Shown piece after piece: positions 1 to 38,613 of a stretch of 38,613 nt of DNA (position 1 is its first letter; every line of letters begins with the position of its first letter). The DNA is from Lentilactobacillus kefiri (GTDB taxonomy: Bacteria > Bacillota > Bacilli > Lactobacillales > Lactobacillaceae), in assembly GCF_007989105.1 (NCBI RefSeq), contig NZ_BJVK01000018.1, positions 1 to 38,613 on the forward strand, written 5' to 3'. The translations under genes were made by a program, and so were the position numbers. A model generated the notes under the pieces. The model worked only from the letters and a program-made list of their open reading frames with translations. It ran no database searches and was not told the DNA's origin.

Positions 1-3
1 TGA

Positions 4-1515
4 TTAAATTCGAACTCGGTATCCTCTTGTTGCTTGAACCGCAGCTTTCCAACCCCGATATAATTTCTGACGTCGGGAGTCTTCCATATTTGGTTTGAAA
101 GTTCGGCCAGGTTCCTGAAGGCTCTTGATTTCATCAATGTCTTTCCAAAAGCCGACTGCCAAGCCAGCCAAAATTGCCGCACCGAATGCCGTCGTATTTT
201 CATCGGCTGCCCGCTGAATCGGAATATTTAAAATATCAGCTTGGAATTGCATCAGATAACTGTTTCGTGAGGCACCACCATCGGCCATTAATTCTGGGAT
301 GTGAATATTGGTGTCTTTTTCCATTGTTTCAATGATGTCTTTGGTTCCATAAGCAATTGACTGCAAAGTAGCTTTGACAAAATCATCTTTAGTTGTTCCA
401 CGGGTCAGGCCAAAGACCGCTCCACGGACATCTTGTTCCCAGTATGGCGCACCTAAACCATTGAATGCCGGAACAACGTACACTTCATCGTCATCTTCGG
501 AATTCATGGCTGCCTGCCGTGATTCGGGAACGTTGTCGATTAACTGCAAACTGTCAGCCAACCAGGACAAGGCGGTCCCAGCCGCGAAGATCGATCCTTC
601 AAGGGCATAAGTGACTTTCCCGTCTAAATCGTACGCAATGGTGGTTAACAGGTTGTCATCCGAAATTTCCGGCTTGGATCCCGTGTTCATCATGATAAAT
701 GCACCATCACCGTAAGTGTTCTTAATCATGCCGGGTTCAAATGCCAACTGCCCAATCAAAGCGGCTGACTGGTCACCGGCGATCCCGGCGATTGGAACCT
801 CAATCCCATAGAACTGATAGTTCTTGGTTGTTCCATAAAGCTCACTGGAAGTCTTCACTTCCGGCAGCATTGACTTGGGGATGTTTAATAATTTCAAAAT
901 GTCATCATCCCACTGGAGAGTGTGAATATTAAACAGCATGGTACGACTGGCATTGGAAAAGTCGGTCACATGGTACTCCCCACCGGAAAGTTTCCAAACC
1001 AGCCAGGTGTCAACGGTTCCGAAAATTAATTTGCCCTTTTCGGCACGTTCTTGAGCACCGTCAACGTGGTCTAAAATCCAACGGACTTTGGTAGCTGAAA
1101 AGTATGAATCAATAATCAGCCCGGTCTTCTTGTGGATCATGCCGGAATACCCGTCATTCTTCAATTTACGGGCTAGACCAGCGGTTTGCTTTGACTGCCA
1201 GCCAATGGCATTATAAATCGGCTCACCGGTCTCTCTGTCCCATATAAGCGTTGTTTCACGTTGGTTAACAATCCCAATTCCCTCAATATCTTCGGGATGG
1301 ATTCCAGCATCAATGAATGCAGAAGAAATCACATTCAAAACGGATGTCCAAATTTCGTTGGGATCAGTTTCCACCCAATCGTTGTGGGGGCTAACCTGCT
1401 TAACAGGTTTCGACGCTTCAATAACTTTGCGGCCGTTGTGATCAAAAATCATTGCCCGGGTGGAAGTGGTACCTTGATCAATTGATAAAACATATTTTGG
1501 TGTATCTGTTAACAT
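4..1515 (-). CDS. glpK: Glycerol kinase
   Basis: Cytoplasmic FGGY-family kinase that makes glycerol-3-phosphate from glycerol and ATP; 503 aa, the usual GlpK length. Seen: DQGTTSTR phosphate loop at residues 13-20, [14 protein letters not shown] near 166-179, [11 protein letters not shown] after 245, NGLGAPYW further on. I start at the ATG at 1515 rather than six codons upstream because GGAGGG lies about 7 nt before it. The loop that in enterococcal and Bacillus GlpK reads YHF(Y/F)G, with the PTS-phosphorylated His (His232 in Enterococcus), reads YQFYG here: Gln234, codon CAG at 814-816. Activation by HPr/EI phosphorylation is therefore probably lost. A CcpA operator sits in the leader. No glpF, glpO or glpD lies inside the window, but the 3' side is cut by the window edge. 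Confidence 0.96.
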
Positions 1516-1534
1516 CAAATTCCCTCCGATCACT

Positions 1535-1549
1535 AGAAAGCGATTACAT
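1535..1549 (-). promoter_or_regulatory. CcpA catabolite-response element (cre) in the glpK leader
   Basis: Read on the minus strand it is ATGTAATCGCTTTCT, which fits the cre consensus WTGNAANCGNWNNCW at every defined position. It lies 20 nt upstream of the glpK start and about 35-45 nt downstream of the predicted transcription start, a roadblock position. Glycerol use would thus be repressed by preferred sugars through CcpA even though the enzyme itself seems to have lost its PTS phosphorylation site. Confidence 0.75.
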
Positions 1550-1588
1550 ATTCTCTGAAAAATTTTTAAGTAACTTTGATTTAGTTAT

Positions 1589-1617
1589 AGTATACAGCCT
1601 TTTTGACTATATGAAAA
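1589..1617 (-). promoter_or_regulatory. Predicted glpK promoter
   Basis: Minus strand: -35 TTTTCA (1612-1617), 17-bp spacer, -10 TATACT (1589-1594). The -35 overlaps the U-run of the terminator of the neighbouring minus-strand gene, so the two units are packed back to back. Confidence 0.6.
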
Positions 1618-1647
1618 AAGCACATTATGAACTATACCATAACGTGC
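1614..1647 (-). terminator. Rho-independent terminator of the 79-aa gene
   Basis: Ten-base stem GCACGTTATG / CATAATGTGC on the minus strand (one A/C mismatch) with an 8-nt loop, followed by six U. It lies downstream of the gene at 1706-1945 and directly before glpK. Confidence 0.7.
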
Positions 1648-1705
1648 ATCGCAATTCAAATTGCCTGTTCAATAACTTCTGTGAAGTAATATTCAACTAG
1701 ACCAA

Positions 1706-1945
1706 TTATCGTTTTACTTGAACATGAATATCGTCGCCGTTGTCATTGAGCTCTTCGTCGTAACTAAAGTTGGCGTCAGTGAAGTAATGCTTGATTTCCT
1801 TGTTGACGTTCTCGAGTGGACGGTGATCCCCATCCTGACGGTTAATCACGATTTCGTATTCCTTCTTGTCATCGTCGGTGTTTACAAAACTATAAATAAC
1901 ATCAACAGTATTTAAAATTTCTTGAATCAATTGACGTTCAGTCAT
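1706..1945 (-). CDS. Small acidic protein of unknown function (79 aa)
   Basis: Not recognised. The start is the ATG at 1945 (MTERQLIQEI), preceded by GAAAGGGG at about 6-7 nt; the reading frame extends 21 codons further upstream but without an SD. The product is soluble, rich in Asp, Glu and Asn (VNTDDDKKEYEIV, EELNDNGDD), with a predicted N-terminal helix then alternating strands. No signal peptide or membrane segment. It is monocistronic: its own terminator follows at 1614-1647, and the divergent 68-aa gene lies upstream. Coding potential is supported by SD, terminator and isolated position, not by homology. Confidence 0.7.
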   Translation of the reverse strand: MTERQLIQEILNTVDVIYSFVNTDDDKKEYEIVINRQDGDHRPLENVNKEIKHYFTDANFSYDEELNDNGDDIHVQVKR

Positions 1946-2044
1946 TTTAATACCCCTTTCACTTAACCTATATATCCACTTTAGCGCTAAATGCAAAAAA
2001 ATGCTCATAAATTATTCTTAAGGTTGCGCTTGTGAGAAAAATTG

Positions 2045-2074
2045 TTTACATTAAGCAGATTTGTGAACTATAAT
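2045..2074 (+). promoter_or_regulatory. Strong sigma-A-type promoter for the 68-aa gene
   Basis: -35 TTTACA (2045-2050), 18-bp spacer, consensus -10 TATAAT (2069-2074), followed by an SD and an ATG 24 nt downstream of the -10. Confidence 0.75.
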
Positions 2075-2097
2075 TAATTTTATCATAAGAGGTGACA

Positions 2098-2304
2098 ATG
2101 GTGACTATTGCAACGAAAGAAATTTCAAATGAATTGATGACCGCATACAAAAATCACAAGCTCGTACTGCTTGAAACCGTTGACGGCACGCTGACTGGCA
2201 GTGTTGCTGCAGTCAATGACGATGAGGCCTTCATCGAACGGCCAGCCAAAGGTGTTATGGTCATCAAGTTGGGGAATATCAAAAAAGTAACCCTATTAAA
2301 GTAG
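2098..2304 (+). CDS. Small protein with an Sm/SH3-like strand pattern (68 aa)
   Basis: Not assigned to a family. The start is the ATG at 2098 with AAGAGG five nt upstream; a GTG two codons earlier overlaps the SD. The product has a short N-terminal helix (KEISNELMTAYKNH), then what reads as five short strands: LVLLETV, GTLTGSVAAV, AFIERP, VMVIKL, IKKVTLL. The G-x-LTG-SVAAVNDDEAFIE block followed by VIKLGNIKKV resembles the Sm1/Sm2 layout of Sm-like proteins, including Hfq, but other small SH3-like barrels look the same. A consensus promoter precedes it and a terminator follows, so it should be well expressed as a single gene. The RNA-binding idea is inference only. Confidence 0.75.
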   Translation: MVTIATKEISNELMTAYKNHKLVLLETVDGTLTGSVAAVNDDEAFIERPAKGVMVIKLGNIKKVTLLK

Positions 2305-2334
2305 TCTACATAGACGAATAGGTATTTTGTGAGG

Positions 2335-2365
2335 CGCTTCGTGGATTTCTGCGGGGCGTTTTTTT
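2335..2365 (+). terminator. Terminator of the 68-aa gene
   Basis: Stem CGCTTCGTGG / CTGCGGGGCG (ten pairs, several G-U) with a 4-nt loop and a run of seven T at 2359-2365. Confidence 0.75.
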
Positions 2366-2392
2366 GTGTGGGATGGAACACGCCAGTACTGC

Positions 2393-2531
2393 AGCACTTA
2401 TTTTATCTTGTGCTCCCTTCTGCTTTTTCCAGTGGACGACGGCCCTGGACCCACTGCTGCACAAGAAAAAGAGTTCGTTAAATCATCTTTGGGATATAGC
2501 ACTTATTTTATTTTCTGCTCCCTTCTGCTTT
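2393..2531. repeat. Diverged tandem duplication of a palindrome-associated unit
   Basis: A 34-nt block beginning AGCACTTATTTTAT and ending TGCTCCCTTCTGCTTT occurs at 2393-2426 and again at 2498-2531, 105 bp apart, differing at a few positions. After each copy come CGACG, a CCC-GG core, then ACTG and CAAGAAAAA, so the whole unit is duplicated and the second copy runs into the palindrome at 2538-2656. The first copy has its own hairpin (TCTTGTGC near 2408 with GCACAAGA near 2459). No coding capacity is evident in this 350-base gap. Confidence 0.7.
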
Positions 2532-2537
2532 CGAAAT

Positions 2538-2656
2538 ACGCTCCGACGACCCAGGGCCCTACTGTACAAGAAAAAACGGACAACGATGAACAGGTTCGTT
2601 CATCATTGTCCGTTTTCCCTTGTACTCCGGGCCCTAACCGGGTCTCGTCGCGCTCT
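2538..2656. repeat. Long palindromic intergenic element (copy A)
   Basis: Nested inverted repeats: CGACGA/TCGTCG, ACCC/GGGT, GGGCCC/GGGCCC, GTACAAG/CTTGTAC, and a core ACGGACAAcGATGAAC / GTTCATCATTGTCCGT flanked by A- and T-runs. The core works as a bidirectional terminator, here between the 68-aa gene (plus) and the 206-aa gene (minus), whose stop codon it overlaps. The outer ends ACGCTCCGACG and CGTCGCGCTCT match those of copies B and C. Confidence 0.8.
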
Positions 2657-3275
2657 ACTTGTTTTTCTCATACATCACATTTTCAAAACGTTTGCGTAAT
2701 TTTTCCGTTAATAAAATAATGTTTTTAGGTGGTCGGTTGACGCTGAAATCGAAGCAGAATCTCAGTGGGACTCCCATATTATAATCTTCTTCATATGCCG
2801 CAATTTTTTCCGGATCAGCATCCAGCTTATAGCCCATCAGTACTTGCATGCCTAGGCGCTTATGTTGATCCCAATTATTCATGTCTCGATGGCTGCTTAA
2901 CAATGTTCCGATCTTAATGCCATCCAACGCTCTGATTAGCGTCTTGGCATTGCTCACCTTATGCTGAGCGCTCAGGAAGACAAAGTATCGACGCATCACT
3001 GGAATGACTGACGTGAAAAAAACATTTGTTGCCGCGATTTTTGCAGGAAATAAATTTAAAATAACTTCTTTGACAGATTTTGCAGAATATTGCCGTGGAC
3101 CTCGTAATTGATACTTATAGGCTAACCCAACAAATGCTTGGGTAATGTAGCCGGCAGCTGCTCTTTCCGGTTTTGTTAACTTTCGAAATGAGCGGGTTGT
3201 TTGAAATCGTCGAAACCACAGACGATTATTTTCGAAATGTTTTTCAGCTTCTACTTCCGAATATTTTTGTTCCAC
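2655..3275 (-). CDS. Conserved-looking protein of unknown function (206 aa)
   Basis: I do not recognise the family. The start is GTG at 3275, with GGAGG seven nt upstream. The product is basic and soluble, without signal peptide or membrane segment. The N-terminal 50 residues are helical and charged (FENNRLWFRRFQTTRSFRKL), a middle hydrophobic stretch reads NVFFTSVIPVMRRYFVFLSA, and the C-terminus has FCFDFSVNRPPKN and ends in a charged helix. It stands alone, separated from the divergent YczE-like gene by 150 bp, and its 3' end runs into palindromic element A, which should terminate it. Confidence 0.75.
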   Translation of the reverse strand: MEQKYSEVEAEKHFENNRLWFRRFQTTRSFRKLTKPERAAAGYITQAFVGLAYKYQLRGPRQYSAKSVKEVILNLFPAKIAATNVFFTSVIPVMRRYFVFLSAQHKVSNAKTLIRALDGIKIGTLLSSHRDMNNWDQHKRLGMQVLMGYKLDADPEKIAAYEEDYNMGVPLRFCFDFSVNRPPKNIILLTEKLRKRFENVMYEKNK

Positions 3276-3425
3276 AAGACCGCCTCCTCTAATTTGAATA
3301 TTAACACGAATTGCGGAAGAACAGTACCAATTTGACCTGTCACGCCCTTACCTATATGTGTTCAAACCAAAGCAAATATTATACAATGAAGTTCATCGGA
3401 ATTTTAAGGAGAATTTGAAGACATC

Positions 3426-4082
3426 ATGGCTAAAATGAAAGATTTCAAACAGCGCCTGTACTATTTGGGCCTGTCAATCATTATCAATTCAGCTGGAAAC
3501 GCCCTGGCAATTTCATCAAATCTGGGAAGTGCCGTTTGGACCGGTTCTGCGGTTAATTTATCCAAATGGGTTCACATCCCCCTGGGCACCACGCTGTTTC
3601 TCTATGGAATCATCGTCACTCTGGCAAATCAGCTTCTGCTGGGATCGTTTGACCGGCGGCGATTCTTCTCAAACCTGCTCTATACCGTCCCATTCAGTTA
3701 CCTGGTTGCCTTCTTTACGTTGATCTTTAACTCGCTTGGCGTCCCCGCAATGGACTTCTATATTCGACTAATCTTGGATATTATTGGTCTCTACTGTGTC
3801 GCAATGGCGGTTTCCATGTACGCCCGAGCCAATTTGATTATGCATCCCAACGACGACTTGGCCTACATCATCCGGTTCAAATACATTCACGGCAGTGCGG
3901 TGCTGTCTCAGTGGCTAAGCTACATTCCGCCAGTCATCATTATCACTGCTTCATATATTTTTACCGGCAAGCTGTACGCAATTGGTTTCGGAACCGTATT
4001 TGCATTAACCTTCCAAGGATCGATGATGAAATGGTCCGATACCCACGCCTTTCCTAAGCTCAAGCACCATGTCGATCTTTAA
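3426..4082 (+). CDS. YczE/YitT-type integral membrane protein
   Basis: Multi-pass membrane protein of 218 aa with five to six hydrophobic segments (about residues 10-30, 52-75, 85-105, 112-135, 158-180, 185-203). The N-terminal pattern SAGNALAISSNLGSAVWTG matches YczE-family proteins, where a glycine-rich LG(S/T)APWD-like motif follows TM1. The function of the family is not settled. SD AAGGAG lies 14 nt from the ATG, unusually far; a GAAG five nt upstream may serve instead. The last 23 bases overlap the 3' end of the convergent esterase gene, so the transcripts are complementary there. Confidence 0.82.
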   Translation: MAKMKDFKQRLYYLGLSIIINSAGNALAISSNLGSAVWTGSAVNLSKWVHIPLGTTLFLYGIIVTLANQLLLGSFDRRRFFSNLLYTVPFSYLVAFFTLIFNSLGVPAMDFYIRLILDIIGLYCVAMAVSMYARANLIMHPNDDLAYIIRFKYIHGSAVLSQWLSYIPPVIIITASYIFTGKLYAIGFGTVFALTFQGSMMKWSDTHAFPKLKHHVDL

Positions 4083-4917
4083 CAAATTCAGCAATTTGCT
4101 TAAAGGTCTTTTTTGTTTCCAAGAGTTTAAACCACAACGTGTAGTCATGCCAGACGTCTTTAAATTCAGTCACCAGTGGATTTGTGTTTGCTGCATCAGT
4201 CAATGCCTGCACGAATCGACGATTGGATGGTACCAGCATTTCATTCGCCCCAAAGAAAATTTGGATGTCTCCCAAATCCTGTAATTGAGAAGAATCACTA
4301 AAATCAACCCACGTTTCTGGTGATGTGCCGCTTTCGAACCAGCCACCGATTTTTTGGAGAGTCGGTAAATCCAGAAGCACGTCTTCTTGAGACCGCTTTT
4401 CAATTTCCGGATCAGTGAGCTTCATGTCCAACCATGGTGAAATTAGGCTGGTTCCCGCTACTTTTCCGGGATTGTTTACCAGCAGCTGCAAGGCCAACTT
4501 TGCCCCGGCAGAATCGGCAACAACGAAAGTCGGCAGGTCAGAATCAGTGGCAATTTCAAAAGCCTCCTGAGAGAATGCCAGCAATTCATCCGCATGATGA
4601 TTCGGCAGCAGTGGGAAATCCGCCACCTCAATTCGGCTGTTTGACTCGACCGCAATCTTGGTGATCATTTCCAGCTGGTCTTCATTCATTGGTACCGTGA
4701 AGGCGCCACCATGAAAATACAAAATCTGACTGGTAGGATTCGAAATTGGTTCGAATGTCACCAATTGACCATTTTTAACCGGATAAATTTTGTATTTATC
4801 CTGATTTTGACGAAAAATATTGATCTTCTGATTGGGTTTTAAAAAGCTGTGAGCAACGTTTTTCTTGTAATCTTCGGTTCGAAATTTCTTGAGTAACCGC
4901 TTAGCCATAAAGCTCAT
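4060..4917 (-). CDS. Alpha/beta hydrolase, HSL-type esterase/lipase
   Basis: Likely cytoplasmic carboxylesterase of 285 aa. Seen: HGG oxyanion motif at residues 69-71 (YFHGGAFTV), nucleophile elbow ADSAG at 134-138 with Ser136 (families usually have GDSAG), and His257 in WHDYTLW. The acid position, usually Asp in a G-x-x-D-x-L motif, reads GANEML with Glu226. If that is the triad acid, it is a Ser-Glu-His variant. SD GGAG lies 8 nt before the ATG at 4917. Convergent with the YczE-like gene and overlapping it by 23 bp. Substrate unknown. Confidence 0.85.
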   Translation of the reverse strand: MSFMAKRLLKKFRTEDYKKNVAHSFLKPNQKINIFRQNQDKYKIYPVKNGQLVTFEPISNPTSQILYFHGGAFTVPMNEDQLEMITKIAVESNSRIEVADFPLLPNHHADELLAFSQEAFEIATDSDLPTFVVADSAGAKLALQLLVNNPGKVAGTSLISPWLDMKLTDPEIEKRSQEDVLLDLPTLQKIGGWFESGTSPETWVDFSDSSQLQDLGDIQIFFGANEMLVPSNRRFVQALTDAANTNPLVTEFKDVWHDYTLWFKLLETKKTFKQIAEFVKDRHGA

Positions 4918-4994
4918 AGTCGTTTCTCCTTTTTCATATAATAACTATCATAAATGATTTTTTAAAGCAAATTTATCTGATAAATTTCAAAAAG

Positions 4995-5048
4995 TTCACA
5001 AAATCTTCACAATTTGTTCAACCTTTGGTCATATTCATTCTATATAGT
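4995..5048 (+). promoter_or_regulatory. Response-regulator-type promoter of small RNA 1
   Basis: Half-sites TTCACA (4995), TTCACA (5006), TTCAAC (5017) and GTCATA (5028) are spaced exactly 11 bp. The -10 TATAGT is at 5043-5048, 26 bp after the start of the third half-site. The -35 position (about 5020-5025, AACCTT) has no match to TTGACA, as expected of a promoter that needs an activator. The TTCACA-N5-TTCACA form is that of OmpR/PhoB-family binding sites. Confidence 0.75.
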
Positions 5049-5054
5049 AAGTAT

Positions 5055-5190
5055 ATAAACATAAAGTGATACGTCATTTTATGTAGTAATAAATTAAATC
5101 CCCCTTTAATTTATTACTTTTGTATTCATATTCTTCCCCTAAGAATATAGGTAACTTGAGATAAGACATCCCCGTGTCTTATCTTTTTTG
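5055..5190 (+). ncRNA. Predicted small RNA 1 of a three-gene cluster (about 135 nt)
   Basis: Start predicted seven nt after the -10. Hairpins in order: CATAAAGTGA/TCATTTTATG (5060-5083); a 14-bp AU-rich stem at 5085-5098/5105-5118 with loop UCCCCC; ATATTCTT/AAGAATAT (5128-5148) with loop CCCCU; terminator GATAAGACA/TGTCTTATC (5160-5183) with loop UCCCCG, then six U. Three C-runs (5100-5104, 5136-5139, 5170-5173) are all in loops. No open frame of useful length. The C-run loops suggest pairing to G-rich ribosome binding sites. Expression is inferred, not shown. Confidence 0.75.
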
Positions 5191-5226
5191 TTCCTTATTT
5201 TGTATCACTCCAACAAATTTTGGAAA

Positions 5227-5280
5227 GTCACAAAATCTTCACAATTTATTCACACTTTAGTTAAACATTTGGGGTATCAT
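5227..5280 (+). promoter_or_regulatory. Response-regulator-type promoter of small RNA 2
   Basis: Half-sites GTCACA (5227), TTCACA (5238), TTCACA (5249) and GTTAAA (5260), again in exact 11-bp phase. The -10 TATCAT at 5275-5280 is 26 bp after the third half-site. There is no recognisable -35 hexamer. Confidence 0.75.
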
Positions 5281-5286
5281 TATTTT

Positions 5287-5426
5287 CGAATAGAAAATTC
5301 GATTTGCTATTCACCTCATATTTGTCAGAAATGATAAAATCAATTTTGATTTACCTTATCTCCCCCTCAAAAAAAGATTAAGGTAGTAAAAGCAAGGTAG
5401 TCCCCCTACCTTGCTTTTATTTTCCT
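5287..5426 (+). ncRNA. Predicted small RNA 2 of the cluster (about 138 nt)
   Basis: Alternative 5' hairpins TCGAAT/ATTCGA (5286-5302) or GAATAG/CTATTC. An imperfect hairpin built on GATAA/TTATC (5333-5360) overlaps the next one. A stem at 5352-5360/5376-5385 (one bulge) has a 15-nt loop containing CCCCC (5362-5366). Terminator AAAAGCAAGGTAG/CTACCTTGCTTTT (5388-5418) has loop UCCCC and a U-rich tail. Same promoter type and C-run display as its neighbours, but the stems differ in sequence, so copies have diverged while keeping loops. Confidence 0.72.
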
Positions 5427-5473
5427 CTTTGAGATATCGTTCAATCAAATTGTAGAACAATCTACCGAGTTAA

Positions 5474-5587
5474 AACGTGTTCCGACGATCCAGATGCTAA
5501 CTTCTAAGGCCACCTTGTTCAAAACCAAGTTCAGGTTTTAAACAAGCCGACCTTAGAAACCGCATCTCCCAGATCTCGTCACACTCT
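5474..5587. repeat. Long palindromic intergenic element (copy B)
   Basis: Ends AACGTGTTCCGACG and CTCGTCACACTCT match copy C at 20638-20758. Nested pairs: GACGA/TCGTC, GATGC/GCATC, TTCTAAGG/CCTTAGAA, CTTGTT/AACAAG, AAAACC/GGTTTT. It separates small RNA 2 from the promoter of small RNA 3. It lacks the A/T-flanked core that makes copies A and C look like terminators. Confidence 0.75.
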
Positions 5588-5594
5588 CCAAAAG

Positions 5595-5648
5595 TTCACA
5601 AAATCTTCAAAGTTTCGTCTAAGTTTAGTTAAATTTGTCCTGTATATT
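5595..5648 (+). promoter_or_regulatory. Response-regulator-type promoter of small RNA 3
   Basis: Half-sites TTCACA (5595), TTCAAA (5606), GTCTAA (5617) and GTTAAA (5628) in 11-bp phase. The -10 TATATT at 5643-5648 lies 26 bp after the third half-site, as in the other two promoters. The third half-site is the most diverged. Confidence 0.72.
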
Positions 5649-5654
5649 TAAATC

Positions 5655-5811
5655 ATGAGCAAGAGATAAACGTGATTTATTTCTACTCACCCCCAATAAC
5701 TTTTGGGCGGTAAATTGATCCCCCCATTGATTTACTGTCCGTACATCATATTCATATTCCCCTCAGAATATTGAACTAAAAGACCTGACTCCCCCGTCGG
5801 GTCTTTTTTTC
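5655..5811 (+). ncRNA. Predicted small RNA 3 of the cluster (about 155 nt)
   Basis: The longest member, with four C-runs: 5690-5694, 5720-5725 (six C), 5759-5762, 5791-5795. Structures: AUAAA/UUUAU (5666-5680); CCCAA/TTGGG (5692-5707), which would partly hide the first C-run; GTAAAT/ATTTAC (about 5710-5735) with the six-C run in the loop; TATTC/GAATA (5755-5770) extended by TTCA/TGAA; terminator AAAAGACCTGAC/GTCGGGTCTTTT (5778-5807) with loop UCCCCC and seven T. No SD-led open frame inside. Confidence 0.73.
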
Positions 5812-5876
5812 TATGCTTAACGATTTGTCGATTGGCGTATAATTAATGAATAAGCCATTCGAAAGGAAGCCAACCA

Positions 5877-6146
5877 ATGCCGAAGTACAAGCCCAAGTAT
5901 CAATCCAGATTTAAAAAGCATTATCAAAATATGATCCGAGCCAACCGGTACTCCAAAGCCGACTTTCAAGAAGTTGAAGAACAAATATTAAGCGGTCAGC
6001 CGGTTGCTGAAAAGTATGACGATCACGTGATTAAAAGCCATAAGCCACGGCGGGCACTGTTTGTTAAAGGCAGTTGGCTGTTAATCTATGAAATTGTCGG
6101 CGATACGGTCAAGTTCTTAGATACTGGAAGGCATGGCGAAATCTGA
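5877..6146 (+). CDS. Orphan YafQ/RelE-like toxin family protein
   Basis: 89 aa, the length of YafQ-type mRNA interferases, which cleave mRNA on the ribosome. The family signature is visible: KYDDH near residues 46-50, GSWLLIYEI in the centre and TGRHGEI at the C-terminus. In YafQ the block before WLL carries catalytic His and Asp; here it reads ALFVKGSWLL, so both are missing, while the DH and terminal His remain. No antitoxin gene precedes it; the small-RNA cluster ends 66 bp upstream. SD AAAGGAA is about 8 nt from the ATG and a consensus -10 TATAAT is at 5838-5843. It may be a decayed or repurposed toxin. Confidence 0.82.
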   Translation: MPKYKPKYQSRFKKHYQNMIRANRYSKADFQEVEEQILSGQPVAEKYDDHVIKSHKPRRALFVKGSWLLIYEIVGDTVKFLDTGRHGEI

Positions 6147-6156
6147 TAACCCAAAA

Positions 6157-6197
6157 GCCAGCTGAAACTGATGATTATCAGTCTACAGCTGGTTTTT
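6157..6197. terminator. Bidirectional terminator between toxin and secreted-protein genes
   Basis: Stem CCAGCTG/CAGCTGG (6158-6192) plus inner ACTGAT/ATCAGT and loop GATT, with five T on the plus side and four T after the stem on the minus side. It serves the two convergent genes ending at 6146 and 6213. Confidence 0.75.
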
Positions 6198-6212
6198 GTA
6201 AATGGAAAATGA

Positions 6213-7013
6213 TTAAAATTTGTACAAATACGTATCGAGACCGTCAAACCATAATGCAGGCCGATGATCATTGGTCGTATATATCACTGCATAGTCGCTT
6301 ACATCATCATATTGCACATAGGTTTTACTGCGAAGTCCAAAAACCCAATATTTTTTATTATGGTATGTCCGCGTGTAGCATCGCAAGCTGGACTTTTGAG
6401 AATCTTTGGTATCCGGTGCCTGACCAAGAAAGACAAATCCAAAATATACGCCGGGATGAATTTGTTCCTTGGCTTCACAACTATATTTACCAAATTGGAA
6501 AACGATATGCGAATATTCTTTTTCCTTATTTTTGGGAACTGTCCACGAACCATGAAATTTTGTAGGAATATTTTGCCAGGCGTCTTTTGGTAATTGATTA
6601 GGTAAGTAGTGATATGCATAAACCGGCTTCCCGGTTGAAAAGGCTCTACCTGCAAAACGTCCTTTAATAGCTGGCTGACCATTATGATGTCCCGATTTTA
6701 AATAAATCGGCCGATAACCTTTTATCTTAAATCGCCAATACCCATATTTATTAGGCTTGATTACCTTTACCCGGTTACTTTTGAGTGAGGCGGCCAATCC
6801 AGACCTTTGATTCATTTGCGAAATAACTGTTTTTGTCACCTTAACCCTTGTGTACCAACCATGACGATTACTGTAATACCACGTTCCCCGCAATGCTGCT
6901 GGCGTCGTTGAAACTGTCTTTGCGTTAGCCTGTACTTTTGTAGTTTGAACATTGGCAAAGATTCCAAGAAGTCCCAACCCAACTAATGCTTTAATTATCC
7001 ATTTTCTATGCAT
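6213..7013 (-). CDS. Secreted protein with two GTWY/GSW beta-type repeats, function unknown
   Basis: 266 aa. A clear signal peptide at residues 1-31 (basic MHRKW, hydrophobic ALVGLGLLGIF, cleavage after VQANA). The mature part is strand-rich and aromatic, with two segments that look like repeats of one fold: RGTWYYSNRHGWYTRVKVT near 44 and HGSWTVPKNKEKEYSHIVF near 150. It is probably cell-surface or released. No sortase motif, LysM or SLAP-type repeat. The SD is very G-rich (AGGGGGGAGG, 7 nt from the ATG) and complementary to C-runs of the small RNAs. I recognise no family. Confidence 0.8.
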   Translation of the reverse strand: MHRKWIIKALVGLGLLGIFANVQTTKVQANAKTVSTTPAALRGTWYYSNRHGWYTRVKVTKTVISQMNQRSGLAASLKSNRVKVIKPNKYGYWRFKIKGYRPIYLKSGHHNGQPAIKGRFAGRAFSTGKPVYAYHYLPNQLPKDAWQNIPTKFHGSWTVPKNKEKEYSHIVFQFGKYSCEAKEQIHPGVYFGFVFLGQAPDTKDSQKSSLRCYTRTYHNKKYWVFGLRSKTYVQYDDVSDYAVIYTTNDHRPALWFDGLDTYLYKF

Positions 7014-7150
7014 TATTGTTCCTCCCCCCTAATAATTTTATTCTAATCCAACATTGAGGATGGAAACAGGGATTTTCTATAAAATGAAATTTTGAAATCA
7101 ATTTAGTCCCAAATCAATCTGTAACTTCTTTCATCCTCCAAATCATAATA

Positions 7151-7193
7151 AAGCGCCCCTCCTGAACCGGAAAACCGGCTAGGAGAGGCGCTT
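7151..7193 (-). terminator. Terminator hairpin after purB
   Basis: Strong stem AAGCGCCTCTCCT / AGGAGGGGCGCTT on the minus strand with an inner CCGG-type hairpin. The T-tract is weak (CTTTATT). It lies 25 bp past the purB stop codon. Confidence 0.65.
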
Positions 7194-7217
7194 AATTTGT
7201 TTTTTAATTATTTCTAA

Positions 7218-8513
7218 CTAATCCAATCCAACTCTGGCAAAGATTTCACCAACATGACGAATATGGTAATGGTAATCAAATGCGTCGTTGATTTCATCTT
7301 CACTCAAAGCGTCGGTAATCTTCTTGTCGCCTTCAACCAAGTCACGGAATTGAATTCCCTTGTCCCATGATTGTTTGGTTAATGGTTGAACGAGGTCATA
7401 AGCCTGTTCACGAGTCATTCCTGAATCGATCAATTTAAGCATTACCCGTTGACTGTAAATCAAGCCATAGGTAAGACCCATGTTGCTCTTCATGCGTTCT
7501 GGGAAGACCGTCAAACGATCAAGAATACGAGTGAAGCGGTGAAGCATGTAGTCCAATAAGATCAAAGTATCTGGGATGATGATTCGTTCTGCGGATGAAT
7601 GAGAAATATCACGTTCATGCCACAAAGCGACGTCTTCATACGCAGTGACCATGTGACCACGGACAACTCGAGCCAAACCACAGATGTTCTCGGAACCAAT
7701 TGGATTCTTCTTATGTGGCATTGCAGATGAACCCTTTTGACCAGCATCAAAGTGTTCTTCAACTTCATGAATTTCAGAACGTTGAAGGCCACGGATTTCG
7801 GTCGCAAACTCTTCCAAACTAGTGGCAATTAATGCCAGAGTTGAAATGTAGTCGGCATGCAAATCACGTGGAAGAATCTGGCTGGTAATTTCTTGTGCCC
7901 GCAGGCCAAGTGAATCACAGACATATTGTTCAACAAATGGTGGCACGTTGGCAAATGTCCCAACGGCACCAGAAATCTGACCAGCTTCCAATTCTTTGGA
8001 AGCAGTTGCGAATCGACGCTTGTTACGATTCATTTCGGAGTACCAACGGGCAAGCTTTAAACCAAATGTAGTTGGTTCTGCTTGAACACCGTGAGTCCGG
8101 CCGATCATAACCGTGTCTTTGTATTTTTTAGCTTGCTTTGCGATAACATCAATAAAAGTATCAATATCTTTACGAATAATTTCATTGGCCTGCTTGATTC
8201 GAACACCCCAAGCGGTATCAACAACATCCGTACTGGTTACACCGTAGTGGACCCATTTCTTTTCTGGACCCAGTGATTTTGATACGTCACGGGTAAACGC
8301 AACGATATCATGATGGGTAACAGCCTCAATTTCGGCAATTCCATCAACATCAAACTTGGCGTTCTTCTTAATCTTTTCAACGTCCTCTGCTGGGATTTTT
8401 CCAAGCTTGGACCAAGCTTCATCAATGGCAATTTCAACTTTAAGCCATGAAGCATATTGGTTTTGGAGTGACCAAATGTTACTCATTTCCGGTAAAGAAT
8501 ATCTATCTATCAT
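7218..8513 (-). CDS. purB: Adenylosuccinate lyase
   Basis: 431 aa, the usual bacterial PurB length. It catalyses two steps: SAICAR to AICAR in de novo purine synthesis and adenylosuccinate to AMP plus fumarate. The fumarase/aspartase-superfamily signature [11 protein letters not shown] is present around residues 262-272, with THHD near 66-69 and [14 protein letters not shown] near 138-151. ATG at 8513 with SD GAAAGG 7-8 nt upstream. It is divergent from purA, the other enzyme of the IMP-to-AMP branch, and the 228-bp space between them carries both promoters and a dyad that could be a shared PurR-type operator. Confidence 0.97.
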
Positions 8514-8546
8514 AACGAGTCCTTTCTACTAAATAATGACAAGATA

Positions 8547-8575
8547 ATAATACCATATTGTTCATGTTTTGACCA
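8547..8575 (-). promoter_or_regulatory. Predicted purB promoter
   Basis: Minus strand: -35 TGGTCA (8570-8575), 17-bp spacer, -10 TATTAT (8547-8552). The start codon is 33 bp downstream. Confidence 0.6.
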
Positions 8576-8600
8576 TATTATGAGAAGAATAATTACCTTT

Positions 8601-8630
8601 CGTTCGTATTCGTATTTAAAGTCGAATATT
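8601..8630. promoter_or_regulatory. Dyad between purB and purA, possible PurR operator
   Basis: TATTCG and CGAATA form a perfect 6-bp inverted repeat with a 10-bp spacer (8607-8628), next to a further GTTCG at 8602-8606. CGAA(C/T) cores facing each other resemble the paired PurBoxes (core CGAAC) of Bacillus and Lactococcus PurR, but the flanks are not a full consensus match. Confidence 0.35.
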
Positions 8631-8665
8631 AAACGTTTTACTTCTGAAAATTATTAACCTTTTGG

Positions 8666-8694
8666 TTGATTAATAGATTGCAACTTGTTATCAT
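8666..8694 (+). promoter_or_regulatory. Predicted purA promoter
   Basis: -35 TTGATT (8666-8671), 17-bp spacer, -10 TATCAT (8689-8694), about 47 bp before the purA ATG. Confidence 0.6.
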
Positions 8695-8741
8695 TAAAAA
8701 TGCTGGGTAGATTCCTGGCAATAAAATTTAGAGGTGTTCAT

Positions 8742-10022
8742 ATGTCATCTATTGTGATTGTTGGAAGTCAATGGGGCGACGAAGGGAAAGGTAAAATCAC
8801 CGATTTATTCGGTCAAAGCGCCGATATTATCGCCCGCTATCAAGGCGGAGATAATGCCGGTCACACCATTGTGTTTAATGGCAACAGCTACCATCTGCAA
8901 CTTATCCCATCAGGAATTTTTGATCAGGAAAAGTACAGTGTTATTGGTAACGGAGTTGTCGTTAACCCCAAATCCTTGATCAACGAAATGGACAATTTGA
9001 AAAAGGATGGGATTAGTACAGATAACTTGAGAATTTCAAACCGTGCTCAAGTCATCATGCCTTACCACATTCTCTTCGATGGTCTGCAGGAACAAAAGAA
9101 AGATTCCAAGATTGGTACAACTAATAAGGGAATCGGACCTGCATACATGGATAAAGTCGAGAGAATTGGAATTCGAATTGCTGATTTACTTGATAAGGAT
9201 ACATTTGAAGAAAAACTTCGAAACAATCTCGCAGTCAAGAATGAGCTACTCACCAAAATCTACGATCATGAACCACTGGAATTCGAACCAATCTTCAATG
9301 AATACAACGAATACGCCGATCGAATCCGTCCTTACGTTGTCGATGCTTCCTATATTATTAACAACGCACTGGATGATCACAAGAACGTCTTATTCGAAGG
9401 TGCTCAAGGTGTGATGCTGGATGTCGACCATGGAACTTATCCATTCGTTACCTCATCCAATCCAAGTGCCGGCGGTGCCGCTGTCGGTACAGGTGTTGGT
9501 CCTAACCGCATTGATCACGTGATCGGTGTCTGCAAGGCCTACACTTCACGAGTTGGTGAAGGTCCCTTCCCTACTGAATTGAAAGACGCCACTGGTGATC
9601 ACATCCGTGAAGTCGGTCATGAATATGGGGTTGTTACCAAGCGTCCTCGCCGAATCGGTTGGTTCGACAGTGTTGTTCTTCGCCACTCAGCCCGTGTCAG
9701 TGGTTACACCCACTTGGCATTGAACTGTCTGGATATTTTAACCGGTATTAAAACTTTAAAAATTTGTGTTGCTTATGAATTAAATGGTAAAAAGATCGAC
9801 CATTACCCTGCAACTTTGAAAGAACTCAATCAATGCAAGCCCGTTTATGACGAGCTGCCAGGCTGGGATGAAGACATCACCAAGTGCAAGACATTTGATG
9901 AATTGCCAGCCAACGCTCAGAACTATTTGAACCATGTCCAAAAAGCAGTCGGTGTTCCTTACGCAACTTTCTCAGTCGGTCCTGACAGAAAACAGACTAA
10001 CGTCGTTGAAAAAGTGTGGTAA
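8742..10022 (+). CDS. purA: Adenylosuccinate synthetase
   Basis: 426 aa. GTP-dependent ligation of aspartate to IMP, the committed step to AMP. The N-terminal P-loop [14 protein letters not shown] at residues 8-21 and the block GDNAGHTIV are diagnostic; RPRRIGWFD near 300 and the C-terminal VGPDRKQT are also typical. The open frame extends 19 codons upstream, but I start at the ATG at 8742 because SD AGAGGTG precedes it and the predicted -10 lies inside the extension. Divergent from purB; guaC follows 181 bp downstream after a long hairpin. Confidence 0.97.
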
Positions 10023-10037
10023 AACCTAGTGAGCGAA

Positions 10038-10135
10038 GCAAAGCGATTAGAAGTCGTGGCATAAGTCTCCTTTAACAGAAATTCCTGCATTTGGAATTTG
10101 TGTTAAAGGTGCTTATGCGCAGACTTCTGCTTTGC
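10038..10135. repeat. Long imperfect palindrome between purA and guaC
   Basis: Nested arms in order: GCAAAGC/GCTTTGC, AGAAGTC/GACTTCT, GCATAAG/CTTATGC, CCTTTAACA/TGTTAAAGG, AAATTCC/GGAATTT. Nearly the whole 98 bp pairs with itself. There is no T-run, so it is not a standard terminator. The ends differ from the CGACG palindrome family. It could uncouple guaC from purA transcription or stabilise purA mRNA. Confidence 0.7.
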
Positions 10136-10203
10136 GGAGCTGTCCTAATGTCGTGAACGGAGTCAGGCAGTTAAAAACTGTCCCAAAACCTCGGAGGTAA
10201 ATC

Positions 10204-11175
10204 ATGGAAGTATTTGATTACGATGACATTCAACTCATCCCTAACAAGAACATTATCAAAAGCCGGAGAGATGCTGATACTTCAGTAAAATTCGGACCTA
10301 TGACATTTAAGATTCCTGTCGTTCCTGCCAACATGGAAACAGTGATTAATGATGATTTAGCGGTTTGGCTTGCCCAAAACGGTTACTTCTACATCATGCA
10401 CCGGTTCCAACCAGAGAAACGTGAATCCTTCGTCAAGATTATGCACTCAAAGAAGCTCTATGCTTCAATCAGTGTGGGTATCAAGCCTGAAGAATATGAA
10501 TTTATCGACCAATTAGTTGCCGACAATCAAAAGCCTGAATACATCACTATTGATGTTGCGCACGGCCATTCAGATTACGTTATTCAGATGATCCACTACA
10601 TCAAGGAACAGTTACCAGAAAGTTTCCTGATCGCTGGAAACCTGGGTACTCCGGAAGCCGTTCGTGAAATTGAAAACGCTGGAGCCGACGCTACCAAAAT
10701 TGGTATCGGACCTGGTAAGGCATGTATTACCAAGCTCAAGACCGGCTTTGGTACCGGCGGCTGGCAGTTAGCCGCATTACGTTTGTGCTCAAAGGCTGCA
10801 AGAAAGCCAATGATCGCTGACGGTGGAATTCGTTTTAACGGCGACATTGCCAAATCCATTCGTTTCGGTGCTTCAATGGTCATGATCGGTTCATTACTTG
10901 CCGGCCATGAGGAAACACCAGGTAACCTGATCAGTATTGATGGCAAGAAATACAAGCAATACTGGGGTTCAGCTTCAGAACGTCAAAAGGGTGCCTACCG
11001 CAACGTTGAAGGCCGTCAAATGTTGGTCCCATATCGTGGCCACATTGCCGACACTTTAACCGAAATGCAGCAAGACCTTCAGTCATCAATTTCATACGCT
11101 GGTGGCCGTAAGTTAATGGATATTACCAAAGTTGATTATGTCATTCTTAAAAACTCAATTATGGATGGTGACTAG
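10204..11175 (+). CDS. guaC: GMP reductase
   Basis: 323 aa. NADPH-dependent deamination of GMP to IMP, returning guanine nucleotides to the pool that PurA uses. It is an IMPDH/GMPR-family TIM barrel without CBS domains. The phosphate/catalytic loop [20 protein letters not shown] carries the nucleophile Cys174; the Thr following CI and the length of about 320-330 aa fit the GuaC2 type found in Firmicutes. SD CGGAGG is 7 nt before the ATG. A good terminator follows. A 98-bp palindrome lies between it and purA; a separate promoter is not obvious. Confidence 0.95.
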
Positions 11176-11198
11176 TTAAGCTACTGACCATTTCATTT

Positions 11199-11242
11199 AA
11201 GCAGTCAAGTCGAAATGCAAATTTTGATTTGACTGCTTTTTT
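11199..11242 (+). terminator. Terminator of guaC
   Basis: Stem AAGCAGTCAA/TTGACTGCTT with an A/T-rich apical part and six T at the end. Confidence 0.85.
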
Positions 11243-11283
11243 GTATGTTTTGAGCCAACTTTACACATCAAAAGGAAATAATT

Positions 11284-11313
11284 CTTGCCATTTATATGCC
11301 AATACGTCTAAAC
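11284..11313 (+). promoter_or_regulatory. Predicted promoter of the 106-aa gene
   Basis: -35 TTGCCA (11284-11289), 18-bp spacer, -10 TAAACT (11308-11313). Confidence 0.5.
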
Positions 11314-11352
11314 TAATATCTAAACGATTCATTCTGAAGGGACATGAAGGTA

Positions 11353-11673
11353 ATGAATAATTTATTCGATGTATTAAAAATGGTAAGATTCAACCATTTT
11401 GGCTTTGACCCAGCTCAAGTCGTCATCACTGATGTCGCCGGGAAGCCCAATTCAATTTTGACCGATCTTTATCGAGACGTTGTCAGCAAAATCAACCTCT
11501 TTATCAATTTGGATGAAGCCGACAACCCACAAGAGGTTATCTCATCACTAAAATTACATACACCTCTACCACTGGACGTATTGGATGAATACGGTAAGAT
11601 TCTTGATGAGCCTTTATTGGGCATTAACTTCGCCCCACAAAAGGGTCAAATGGAGCTGTTGGTACGTGGGTAA
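11353..11673 (+). CDS. Protein of unknown function (106 aa)
   Basis: Not recognised. Two ATGs compete: 11344 has its purine-rich stretch only 2 nt away, while 11353 (MNNLFDVLKM) has AAGGG 11 nt upstream, so I prefer 11353. The product is soluble with no signal peptide; FGFDPAQVVITD and LPLDVLDEYGKIL suggest an alpha/beta mix. Own promoter and terminator, so monocistronic. Confidence 0.7.
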   Translation: MNNLFDVLKMVRFNHFGFDPAQVVITDVAGKPNSILTDLYRDVVSKINLFINLDEADNPQEVISSLKLHTPLPLDVLDEYGKILDEPLLGINFAPQKGQMELLVRG

Positions 11674-11682
11674 ATTTGCATC

Positions 11683-11704
11683 AAAATGCCTATGAGCGCA
11701 TTTT
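11683..11704. other. Short inverted repeat after the 106-aa gene
   Basis: AAAATGC and GCATTTT separated by 8 nt, 10 bp past the stop codon. A similar AAAATGC/GCATTTT pair is the base of the hairpin at 17734-17779. It is possibly a first, weak terminator. Confidence 0.45.
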
Positions 11705-11728
11705 AATGAGCCTCAACGATATCTGTTA

Positions 11729-11770
11729 TTAGTAATAGACTTGGTCTATCAACTAATGACGGATTTTTTT
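11729..11770 (+). terminator. Terminator of the 106-aa gene
   Basis: TTAGT-ATAGAC / GTCTAT-ACTAA stem with a 3-nt loop; seven T follow after a 7-nt spacer. Confidence 0.6.
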
Positions 11771-11856
11771 ATTATCCTTGGACATATATCACACAATCGC
11801 TTTAAATTGCACTAGTCACCAACGTTAGTTCAGTTGAACCATATGACACAGAACAC

Positions 11857-11904
11857 AAAAAGACGATTCAAGCAGCCTCACATGGCTGTTTGAATCGTCT
11901 TTTA
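11857..11904 (-). terminator. Strong terminator of the CnaB adhesin gene
   Basis: AAAAGACGATTCAA..CAGCC pairs with GGCTG..TTGAATCGTCTTTT. The T-run follows the stem on both strands, so it can stop transcription from either side. It lies 37 bp past the adhesin stop codon. Confidence 0.85.
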
Positions 11905-11940
11905 GTAATAATGATCAATGAACTAATTGTTCATTTTAGT

Positions 11941-14523
11941 TTACTTTTTAATTAATCCAATATACTTCCAAGCAATCAGTAAACCAATCAACAAGATTCC
12001 AACTACCGTTAAGGCAATTTCTTGCTTAGCTTTAGCACCAGTTTGTGGCAATTTTCCTTTAGCAGGAGTAACCGTTTGAGGGGTGCTTGCTTGAGGATTG
12101 CTTGCGTGGGTGGTGTTGGCTTGTTGAGTTGTTTTTCCTGACTGGGTAGGAGTCTTCGTAATCTCGCCGCCTTCAGAAGTTGAATGAGTACCAGGTGTTA
12201 TTTTATCAGGTTGTCCTGGAACTTTTGGCGTCTTAGGTGTTACAGGCGTTACTGGTGTATCTGGCGTGTGCGTATTCTTCAAGGTAACCACACCGTCTTT
12301 AACTGACTGCTGGCCAGTCGTAGAGGATGTATACCCATCCGGAATTTTAGTCTCGGCAACAGTGTAGATAATCGGATTACCATCGGCATCAGTTTCTGGT
12401 AAATTGTCAAAGGTTGCCGTGTAATCATTGCTTGAATCAAGTGTTACAACTTGATCCGTTGCCTTGCCATTTGCATACAGGGTTGCTGTAATACTTGGTG
12501 CAACAGTTCCATCTGGAACTCCTGACCATTCCTTGACGACTTTGATTGATGTTTTCTTTGGTACAAACACGTTAACCAAAGTTACAGCCCCATCTTTAAC
12601 GACTTGTTGGCCAGTGGTGGTTGAAGTGTAGCCGTTTACGGCAGTTTCGACAACCGTGTAGGTAATCTTATTACCCTGATCGTCAGTTTCGGGTAAGTTC
12701 TCAAATCGGCCTAAATAACCGTTCGAACTATCCAGTGTGATTGTCTTATCAGTCGGCTTACCATTTGCATACAGGGTAACTGTAATTGATGGCGTGTTCG
12801 TTCCTTTTGGAACCCCCTGCCAAATCTTATTCACAGTTACTGATGTCTTGTTTGGAACATAGTCATTAACAAGGGTAACAACACCGTTCTTTACCGGCTG
12901 CAAACCAGAAGTACTTGTGGTATATCCTGCTGGAACAGATTTCTCAGCGACAGTGTAAACAATTGTCTTTCCATTTTCATCAGTTACTGGTAACCCTGTG
13001 AAATCAGCAGTCCAATTATTTGCGGCATTCAAAGTAACGGTCTTGGTGGTTGCTTTACCATTGGCATACAAGACTGCCTCGATGCTCCGATCTCTGGTAT
13101 CTGAAGTTGGAACACCCTTCCAGATCTTTTTAACAGTGATTTTAGTCTGTTTTGGAATATAGTGGTTAGTCAATGTTACTTTGCCATCAACAACTTTGAT
13201 TTGCCCACTATTATCAGATTTGTAACCACTCACTTGTGATTCAACAACGGTATATTTAATTGTTTGGCCCTTGGAATCGGTCTCAGGTAAGTTTTTAAAT
13301 TCACCTGAGTAACCATTCTGACTATCCAAGGTAAGTTTGTCATTGGTTGACTTGCCGTTGGCATATAAGGTAACAGTTACTGAAGGTGTCTTGACACCAT
13401 CTGGAACTCCTGCCCAATTCTTGTTGACTTTAATGGAAGTCTTATGGGCAACATATTCATTGACCAATTTTACAAGGCCATCTTTATTAGCCTTTTGTTG
13501 GCCAGAAGTGGTTGTTGTATATCCATCTGGCAGAGACTTTTCTGCAACAGTGTACTTGATCTGCTTACCTTGACTGTCTGTTAGAGGCAAATCGGTAAAA
13601 TCAGCCGACCACTTATTGGCATAATTCAAGGTAACGGTTTGTTTAGTTGCTTTACCATTAGCATACAAAACTGCTTGAATAGACAACTTCTTCCTATCTA
13701 CACCTTTAGGTATGCCTTTCCACGTTTTCTTAACGGTAATCTTGGTCTGCTTCGGAATGTATTGGTTAGTCAATTTCACCTTACCATTCACAACTTTTAC
13801 TTGACCATTCTTGGTGGTATCATTTGTGAGTTTATATCCATCAACTGTTGATTCAGAAACGGTATAGTCAATTGTTTTGCCGTTATCATCGGTTTCAGGA
13901 AAATTATCAAATCTAGTGGAATAACCATTCTGGCTATTCAAGGTTTTATCATCGATCTTCTTACCGTTTGCATATAAATTAACGGTGATTGATGGCGTTT
14001 TGACGTTGTCAGGAACTCCCTGCCAGTCCTTATTGACCGAAACGGAGGTCTTATGGGCAGTGTATTCATTAACTAAGTTTACAACGCCATTTTTATCAGG
14101 CGATTGTTTGTCTGTGGTAGATGTATACCCTGTTGGAATCGATTTTTCAGATACAGAATATTTAATTGTTCTTCCTTGATCATCAACTTGAGGTAAATTA
14201 GAGAACGCTCCAGCATAGCCATTTGCCTTAGTCAGTTCAATTGTTTTCCCAGTTGGTGTTGTGACTTCTTTACCATTTTCCGTAACTGTCTGATATAAGA
14301 CTGCGGTTATTGATGGCGTGGTGATCTTGTCAGGAACACCTTTCCAAGTTTTCACAACTTTAATTGTCTCTGGAACAAACTGGTTCGTAAATGTAACTGA
14401 ACCATTGGCCGGTGCCTGGTCACTGTCAGTAGATTTATATCCAGGAACCGTTGGTTCTTTAACTGTGTATTTAATTGTATTTCCAGAATCATCTTTTACT
14501 GGCAGATCTGTAAATTGAGCAGC
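11941..14523 (-). pseudogene. C-terminal part of LPXTG adhesin: CnaB repeats and sortase signal
   Basis: Continues in the same frame past a TAG at 14524-14526. It holds the rest of CnaB repeat 2 (AAQFTDLP onward) and seven further repeats, each about 95-100 aa with a Lys in VNKxW or VKKxW and a Glu in YTVxE, the residues that form the intramolecular isopeptide bond in this fold. Repeats alternate between two subtypes (opening KTSVxVNK and KQTKITVKK), which suggests pairwise duplication. After the repeats come a Pro/Thr-rich stretch (VTPVTPKTPKVPG), then LPQTG, a hydrophobic segment and the tail YIGLIKK: a complete sortase A signal. No further stop occurs in 860 codons. The first internal Met-led frame starts at 14355 but has no signal peptide, so on its own it would be cytoplasmic. 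Confidence 0.88.
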
Positions 14524-16023
14524 CTATCCGTTACTCGTATTAAGCTGACGAGTCTGACCCGTTGAAGTTGTGGTATCATTTACGGTTTTATACAAGGTTG
14601 CTGTAACTGGAGGCGTGTTGACTCCTTTAGGAACGTCCTTCCAGACCTTGTTAACCTTGATTGAAGTCTTTGCCGGAGCATAGGTATTAGTAATTGTCAC
14701 ATCGTCAGTTTTATCATCAAGCGATTGTGAACTTGTAGTGGCAGTGTAATTGGAGACTGGATCTTCTACAACAGAATACTCAATTTTCTTCTTATTTGAA
14801 TCCAGTGTCCAAAGATCCGTGAACGTTCCCTTCCAATCGGGTGCGGTCAATGTAAGTGATTTCCCAGTTGAAACCGGCTTTGAATCTCCATCATGTTTTG
14901 CGTATAATGTTACCTTTATACTGTCTGGCAGTTTAACATCATCGGGCTTACCCACCCATTTTTTCGTGACATTAATACTAAACTTTGTACCATAACCTTC
15001 TCCATGACCACCAATTGTAAATGTTCCTTGGGTAGTCTTGTTGATAACAACAGATTTACCATCACCACCAGTTCCATCATTTGGAATATTTCCAGTCAGG
15101 TCCATATTATTCTGAAGTGATATTCCAGACCCACTTTGCAGGTATCCCTGATCAGTGATCTTAGTGAGATATTTGATATTGATTGCTTTGTTTAACGTAC
15201 CATTCCACTGAATGGAAAACTTAGCGGGGTCACTAGCCGAATATAAAATTGTGTAATCCGAATCAGGGATAACGTTATTATCGTCATCTGTAATTTGGAT
15301 AATCGGTTTTGATGTTATAGGATCCAATACAATTTTTTGTTTGTCAGTGTTTAACAATGTGTCATTAATCAGCAAATTATTCATTTGAAATTTTCCATCA
15401 TTAACACGCGCATCCCACATAACATATTGATTTCGCTTATCACTGGTTTGTGGATAATTCACATTTTTGAAATCCCCGCTGAAAGACCAGCCATTCTTAC
15501 CAATGTATGGGTTAGACTTAGAATCATCTTTGGATCCATTAACTTCAAATGTCAGTGTTCCGCCACGACCGTTCACATGTTCACTATAATAACCATTGAA
15601 AGTAATTGTACCGGTCTTGGATCCGCTGTCAGGAGTGAATCTTCCAATAACAGTACCATTGTTATCAAATATATCGAACGGTTGTGCATCATGAAGTGTA
15701 ATTCCAGCAGGTAAAGTGACTTTTGCAGTATCGCCATTCTTTACAACAGTCCCATCCGGGATTGTGTATTTATATCTTAATTTGTAGTTAGTGTACTTCT
15801 GCCAATTGTCGGTTACCGACGAATCAGCTTTTATCCAATCGGTACTTCCGTCTTTTTGATAGTAGGCGTCATTGCCTCCTAAGCCTGTTACACTGGTGCT
15901 TATGTCAGCCGCCTTTACACTATGAGTCTGAGATCCAACACCAATAAATATTGAAACTATGAACAAGAAAATACCGAGCCATTTCCAAATACTTCTTGAA
16001 CTGAACTTAATTTTTTCGTTCAC
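14524..16023 (-). pseudogene. N-terminal part of LPXTG adhesin: signal peptide, adhesion domains, first CnaB repeats
   Basis: Starts at GTG 16023 (SD GGAGGGG, 8 nt). A long signal peptide of about 38 residues ends in THSVKAA. Residues 40 to about 345 are a beta-rich region with DTAKVTLPAGI and GTITFNGYY, the layout of collagen-binding-type N1/N2 adhesion domains. A first CnaB repeat (VTKKWVGKPDDV) and most of a second (VNKVWKDVPKGV) follow. Translation ends in repeat 2 at TAG, in SNG*AAQFTDLP. Sister repeats have NGY at this place, so TAT or TAC probably became TAG by one substitution. Unless the stop is read through, this piece lacks the wall anchor and would be secreted. Confidence 0.88.
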
Positions 16024-16104
16024 GATAAACACCCCTCCTGTAACAAAATGCATGTCGTATTGCTAATTGAATTTAGTTAACCAGCACTCTTTAATTACCA
16101 AACG

Positions 16105-16133
16105 ATTATATCATGGGCATAAAATATTCGCAA
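16105..16133 (-). promoter_or_regulatory. Promoter of the adhesin gene
   Basis: Minus strand: -35 TTGCGA (16128-16133), 17-bp spacer, consensus -10 TATAAT (16105-16110), preceded by TGA to give an extended -10. The leader is about 75 nt. Confidence 0.75.
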
Positions 16134-16510
16134 GCAATGCATTGATCATTATATTATTCAGGTGTTAAATAGTATAACCTTTTAAAAAAGTTATAACATA
16201 ACTGCGGGATAATGCCGATAAATCAACAATTTCAAACTATTGGTTTATTATAAAAGCAGATGCAGTACTTGCAGAATATATATTTCAGAAAAATGGTTTT
16301 TAAATGCTAATCAGATTTTTGTATTCATATAATGTTATCTTATGTTACCAGCATTCACCATTGTTAGTCAAAAAATTAATGATTTATTCAATATTATTGT
16401 TTTATAGGTCAAAAATAGGATATTTCCAGCCGAAGAACTAGTATTCTCGATCAAGTCCGACTAATTCTTCACCAAAAACATTTTGAGGTTCCTAATTTTT
16501 CCCACTGGTG
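16134..16510. other. AT-rich gap between adhesin promoter and TA terminator
   Basis: About 380 bp without an SD-led frame. Long A/T stretches and weak dyads such as TTATAACATAA near 16190. I see no RNA gene or named site. It may hold upstream control sequences for the adhesin. Confidence 0.5.
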
Positions 16511-16544
16511 AAAAAAGGGATCTAATCACTTTGTGATTAGATCC
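16511..16544 (-). terminator. Terminator of the toxin-antitoxin operon
   Basis: Perfect 12-bp stem GGATCTAATCAC/GTGATTAGATCC with a 3-nt loop, followed on the minus strand by CTTTTTT. Confidence 0.85.
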
Positions 16545-16600
16545 CCCGCCAACCCTTTGATTGACTTGTTTCCGTTCAAATTTAAACCGTGTACAGCATA

Positions 16601-16954
16601 TCAGTCTTTATTGGACTGAATTTGTAAATGAATTTCGTCTTTATCCACAAATGGGCCGATTTGAACCATATTTTCGTTTGCATCATACCGATACAGAATT
16701 GTAAACTCGCTGTTCACACTAATCTTTCTAGTAGGCTTACTAAGATGATAGATGTCAGATAGTCTTTCAAATTCCGTCGGGACAACTTCAACACTGTTAA
16801 ATGCATCTCTCAAGCCATTAATTGTGTTGTTAAATTCAGCCACAAATTCTTCGATAGTCTGATTGCTTGCATTTCGGTGCTTGCAATTATTAATGGTAGA
16901 AACCAACGATTCATAAAAGGATCTGGAATAAAGTACACGAGTCAGCATCTTCAT
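16601..16954 (-). CDS. ParE/RelE-like toxin of a type II toxin-antitoxin pair
   Basis: 117 aa. Its ATG overlaps the antitoxin stop as ATGA, so the two are translationally coupled. The layout suits the RelE/ParE fold: two N-terminal helices (SRSFYESLVSTINN, EFVAEFNNTINGLRDAF), then a C-terminal sheet with RKISVNSEFTILYRYD and MVQIGPFVD. Family assignment is by pattern only; the homology is distant and catalytic residues are not evident. In the usual AbrB-first order, the upstream gene would neutralise it and repress the operon. A terminator follows at 16511-16544. Confidence 0.75.
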   Translation of the reverse strand: MKMLTRVLYSRSFYESLVSTINNCKHRNASNQTIEEFVAEFNNTINGLRDAFNSVEVVPTEFERLSDIYHLSKPTRKISVNSEFTILYRYDANENMVQIGPFVDKDEIHLQIQSNKD

Positions 16955-17202
16955 TTATGCCACCCGTACTTTCCTAACAGTTTTGCCATTTCATCTTCTG
17001 TTAGGGTCCGATTATACTTGAAGTCATCAAACCCCTTTTCAATGATTGTTCTTGCACGATTAATGTCAGCTTCTGTCATATCCAAAATTAATCGCTCCCC
17101 TTTTTGCATAAAATACAGCTCATCACCCTCGTGAATACCTGTCGACTTTGGAAGAATAACCCCTAGGGAGTTCCCGATCTTCCTGACTTTAATTTTCTTC
17201 AT
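16951..17202 (-). CDS. AbrB/MazE-type antitoxin
   Basis: 83 aa. The N-terminal half is a swapped-hairpin AbrB-type DNA-binding domain: KKIKVRKIGNSLGVILPKS, then GDELYFMQKGERLILDM. The C-terminal half (ARTIIEKGFDDFKYNRTLTEDEMAKLLGKYG) would wrap the toxin. ATG at 17202; the SD is GGGGG in TTGGGGGAATGTT rather than AGGAGG. It is the first gene of a two-gene operon with a 4-bp overlap. Autoregulation through its own promoter is expected for the family. Confidence 0.85.
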   Translation of the reverse strand: MKKIKVRKIGNSLGVILPKSTGIHEGDELYFMQKGERLILDMTEADINRARTIIEKGFDDFKYNRTLTEDEMAKLLGKYGWHK

Positions 17203-17228
17203 AACATTCCCCCAATGATTGAGTAGAA

Positions 17229-17257
17229 ATTATTGTAACACGCATTAAGACCGTCAA
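17229..17257 (-). promoter_or_regulatory. Predicted promoter of the toxin-antitoxin operon
   Basis: Minus strand: -35 TTGACG (17252-17257), 17-bp spacer, -10 AATAAT (17229-17234). Confidence 0.55.
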
Positions 17258-17446
17258 ATGCCATTTCAAAAAAAGGTGAAAAAACTTCACAATTCCATAA
17301 TTAGGTATTTATGTCTTCACACTTTTATGCATTTTAAAGAAACATATTCCGTATTTTTCATGACAGATAATGAATATTTCCCTTGAACTTGCATAAAGTC
17401 AAAATTGAATGTTATAACATTACTTACATATTTTAATTATCAAGGC

Positions 17447-17559
17447 GGTGCTTAGAATAAAGGCTGAAGCGGCTTTAAAATTTCGATCAATTTAATGACC
17501 TCGCATGTGTAACACATCGGAATTTTCGATTAAACACTTTAAAGTTTTCTCAAAGCACC
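17447..17559. repeat. Imperfect inverted repeat with branched folding potential
   Basis: GGTGCTT (17447-17453) pairs with AAAGCACC (17552-17559), CTTTAAA (17473-17479) with TTTAAAG (17538-17544), and an inner ATGTGT/ACACAT forms a small hairpin. It sits in the 615-bp gap between the antitoxin and the MucBP gene, where I find no coding frame. It could be a decayed palindromic element or a structured RNA; neither strand shows a clear promoter for it. A 14-bp perfect palindrome ATGCTTGCAAGCAT lies at 17668-17681. Confidence 0.4.
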
Positions 17560-17733
17560 ATCAGGTTACCAACCACTTGGTATCCCCTCTTAAATGCAAA
17601 ATGAAACCAATTATGTTAAAAGCACATGGAATATCTTATTTGTAATGGATAATAGTACTAATAAAGCATGCTTGCAAGCATTTCGACTATTTTTTGATCA
17701 GTCAACAAGACTATTCAGTCGCACAATTGATTG

Positions 17734-17779
17734 AAAATGCACTGATACTTGTCATTAATGACAGGTAGCAGCGCATTTT
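17734..17779 (-). terminator. Terminator hairpin after the MucBP surface-protein gene
   Basis: AAAATGC/GCATTTT, CTG/CAG, TAC/GTA and TGTCAT/ATGACA pair in order, with TTTT on both sides. It lies 39 bp past the stop codon of the gene ending at 17818. Confidence 0.65.
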
Positions 17780-17817
17780 ATTTTGGAAGTTTAATTTCAC
17801 TGTAGATTCAGTGAAGA

Positions 17818-18555
17818 TCAATAGGCTCCGTGAATCACCAATTTCTTATTTGCAGTAATGTAATCACCATTGCTTAACTGATAACGGGTGGTCAAATTAT
17901 GTTTAACCATCTTCTTAACTTTGAGGTGAGAACCTGTCTTGTGATGCTTCACTTTCTTGGTTAAATTGGCATTCTTATAAGCATTGACACCCCTCTTGGC
18001 AATCACTGTCACTTTCTTGCTCTTAGGCATTGATGAATAGTAAACTTTTACCACAAACTTTCGGCTGGCCGTGATATAACCAACTTTTCCAGCCGTTTTA
18101 CTGTGATGATTAACATCTTTTACTTTGTATCGAAGTGCCCCGCCGTTTGAACGGGCGTAGTCAGTCACCACAAACATTGGACGGTTGATCCGTTTTACCT
18201 TTGGATATTTGGCAATCCGTTGGTCCTTTTTAAAATTAGCGTTCTTGTACAAATAAATTTTCTTGGTTGCGTATACCACAGTACCTTCAGTTGCCGCATA
18301 ATTCGGCAGTTGGGTACCGTCTGGTAATGTTCTTGGTTCCGGGAATTTTGGTGTACTTGAGATAACTTCCTGATTGGCAACACTGTTGCCGTTTCCGCTG
18401 GTGCTGCTTGAATTATTGTTGGTCTTGTTACCATTATTATTTGGTGTTGGTGGCACAACCTGTTTCTTGTATTTAAATGTAATCTTGGTGTCATCATTCA
18501 TTTTGCCAGTAATCTTCTTATCGCCGATCAGCGTATAACCGGCAATTTCTGGGGC
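17818..18555 (-). pseudogene. C-terminal part of MucBP surface protein: linker and SLAP-like repeats
   Basis: In frame with the upstream piece after a TAG at 18556-18558. It begins APEIAGYTLIGDKKITG, the second half of a MucBP domain, then FKYKKQV. A low-complexity Asn/Ser linker (GNKTNNNSSSTSGNGNS) follows, then two tandem domains of about 75 aa that start with VVYATKKIYLYKNANF and VTVIAKRGVNAYKNANL: basic, tyrosine-rich modules of the SLAP/DUF5776 type that bind lactobacillar cell wall non-covalently. No LPXTG. The frame stays open to the end. Alone it would have no export signal; the first internal ATG is at 18501. Confidence 0.85.
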
Positions 18556-19485
18556 CTAATCTGAATAAGCTTCACCAGGCATCAATTCTTTAGTTGTCGC
18601 TGGATGACCTGGAATGGCTTTACCCTGTTCATCGAGATATTCAATCGTCAAAGTTTGGGCAACCTTTTCATACACAAAGGTGGCGGTTGCACCAGAACTA
18701 TGTTGTTTAGGCCGCTTTGCAACCGAATCGATATATCTTGGCTGCAAAATTGCTTGAAACAGCAAATCATCAACGTTGGTCTGCATATTGGCATATATTT
18801 TAGAATCAGAATATACGTATGTCCCATATGGCTTGGGATTTCGGATGACGGCCGCAACATAACGGTAACCATCAAATTCTTTTTGGAACGATGGATCAGG
18901 ATCCGGAACTGCATCGAAATCATACTTGATAGAAGGTTTTAATTCTTTCCCATTAACATCGGTATAAAAGATTTTTAGCTTGCCTGCTTCACGTTCCAAA
19001 GCACCTTCAGTTAACGTAATCTGTTCAGGCTTTGGATTATTGGTGTCCTGGTAAGCAAAGTACAGGTTGACGGCTTTGTCATCCGCTGCTCTGGCAGGAT
19101 TCATAACGTACAGGCTCACTAACTTTGCGAGTTTCTCTGCATCAGTTGCTTGATCCAGCTCATAGTAGTACATAATCTGCTGAGCCGATTTATTATCTGT
19201 ATGATACCCTTTGATCGTATATCGACCATTATCAAAGCTGAGTGGAACGTCTTTGGAGACATCCACACCGCCAGCTTCCGATGACACAATCTGCTTGTTA
19301 TTAAACGGTGCATCAATTGAATTTCCATTCAAATCCACAGCGTGGAGTGTAAATGTTACATCATTTTCAGCTGCCCCCGCAGTTGACTGTTGGAACAACA
19401 ATCCCCCAAATACCAGTGTTAAAACAAATACAACTATCAATCGAACTGTTCGAGTGAGGCTGAAACTGCCAGTCTGATCGGACAT
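18556..19485 (-). pseudogene. N-terminal part of MucBP surface protein: signal peptide and MucBP domains
   Basis: ATG at 19485 with SD AAGGGGGAA about 8 nt upstream. Signal peptide 1 to about 39 (TRTVRLIVVFVLTLVFGG then STAGAA). It is followed by a beta-rich N-terminal region with KGYHTDN near residue 93, and a MucBP domain that begins TLTIEYLDEQGKAIPGHPATTKELMPGEAYSD and stops at TAG. The sentence-like continuation APEIAGYTLIG across the stop shows that one codon was lost; CAG to TAG (C to T) is one option. As it stands, the product is exported but has no cell-wall binding module. Confidence 0.85.
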
Positions 19486-19531
19486 ATCGGTATTCCCCCT
19501 TATTTAGTTGAGTCCCCTTAACCATATTACA

Positions 19532-19560
19532 AGAATAATTGTAGCAAGATCTAATTGCAA
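19532..19560 (-). promoter_or_regulatory. Predicted promoter of the MucBP surface-protein gene
   Basis: Minus strand: -35 TTGCAA (19555-19560), 17-bp spacer, -10 TATTCT (19532-19537). Confidence 0.45.
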
Positions 19561-19644
19561 AAGATACTTTTATGTACCAAAAGTTATCATTATGAGTACT
19601 TTACTAATAATGGGCAGCTCGGGTCATTAGCATTTCAATCAAAT

Positions 19645-19675
19645 AAAAAAAGACACAGCTAAAAGGTTCTAGCCA
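19645..19675 (-). terminator. Probable terminator of the MgtC-like gene
   Basis: Minus strand hairpin GGCTAGAA/TTTTAGCT (with G-U pairs), then GTGTC and seven T. Confidence 0.5.
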
Positions 19676-19716
19676 TGCCATTCTACATTTACAATTTAAC
19701 TCACAGAGTTCACCGG

Positions 19717-20415
19717 TTATTCAAGTAATCGAACGTAATCCACCTGTTCATTATCAGACAGTTCAAAAACCAACTGACTGGTATCAACCTTACGGGGAAC
19801 TTCCAAGGTATACATAATCGTATAATTTCGACTGCCATCCTCATCACGCTTAATGGTGACGTCCGTATTTTCAATATCGATATGAAACTTTTTCAAAACT
19901 TGCTTAATATATTTTGTCGTTTGGTGCTCATTCAACTTGATCTCAAGACGATTAATATTGCCCATTGGAATCAAGTAGGCTAACGCTGTCAATGAGAAGA
20001 AAATAATCAACGTGCCAAATGTTGCAATCAAATAATAGCCATATCCCAGTGCAAGGCCAAGACCCGCTACTGACCAAATGCTGGCAGCCGTTGTTAAACC
20101 TTTGACAGTCTTATTGGTCATGATAATCGTTCCGGCACCCAAGAATCCAATTCCGGAAACAACTTGGGCCGTTAGTCGGGCGGTATCGGCTGATAATGCC
20201 CCAACAATTTTTGGGTGGGCAAAATTGTAATCAACCGTCATACTGGTTAGCTGGCATTGAATCAGTGCAATGATACAAGCACCAATACAAACCAAAATGT
20301 GCATCTTCATACCGGCAGGACGCGACTTTCTCTCCCGTTCAAACCCGATGATTCCACCAACAAAAATAGCGGCAACCAATCGGGCAATGATTTCTGGATT
20401 AGTTAAATTAAACAT
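19717..20415 (-). CDS. MgtC/SapB-family membrane protein
   Basis: 232 aa. The N-terminal MgtC domain (to about residue 145) has four to five membrane segments and the family landmarks GGIIGFERERKSRPAGMKMH, TARLTAQVVSGIGFLGAGTI and KGLTTAASIWSVAGLG. A cytoplasmic C-terminal domain of about 85 aa follows (ACT-like pattern of strands, VTIKRDEDGSRNYTIMYTLEV). The family is tied to magnesium limitation, acid or envelope stress; the molecular role is unsettled. I start at ATG 20415, six codons inside the open frame, because AAGGGGGGAT lies 5 nt before it. That six-G SD is perfectly complementary over 8 nt to the C-run of small RNA 3. Confidence 0.92.
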   Translation of the reverse strand: MFNLTNPEIIARLVAAIFVGGIIGFERERKSRPAGMKMHILVCIGACIIALIQCQLTSMTVDYNFAHPKIVGALSADTARLTAQVVSGIGFLGAGTIIMTNKTVKGLTTAASIWSVAGLGLALGYGYYLIATFGTLIIFFSLTALAYLIPMGNINRLEIKLNEHQTTKYIKQVLKKFHIDIENTDVTIKRDEDGSRNYTIMYTLEVPRKVDTSQLVFELSDNEQVDYVRLLE

Positions 20416-20637
20416 CGAATCCCCCCTTGACATGATTCATTAGTTATAGATTTCCAAATTCATATGCATCTATGGCTAATTTACCAAATAACTGGGGAGA
20501 TGTAAAAAAAGAAGATTGGAAATGGAAATATTTGTTTGCGAGGATATTTTCTCACCTAAGCCTACCTTTAAATAAGAAAAAGCAACCAACGACGGACAAG
20601 TCCATCATTGATTGCCGTTCGCCTGCTATATAGCCGA

Positions 20638-20758
20638 AACGTGCTCCGACGGCACTGATCCCTGCACCTAACCAAAAAAAACGGCTCAAGGAATGAAAAC
20701 ATTCCTCAAGCCGTTTTTCCGGTTAGGCTACGGGATCACCCGTGCCTAGTCGCACTCT
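20638..20758. repeat. Long palindromic intergenic element (copy C)
   Basis: The best-preserved copy. Ends AACGTGCTCCGACG and GTCGCACTCT. Nested arms: GGCAC/GTGCC, GATCC/GGATC, CCTAACC/GGTTAGG, and core ACGGCT-AGGAATG/CATTCCT-AGCCGT flanked by eight A and five T. On the minus strand the core plus T-run makes a strong terminator for the LysM-protein gene, which ends 7 bp away. A piece resembling the core of copy A (ACGGACAA...CATCATTG...CCGTT) lies just outside at 20590-20620. Confidence 0.85.
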
Positions 20759-20764
20759 AAATCT

Positions 20765-21388
20765 TTAATTTAATGCCCAAGCACCCATACCTTGTGAATG
20801 GTAGAGACGTGCTGCGTCATTTACTTGTTCGCGCCAGTCATTACTTGTAGTGTAAAGTGATTGGTACAAACCATGAGCAGTTGAGCTAGGGTTTTGTGCA
20901 GTTGGGTTGTTTCTTGATTCACGGTAACTGATAGCCATCCAAGTTGATGCTGAAACACCAGTCTTTTGTTCCATCAATTGTGCAGCTTGTTGAGCAACTG
21001 AACCACTAGTAGCAGTTGTAGTTGATGCTTGGCTGCTTTGAGTAGTAGCTTGAGTTGATTGAGTTGACTGTGTTGGTTGGCTGTAACTCTGAGTCTGTTG
21101 AGCAGTTGTGGTTGCGGCTGCTACATGCGCACTACCTTGAGTATTTGATGAGCTGTTAGCTGAAGGAATAGTTAATTGTTGTCCTACAGTGATAACATTT
21201 GCATCCTGAAGATTGTTGGCACTCTCGATAGCCTTAACTGAGGAATTGTATTGTTGTGAGATTCCCCAAACGGTGTCGCCTGACTTAACTGTAACTATTG
21301 TGCTAGCTGAAGCATATGCGGATCCTGCGAAGAATAAACCAATAGCTGCGGCTGAAGTTGCGAAGATCATAGATAATACTTTTTTCAA
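20765..21388 (-). CDS. Secreted LysM protein with lysozyme-like C-terminus
   Basis: 207 aa. Signal peptide at 1-28 (FATSAAAIGLFFAGSAYASA), one LysM peptidoglycan-binding domain at about 30-75 (VTVKSGDTVWGISQQYNSS...VGQQLTIP), a Gln/Ser/Thr-rich linker, then a C-terminal domain with WMAISYRESRNNPTAQNPSSTAHGLYQ, which resembles the transglycosylase/aggregation-promoting-factor type seen in lactobacilli; the Glu in YRES would be catalytic. TTG start at 21388 with AGGAGTG about 9 nt upstream. Monocistronic; palindromic element C provides the terminator. The linker is codon-repetitive, so its length may vary between strains. Confidence 0.88.
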   Translation of the reverse strand: MKKVLSMIFATSAAAIGLFFAGSAYASASTIVTVKSGDTVWGISQQYNSSVKAIESANNLQDANVITVGQQLTIPSANSSSNTQGSAHVAAATTTAQQTQSYSQPTQSTQSTQATTQSSQASTTTATSGSVAQQAAQLMEQKTGVSASTWMAISYRESRNNPTAQNPSSTAHGLYQSLYTTSNDWREQVNDAARLYHSQGMGAWALN

Positions 21389-21596
21389 AATTACACACTC
21401 CTATATCTGTGTTCTGTGTCTAGAATTTTTGTTGACCTCGTCGATCAACAATACATAGTGTATAGTTACGAAGTTACCAACAAATATCACGCGTATTAAG
21501 AAAAACGGCTTTGATGTAACTAATGTAATGTATGAGTAATGTTTGTCAAAGAAGGAATCTGTGATCTTTTAGTAAAACGTTATTAAAAGGGCATTT

Positions 21597-22994
21597 CTAG
21601 CTGTTTTCATGAGCTTTCAAATGTTTCAAACCGATGCCGGTAAAGCCACTAATAATTGAAAAAATCGGTGAAGAAAGACTAAAAATTGCAAATGGAAGGT
21701 AATGAATCGTCGGAACTTGAAGCGTATTTGCCGCAAATACTCCGGCAACGCCCCATGGAATCAGGTAATTAATGACGGTTCCGCCATCTTCCAGTGCCCG
21801 ACTTAAAGCAACCGGCGCTAATTTTGCCTTGTCAAATGTTGATTTAAAGGCATTTCCTGGCAATATGACTGATAAATACTGCTCACCGACAAAGACATTA
21901 ACCCCAATTCCACTTAATATAACTGCCAAAATCAAGGAACCATCCGACTGTAATTTTCGTGACAAAGGATCCATCACGGCCTCGATGACCCCGAATTTCA
22001 TTAACAAACCACCTAAGGCCAGTGCTGAAATAATCAGTGCAATTGTCGCCATCATGCTGGAAATCCCGCCACGAGTCAATAGACTGTCAACGTTCTTATT
22101 GCCGGTATGTGACACGAACCCATTTGTCAAAATATTGATAATGGCTTGAATCTTGGTTTTAGGATCTTGAACAAAGATCATCCCCACCGCTACCAAAATA
22201 TTAATAAACAGCGTTGGAATTGCCGGAATTTTTCGCCATGCACATAAAAACATTAAGATAATAGGAAGAAACGCCCAAAAAGAGATACTGAAATGTTGGC
22301 TCAAAACGTTGATAGTCTTGTCAATAGACGCTGTATTTAAGTGTGCATTTGTGCGACCGATAATGAAGAAAACAATTAATGACGTAAAGAACGCTGGAAT
22401 GGTTGACCACATCAGGTTACGAATATGGCTAAACAAATCGGCTCCAACGACCGCCGATGCCAAGTTGGTGGAATCTGAAAGCGGTGAGGTCTTATCACCG
22501 AAGATGGCACCGGAAATCACAGCCCCGGCAATCATTGCTGGATTGATTCCCATTGTGAGACCCATGCCGAGAAAGGCAATTCCGATGGTGGAAACAACCG
22601 TAAAGGCACTTCCAATTGCCGTTCCAACGATGGTGCAAACCAGAAAGACTGATGGCAGGAACCATTCGGCACTGATCAAATGAAATCCGTAGACCATCAG
22701 TGATGGGATAACCCCCGCTGCAATCCAGGAACTGATCAAGGCGCCAATCAGAATAAAAATAAACATTGGAATAATTCCGGTTGTAATGCCGTCAATAATT
22801 CCTTGATTGACAGAATCCCAAGAAAATTTGCGGGCTTTGGCCCAGGCAACTAACAGTAATATGACAAATAGAATCGGAATCTGTGGAGAAATTTGCAGTT
22901 TAATCACACTGAATCCCATGATTAATAACATCATCAGCAGAACAATAATCCCCTCGGTTAAACCAATCTTTGGTGCTTTAGCTTCATTTTTCAT
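21597..22994 (-). CDS. NhaC-family transporter, probably tyrosine-related
   Basis: 465 aa with about 11-12 membrane segments. Landmarks of the NhaC superfamily: GAVISGAIFGDKTSPLSDSTNLAS near residues 155-178 and ALEDGGTVINYLIPWGVAG near 395. NhaC proteins were named as Na+/H+ antiporters, but T-box-controlled members in Firmicutes have been proposed to carry amino acids, notably tyrosine (YheL/TyrT). Here a T-box leader ends just upstream and its most likely specifier is UAC (Tyr), so amino-acid transport is the better guess. SD AGAGGGG is about 8 nt from the ATG. Confidence 0.88.
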   Translation of the reverse strand: MKNEAKAPKIGLTEGIIVLLMMLLIMGFSVIKLQISPQIPILFVILLLVAWAKARKFSWDSVNQGIIDGITTGIIPMFIFILIGALISSWIAAGVIPSLMVYGFHLISAEWFLPSVFLVCTIVGTAIGSAFTVVSTIGIAFLGMGLTMGINPAMIAGAVISGAIFGDKTSPLSDSTNLASAVVGADLFSHIRNLMWSTIPAFFTSLIVFFIIGRTNAHLNTASIDKTINVLSQHFSISFWAFLPIILMFLCAWRKIPAIPTLFINILVAVGMIFVQDPKTKIQAIINILTNGFVSHTGNKNVDSLLTRGGISSMMATIALIISALALGGLLMKFGVIEAVMDPLSRKLQSDGSLILAVILSGIGVNVFVGEQYLSVILPGNAFKSTFDKAKLAPVALSRALEDGGTVINYLIPWGVAGVFAANTLQVPTIHYLPFAIFSLSSPIFSIISGFTGIGLKHLKAHENS

Positions 22995-23030
22995 CGTTAT
23001 ACCCCTCTATTTAGTATGTATTCTTGCAAC

Positions 23031-23260
23031 AAAAAAGCGTCTCTCAGTCCAAAACGAATTGGACTAAGGGACGCTTATCACGTGGTACCACCCAGTTTAG
23101 TCGCTCACAGGCGACTCACTCACTAGATGATATCGGTTCTAGTTATTATCCGTAAAAGTTGTCCACGGTATTTCATCAACTTGCCCTGACCGGTTCGCAT
23201 CATCCACCGGCTTTCTTACACCCAGACAAACTCATTACTTCATGTGGAACTTAAATATTT
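23031..23260 (-). promoter_or_regulatory. T-box leader, probable tyrosine specificity
   Basis: Minus strand. Stem I base AAGTTCCAC/GTGG..AACTT; 5' side of the specifier loop has AGTA and the 3' side GAA, the loop-E signature, followed by A-TAC-C, so UAC (Tyr) is the likely specifier. Apical part GCCGGTGG...GAACCGG. The T-box GGTGGTACCACG is at 23081-23092. The terminator pairs AAGCGTC..AGTCC with GGACT..GACGCTT (23035-23076) and ends in a run of six T. The antiterminator would form when uncharged tRNA-Tyr binds, switching on the NhaC-family gene. The leader starts within a few bases of the acetyltransferase stop, so its promoter must be inside or upstream of that gene. Confidence 0.88.
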
Positions 23261-23262
23261 GA

Positions 23263-23817
23263 TTAATAGTTGGTGCTTCGAACCCCAAAGAATTCTTCAG
23301 GATAGTAAATCTTACCGCCCTTATTGAACAAGGCGCCATCATATAACGGCTTGATCAGGTTGGCATTAAAATCAACATTGACAGTTGGTAAGATGTCAAA
23401 GTTGTCAGCTGGAACATAATTGTTTTTAAAGAAGAAATCTGAATTATCAATTGCACTGACAGCTCGATAACCGGCTAAGCGGGCACGAGTTTCCAATTCA
23501 ATGACCATTGCCTGGCCAACCCCATCGTTCCGGTCACTATGAAGGACCCCGATTTCAACAATCGATACAATTGGGAACTTACCATGAACAGACTTAACAG
23601 TAGCCGGCACCATAAGCGCATGACCAATCACTTTGTGGTTGTCATCTTTGGCAACAACTTCAAATTGGTCATTATAACCTTCACTTTCGCGCAGGCGGTC
23701 AACCATATCAACCTCGTCGCCGTCGGTGTTGGGGCCATCATTCTTATAACTATCTGCAATAATACTTCGTACAGCCGCATAATCTTTGCGATCAATTGTC
23801 TCTACTGAAAATTTCAC
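23263..23817 (-). CDS. GNAT-family N-acetyltransferase
   Basis: 184 aa. GNAT pattern: strands VIGHALMVPATV then IVEIGVLHSDRNDGVGQAMVIELETRARLAGY, where RNDGVGQA is a variant of the acetyl-CoA loop Q/RxxGxG/A. The FFFKNNYVPADNFDILP block is typical of the YhbS-like subgroup (FYxxxGF variant). Substrate unknown. GTG start at 23817 with only a weak SD (GAG about 9 nt upstream). The gene ends 2 bp before the T-box leader of the transporter gene; they may share a transcript, with the T-box acting as an internal valve. Confidence 0.85.
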   Translation of the reverse strand: MKFSVETIDRKDYAAVRSIIADSYKNDGPNTDGDEVDMVDRLRESEGYNDQFEVVAKDDNHKVIGHALMVPATVKSVHGKFPIVSIVEIGVLHSDRNDGVGQAMVIELETRARLAGYRAVSAIDNSDFFFKNNYVPADNFDILPTVNVDFNANLIKPLYDGALFNKGGKIYYPEEFFGVRSTNY

Positions 23818-23905
23818 AATTTCATCTCACTATCTATATTTTTCCAACATGTCTATAATTATATCTAAATAGTATCACAAATTTCACTTGGAAAGTTGGT
23901 CAACT

Positions 23906-24295
23906 ATGTCGACAAAATCTAAACTAACAATAATTAGCATTTTAACATACTGTGCATTTATTATCTTGGCTTTATCCTTTAATTTTCTCTCACCGGCAAA
24001 AATTGGGATCACTTGGACGATCTTTTGGTACATCGCGGTGGCATTAATTATCTATTATCTGCGGTTCAAAAACTTAGTCTTCCAAGAAGTGATGTATTAC
24101 AGCAAAGCCCTTGGCCTCACCCAAACCGACCTGGCCAAGATGCTGCCCAACCTCAAGCAAAGCCAGGTGGTCCCCGATCCAAGCAAGCGGGCAATCATTG
24201 CGCCAATCTTTAATTTTCCACTGCAAGGCTTGGATATTTTAAATTCTAAATTAGCCCCAATGGCAAAAGAAAAAGGCATTCAACCATTTCGGTAA
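23906..24295 (+). CDS. Small membrane protein of unknown function (129 aa)
   Basis: Two membrane segments near the N-terminus (about residues 8-30 and 34-53: IISILTYCAFIILALSF, IGITWTIFWYIAVALIIYY), then a cytoplasmic basic tail of 75 residues with LGLTQTDLAKMLPNLKQSQ. I start at ATG 23906, with GGAAAG about 10 nt upstream, instead of the TTG at 23888. It is convergent with trxA, with a 15-bp gap that contains no evident terminator. I do not recognise a family. Confidence 0.72.
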   Translation: MSTKSKLTIISILTYCAFIILALSFNFLSPAKIGITWTIFWYIAVALIIYYLRFKNLVFQEVMYYSKALGLTQTDLAKMLPNLKQSQVVPDPSKRAIIAPIFNFPLQGLDILNSKLAPMAKEKGIQPFR

Positions 24296-24310
24296 AATAC
24301 CCAACAAGAT

Positions 24311-24634
24311 TTATTCAACTTCTGCGATTTTTTGATCAAAATACTTTCGTAACTTTTCTTTGGGATAAATGCCGGACACTTTTTCAGATGCTTTGCCGTT
24401 TTTGAAAACCACTAAGCTGGGAACACTCAACACGTGGTATCTTTCAGCAATTTCCTGATTACCGTCAACATTCATCTTACCGAAATGAATTTTATCACCA
24501 TAATCTTTTTCCAAGTCTGCCAAAATTGGGTCTAAGATCTTGCATGGCCCACACCAAGGCGCCCAGAAATCGATGATGGTGATTTTATTATCTGTTTCTT
24601 TTGTTAAATTATCAGGCGTTATCTCCGTGCTCAT
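24311..24634 (-). CDS. trxA: Thioredoxin
   Basis: 107 aa, canonical single-domain thioredoxin. Active site WCGPC at residues 27-31, the cis-Pro loop in VLSVPSLVVFKNG and the Asp of NVDGNQEIAERY are all present. Cytoplasmic disulfide reductase, electrons from TrxB. I start at ATG 24634 (SD GGAGG, 7-8 nt upstream), which places the first 23 bases inside the end of the terC-like gene, so they are translationally linked. It is the last gene of the minus-strand operon starting at 27032. It may be a second thioredoxin in the genome rather than the housekeeping copy. Confidence 0.93.
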   Translation of the reverse strand: MSTEITPDNLTKETDNKITIIDFWAPWCGPCKILDPILADLEKDYGDKIHFGKMNVDGNQEIAERYHVLSVPSLVVFKNGKASEKVSGIYPKEKLRKYFDQKIAEVE

Positions 24635-25385
24635 CGTGAGACCTCCGATTCTTCCGTACATAGTGAATGATCAGGGTAATAATAACCGCGGCAATCAAAA
24701 TGCCACCAAATGCGGTAGCTGGAATTTCAATGTCAATTGCCGGAATGGATAAGAACAGCTTCAATGCAATAATAGCAATTAATACATAAGCCATGGGCTG
24801 AAGCTCTGGAATAATGCCCATCAGCTTCATGATAACTTCTGCGACTCCCCGCATCGCCAAGATTCCGATCATCCCACCTAACAGAACAATCACCGGATTT
24901 GAGGAAATGGCCAGTGAGGCCAGCACGGAATCAATTGAAAAGACAACGTCCATAAATTCAATCTGGGCAACAACCGACCAGAATAATGAAATCCCGTGTT
25001 TCTTACCTTTGGCTAACTTCTTCGTTCGGACAATCTTAGTTTTCCGGAAAAATTGATACACCAGATACAGTAAGTATAGGGAACCAATGACTTTAATTTC
25101 CCAAAAATGAATCAAGTACGTTCCGGCTCCGATGATCAGGAATCGAAATAGATAAGCTCCCCACAAACCATAGAACAGGGATTTTTCCCGCTGAATCTTC
25201 GTTGGTAGAGCTTGTGTCTGAGCAGCCAGGACAACGGCGTTATCCACTGACAGCAGACATTCAATCGTAACCAGCGATAAAATAATCAGCCAGTCACTTC
25301 CACTGGTAATCACCGTTTCCCAGTTATGGGGATCAAAAAATGGACCATATAAGTTAGAAACCCAATTCAACAATGTGGCATTCAC
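24612..25385 (-). CDS. TerC-family integral membrane protein
   Basis: 257 aa with seven predicted membrane segments. TerC landmarks: ECLLSVDNAVVLA near 42-54 and MDVVFSIDSVLASLAIS near 144-160, the paired acidic metal-binding motifs. Work on Bacillus TerC proteins links the family to manganese export or metalation of secreted enzymes. GTG at 25385 overlaps its own SD (GAGGTG); a TTG four codons later (25373) has the SD at a proper 9 nt and may be the true start. It follows the GH73 gene by 12 bp and overlaps trxA. Confidence 0.9.
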   Translation of the reverse strand: MNATLLNWVSNLYGPFFDPHNWETVITSGSDWLIILSLVTIECLLSVDNAVVLAAQTQALPTKIQREKSLFYGLWGAYLFRFLIIGAGTYLIHFWEIKVIGSLYLLYLVYQFFRKTKIVRTKKLAKGKKHGISLFWSVVAQIEFMDVVFSIDSVLASLAISSNPVIVLLGGMIGILAMRGVAEVIMKLMGIIPELQPMAYVLIAIIALKLFLSIPAIDIEIPATAFGGILIAAVIITLIIHYVRKNRRSHDEHGDNA

Positions 25386-25397
25386 CTCAATATTTTT

Positions 25398-26018
25398 TTA
25401 GACTCTTTCATTTAATGCTTTTAAATCATACCTGCTAAGATTGTACTTCACAATGATGTGATTCAACTTGGATGCATAATGGGGATCGGTTGCGTACCCG
25501 TTCTCCTGTAATAACCGAGTCGACTTGCGATAACTCAAAATATTCTTGGACTTAATAAACTTGGCACTTACCAACTGATTATGATCAGCAATCGACGCTG
25601 CAAGGCTTGGGTACTTTCTGAACTGTGCCAAAACCTTGATCGACTTTCCATTTTCAACCTCAGTGGTATAAAACTGAACCGATTGCCCATGGTAAGAACC
25701 CTTGATGCCAAACAGATTGTTGGCCGAAGTCGACAGTTCAGACGTCCCGAACTGGGATTCCAAAATAGCTTGGGCAATCACCACGCTGGGAAGTACCTGG
25801 CGATTCTTCAAATAAATTTTAATTGCCGGATTACCAACCCGACTGATGAAGGTCCGCTTTTGCCGCGCAGAAAAATGGGCCGGCTTCTTTTGAACCAGCG
25901 TCGGCGCCGATTGTGACTGCTGCCGATGGCTGAATTGGCTGCGTAGAGATACGCCGGCCACCAAAACCACAAACGTTATGAGTAATAATAAGATAACCCG
26001 CCAACCTTGTTTACGCAA
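25398..26018 (-). CDS. Secreted GH73 glucosaminidase (autolysin)
   Basis: 206 aa. An N-terminal signal anchor at residues 7-25 (RVILLLLITFVVLVAGVSL), then a GH73-type N-acetylglucosaminidase domain (about 50-195): LPSVVIAQAILESQFGTSELS with the general acid Glu87, ANNLFGIKGSYHG, FRKYPSLAASIADHNQL and the closing YATDPHYASKLNHIIVKY. It would cleave the GlcNAc-MurNAc glycan backbone. TTG start at 26018 with GGGGAG about 8 nt upstream. Second gene of the four-gene operon; no cell-wall binding repeats, so probably membrane-held. Confidence 0.92.
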   Translation of the reverse strand: MRKQGWRVILLLLITFVVLVAGVSLRSQFSHRQQSQSAPTLVQKKPAHFSARQKRTFISRVGNPAIKIYLKNRQVLPSVVIAQAILESQFGTSELSTSANNLFGIKGSYHGQSVQFYTTEVENGKSIKVLAQFRKYPSLAASIADHNQLVSAKFIKSKNILSYRKSTRLLQENGYATDPHYASKLNHIIVKYNLSRYDLKALNERV

Positions 26019-26051
26019 CTTGAATTCTCCCCAAGAAATATCTTCAATATA

Positions 26052-27032
26052 TTAGTTTAACTCATTGAAGGCTATTTTATCATCAACTTTGAAAAATTTT
26101 ACTTCATTGGAGTGAATCAATTCATCTGTCAGCTGAATTTTTGCCACTGATTTGGCATGATAAGGCTGATAGTAATAATTTCGGCTTTCACAGCAGACTG
26201 CAGCTCGATACACCGAATAAGTGGGTTGATGCTCCTTACTCTTAGGTACGTTAACTGAATCCAAAATATGCCAGCAGTTGTCAAAAGCTTCAGCTTCATT
26301 TTGAGGAATATCAATTCTTTCCTTTAAATATGATGCGCGGACAAATCTGGAACCGGGAGAATATGAGCCAGGGGGAATTGATTTTCCCGAAACATTTCCG
26401 GTAGTGACCCGAGGCGTATTCAAGGGAACCGTTCCGCTTTTAAAAGCTGGGGTAAAGTCAAGATACTTATTCAGCTTGTCAATTTGTCTGCCAAAATGAT
26501 TGCTGTTGGTTAAAACGCCGAGGGGATTTTCAATGATTTCAATTGGCGTGGTGACCGGTTCAATGACTACAATCCGACCAGTTGGATCCGCAGCGGCAAA
26601 ATGTAACTCACTGTGGCCATACTTCATCAAGCTGTATTTATCAGCCATCAATTCAATTTCGTCAATGTGGGCTTCAATATCCGCCACGGATTTGTAATTA
26701 GACAACAAAAAGAACGACAACTCAAATGGTGCCAGATGAATCTTGCCTTCGCCGGGTTCTTCAACCAGCTGACTACCATTGGTAAAGATCAGCTTTTGAA
26801 CGGCGAGGCCAAACTCGTTGACCCCATCGGACATGTCGATTCGCTTGGCATGCTGGTGGCCGGATCCCAATGTGGCGTATTTGGTCACGTATTTTTTATC
26901 GTCATAAACAGAGTGCCAGGCAAAATTGCGGGGCACAAATACAGGATGTGCGCCAAGTTGAGGCCAGTCCATCGTTCGCGCCAAAACGTGGGCCCCATCC
27001 TCTTGGCCAATTTGAAAGATACTTGTACACAT
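26052..27032 (-). CDS. Choloylglycine hydrolase-family protein (bile salt hydrolase / penicillin V acylase type)
   Basis: 326 aa Ntn-hydrolase. I start at the ATG at 27032, ten codons inside the open frame, because it gives MCTS: the catalytic Cys must be exposed as residue 2. Family blocks: ARTMDW near 19-24, NEFGLAVQKL, ADPTGRIVVIEP, and LTNSNHFGRQ (Asn of the oxyanion site). It hydrolyses amide bonds of bile salts, penicillin V or acyl-homoserine lactones; which of these cannot be told here. The SD is a bare GGGGGG about 8 nt from the start, and 8 nt (ATGGGGGG) are complementary to small RNA 3. First gene of the operon with GH73, TerC and TrxA. Confidence 0.9.
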   Translation of the reverse strand: MCTSIFQIGQEDGAHVLARTMDWPQLGAHPVFVPRNFAWHSVYDDKKYVTKYATLGSGHQHAKRIDMSDGVNEFGLAVQKLIFTNGSQLVEEPGEGKIHLAPFELSFFLLSNYKSVADIEAHIDEIELMADKYSLMKYGHSELHFAAADPTGRIVVIEPVTTPIEIIENPLGVLTNSNHFGRQIDKLNKYLDFTPAFKSGTVPLNTPRVTTGNVSGKSIPPGSYSPGSRFVRASYLKERIDIPQNEAEAFDNCWHILDSVNVPKSKEHQPTYSVYRAAVCCESRNYYYQPYHAKSVAKIQLTDELIHSNEVKFFKVDDKIAFNELN

Positions 27033-27189
27033 ATTGGGAACCCCCCATCCAAATATATTCAAATCATTTTGCCAATATTTCTCTCAATATCCCATAAAAC
27101 CCCGAAAACGTGTCGCACTGGTACTTATAAAATGGTAAACTCTTAATATATGAGCCTTTTTTAACCATACATATTTAGGGGACGAACTA

Positions 27190-29901
27190 ATGAAGGAAAC
27201 AATCGCAAAATTACACAAGAATCGCTTATTCACGCTGTTAGTATGGCTGATAATTGCATTTATTGCAATCATAACCGCTCCAAACGTGACTGATACGCTG
27301 CAGTCGTATAGTCAGCCGACGTTCACGCAAAACTCTCAGCCGGCGAAGGCCCAGCAGATGCGCAAGGATTGGGGTTACAGTCTTGGAAAGGCTTCGACCA
27401 TCAACGTGGTTTACACAAATCCGAAAGGAAAAATCACAACCCAGCAGCAGGCGAAAATTGATACTGCATTAAATAAGCTAAAACAACATCAATCATTTTA
27501 CAGCATTAAAAAAATTGTCACCCTTAATACCAACGTTGCCGGAAAGCAACAGCTGTTATCAAAGGATGGCTCAACCCAAATTGCCAGTCTTGATATTGAC
27601 GCTCAAAGCAATACTTTACGAGTACTGACGAACGAGCTGGTCAATGAAATTCAGGTTCCAGGGTTGAAATCTTACGTCACTAGTCCAGAGATTGTCCGAG
27701 ACGTCAACAATGAAAAGACCGCCCAGGTTACCAATATTATTTTGATTACCTTATTTGTGGTTTCAATGTTGATTGTGGGCATTTACTTTAGATCAATATT
27801 TGCACCAATCATTTCATTTATCACGTTATTTGCGGCCTTCGTCACTTCGTTTAGCGGATCGGTTGCCCTGGCAAAACATTTCAACTTTGCCTTCACTCAA
27901 TACGCCCCGCTTGAAATTGGAATTGCAACCGTGGTAATCGGGACCATCTGGAACATTTACATTTACCGCAAGTTGCGAAGTGTCCTGTCCCTGCAGCGGG
28001 AAGCCCGTTACGCAACGCAACAAACGATTTCCGCTCTCCGGTTTCCAATCACAATGGTCGGCAGTGCCCTGGCAATCATCTTTGCCTGCTGCGGATTCAT
28101 TAACTATGATCAGCTCCAATCCCTTTGGGTACTTGGCCTGACATACGTTGTCCTGATGCTGGCAGTTTTGACTCTGAATGCCGTCTTCATGGCAGCTCTG
28201 GGTGAAAGCCTCTTTTGGCCATCCAACGCACCGTTGACCGCAATGAAGTCACACTTCTGGAACCGGGCAACTGATTTCTCACTGTGGCAGCCAATTGCCG
28301 CCTTTCTGGTGATTTTGTATTTGACCTTACCGTTCATTTACTTCTATCACACCAGCTTGAACTACTCGCCAATGACTAATTTGACGCAGGAAAACCAGGC
28401 GGTTAAAGGCGCCCATGTCCTTCAAGCTCATTTCACTGAAGGAAAGCCAACCCCAATCACCATTTACCTTAAAAACGATAAACCGTTGGACAATGAGAAA
28501 TACCTCCAGCACTTGGATCAATTAACAACCAAGCTGCAGCACACCAAAGGCGTCAGCGATGCTTATTCACTGACCCAGCCAAGCGGGATGCCGATCGAAA
28601 AGTATTACGTTTCCAACCAGTTGGAATCCATTGGTTTGAACGCCAAACAGGCAACCGGTCAATTATCTCAAGCTTCGACCGGGATTGATTCCAGCGGCAA
28701 CAACCTCAACTTGTCAGGCTTAAAGCAACAAGTTAAGGATATGCAGGCACTTGTTAAGAAGAGCAACAAAATTGTTCAAGACAGTTCCAGCTTGGCTTCA
28801 CAAGTTAACAGTGCCGCTGCCAACTCCAGCGTATCGGTTCAAAGCAATGCATCCCGCAAAGTCAGAATGTATCAACAAAAGATCAATGAATTGAACCAGT
28901 CACTTCAGTCGGTTTCATCAGGCATCAGCCAGTTGAACGCTGAAGGATCGGTCATTCAAAACTATGGCGAAAACAGCGCCAACAACCTGCAGAGTTACAG
29001 TCAGCAAATCAGTCAAGTTCAAAAACAGTTGAAGCAGGTTGGCACGCAAGTCACCTCCTCAACGACTCAGTTAAATAACATTTACGATTATTTGAATTGC
29101 CTGCAAAAGTCCGGTGCAGCAAATGTCTATTACATTACCAAGGCACAATTAACCGATACCGACTTTCTTCAGACAATGTTGAACTACACCAGTCAGGACA
29201 AAAAGATCACAACCATTCAAGTTGTGATGAAGAATGCCCCTTCCAGCAAGACCAATATGAAACAGGTTAAAGCGCTGGAACAACAGGTTGGCCTTCAACT
29301 TAGAGGAACCCCACTTTCTTCAGACGAGGTTGCCTTTAGCGGTGAACCAATTACCCAGTCAATCAACCAGTCCAAGCTCAACCATCATTTCATCACGTTA
29401 CTTGCGATTGTTGTGATTGGCATCTTACTGACCGTCTTCGTTGTCAGCCGATCAATCTTGCAGCCACTCTATTGGACTGTTGCCTTCCTGATGTCAGCCA
29501 TCACCGGCTTCCAGCTGACATATTTGACAATGCATTATGTTACAGGCACCAATCAATTGGATTGGCAAGTTCCCGTGATCGCCGTCAGCATATTAGCGGC
29601 AATCGCCGCCTGGCAGATCATTGCCCTTGGCCTGTCATTCAGGTACACGGAATTATCCCTATTGGACTGGATCCGGCCAACCATGACAAGCTATGGTAAA
29701 ATTGTTCGATACATTTTACTGGTTGTCATTGCATTGGCAATCGGCCTGACATTTGGTGCCTCATTTGCAATGATTGAAACGGCCCTGATTGTCATTTATA
29801 CGGTCTGCGTATACTATCTGATTCTGCCGATGATCGTCACTTCAATGGGCAAATTGGCCGTTACATTACCAAATAAGAAAAATATGTTGAAGAATAAATA
29901 A
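27190..29901 (+). CDS. MMPL-family (RND superfamily) exporter
   Basis: 903 aa. Two halves, each with one N-terminal membrane helix, an extracellular domain and a bundle of five helices: TM1 13-32, bundle about 175-345; TM7 about 370-390, bundle about 735-890. The second extracellular domain (about 400-720) is long and Gln/Ser-rich with coiled-coil character (MQALVKKSNKIVQDSSS, QQKINELNQSLQSVSSG), as in YhgE/MmpL-like envelope exporters. Substrates may be lipids or drugs, powered by protons. SD AGGGG is 8-9 nt from the ATG. Divergent from the Ntn-hydrolase operon; a terminator follows. Confidence 0.9.
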   Translation: MKETIAKLHKNRLFTLLVWLIIAFIAIITAPNVTDTLQSYSQPTFTQNSQPAKAQQMRKDWGYSLGKASTINVVYTNPKGKITTQQQAKIDTALNKLKQHQSFYSIKKIVTLNTNVAGKQQLLSKDGSTQIASLDIDAQSNTLRVLTNELVNEIQVPGLKSYVTSPEIVRDVNNEKTAQVTNIILITLFVVSMLIVGIYFRSIFAPIISFITLFAAFVTSFSGSVALAKHFNFAFTQYAPLEIGIATVVIGTIWNIYIYRKLRSVLSLQREARYATQQTISALRFPITMVGSALAIIFACCGFINYDQLQSLWVLGLTYVVLMLAVLTLNAVFMAALGESLFWPSNAPLTAMKSHFWNRATDFSLWQPIAAFLVILYLTLPFIYFYHTSLNYSPMTNLTQENQAVKGAHVLQAHFTEGKPTPITIYLKNDKPLDNEKYLQHLDQLTTKLQHTKGVSDAYSLTQPSGMPIEKYYVSNQLESIGLNAKQATGQLSQASTGIDSSGNNLNLSGLKQQVKDMQALVKKSNKIVQDSSSLASQVNSAAANSSVSVQSNASRKVRMYQQKINELNQSLQSVSSGISQLNAEGSVIQNYGENSANNLQSYSQQISQVQKQLKQVGTQVTSSTTQLNNIYDYLNCLQKSGAANVYYITKAQLTDTDFLQTMLNYTSQDKKITTIQVVMKNAPSSKTNMKQVKALEQQVGLQLRGTPLSSDEVAFSGEPITQSINQSKLNHHFITLLAIVVIGILLTVFVVSRSILQPLYWTVAFLMSAITGFQLTYLTMHYVTGTNQLDWQVPVIAVSILAAIAAWQIIALGLSFRYTELSLLDWIRPTMTSYGKIVRYILLVVIALAIGLTFGASFAMIETALIVIYTVCVYYLILPMIVTSMGKLAVTLPNKKNMLKNK

Positions 29902-29978
29902 AGAATTTATTAAAATAATGATTTCGGAAATAACATAACCTAATAAAAATCAACAGGCAATTTCCAAAAATCAAGCCA

Positions 29979-30012
29979 AAATGACACTCAAAGCAATTTG
30001 AGTGTCATTTTT
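29979..30012 (+). terminator. Terminator of the MMPL gene
   Basis: Perfect 14-bp stem AAATGACACTCAAA/TTTGAGTGTCATTT with loop GCAA, T-run continuing to 30012. The remaining 180 bp up to the next gene are AT-rich; two TTGCAA motifs near 30113 and 30134 are seen, but no confident promoter. Confidence 0.85.
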
Positions 30013-30192
30013 ATTTGCTCATAAAGGAATCCTTTCGTATCAGTCTATGTAAGCGCATATTCACAATCTTTGGTGTCAATGTTGCAATCGTCATATGACT
30101 TTTAACTGCATTGCAAATTGTTTGTTACACTATTGCAACAATTCATTGGTATTGTTGTACTTGTAGATTTGATAGGGAGTTGTTGATAAAAA

Positions 30193-30675
30193 ATGAAATT
30201 ACATACAAAAATATTATTAACTTTAGTAGCACTTTTCACATTATCATTCGCTGGCTTTGAAGATGCACAAGCATCAAAAGCTTCTGATACAGACGCTTCA
30301 TATTCTGCCGTTTATAAATTAGCTAAGCAAAACCTCGGCAAGCCATATGTTTATGGTGCTACTGGTCCATCAGCATTTGATTGCTCCGGCTTTACAAGTT
30401 ACGTTTATAAGAAAGCCGCAAGTGTTTCACTTCCCCGCACTGCTCAAGCACAATACAATGCCGGTAAGAAAGTTTCATACAAGAACTTACAAAAAGGTGA
30501 TCTTGTATTCTTCGGTTGGAACGCTTCATCAATTTCTCACGTTGGTTTGTACATTGGTAAAGGTAAAATGATCGATGCTCAAAACCGCGGAGTTATTACC
30601 GAATCTGTCAAAGCCCCATGGTGGAACTACGTTGGTTCTGCACATGTTGCAAACTTTGACGCTGATAACGACTAA
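30193..30675 (+). CDS. Secreted NlpC/P60 peptidoglycan endopeptidase
   Basis: 160 aa. Signal peptide at 1-27 (KILLTLVALFTLSFAG, then EDAQAS), followed directly by a compact NlpC/P60 domain. Catalytic Cys64 in FDCSGF, His116 in SHVGLYIG; the third polar residue is Gln130 or Asn131 in DAQNRG, where many members have His. It would cut between D-Glu and the diamino acid in stem peptides. No binding modules. The SD (AGGGAG) is 13 nt from the ATG, longer than usual, with an in-frame stop between them that rules out an earlier start. Monocistronic. Confidence 0.92.
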   Translation: MKLHTKILLTLVALFTLSFAGFEDAQASKASDTDASYSAVYKLAKQNLGKPYVYGATGPSAFDCSGFTSYVYKKAASVSLPRTAQAQYNAGKKVSYKNLQKGDLVFFGWNASSISHVGLYIGKGKMIDAQNRGVITESVKAPWWNYVGSAHVANFDADND

Positions 30676-30714
30676 AATTATTTAACACATAACAACAATT
30701 CAATCAACTATGCT

Positions 30715-30755
30715 AAAGAGGTTGGAAACATTCATTTGTTTCCAACCTCTTTTTG
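30715..30755 (+). terminator. Terminator of the NlpC/P60 gene
   Basis: AAAGAGGTTGGAAAC / GTTTCCAACCTCTTT stem with an 8-nt loop and T-run. Confidence 0.88.
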
Positions 30756-30814
30756 CGTTTCCAACTTTGATTGGTATATTAGAAGTATACGTTATCTTCA
30801 AAGGAGCACCTTAA

Positions 30815-31911
30815 ATGGACTATGAAGTCAAGTCACCATCCCTTCCAGATATTGGTGACTATTTAAAAATCTTTGCCTGCACGGCAGTCATGCTACAGAC
30901 TATTCTTAGCTTAGCGTTACAAACGAATCCCAATGTTAAAGTTCAAATTGGCATTGGCATCATCTACAACCTGATTAAATTCACTGCTCCGGCCTTTATT
31001 ACAGGAATTCTGTACACCACTATCCGGGTAACCGGTCAGTCGGGTCTCACCTACCCCAGCTATCTGCGTCAGATGTGGCACTCCCTGTTCTTACCAACGA
31101 TTATTTGGACGGCCATTTACCTGTTCACGATGCCGTGGGTTCAACAGGTCCAGCGATTCCACACGCTTGGCGGGTTTGGCTGGCAATTTATTAACGGCAA
31201 TGCCGCTCCGCATCTTTGGTACAATTCAATGATGCTGCAGTTTATTTTCCTGATGCCGATCTTTTGGGGCTTAGCAAAATGGTGTTGTAATCGTGCTTCA
31301 CGTGTCATTACCGCCTTATCGATCTCGGTAGTTATTTATTTTGGCTGGCTGCATTCTATGATGCTCAAGTATTTCACGGCCCGCATATGCACGATTGGTA
31401 TTTGTTGGACCGGGTATTCATCAGCTTTATTCTTTATGGCGTTGTAGGCGTTCTAGCGTGGGAGTACCGATCATTCATCAGCCGCTTTTTAAACCGATGC
31501 TGGCCGGTTATTCTGCTAATTGCCGGTGCCGCATTGATATGGGTTAACTTTGAACTATTCAAGTTCCCTTTCCCAGTTAAGCTAACGAATGCACCTTATT
31601 ACAAACCGTCGATGGCAATTTACGACCTGGCTGTCATTATGTTGATTGCAAGCTTAGCGGTTCATCAAATCCAACGCAATCAGCAGATTACCCAGACAAT
31701 CCATGTCATGGCCAATTATGCTTATCCGGCATTCTTATCCAACGTCTTTTGGGATCAGCTGTTGTGGCAGTCTTTTGGCAGGAAACTAACAGCTGTGCAT
31801 CCCACCACTGGCATTCTGGCCGTTTACATTGGCACCTGGATCTTGTCATTTACCTCTGCAATTATCATTCATCTAACGTGGAAATGGGTGCGCACACATA
31901 TCCTGAGATAA
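30815..31911 (+). pseudogene. Membrane acyltransferase (acyltransferase-3 type) broken by a frameshift
   Basis: Intact frame 1 runs 30815-31447 and frame 2 continues to 31911, together about 365 aa with ten or so membrane segments, like acyltransferase-3/OafA-type enzymes that O-acetylate wall polymers. Frame 1 reads VVIYFGW and then drifts; frame 2 gives WLAAFYDAQVFHGPHMHDWYLLDRVF, clearly the continuation. Adding one T to the run TTTT at 31339-31342 restores VIYFWLAAFYD, so loss of one T is the simplest cause. A downstream ATG at 31387 exists but starts mid-protein. SD AAAGGAG is 9 nt from the ATG at 30815. Sequencing error in the short homopolymer is possible. Confidence 0.82.
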
Positions 31912-31955
31912 AAAATAGACTGGAACAAAAGTCAAACCTTTGTTCCAGCCTATTT
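31911..31955. terminator. Bidirectional terminator
   Basis: AAATAG-CTGGAACAAA / TTTGTTCCAG-CTATTT stem between two convergent genes; A-run before and short T-run after. The better U-tract is on the minus strand, for the acetyltransferase at 31970. Confidence 0.8.
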
Positions 31956-31969
31956 AATTTCTCTAAGCA

Positions 31970-32401
31970 CTAGCTCGTAACCAGCTTTTCCATGTTGACG
32001 TGCTTAATGCCGACTTCCATAAACGGTTGACCGTACTGCTTAAATCCAAGGGTTTCATAGAAACCAATGGCAGTCGCTTGAGCTCCCAGATAAAACCTTG
32101 GGGTATCTTGAAACATTGGCGACTGAAGAATTGTCGTTAACAACTGCTTGGCATAGCCCTTATGCCGATATTCCTTTTCAGTGGCCACCCGCTGAATGTG
32201 AACACCATCTGCGGTTACCGTGGTTCGGGCAGTCGCAACGGGTTGACCACCCTGGTAAGCCACAAAATGAATTGCGTCCGAATCTGTTCCGTCAAATTCA
32301 TCGGCTTCATTGATCCCCTGCTCCCCAACGAATACATGGCGGCGAATTTCCCGGGCATCTTGATAGATATTATCTAATTGATCAGTTTGCTTAATTTCCA
32401 C
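31970..32401 (-). CDS. ElaA-type GNAT N-acetyltransferase
   Basis: 143 aa, the size of ElaA-like enzymes. REIRRHVFVGEQGINEADEFDGTD near 18-41 matches the ElaA N-terminal motif (R..VFVVEQ), followed by RVATEKEYRHKGYAKQLL with the acetyl-CoA loop (RHKGYA) and GFYETLGFKQYGQPFMEVGI. Substrate unknown. GTG start at 32401 with GGGGCAGG about 7 nt upstream. Monocistronic, terminated by the shared hairpin at 31911-31955. Confidence 0.88.
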   Translation of the reverse strand: MEIKQTDQLDNIYQDAREIRRHVFVGEQGINEADEFDGTDSDAIHFVAYQGGQPVATARTTVTADGVHIQRVATEKEYRHKGYAKQLLTTILQSPMFQDTPRFYLGAQATAIGFYETLGFKQYGQPFMEVGIKHVNMEKLVTS

Positions 32402-32439
32402 GTCAATACCTGCCCCTCATTTTGTCATAATTACTTCAT

Positions 32440-32517
32440 AAACGCTTCCCAATACTCCGCTGCTAACTTCTAAGCCACTTTTGCCCACACCCCTGCGGTG
32501 CAACAAAAGTGGCTTAA
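32440..32517. repeat. Short, degenerate member of the palindromic element family (copy E)
   Basis: Begins AAACGCTTCC and shares GCTAACTTCTAAG exactly with copy B at 5474-5587. A 12-bp hairpin AAGCCACTTTTG/CAAAAGTGGCTT with a 20-nt loop forms its right part. It lies just past the stop codon of the phosphatase gene (minus) and could slow or end its transcription, but has no T-run. Confidence 0.6.
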
Positions 32518-32534
32518 TGAATCATTCCAATAAA

Positions 32535-33194
32535 TTACTGTTCATTAAACGAAAGCACTTTGATATCATCGCCGTCAACTTCCAGTTTGGTGACACTGCC
32601 GTTTGCCGGCCGTTCAGTCACGTCGTACTTGCCATTGCCATAACGTTCAACAATGCTTAATAACGTGTTGCCATGACTAATCAATAAGACGTTGTCACCA
32701 TCTTTAATCGCTGGATTGCTCTTAATCAAATCAAATCCTTGATCCAACCGCTTCCAGTAATCTTCATTATTTTCAGCTTGATGGAACGGATCGGCTTCTT
32801 TTAAATAATCCTTGGCTTTTCCAATTGAGTACTTGTCGACAATGTCTCTAAACGTTGGCAGGCCGTGAGGAGCACCGGCTAAATACCAAGCCTGATCCAT
32901 GTCATTTCCTTCGAAGTATCCATAGAACTCTTCTCGGAAAAACATTGAGGTTGTTGGCGCCTTGATATTCGAAACTTGATTTTCGTCCAAAATCTTTTGA
33001 GCGGTTTGTTCTGCTCGGGTCGTATCACTGCAGTAAGCAGCGGCAAACTTGGTGTTTTTGAGTTTTTCACCGGTGTCCACTGCGTTTTGCATCCCTTTAT
33101 CCGTCAGTGGTGAATTGCTCCACCCCTGAAGTTTGTTATAAATGTTAAAGTAAGTTTGTCCGTGACGAACCATGTACAAAGTAAATTTACTCAT
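32535..33194 (-). CDS. Histidine phosphatase family protein (phosphoglycerate mutase-like)
   Basis: 219 aa. RHG motif at residues 10-12 with nucleophile His11 (YMVRHGQTYFN), SDTTRAEQTA with the second Arg, FREEFYGYFEG with the acid Glu, and LLISHGNTLL with the second His. Cytoplasmic. The set fits cofactor-dependent PGM-like phosphatases; lactobacilli carry several paralogues, and the real glycolytic GpmA is better conserved, so a phosphatase of unknown substrate is more likely. SD AAAGGAAG is about 7 nt from the ATG. Extended -10 TGGTATACT lies upstream. Confidence 0.92.
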   Translation of the reverse strand: MSKFTLYMVRHGQTYFNIYNKLQGWSNSPLTDKGMQNAVDTGEKLKNTKFAAAYCSDTTRAEQTAQKILDENQVSNIKAPTTSMFFREEFYGYFEGNDMDQAWYLAGAPHGLPTFRDIVDKYSIGKAKDYLKEADPFHQAENNEDYWKRLDQGFDLIKSNPAIKDGDNVLLISHGNTLLSIVERYGNGKYDVTERPANGSVTKLEVDGDDIKVLSFNEQ

Positions 33195-33224
33195 GATGAC
33201 ACTTCCTTTACCCTTAATACTTAA

Positions 33225-33230
33225 AGTATA
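33225..33230 (-). promoter_or_regulatory. Extended -10 of the histidine phosphatase gene
   Basis: TGGTATACT on the minus strand (TG motif plus TATACT); no good -35 at 17 bp. The start codon is 31 bp downstream. Confidence 0.45.
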
Positions 33231-33286
33231 CCAACTTTTTAGGGGAACGAGCAGGTCAAATCAATTTAAGATTTCTGCAAAATCAC

Positions 33287-33315
33287 TTGATTTTTAATTC
33301 TTATCGTCATATTTT
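33287..33315 (+). promoter_or_regulatory. Predicted promoter of the LtaS operon
   Basis: -35 TTGATT (33287-33292), 17-bp spacer, -10 TATTTT (33310-33315). Confidence 0.5.
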
Positions 33316-33357
33316 TGATAAGATAAAACAAGTAATTATTTTAAGGAGCAAAATGTT

Positions 33358-35502
33358 TTGAAATATATTAACTGGACCCTGGAAAAATGCAGTTCACGAA
33401 AGGGTTTTATCATTCTATTAATTGTCTGCTTTTGGGCCAAAACAATGTTGGCTTACTTTGTCGACCTTGGATTGGGAATCACTAATCCCTTTCAATTCTT
33501 TATTGTCCTGATTAACCCATTAGCAACCACCACTTTGCTTCTGAGCATTGCGCTTTATTTCAAGAAAAGCCGGTTCTTCTATCCACTGGCAATTTTAATT
33601 TCAATTTTAAATACCGTTTTACTTTACCTAAACGTGATCTACTTCCGTGAATTTACAGACTTCATGACGGTCAGCACGATGACCGGTTATTCCAAAGTTA
33701 ACCAGGGACTCAGCGGCAGTTCGCTTGCGCTTACCAATTTCCACGATATCTTTTACTGGATTGATTTAGTCGTGATTATCGGCTTATTGGTATTCAAGAA
33801 AATCAAGATTGACCCCCGTCCCCTTAACCATCGGATTGGATTAGCGGTCACATCGTTTTCGGTTCTCTTTTTCGTCGTCAACCTCTCGCTGGGTGAAATG
33901 GATCGGCCACAGCTGTTGACCCGGACATTTGACAGAACTTACATCGTTAAATATCTTGGCCTGGATGCCTTCACGGTTTATGATGGACTGAAGTCCCAAC
34001 ATAACAATGATTTACGGGCAACGGCCACCAAATCTGAGTTAAATGACGTCTTGAAGTTTACTCATAAACATTACGCCAAACCTAATAAAAAATATTATGG
34101 GATTGCTAAGGGTAAAAACGTCATTATCATTCACCTTGAGAGTTTCCAACAATTCCTGATCAACAAAAAGATCAACGGCCAAGAAGTTACGCCGTTTTTG
34201 AATAAGTTGTATGGGAGTAAATCATCCTATGCCTTTTCAAACTTCTTCCATCAAGTTGGCCAAGGAAAGACTTCCGATGCTGAAAACATGCTGGAGACCA
34301 GTACTTATGGTCTTCCACAAGGTTCGTTGTTTGCCCAATTGGGAAGTGACAACACTTTCCAAGCTGCTCCGGCTATTTTGAATCAGCGCCGAGGCTATAC
34401 CAGTGCGGTGTTCCATGGAAATATCGCCAGCTTCTGGAACCGAAACAACGTTTATAAGAACATGGGTTATCAATACTTCTTTGATGCCAGCTACTACAAT
34501 ACGACCGGTGACCGTTCCCTGGGCTATGGGTTGAAAGACAAGCTGTTGTTTAGAGACTCGGTGAAATACCTTCAGAACCTTCAGCAGCCCTTCTACGCCA
34601 AGTACATTACCGTAACCAACCATTTCCCATATGATTTGGATAAGGAAGATACCAACTTCAAGACAACCAATACGGGTGATAACGTGGTTGATAACTACTT
34701 CTTAACCGCCCATTACCTTGATCAGGCCGTCCATGAATTTTACAATTATATGCGTAAGACCGGTTTGCTTAAACACTCCGTCATTCTGCTGTATGGTGAC
34801 CACTACGGGATTTCCAATTCCGAAAATACCAATTTGGCCAAAGCTCTGGGGAAGAATCCGGATGATTGGGACGACTTTGACAATGCCCAATTACAACGAG
34901 TACCATTGATTATTAACATCCCTGGCAAGAAGAATGGTTTCATCTCCAAGAAATACGGTGGTGAAATTGACGTTCTGCCAACTTTGATGCACCTTTTGGG
35001 AATCAGCAGCAAACGTTACGTTCAGTTTGGAACCGATCTGTTATCCAAGCAGCATGACCAAGTTGTTGCATTTAGAAACCAGGACTGGGTCAGCCCAGCG
35101 TTCACTTCAATTAGCGGCGACATCTACTCAAACAAGACCGGTCAGTTAATGAAATTAACCAAGCGCCAGCAGGCACAGGTTAAGGTCGACCGGGATAAAG
35201 TTGACAATGAGCTTTCCCTTTCTGATTCACTCAACGAAAAGAACCTGTTGCGTTTCTATCATCCAAAGGGCTTCAAGAACGTTGATCCACGGAAATACAA
35301 TTATGCCGACCTCTATCAAAAAGAGCTTCGAATCGAGAAGCGGCTTGGTAAGAAGTCAACCAGCATCTATTCCGAGAATGGTGATAAATCAACTTGGAAC
35401 GAATACTTCACTGACGCACCTGAAATTCACCATAAGACAACTGACAGTAACCGAATCAAGATTACCAATCCAGATGCAAATAATAACGATAGCAGTCGTT
35501 AA
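33358..35502 (+). CDS. Lipoteichoic acid synthase family protein (LtaS-type)
   Basis: 714 aa. Five N-terminal membrane helices (about 17-36, 43-66, 72-95, 133-146, 160-177) and a large extracellular sulfatase-fold domain (about 250-600). Metal and catalytic residues are seen: Glu261 in IIIHLESFQ, nucleophile Thr305 in GQGKTSDAENML, and YGDHYG with the Asp-His pair. It polymerises glycerol phosphate from phosphatidylglycerol on the outer face of the membrane. TTG start at 33358 with AAGGAG 9 nt upstream; the nearby ATG at 33353 gives only ATG-TTT-TGA. A charged C-terminal tail of about 100 aa after the sulfatase domain. Followed by the K+ channel gene after 14 bp. Confidence 0.93.
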   Translation: MKYINWTLEKCSSRKGFIILLIVCFWAKTMLAYFVDLGLGITNPFQFFIVLINPLATTTLLLSIALYFKKSRFFYPLAILISILNTVLLYLNVIYFREFTDFMTVSTMTGYSKVNQGLSGSSLALTNFHDIFYWIDLVVIIGLLVFKKIKIDPRPLNHRIGLAVTSFSVLFFVVNLSLGEMDRPQLLTRTFDRTYIVKYLGLDAFTVYDGLKSQHNNDLRATATKSELNDVLKFTHKHYAKPNKKYYGIAKGKNVIIIHLESFQQFLINKKINGQEVTPFLNKLYGSKSSYAFSNFFHQVGQGKTSDAENMLETSTYGLPQGSLFAQLGSDNTFQAAPAILNQRRGYTSAVFHGNIASFWNRNNVYKNMGYQYFFDASYYNTTGDRSLGYGLKDKLLFRDSVKYLQNLQQPFYAKYITVTNHFPYDLDKEDTNFKTTNTGDNVVDNYFLTAHYLDQAVHEFYNYMRKTGLLKHSVILLYGDHYGISNSENTNLAKALGKNPDDWDDFDNAQLQRVPLIINIPGKKNGFISKKYGGEIDVLPTLMHLLGISSKRYVQFGTDLLSKQHDQVVAFRNQDWVSPAFTSISGDIYSNKTGQLMKLTKRQQAQVKVDRDKVDNELSLSDSLNEKNLLRFYHPKGFKNVDPRKYNYADLYQKELRIEKRLGKKSTSIYSENGDKSTWNEYFTDAPEIHHKTTDSNRIKITNPDANNNDSSR

Positions 35503-35516
35503 AGGGGGAATCTGAG

Positions 35517-36296
35517 ATGAAACAACAAGTCAAAAGAATTAATATTTTGCTTTATAGTATTCTGGTTGTTTCATTAGCTCTGACTTCTTTCGGACTGGCT
35601 TTTCTTGCACTGGCTGGTAAAATTACCCTTACAAAAGGGCCATACCGAGTTCTATTTGAACTCATATGGCTCTTTTTCCTAATCGATTATTTAATTCGAT
35701 TTAAACAGGCTCGATCTAAAAAGAACTTTTTAATTTCCAACTTGTTCGACTTAATCGCGTTGATTCCTTCCCATCCCATCTTTATCTTTTTCCGGATTGC
35801 CAGAATCTATTCGATTGTCCGCTACTACAATTTACTGTGGCGCTTTGGCCTATCCGGCAAGCTGACCAGAGCATTGCATAAATTCATGTACGATACGGGC
35901 TTTATTTACCTGTTATCAATCAGTTTGGTTATTCTCATTTTTAGTTCCCTAATTTTTGCATCCTTTGAACACGACTCACTGCAAAACGCCCTCTGGTGGG
36001 CCATTTCAACTGCCACAACCGTGGGCTATGGTGATGTTGTGCCAAAGACAGACGGTGGAAAAATCATTTCAGCGGTCCTGATGCTTGGTGGGATTGGCTT
36101 TCTAGGTTTATTAACGTCAACGATTACCGACTTTTTCACGACTCAGGACAAACAGGATGACCAGACGGATACGCTGAAACAGTTAACCAAGCAGGTTGCT
36201 CACCTCTCAAAACAGGTGAACCAGATGCAAAAAGAACTCAAAAAAGAAGAGAGCCATGAAAAGCTCTCATCCGCTAAAAGTCATAAGAAAAAATAG
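35517..36296 (+). CDS. Voltage-gated-type potassium channel
   Basis: 259 aa. A six-helix ion channel: hydrophobic segments about 10-33, 43-60, 71-92, 130-150 and 180-202 around the selectivity filter TATTVGYGD at 165-173; the S4-like stretch FFRIARIYSIVRYYNLLWRF has regularly spaced Arg. A C-terminal coiled coil (LKQLTKQVAHLSKQVNQMQKELKKEE) likely drives tetramerisation. No RCK domain. SD AAAGGGGGAA is 6 nt before the ATG, and TTAAAGGGGGA (35499-35509) is perfectly complementary over 11 nt to small RNA 1 at 5099-5109. The same stretch covers the stop codon of the preceding LtaS gene. Confidence 0.92.
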   Translation: MKQQVKRINILLYSILVVSLALTSFGLAFLALAGKITLTKGPYRVLFELIWLFFLIDYLIRFKQARSKKNFLISNLFDLIALIPSHPIFIFFRIARIYSIVRYYNLLWRFGLSGKLTRALHKFMYDTGFIYLLSISLVILIFSSLIFASFEHDSLQNALWWAISTATTVGYGDVVPKTDGGKIISAVLMLGGIGFLGLLTSTITDFFTTQDKQDDQTDTLKQLTKQVAHLSKQVNQMQKELKKEESHEKLSSAKSHKKK

Positions 36297-36313
36297 GAGG
36301 TTGGTTGATTTCT

Positions 36314-38575
36314 ATGTTTGAACGAGGTGCAATTGAGGTTCATGATGCTTATCAGAACAACCTAAAACACGTTGATTTAAAGATTCCCAAGTATGCCATC
36401 ACGGTATTTGCAGGCTTGTCCGGCTCCGGAAAATCATCGTTGGTATTTGATACGATTGCCGCAGCTTCCAGGCGAGAGCTTAACGAGACCTTCCCGAGCT
36501 TTACTCAACAGTATCTGCCCAAGTATGGTCAACCACACGTTAAAAGCATTGAACATCTGCCGGTAGCAATTGTCATTGAACAAAAGCGGATCGGCAAAAA
36601 TGCCAGGTCCACCCTTTCAACTTATACCGGAATCTATTCATTACTCAGACTATTGTTTTCACGTGCAGGAAAGCCGTTTGTCGGTTATTCGGACACCTTT
36701 TCATTTAATCTGCCCCAAGGTATGTGTCAAAAATGCCAAGGTCTGGGATACGTTGACGACATTGACGCCAAAGCACTCATTGATCCTGAAAAGTCTCTGA
36801 ATCAAGGCGCCATTACCTTTGTCAGCTTTGGGCCACACACTTGGCGGTGGCGGCGATACACAGACAGCGGCTTATTTGATAACGACAAGCCGTTAAAAGA
36901 TTACACAAAAGATGAAATGAATACATTGCTGTACGCACCTCAGCAAACCTTGAAGAACGCCCCAAAAGCGTGGCACCGAACAGCGCTCTACGAAGGAATT
37001 GTTCCCCGAATCCGCCGGTCGATTATTGGCAAGCGTGAGGCTCAGCACCATAAGGAAGCCTTAGCCAAGATCGTTACTCGACGGCCCTGCCCGGCATGCC
37101 ATGGTACTCGCCTGAGGCCTGAAGTTCTGACCTGCACGATTAACAATAAAAATATTGCCGATGTTTTGTCGATGGATTTAGTCCATGCACTGAAATTTTT
37201 ACATGAGATTAAAGTGCCATTGGTTACCGATGTCATTCGAGAAGTTGCCACCAAAATCCAGTCGTTAATCGATATTGGTCTTGGCTACTTAACATTGGAT
37301 CGAAGCACCGAAACGCTTTCCGGTGGTGAAACCCAACGAATCAAGATTGCCAAATTTTTAACCAGTTCTTTGGTCGACATGGTCTACATTTTGGATGAAC
37401 CCAGCGTTGGCCTGCACCCTCACGATATTCAACTGATCAAAAACGCCCTGATTAATCTCAAGAATAAGGGCAATACCATCATGGTGGTTGAACACAATCC
37501 AGAATTGATTCCGATTGCGGACTACGTGGTCGAAATTGGTCCCAAAGCTGGCCGTGGCGGTGGCCGGGTCACTTTTACCGGTACCTACGACCAACTGCTG
37601 AGTGAGCACACGATGACCGGTGAATACCTTAAACAACCGCTGACCTATCGGAAGCCAAGACCATTCAAATCAACCATTTCGCTCAAAGATGTTACCACCC
37701 ATAATTTAAAGGGTGTCAGCGTCGATATCCCATTAGGGGTTGAAACAGTCATCTCGGGAGTTGCCGGTTCCGGAAAGAGTTCTTTGGTCGATGCATTGCG
37801 GCCGAAGCTCCACGAACCCTATATTGATTTGGCACAGGGAGCGATTGGCACAAATATCCGTTCCACTCCGGTGACTTATCTGGACATTTTGGATGACATC
37901 CGGAAAATATTTTCCAAGGCCTCCGGTGCATCCACCAGCCTGTTTAGTTACAACGGCAAAGGCGCCTGCCCCCGTTGTAAGGGAAAGGGTGTCACCATTA
38001 CCAACATGGCGTTCATGGACCCGGTTGTCCAAAAGTGTGAGATGTGTGACGGCAAACGATACAATAAAGAAGCGCTCAGTTACTTGTATCATGGTAAAAA
38101 TATCAGTGAAGTCCTCAACATGCCGATTGAATCGGCAATTGATTTCTTCAAAGATACCAAGAAAATTTACGATAAACTGATTAACATGCAAAAAGTTGGC
38201 TTGGACTACTTAACACTCGGCCAACCGTTGACAACTTTATCCGGTGGTGAATTGCAACGGTTGAAGCTGGCTGTTCAGCTGAACAAAACCGGAACCATTT
38301 ACCTGCTGGATGAACCAACTGCCGGCCTGCATATGAAAGATGTCGCCAAGCTGATTAAATTATTTGATGAATTGGTGGCTGCCGGTAACACTTTAATCAT
38401 TGTCGAACACAATCTGGAAGTTATCAGCAAAGCTGACTGGCTGATTGACGTCGGCCCGGATGCCGGAATCTACGGCGGCCAAATTTTGTTCGCCGGTTTA
38501 CCAATCGACTCTCAAAAGGAATCAAAGTCACGGACCGGTCAAGCTTTGAAACAATACAATTTAGACAGACAATAA
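36314..38575 (+). CDS. UvrA-like ABC ATPase (short UvrA paralogue)
   Basis: 753 aa from this ATG against about 940 for housekeeping UvrA. Two ABC modules: Walker A GLSGSGKSS near 36 and GVAGSGKSS near 480, each followed by signature LSGGE and Walker B (YILDEPSVGLH, YLLDEPTAGLH). Zinc-binding pairs CQKCQG, CPACHG, CPRCKG and CEMCDG are kept. The UvrB-binding region appears shortened. Such paralogues (DrrC-like, 'UvrA2') are linked to resistance to DNA-binding drugs rather than full repair. AGGAGG at 36295-36300 is 13 nt from this ATG but 4 nt from an in-frame TTG at 36305, so the start is uncertain. Last gene of the operon; no terminator is seen in the 38 bases left. Confidence 0.9.
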   Translation: MFERGAIEVHDAYQNNLKHVDLKIPKYAITVFAGLSGSGKSSLVFDTIAAASRRELNETFPSFTQQYLPKYGQPHVKSIEHLPVAIVIEQKRIGKNARSTLSTYTGIYSLLRLLFSRAGKPFVGYSDTFSFNLPQGMCQKCQGLGYVDDIDAKALIDPEKSLNQGAITFVSFGPHTWRWRRYTDSGLFDNDKPLKDYTKDEMNTLLYAPQQTLKNAPKAWHRTALYEGIVPRIRRSIIGKREAQHHKEALAKIVTRRPCPACHGTRLRPEVLTCTINNKNIADVLSMDLVHALKFLHEIKVPLVTDVIREVATKIQSLIDIGLGYLTLDRSTETLSGGETQRIKIAKFLTSSLVDMVYILDEPSVGLHPHDIQLIKNALINLKNKGNTIMVVEHNPELIPIADYVVEIGPKAGRGGGRVTFTGTYDQLLSEHTMTGEYLKQPLTYRKPRPFKSTISLKDVTTHNLKGVSVDIPLGVETVISGVAGSGKSSLVDALRPKLHEPYIDLAQGAIGTNIRSTPVTYLDILDDIRKIFSKASGASTSLFSYNGKGACPRCKGKGVTITNMAFMDPVVQKCEMCDGKRYNKEALSYLYHGKNISEVLNMPIESAIDFFKDTKKIYDKLINMQKVGLDYLTLGQPLTTLSGGELQRLKLAVQLNKTGTIYLLDEPTAGLHMKDVAKLIKLFDELVAAGNTLIIVEHNLEVISKADWLIDVGPDAGIYGGQILFAGLPIDSQKESKSRTGQALKQYNLDRQ

Positions 38576-38613
38576 ATAAAAATCAATATTATCTAGGGTC
38601 TGTCTGGAAACTA

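What the first reader, a model, noticed from the sequence alone, without database searches (positions are those of the whole stretch)
2393..2531. Tandem 105-bp duplication next to palindrome copy A
Two copies of a 34-nt block (AGCACTTATTTTAT...TGCTCCCTTCTGCTTT) each lead into a CGACG-CCC-GG-ACTG-CAAGAAAAA stretch, so an incomplete element sits in tandem with a complete one. This may be a trace of how the palindromes multiply.
Basis: seen in the sequence. Interest (0 to 1): 0.35.

Follow-up and report, generated by a model that had tools for sequence, protein, structure and literature searches.

The report
Truncated copy beside stop-codon hairpin repeat
Next to a gene's stop codon sits a long RNA-like hairpin repeat with a second, cut-down copy behind it; the repeat belongs to a large and apparently unnamed family found at the ends of genes in lactobacilli and some relatives, so the tandem itself is ordinary but the family is interesting.

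Summary
In detail: 34-nt blocks at 2393-2426 and 2498-2531 are 32/34 identical, 105 nt apart, each followed by a partial match. The true reading direction is the minus strand. There, a 122-nt imperfect palindrome (2656-2535) begins inside the TAG stop codon of ORF 3275-2655. Its tail (2531-2498) follows, then a non-matching 27-nt spacer, then a 5'-truncated second unit, 3' arm plus tail (2470-2393). It is a head with a repeated 3' half, not a 105-bp duplication.

The element is a dispersed family: at least 42 places in this genome (my count), 16 of 24 genus genomes (Lentilactobacillus), 64 of 301 family genomes. Of 46 model pairs, 29 show compensatory changes (shuffle mean 16). In 52 of 86 best-scoring Lentilactobacillus copies it starts within -3..+12 nt of a codirectional ORF's stop codon, against 1 of 86 antisense and about 1.5% at random.

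Extra 3' halves recur (12 of 86 copies read), suggesting local array growth, not dispersal. Best reading: a mobile-looking 3'-UTR hairpin, terminator-like in the window copy. Nearest known kinds: EFAR, SPRITE, ERIC.

The parts
2655..3275 (-). 206-aa ORF whose stop codon (TAG, 2657-2655) overlaps the first two bases (AG) of the element
   Evidence: matches in 21 of 24 genus genomes
2535..2656 (-). Complete element head: 122-nt imperfect palindrome, copy A
   Evidence: R1 133.7 bits (this copy is one of the 22 that R1 was built from); 286-nt region around it folds with z -7.7
2573..2616 (-). Inner hairpin plus T-run, intrinsic-terminator-like (20 pairs)
   Evidence: 2 such sites found in 2250-2720, 0.7 expected from shuffles
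2498..2531 (-). Tail of the complete element (first 34-nt block in element order)
2471..2497 (-). 27-nt spacer, not similar between units (7 of 27 matches)
2393..2470 (-). Second, 5'-truncated unit: 3' arm (2470-2427) plus tail block (2426-2393)
2331..2362 (+). Terminator-like site on the other strand, downstream of the convergent gene
5474..5587 (-). Element copy B (different inner sequence, same fold); no codirectional ORF end of at least 80 aa beside it
   Evidence: R1 68.3 bits; fold z -8.8
10028..10145 (+). Element copy D, 5 nt after the stop of ORF 8685-10022(+)
   Evidence: R1 45.5 bits
20638..20758 (-). Element copy C, 6 nt after the stop of ORF 20765-21388(-)
   Evidence: R1 84.2 bits

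Best explanation
SHOWN: the finding is the 3' end of a dispersed, structured repeat. A complete 122-nt imperfect palindrome starts inside the stop codon of the upstream ORF, in the sense orientation, and is followed by a tail. A second unit that keeps only the 3' arm and tail then follows. The family is widespread in Lentilactobacillus and occurs in other Lactobacillaceae genera and a few genomes of other families of the order. Its stems are kept by compensatory changes on the strand that is sense to the upstream gene. In Lentilactobacillus it prefers the first nucleotides after stop codons. INFERRED: the window copy acts as the transcription terminator, and perhaps mRNA 3'-end cap, of the upstream gene. 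The truncated unit arose locally, by slippage or unequal recombination at the hairpin, or by loss of the 5' arm from a once complete tandem copy. It is not a step in spreading to new sites, which seems to involve whole units joined as T|AG...; the enzyme responsible is unknown.
For: Structure: 29 of 46 pairs show two-sided changes in 22 copies, shuffle mean 16.1 with 0 of 500 reaching it; covariation score 0.489 against 0.06-0.09 for slid structures (the structure was derived from these sequences, which favours it). In 114 distinct heads aligned to the model: 4560 Watson-Crick, 381 G-U, 31 A-C, 123 other cells. Distribution. Stop-codon abutment among the best-scoring copies: 20/30 own, 16/30 G006, 16/26 other Lentilactobacillus, 9/30 other genera; antisense 1, 0, 0, 0; random 1.4-1.7%. 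Terminator: the inner hairpin plus T-run is the only minus-strand terminator-like site in 2250-2720. At the same gene's stop, 9 of 20 genomes read (G000 included) lack the element and 8 of those 9 show, by eye, a plain terminator hairpin. Terminator-like motif in 66 of 114 heads against 5.2 from mononucleotide shuffles. Local tandem: tail identity 94% within the window locus against a 75% mean between loci; an extra 3' half behind a single 5' arm in 12 of 86 copies on reading, with repeated spacers in L034, L061 and L149.
Against: 48 of 114 heads lack a terminator-like motif, the B subtype has it in only 2 of 17, and 40 of 114 carry one on the antisense strand. In the own genome 10 of 30 copies have none either inside or within 250 nt downstream. 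If transcription stopped at the inner T-run, the conserved outer 3' arm would not be transcribed, so termination alone does not explain the outer covariation. G-U preference does not separate RNA from single-stranded DNA folding. None of the 10 G273 copies listed abuts a stop codon, so the stop-codon rule is not family-wide; copy B in the window also has no ORF end beside it. The window spacer is not repeated, so the duplication step is not seen directly. No close strain pair was available.
Confidence: 0.6

Rival explanations
1. The truncated unit is the remnant of a second complete element inserted in tandem, whose 5' arm was later deleted.
For: Tandems with two or more 5' arms within 700 nt were flagged in 14 of 86 copies by pattern; model R1 confirms complete second copies in, for example, L064, L065, L066, L136 and L140. 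In L064 the joints read GGCT|AGAGTG and GGCT|AGGTAGC. L006 and L010 keep the whole inner hairpin but lack the 5' arm, a graded loss.
Against: The two tails in the window are more alike than the window's first tail is to that of any other locus examined, so a remnant of an independent insertion would need later homogenisation.
Confidence: 0.25
2. 3'-anchored, 5'-truncated copies made by reverse transcription, as in eukaryotic retroelements.
For: Extra units keep the 3' tail and lose variable lengths of the 5' side. RVT_1 genes exist in 8 of 24 genus genomes, some of them carriers.
Against: No RVT_1 match in the own genome nor in the element-rich G006, G005, G008, G034 and G035.
Confidence: 0.04
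3. REP/RAYT-like or IS630-like transposition produces the tandem as well as the dispersal.
For: Hairpin-rich element, T|A(G) target-like junctions. Y1_Tnp genes exist in 7 of 24 genus genomes, including carriers G005 and G016.
Against: No Y1_Tnp match in G000, G006, G008, G034 or G035. No IS630 DDE_3 match over the cut-off in any of 24 genomes (one weak match, in G031). Other transposase families were not searched.
Confidence: 0.08
4. Chance similarity of two unrelated terminators.
For: Only 3 of the middle 24 nt match without gaps.
Against: 32/34 identity; score 63 against a shuffle maximum of 29; the same arrangement recurs at other loci.
Confidence: 0.01

Closest known systems
EFAR / Efa elements of enterococci (De Gregorio et al. 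2009, FEMS Microbiol Lett 292:7; Efa in PMC1590033)
   Same: Repeats of a Lactobacillales genus, larger than REPs, spanning stem-loops and preferentially close to the 3' ends of genes (Efa: passages of PMC1590033). [quoted passage not shown]
   Different: Sequence homology not tested: the 2009 paper is not held and no Enterococcus genome could be picked out by name. That EFAR lie at stop codons, may act as terminators and are modular is my recollection only.
SPRITE and BOX elements of Streptococcus pneumoniae (PMC3049150, passages read)
   Same: SPRITE: terminator-like repeats enriched close to the 3' termini of genes. BOX: modular, with a middle module that is absent, single or repeated.
   Different: Here the repeated module is the 3' half, the palindrome has conserved interior bulges, and placement in Lentilactobacillus is nearly base-exact at the stop codon. 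No sequence comparison was made.
ERIC (enterobacteria)
   Same: Imperfect palindrome of similar length (127 bp and the TA target are recalled), co-transcribed with flanking genes and folding as RNA hairpins (passages of PMC1590033 and PMC10969869).
   Different: Different taxa, no sequence relation looked for; strong stop-codon, sense-strand bias here.
GTAG/CGTC-tagged REPs (PMC3733652, passages read)
   Same: Palindromic, extragenic, often in groups; CGTC REPs lack a dedicated transposase according to the paper.
   Different: REPs are 20-40 bp there, and the words Lactobacill, Lactobacillales and Firmicutes do not occur in that paper's main text; here most heads are 113-129 nt.

Membership tests
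MITE (non-autonomous DNA transposon) | Short, dispersed, non-coding, palindromic | tested here: met
MITE (non-autonomous DNA transposon) | Target-site duplication at clean empty sites | tested here: inconclusive
   T|AG / CT|AR junctions in nested and occupied-versus-empty comparisons; flanks too diverged to prove a duplication, and the base before the element is not always T
MITE (non-autonomous DNA transposon) | Related autonomous element or transposase | tested here: inconclusive
   Y1_Tnp and DDE_3 absent from the own genome; other families not searched
REP/REPIN | RAYT (Y1 tyrosine transposase) in the genome | tested here: not met
   0 matches in the own genome and in G006, G008, G034, G035; 7 of 24 genus genomes, including G005 and G016, have some
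Intrinsic (Rho-independent) terminator | GC-containing hairpin followed by a U-tract, downstream of a gene in sense | tested here: met
   window copy; only 66 of 114 heads overall:
Intrinsic (Rho-independent) terminator | RNA 3' ends at the site | not testable with these tools
   no transcript data
EFAR (enterococcal repeats) | Sequence consensus of EFAR | not tested
   paper not held; no named Enterococcus genome searched
Rfam families | Score above the family's gathering threshold | tested here: not met
   0 in the whole window; six matches in 2380-2720 at E up to 1, all microRNA families far below their gathering scores
Retroelement with 5' truncation | Reverse transcriptase in the genome | tested here: not met
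   none in the own genome

The most novel reading that the evidence does not exclude
A Lactobacillales-wide family of mobile RNA-folding elements that, in Lentilactobacillus and some relatives, inserts into or just behind stop codons in the sense direction, often supplying the AG of the new TAG stop and replacing the native terminator. It switches subtype at fixed sites and grows 3'-half arrays locally, without a reverse transcriptase, RAYT or IS630 enzyme in the genome.
Probability: 0.3. Interest if true: 0.75.

Novelty: new variant of a known kind. Interest (0 to 1): 0.5.

Why it matters
The tandem itself is a minor detail. The family behind it would mean that Lentilactobacillus and some relatives use a common, fast-evolving repeat as the 3' end of many genes, placed almost to the base at the stop codon. 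That raises testable questions: how it finds stop codons, whether it terminates transcription or protects mRNA, and how copies at the same gene become unlike between species while keeping their position. Matches also lie on plasmids of food bacteria; in the four records opened they sit beside a corA-type gene.

Tried and rejected
Reverse-transcriptase origin of the truncated copies: not supported, no RVT_1 in the own genome. RAYT mobilisation: not supported for the own genome. IS630, suggested by TA-like junctions: no match over the cut-off. Known RNA family: none in Rfam. Phage origin: no match in phage records, none in viral contigs for one exact pattern. Prior description in lactobacilli: ten paper searches listed nothing that by title or start of abstract describes it; the library lacks most subscription journals, so this is weak. 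Pattern counts of arms and tails are rough: ten loci were flagged with more 3' than 5' arms, but on reading L055 and L138 hold complete second copies with a diverged 5' arm, and the flag missed L032, L048 (the window), L139 and L149, which have two tails behind one 5' arm. Of 13 loci with at most one 5' arm and two or more 3' arms or tails, 12 remain after dropping L055. Identical tails were counted once. 'Best paralog closer than ortholog' (7 of 7) was not used as proof because it compares the best of 29 with one; the fair statement is that seven orthologous elements average about 0.71 identity against 0.64 for random pairs, while their flanks are 76-93% identical. I could not identify the species of the window.

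Full report
OBSERVATION. The 34-nt block is present at 2393-2426 and 2498-2531, 32/34 identical and 105 nt apart. A second shared stretch lies at 2454-2470 and 2559-2575. Together the 78-nt units align with a local score of 63 against a maximum of 29 in 5000 shuffles, but the 24 nt between block and stretch match only with gaps, and the 27 nt separating the units do not match (7 of 27). The wording '105-bp duplication' is therefore too strong; a unit of about 78 nt is repeated at 105-nt spacing. The block occurs nowhere else in the window (up to 10 substitutions, both strands).

READING DIRECTION. On the minus strand the order is: ORF 3275-2655 (206 aa), whose TAG stop codon shares its AG with the start of the element; a palindrome of 122 nt (2656-2535); the tail block (2531-2498); a spacer; a second unit with only the 3' arm and tail (2470-2393). 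The region folds far better than shuffles (z -7.7), and its inner hairpin with a T-run is the only minus-strand terminator-like site in 2250-2720; the scan found 2 sites on both strands against 0.7 expected. Three further copies lie in the window: 5474-5587(-), 10028-10145(+) and 20638-20758(-). The last two follow the stop codon of a codirectional ORF by 5 and 6 nt; the first has no such ORF.

FAMILY. A covariance model (R1) was built from 22 heads; 29 of its 46 pairs have changes on both sides. In a control 16.1 pairs are reached on average in 500 shuffles and none reaches 29; sliding the partners gives 7-9. R1 matches 16 of 24 genomes of the genus, 64 of 301 genomes drawn from the family (16 of 40 genera) and 22 of 395 drawn from the order (10 of 80 genera); the last two used stricter filters that lose weak matches. 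In the own genome it lists 58 matches, which I count as 42 distinct places after removing 16 opposite-strand echoes; copies B and D of the window are missing from that list, so it is a lower bound. A degenerate head pattern in genome contigs hits named Lentilactobacillus species (parakefiri, sunkii, otakiensis, parabuchneri, rapi, parafarraginis, kisonensis) in 25 of 28 stretches; the other three are single hits in metagenome genomes of unrelated phyla, presumably chance. Of ten stretches taken from more distant genomes, eight (L230-L237, from six genomes outside the family) hold the element with much the same fold, although the minimum-energy fold of L234 has other outer stems; L238 is from a genome of the family, and L239 is a weak match whose fold differs. 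In L230 the element again completes a TAG stop.

STRAND AND STRUCTURE. On 114 distinct heads aligned to the model (149 matches less opposite-strand echoes and identical rows), 4560 cells are Watson-Crick, 381 G-U, 31 A-C, 123 other and 149 gapped. The alignment is fitted to the model, which favours it, but the G-U excess indicates that the strand sense to the upstream gene is the one that folds, as RNA or as single-stranded DNA.

STOP CODONS. For the best-scoring copies of each genome (not all copies), the element starts within -3..+12 nt of the stop codon of a codirectional ORF of at least 100 aa in 20 of 30 (own), 16 of 30 (G006), 16 of 26 (other Lentilactobacillus) and 9 of 30 (G076, G213, G273). 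By my reading the last group splits into 5 of 10, 4 of 10 and 0 of 10, so the rule fails in G273. In the antisense orientation the counts are 1, 0, 0 and 0; random intergenic positions give 1.4-1.7%. Several of the misses at 118-135 nt are second copies in a tandem. The commonest distance is -2, where T of the gene and AG of the element make TAG. ORFs were called by a simple longest-ORF rule, not by a gene finder.

SAME SITE IN RELATIVES. The gene upstream of the finding has matches in 21 of 24 genus genomes, and I read the downstream region in 20, the own genome included (the weak G009 match was left out). By eye, the R1-type element follows the stop directly in 6 (G000, G035, G006, G008, G005, G034), a diverged palindrome of the same build in 4 (G004, G015, G016, G010), and a degenerate one in G013. 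Nine lack it (G031, G018, G003, G011, G012, G007, G014, G002, G033), and 8 of those nine (not G033) show a plain terminator hairpin at that spot. Extra 3' halves are visible behind the head in G000, G005, G006, G008, G034, G035 and G015, each with its own sequence; the one in G035 is degenerate. Against twenty 20-kb stretches of G006, 17 first copies of the own genome could be placed: 13 stops are occupied in both (by eye), 4 are empty in G006. Two of these four (L032, L062) have a scanned plain terminator within 160 nt and two (L071, L075) do not; for L075 the empty site of L. otakiensis shows one by eye. In seven occupied pairs where both elements were R1 matches, the elements are poorly alike (0.57-0.84, mean about 0.71, against 0.64 for random pairs) although flanks are 76-93% identical: position is kept while sequence turns over.

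THE TANDEM. Among 86 copies examined by pattern (58 loci of the first set and 28 of G006), 14 were flagged with two or more 5' arms. Thirteen have at most one 5' arm but two or more 3' arms or tails; on reading, one of them (L055) is a complete second copy with a diverged 5' arm, which leaves 12 with an extra 3' half, the window included. In the window the two tails are 94% alike; 21 distinct tails of different loci average 75% (sd 8), the highest between-locus pair being 94% (L038-L061), and the window's first tail reaches at most 88% with any other locus. Within-locus pairs elsewhere: L034 97%, L061 94%, L149 94%, L150 70-85%. In L034, L061 and L149 the spacer is repeated along with the 3' half, as straightforward tandem duplication would give; in the window it is not, so there the step itself is not visible. 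Whole units also sit next to each other: in L064 the joints read GGCT|AGAGTG and GGCT|AGGTAGC. Graded loss of the 5' side (L006 and L010 keep the inner hairpin, L002 and the window lose more) fits either history.

FUNCTION. A terminator role is best supported for copies like the one in the window. Of 114 heads, 66 carry a sense terminator-like motif, 40 an antisense one, with 5.2 expected from mononucleotide shuffles; but only 2 of 17 of the B subtype do. In the own genome 11 of 30 copies have such a motif only inside the element, 5 inside and downstream, 4 only downstream and 10 neither. A terminator that stops at the inner T-run cannot by itself explain covariation of the outer stem, so either longer transcripts or DNA-level folding must also matter.

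MOBILITY. The own genome has no RVT_1, Y1_Tnp or DDE_3 match; RVT_1 occurs in 8 and Y1_Tnp in 7 of 24 genus genomes. Element matches lie on 119 plasmid records of lactic acid bacteria, 43 of them with one place covering at least 80% of the query, the rest partial. In the four records I opened the match lies beside a corA-type gene. The upstream flank in L132 and L133 matches, by eye, a G006 flank (L047) that also has a convergent 303-aa ORF, which suggests hitch-hiking of that locus. No phage record matched, nor any viral contig for one exact pattern.

COMPARISON. The closest published kinds are EFAR/Efa of enterococci, SPRITE and BOX of pneumococcus, ERIC, and tagged REPs (passages read; the EFAR paper itself was not held). 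Membership in EFAR was not tested. I file the family as a new variant of a known kind, 3'-end palindromic repeats, and the tandem as an ordinary by-product of it.

Noticed in passing
window 5041-5195, about 5280-5430, 5640-5815 (+): Three tandem small-RNA-like units with hairpins whose loops are runs of C and a terminal hairpin plus T-run (first and third folded: z -8.8 and -6.1), each preceded by a variant of a TTCACAAAATCTTCACA block, resembling direct-repeat regulator boxes. Any pairing with ribosome-binding sites is a guess.
   Followed up: partly
L132, L133, L134, L135 (plasmids): Matches to the element sit beside a corA-type gene on plasmids of Lactiplantibacillus, Levilactobacillus, Lactococcus and Weissella; in two of them the upstream flank matches, by eye, a Lentilactobacillus chromosomal flank.
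   Followed up: partly
L047, L049, L079, L132, flanks just upstream of the element: A tiny possible ORF (12 codons in L047 and L132, ending ...DWVKKW) stops just before the element; L049 and L079 have a similar ending.
   Followed up: no
L032, L034, L038, L068, L070, L072, L078, L137, L139, L158: A roughly 36-nt cassette (CCAAGTAGGCTAGGC...GCCGGCCGTCGG), flanked by repeated GTCG, is found inside arms of the element or its extra units; flagged by pattern in 10 of 86 copies.
   Followed up: partly
L238 (G120) about 971-1338: Three complete elements in 125-bp tandem with the same score, and the start of a fourth: whole-unit amplification in another genus of the family.
   Followed up: no
window 12314-14643: Long internal repeats, many spaced about 590-610 nt, largely inside the 804-aa ORF 11941-14355(-); probably a repeat-bearing surface protein (the name is a guess).
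   Followed up: no
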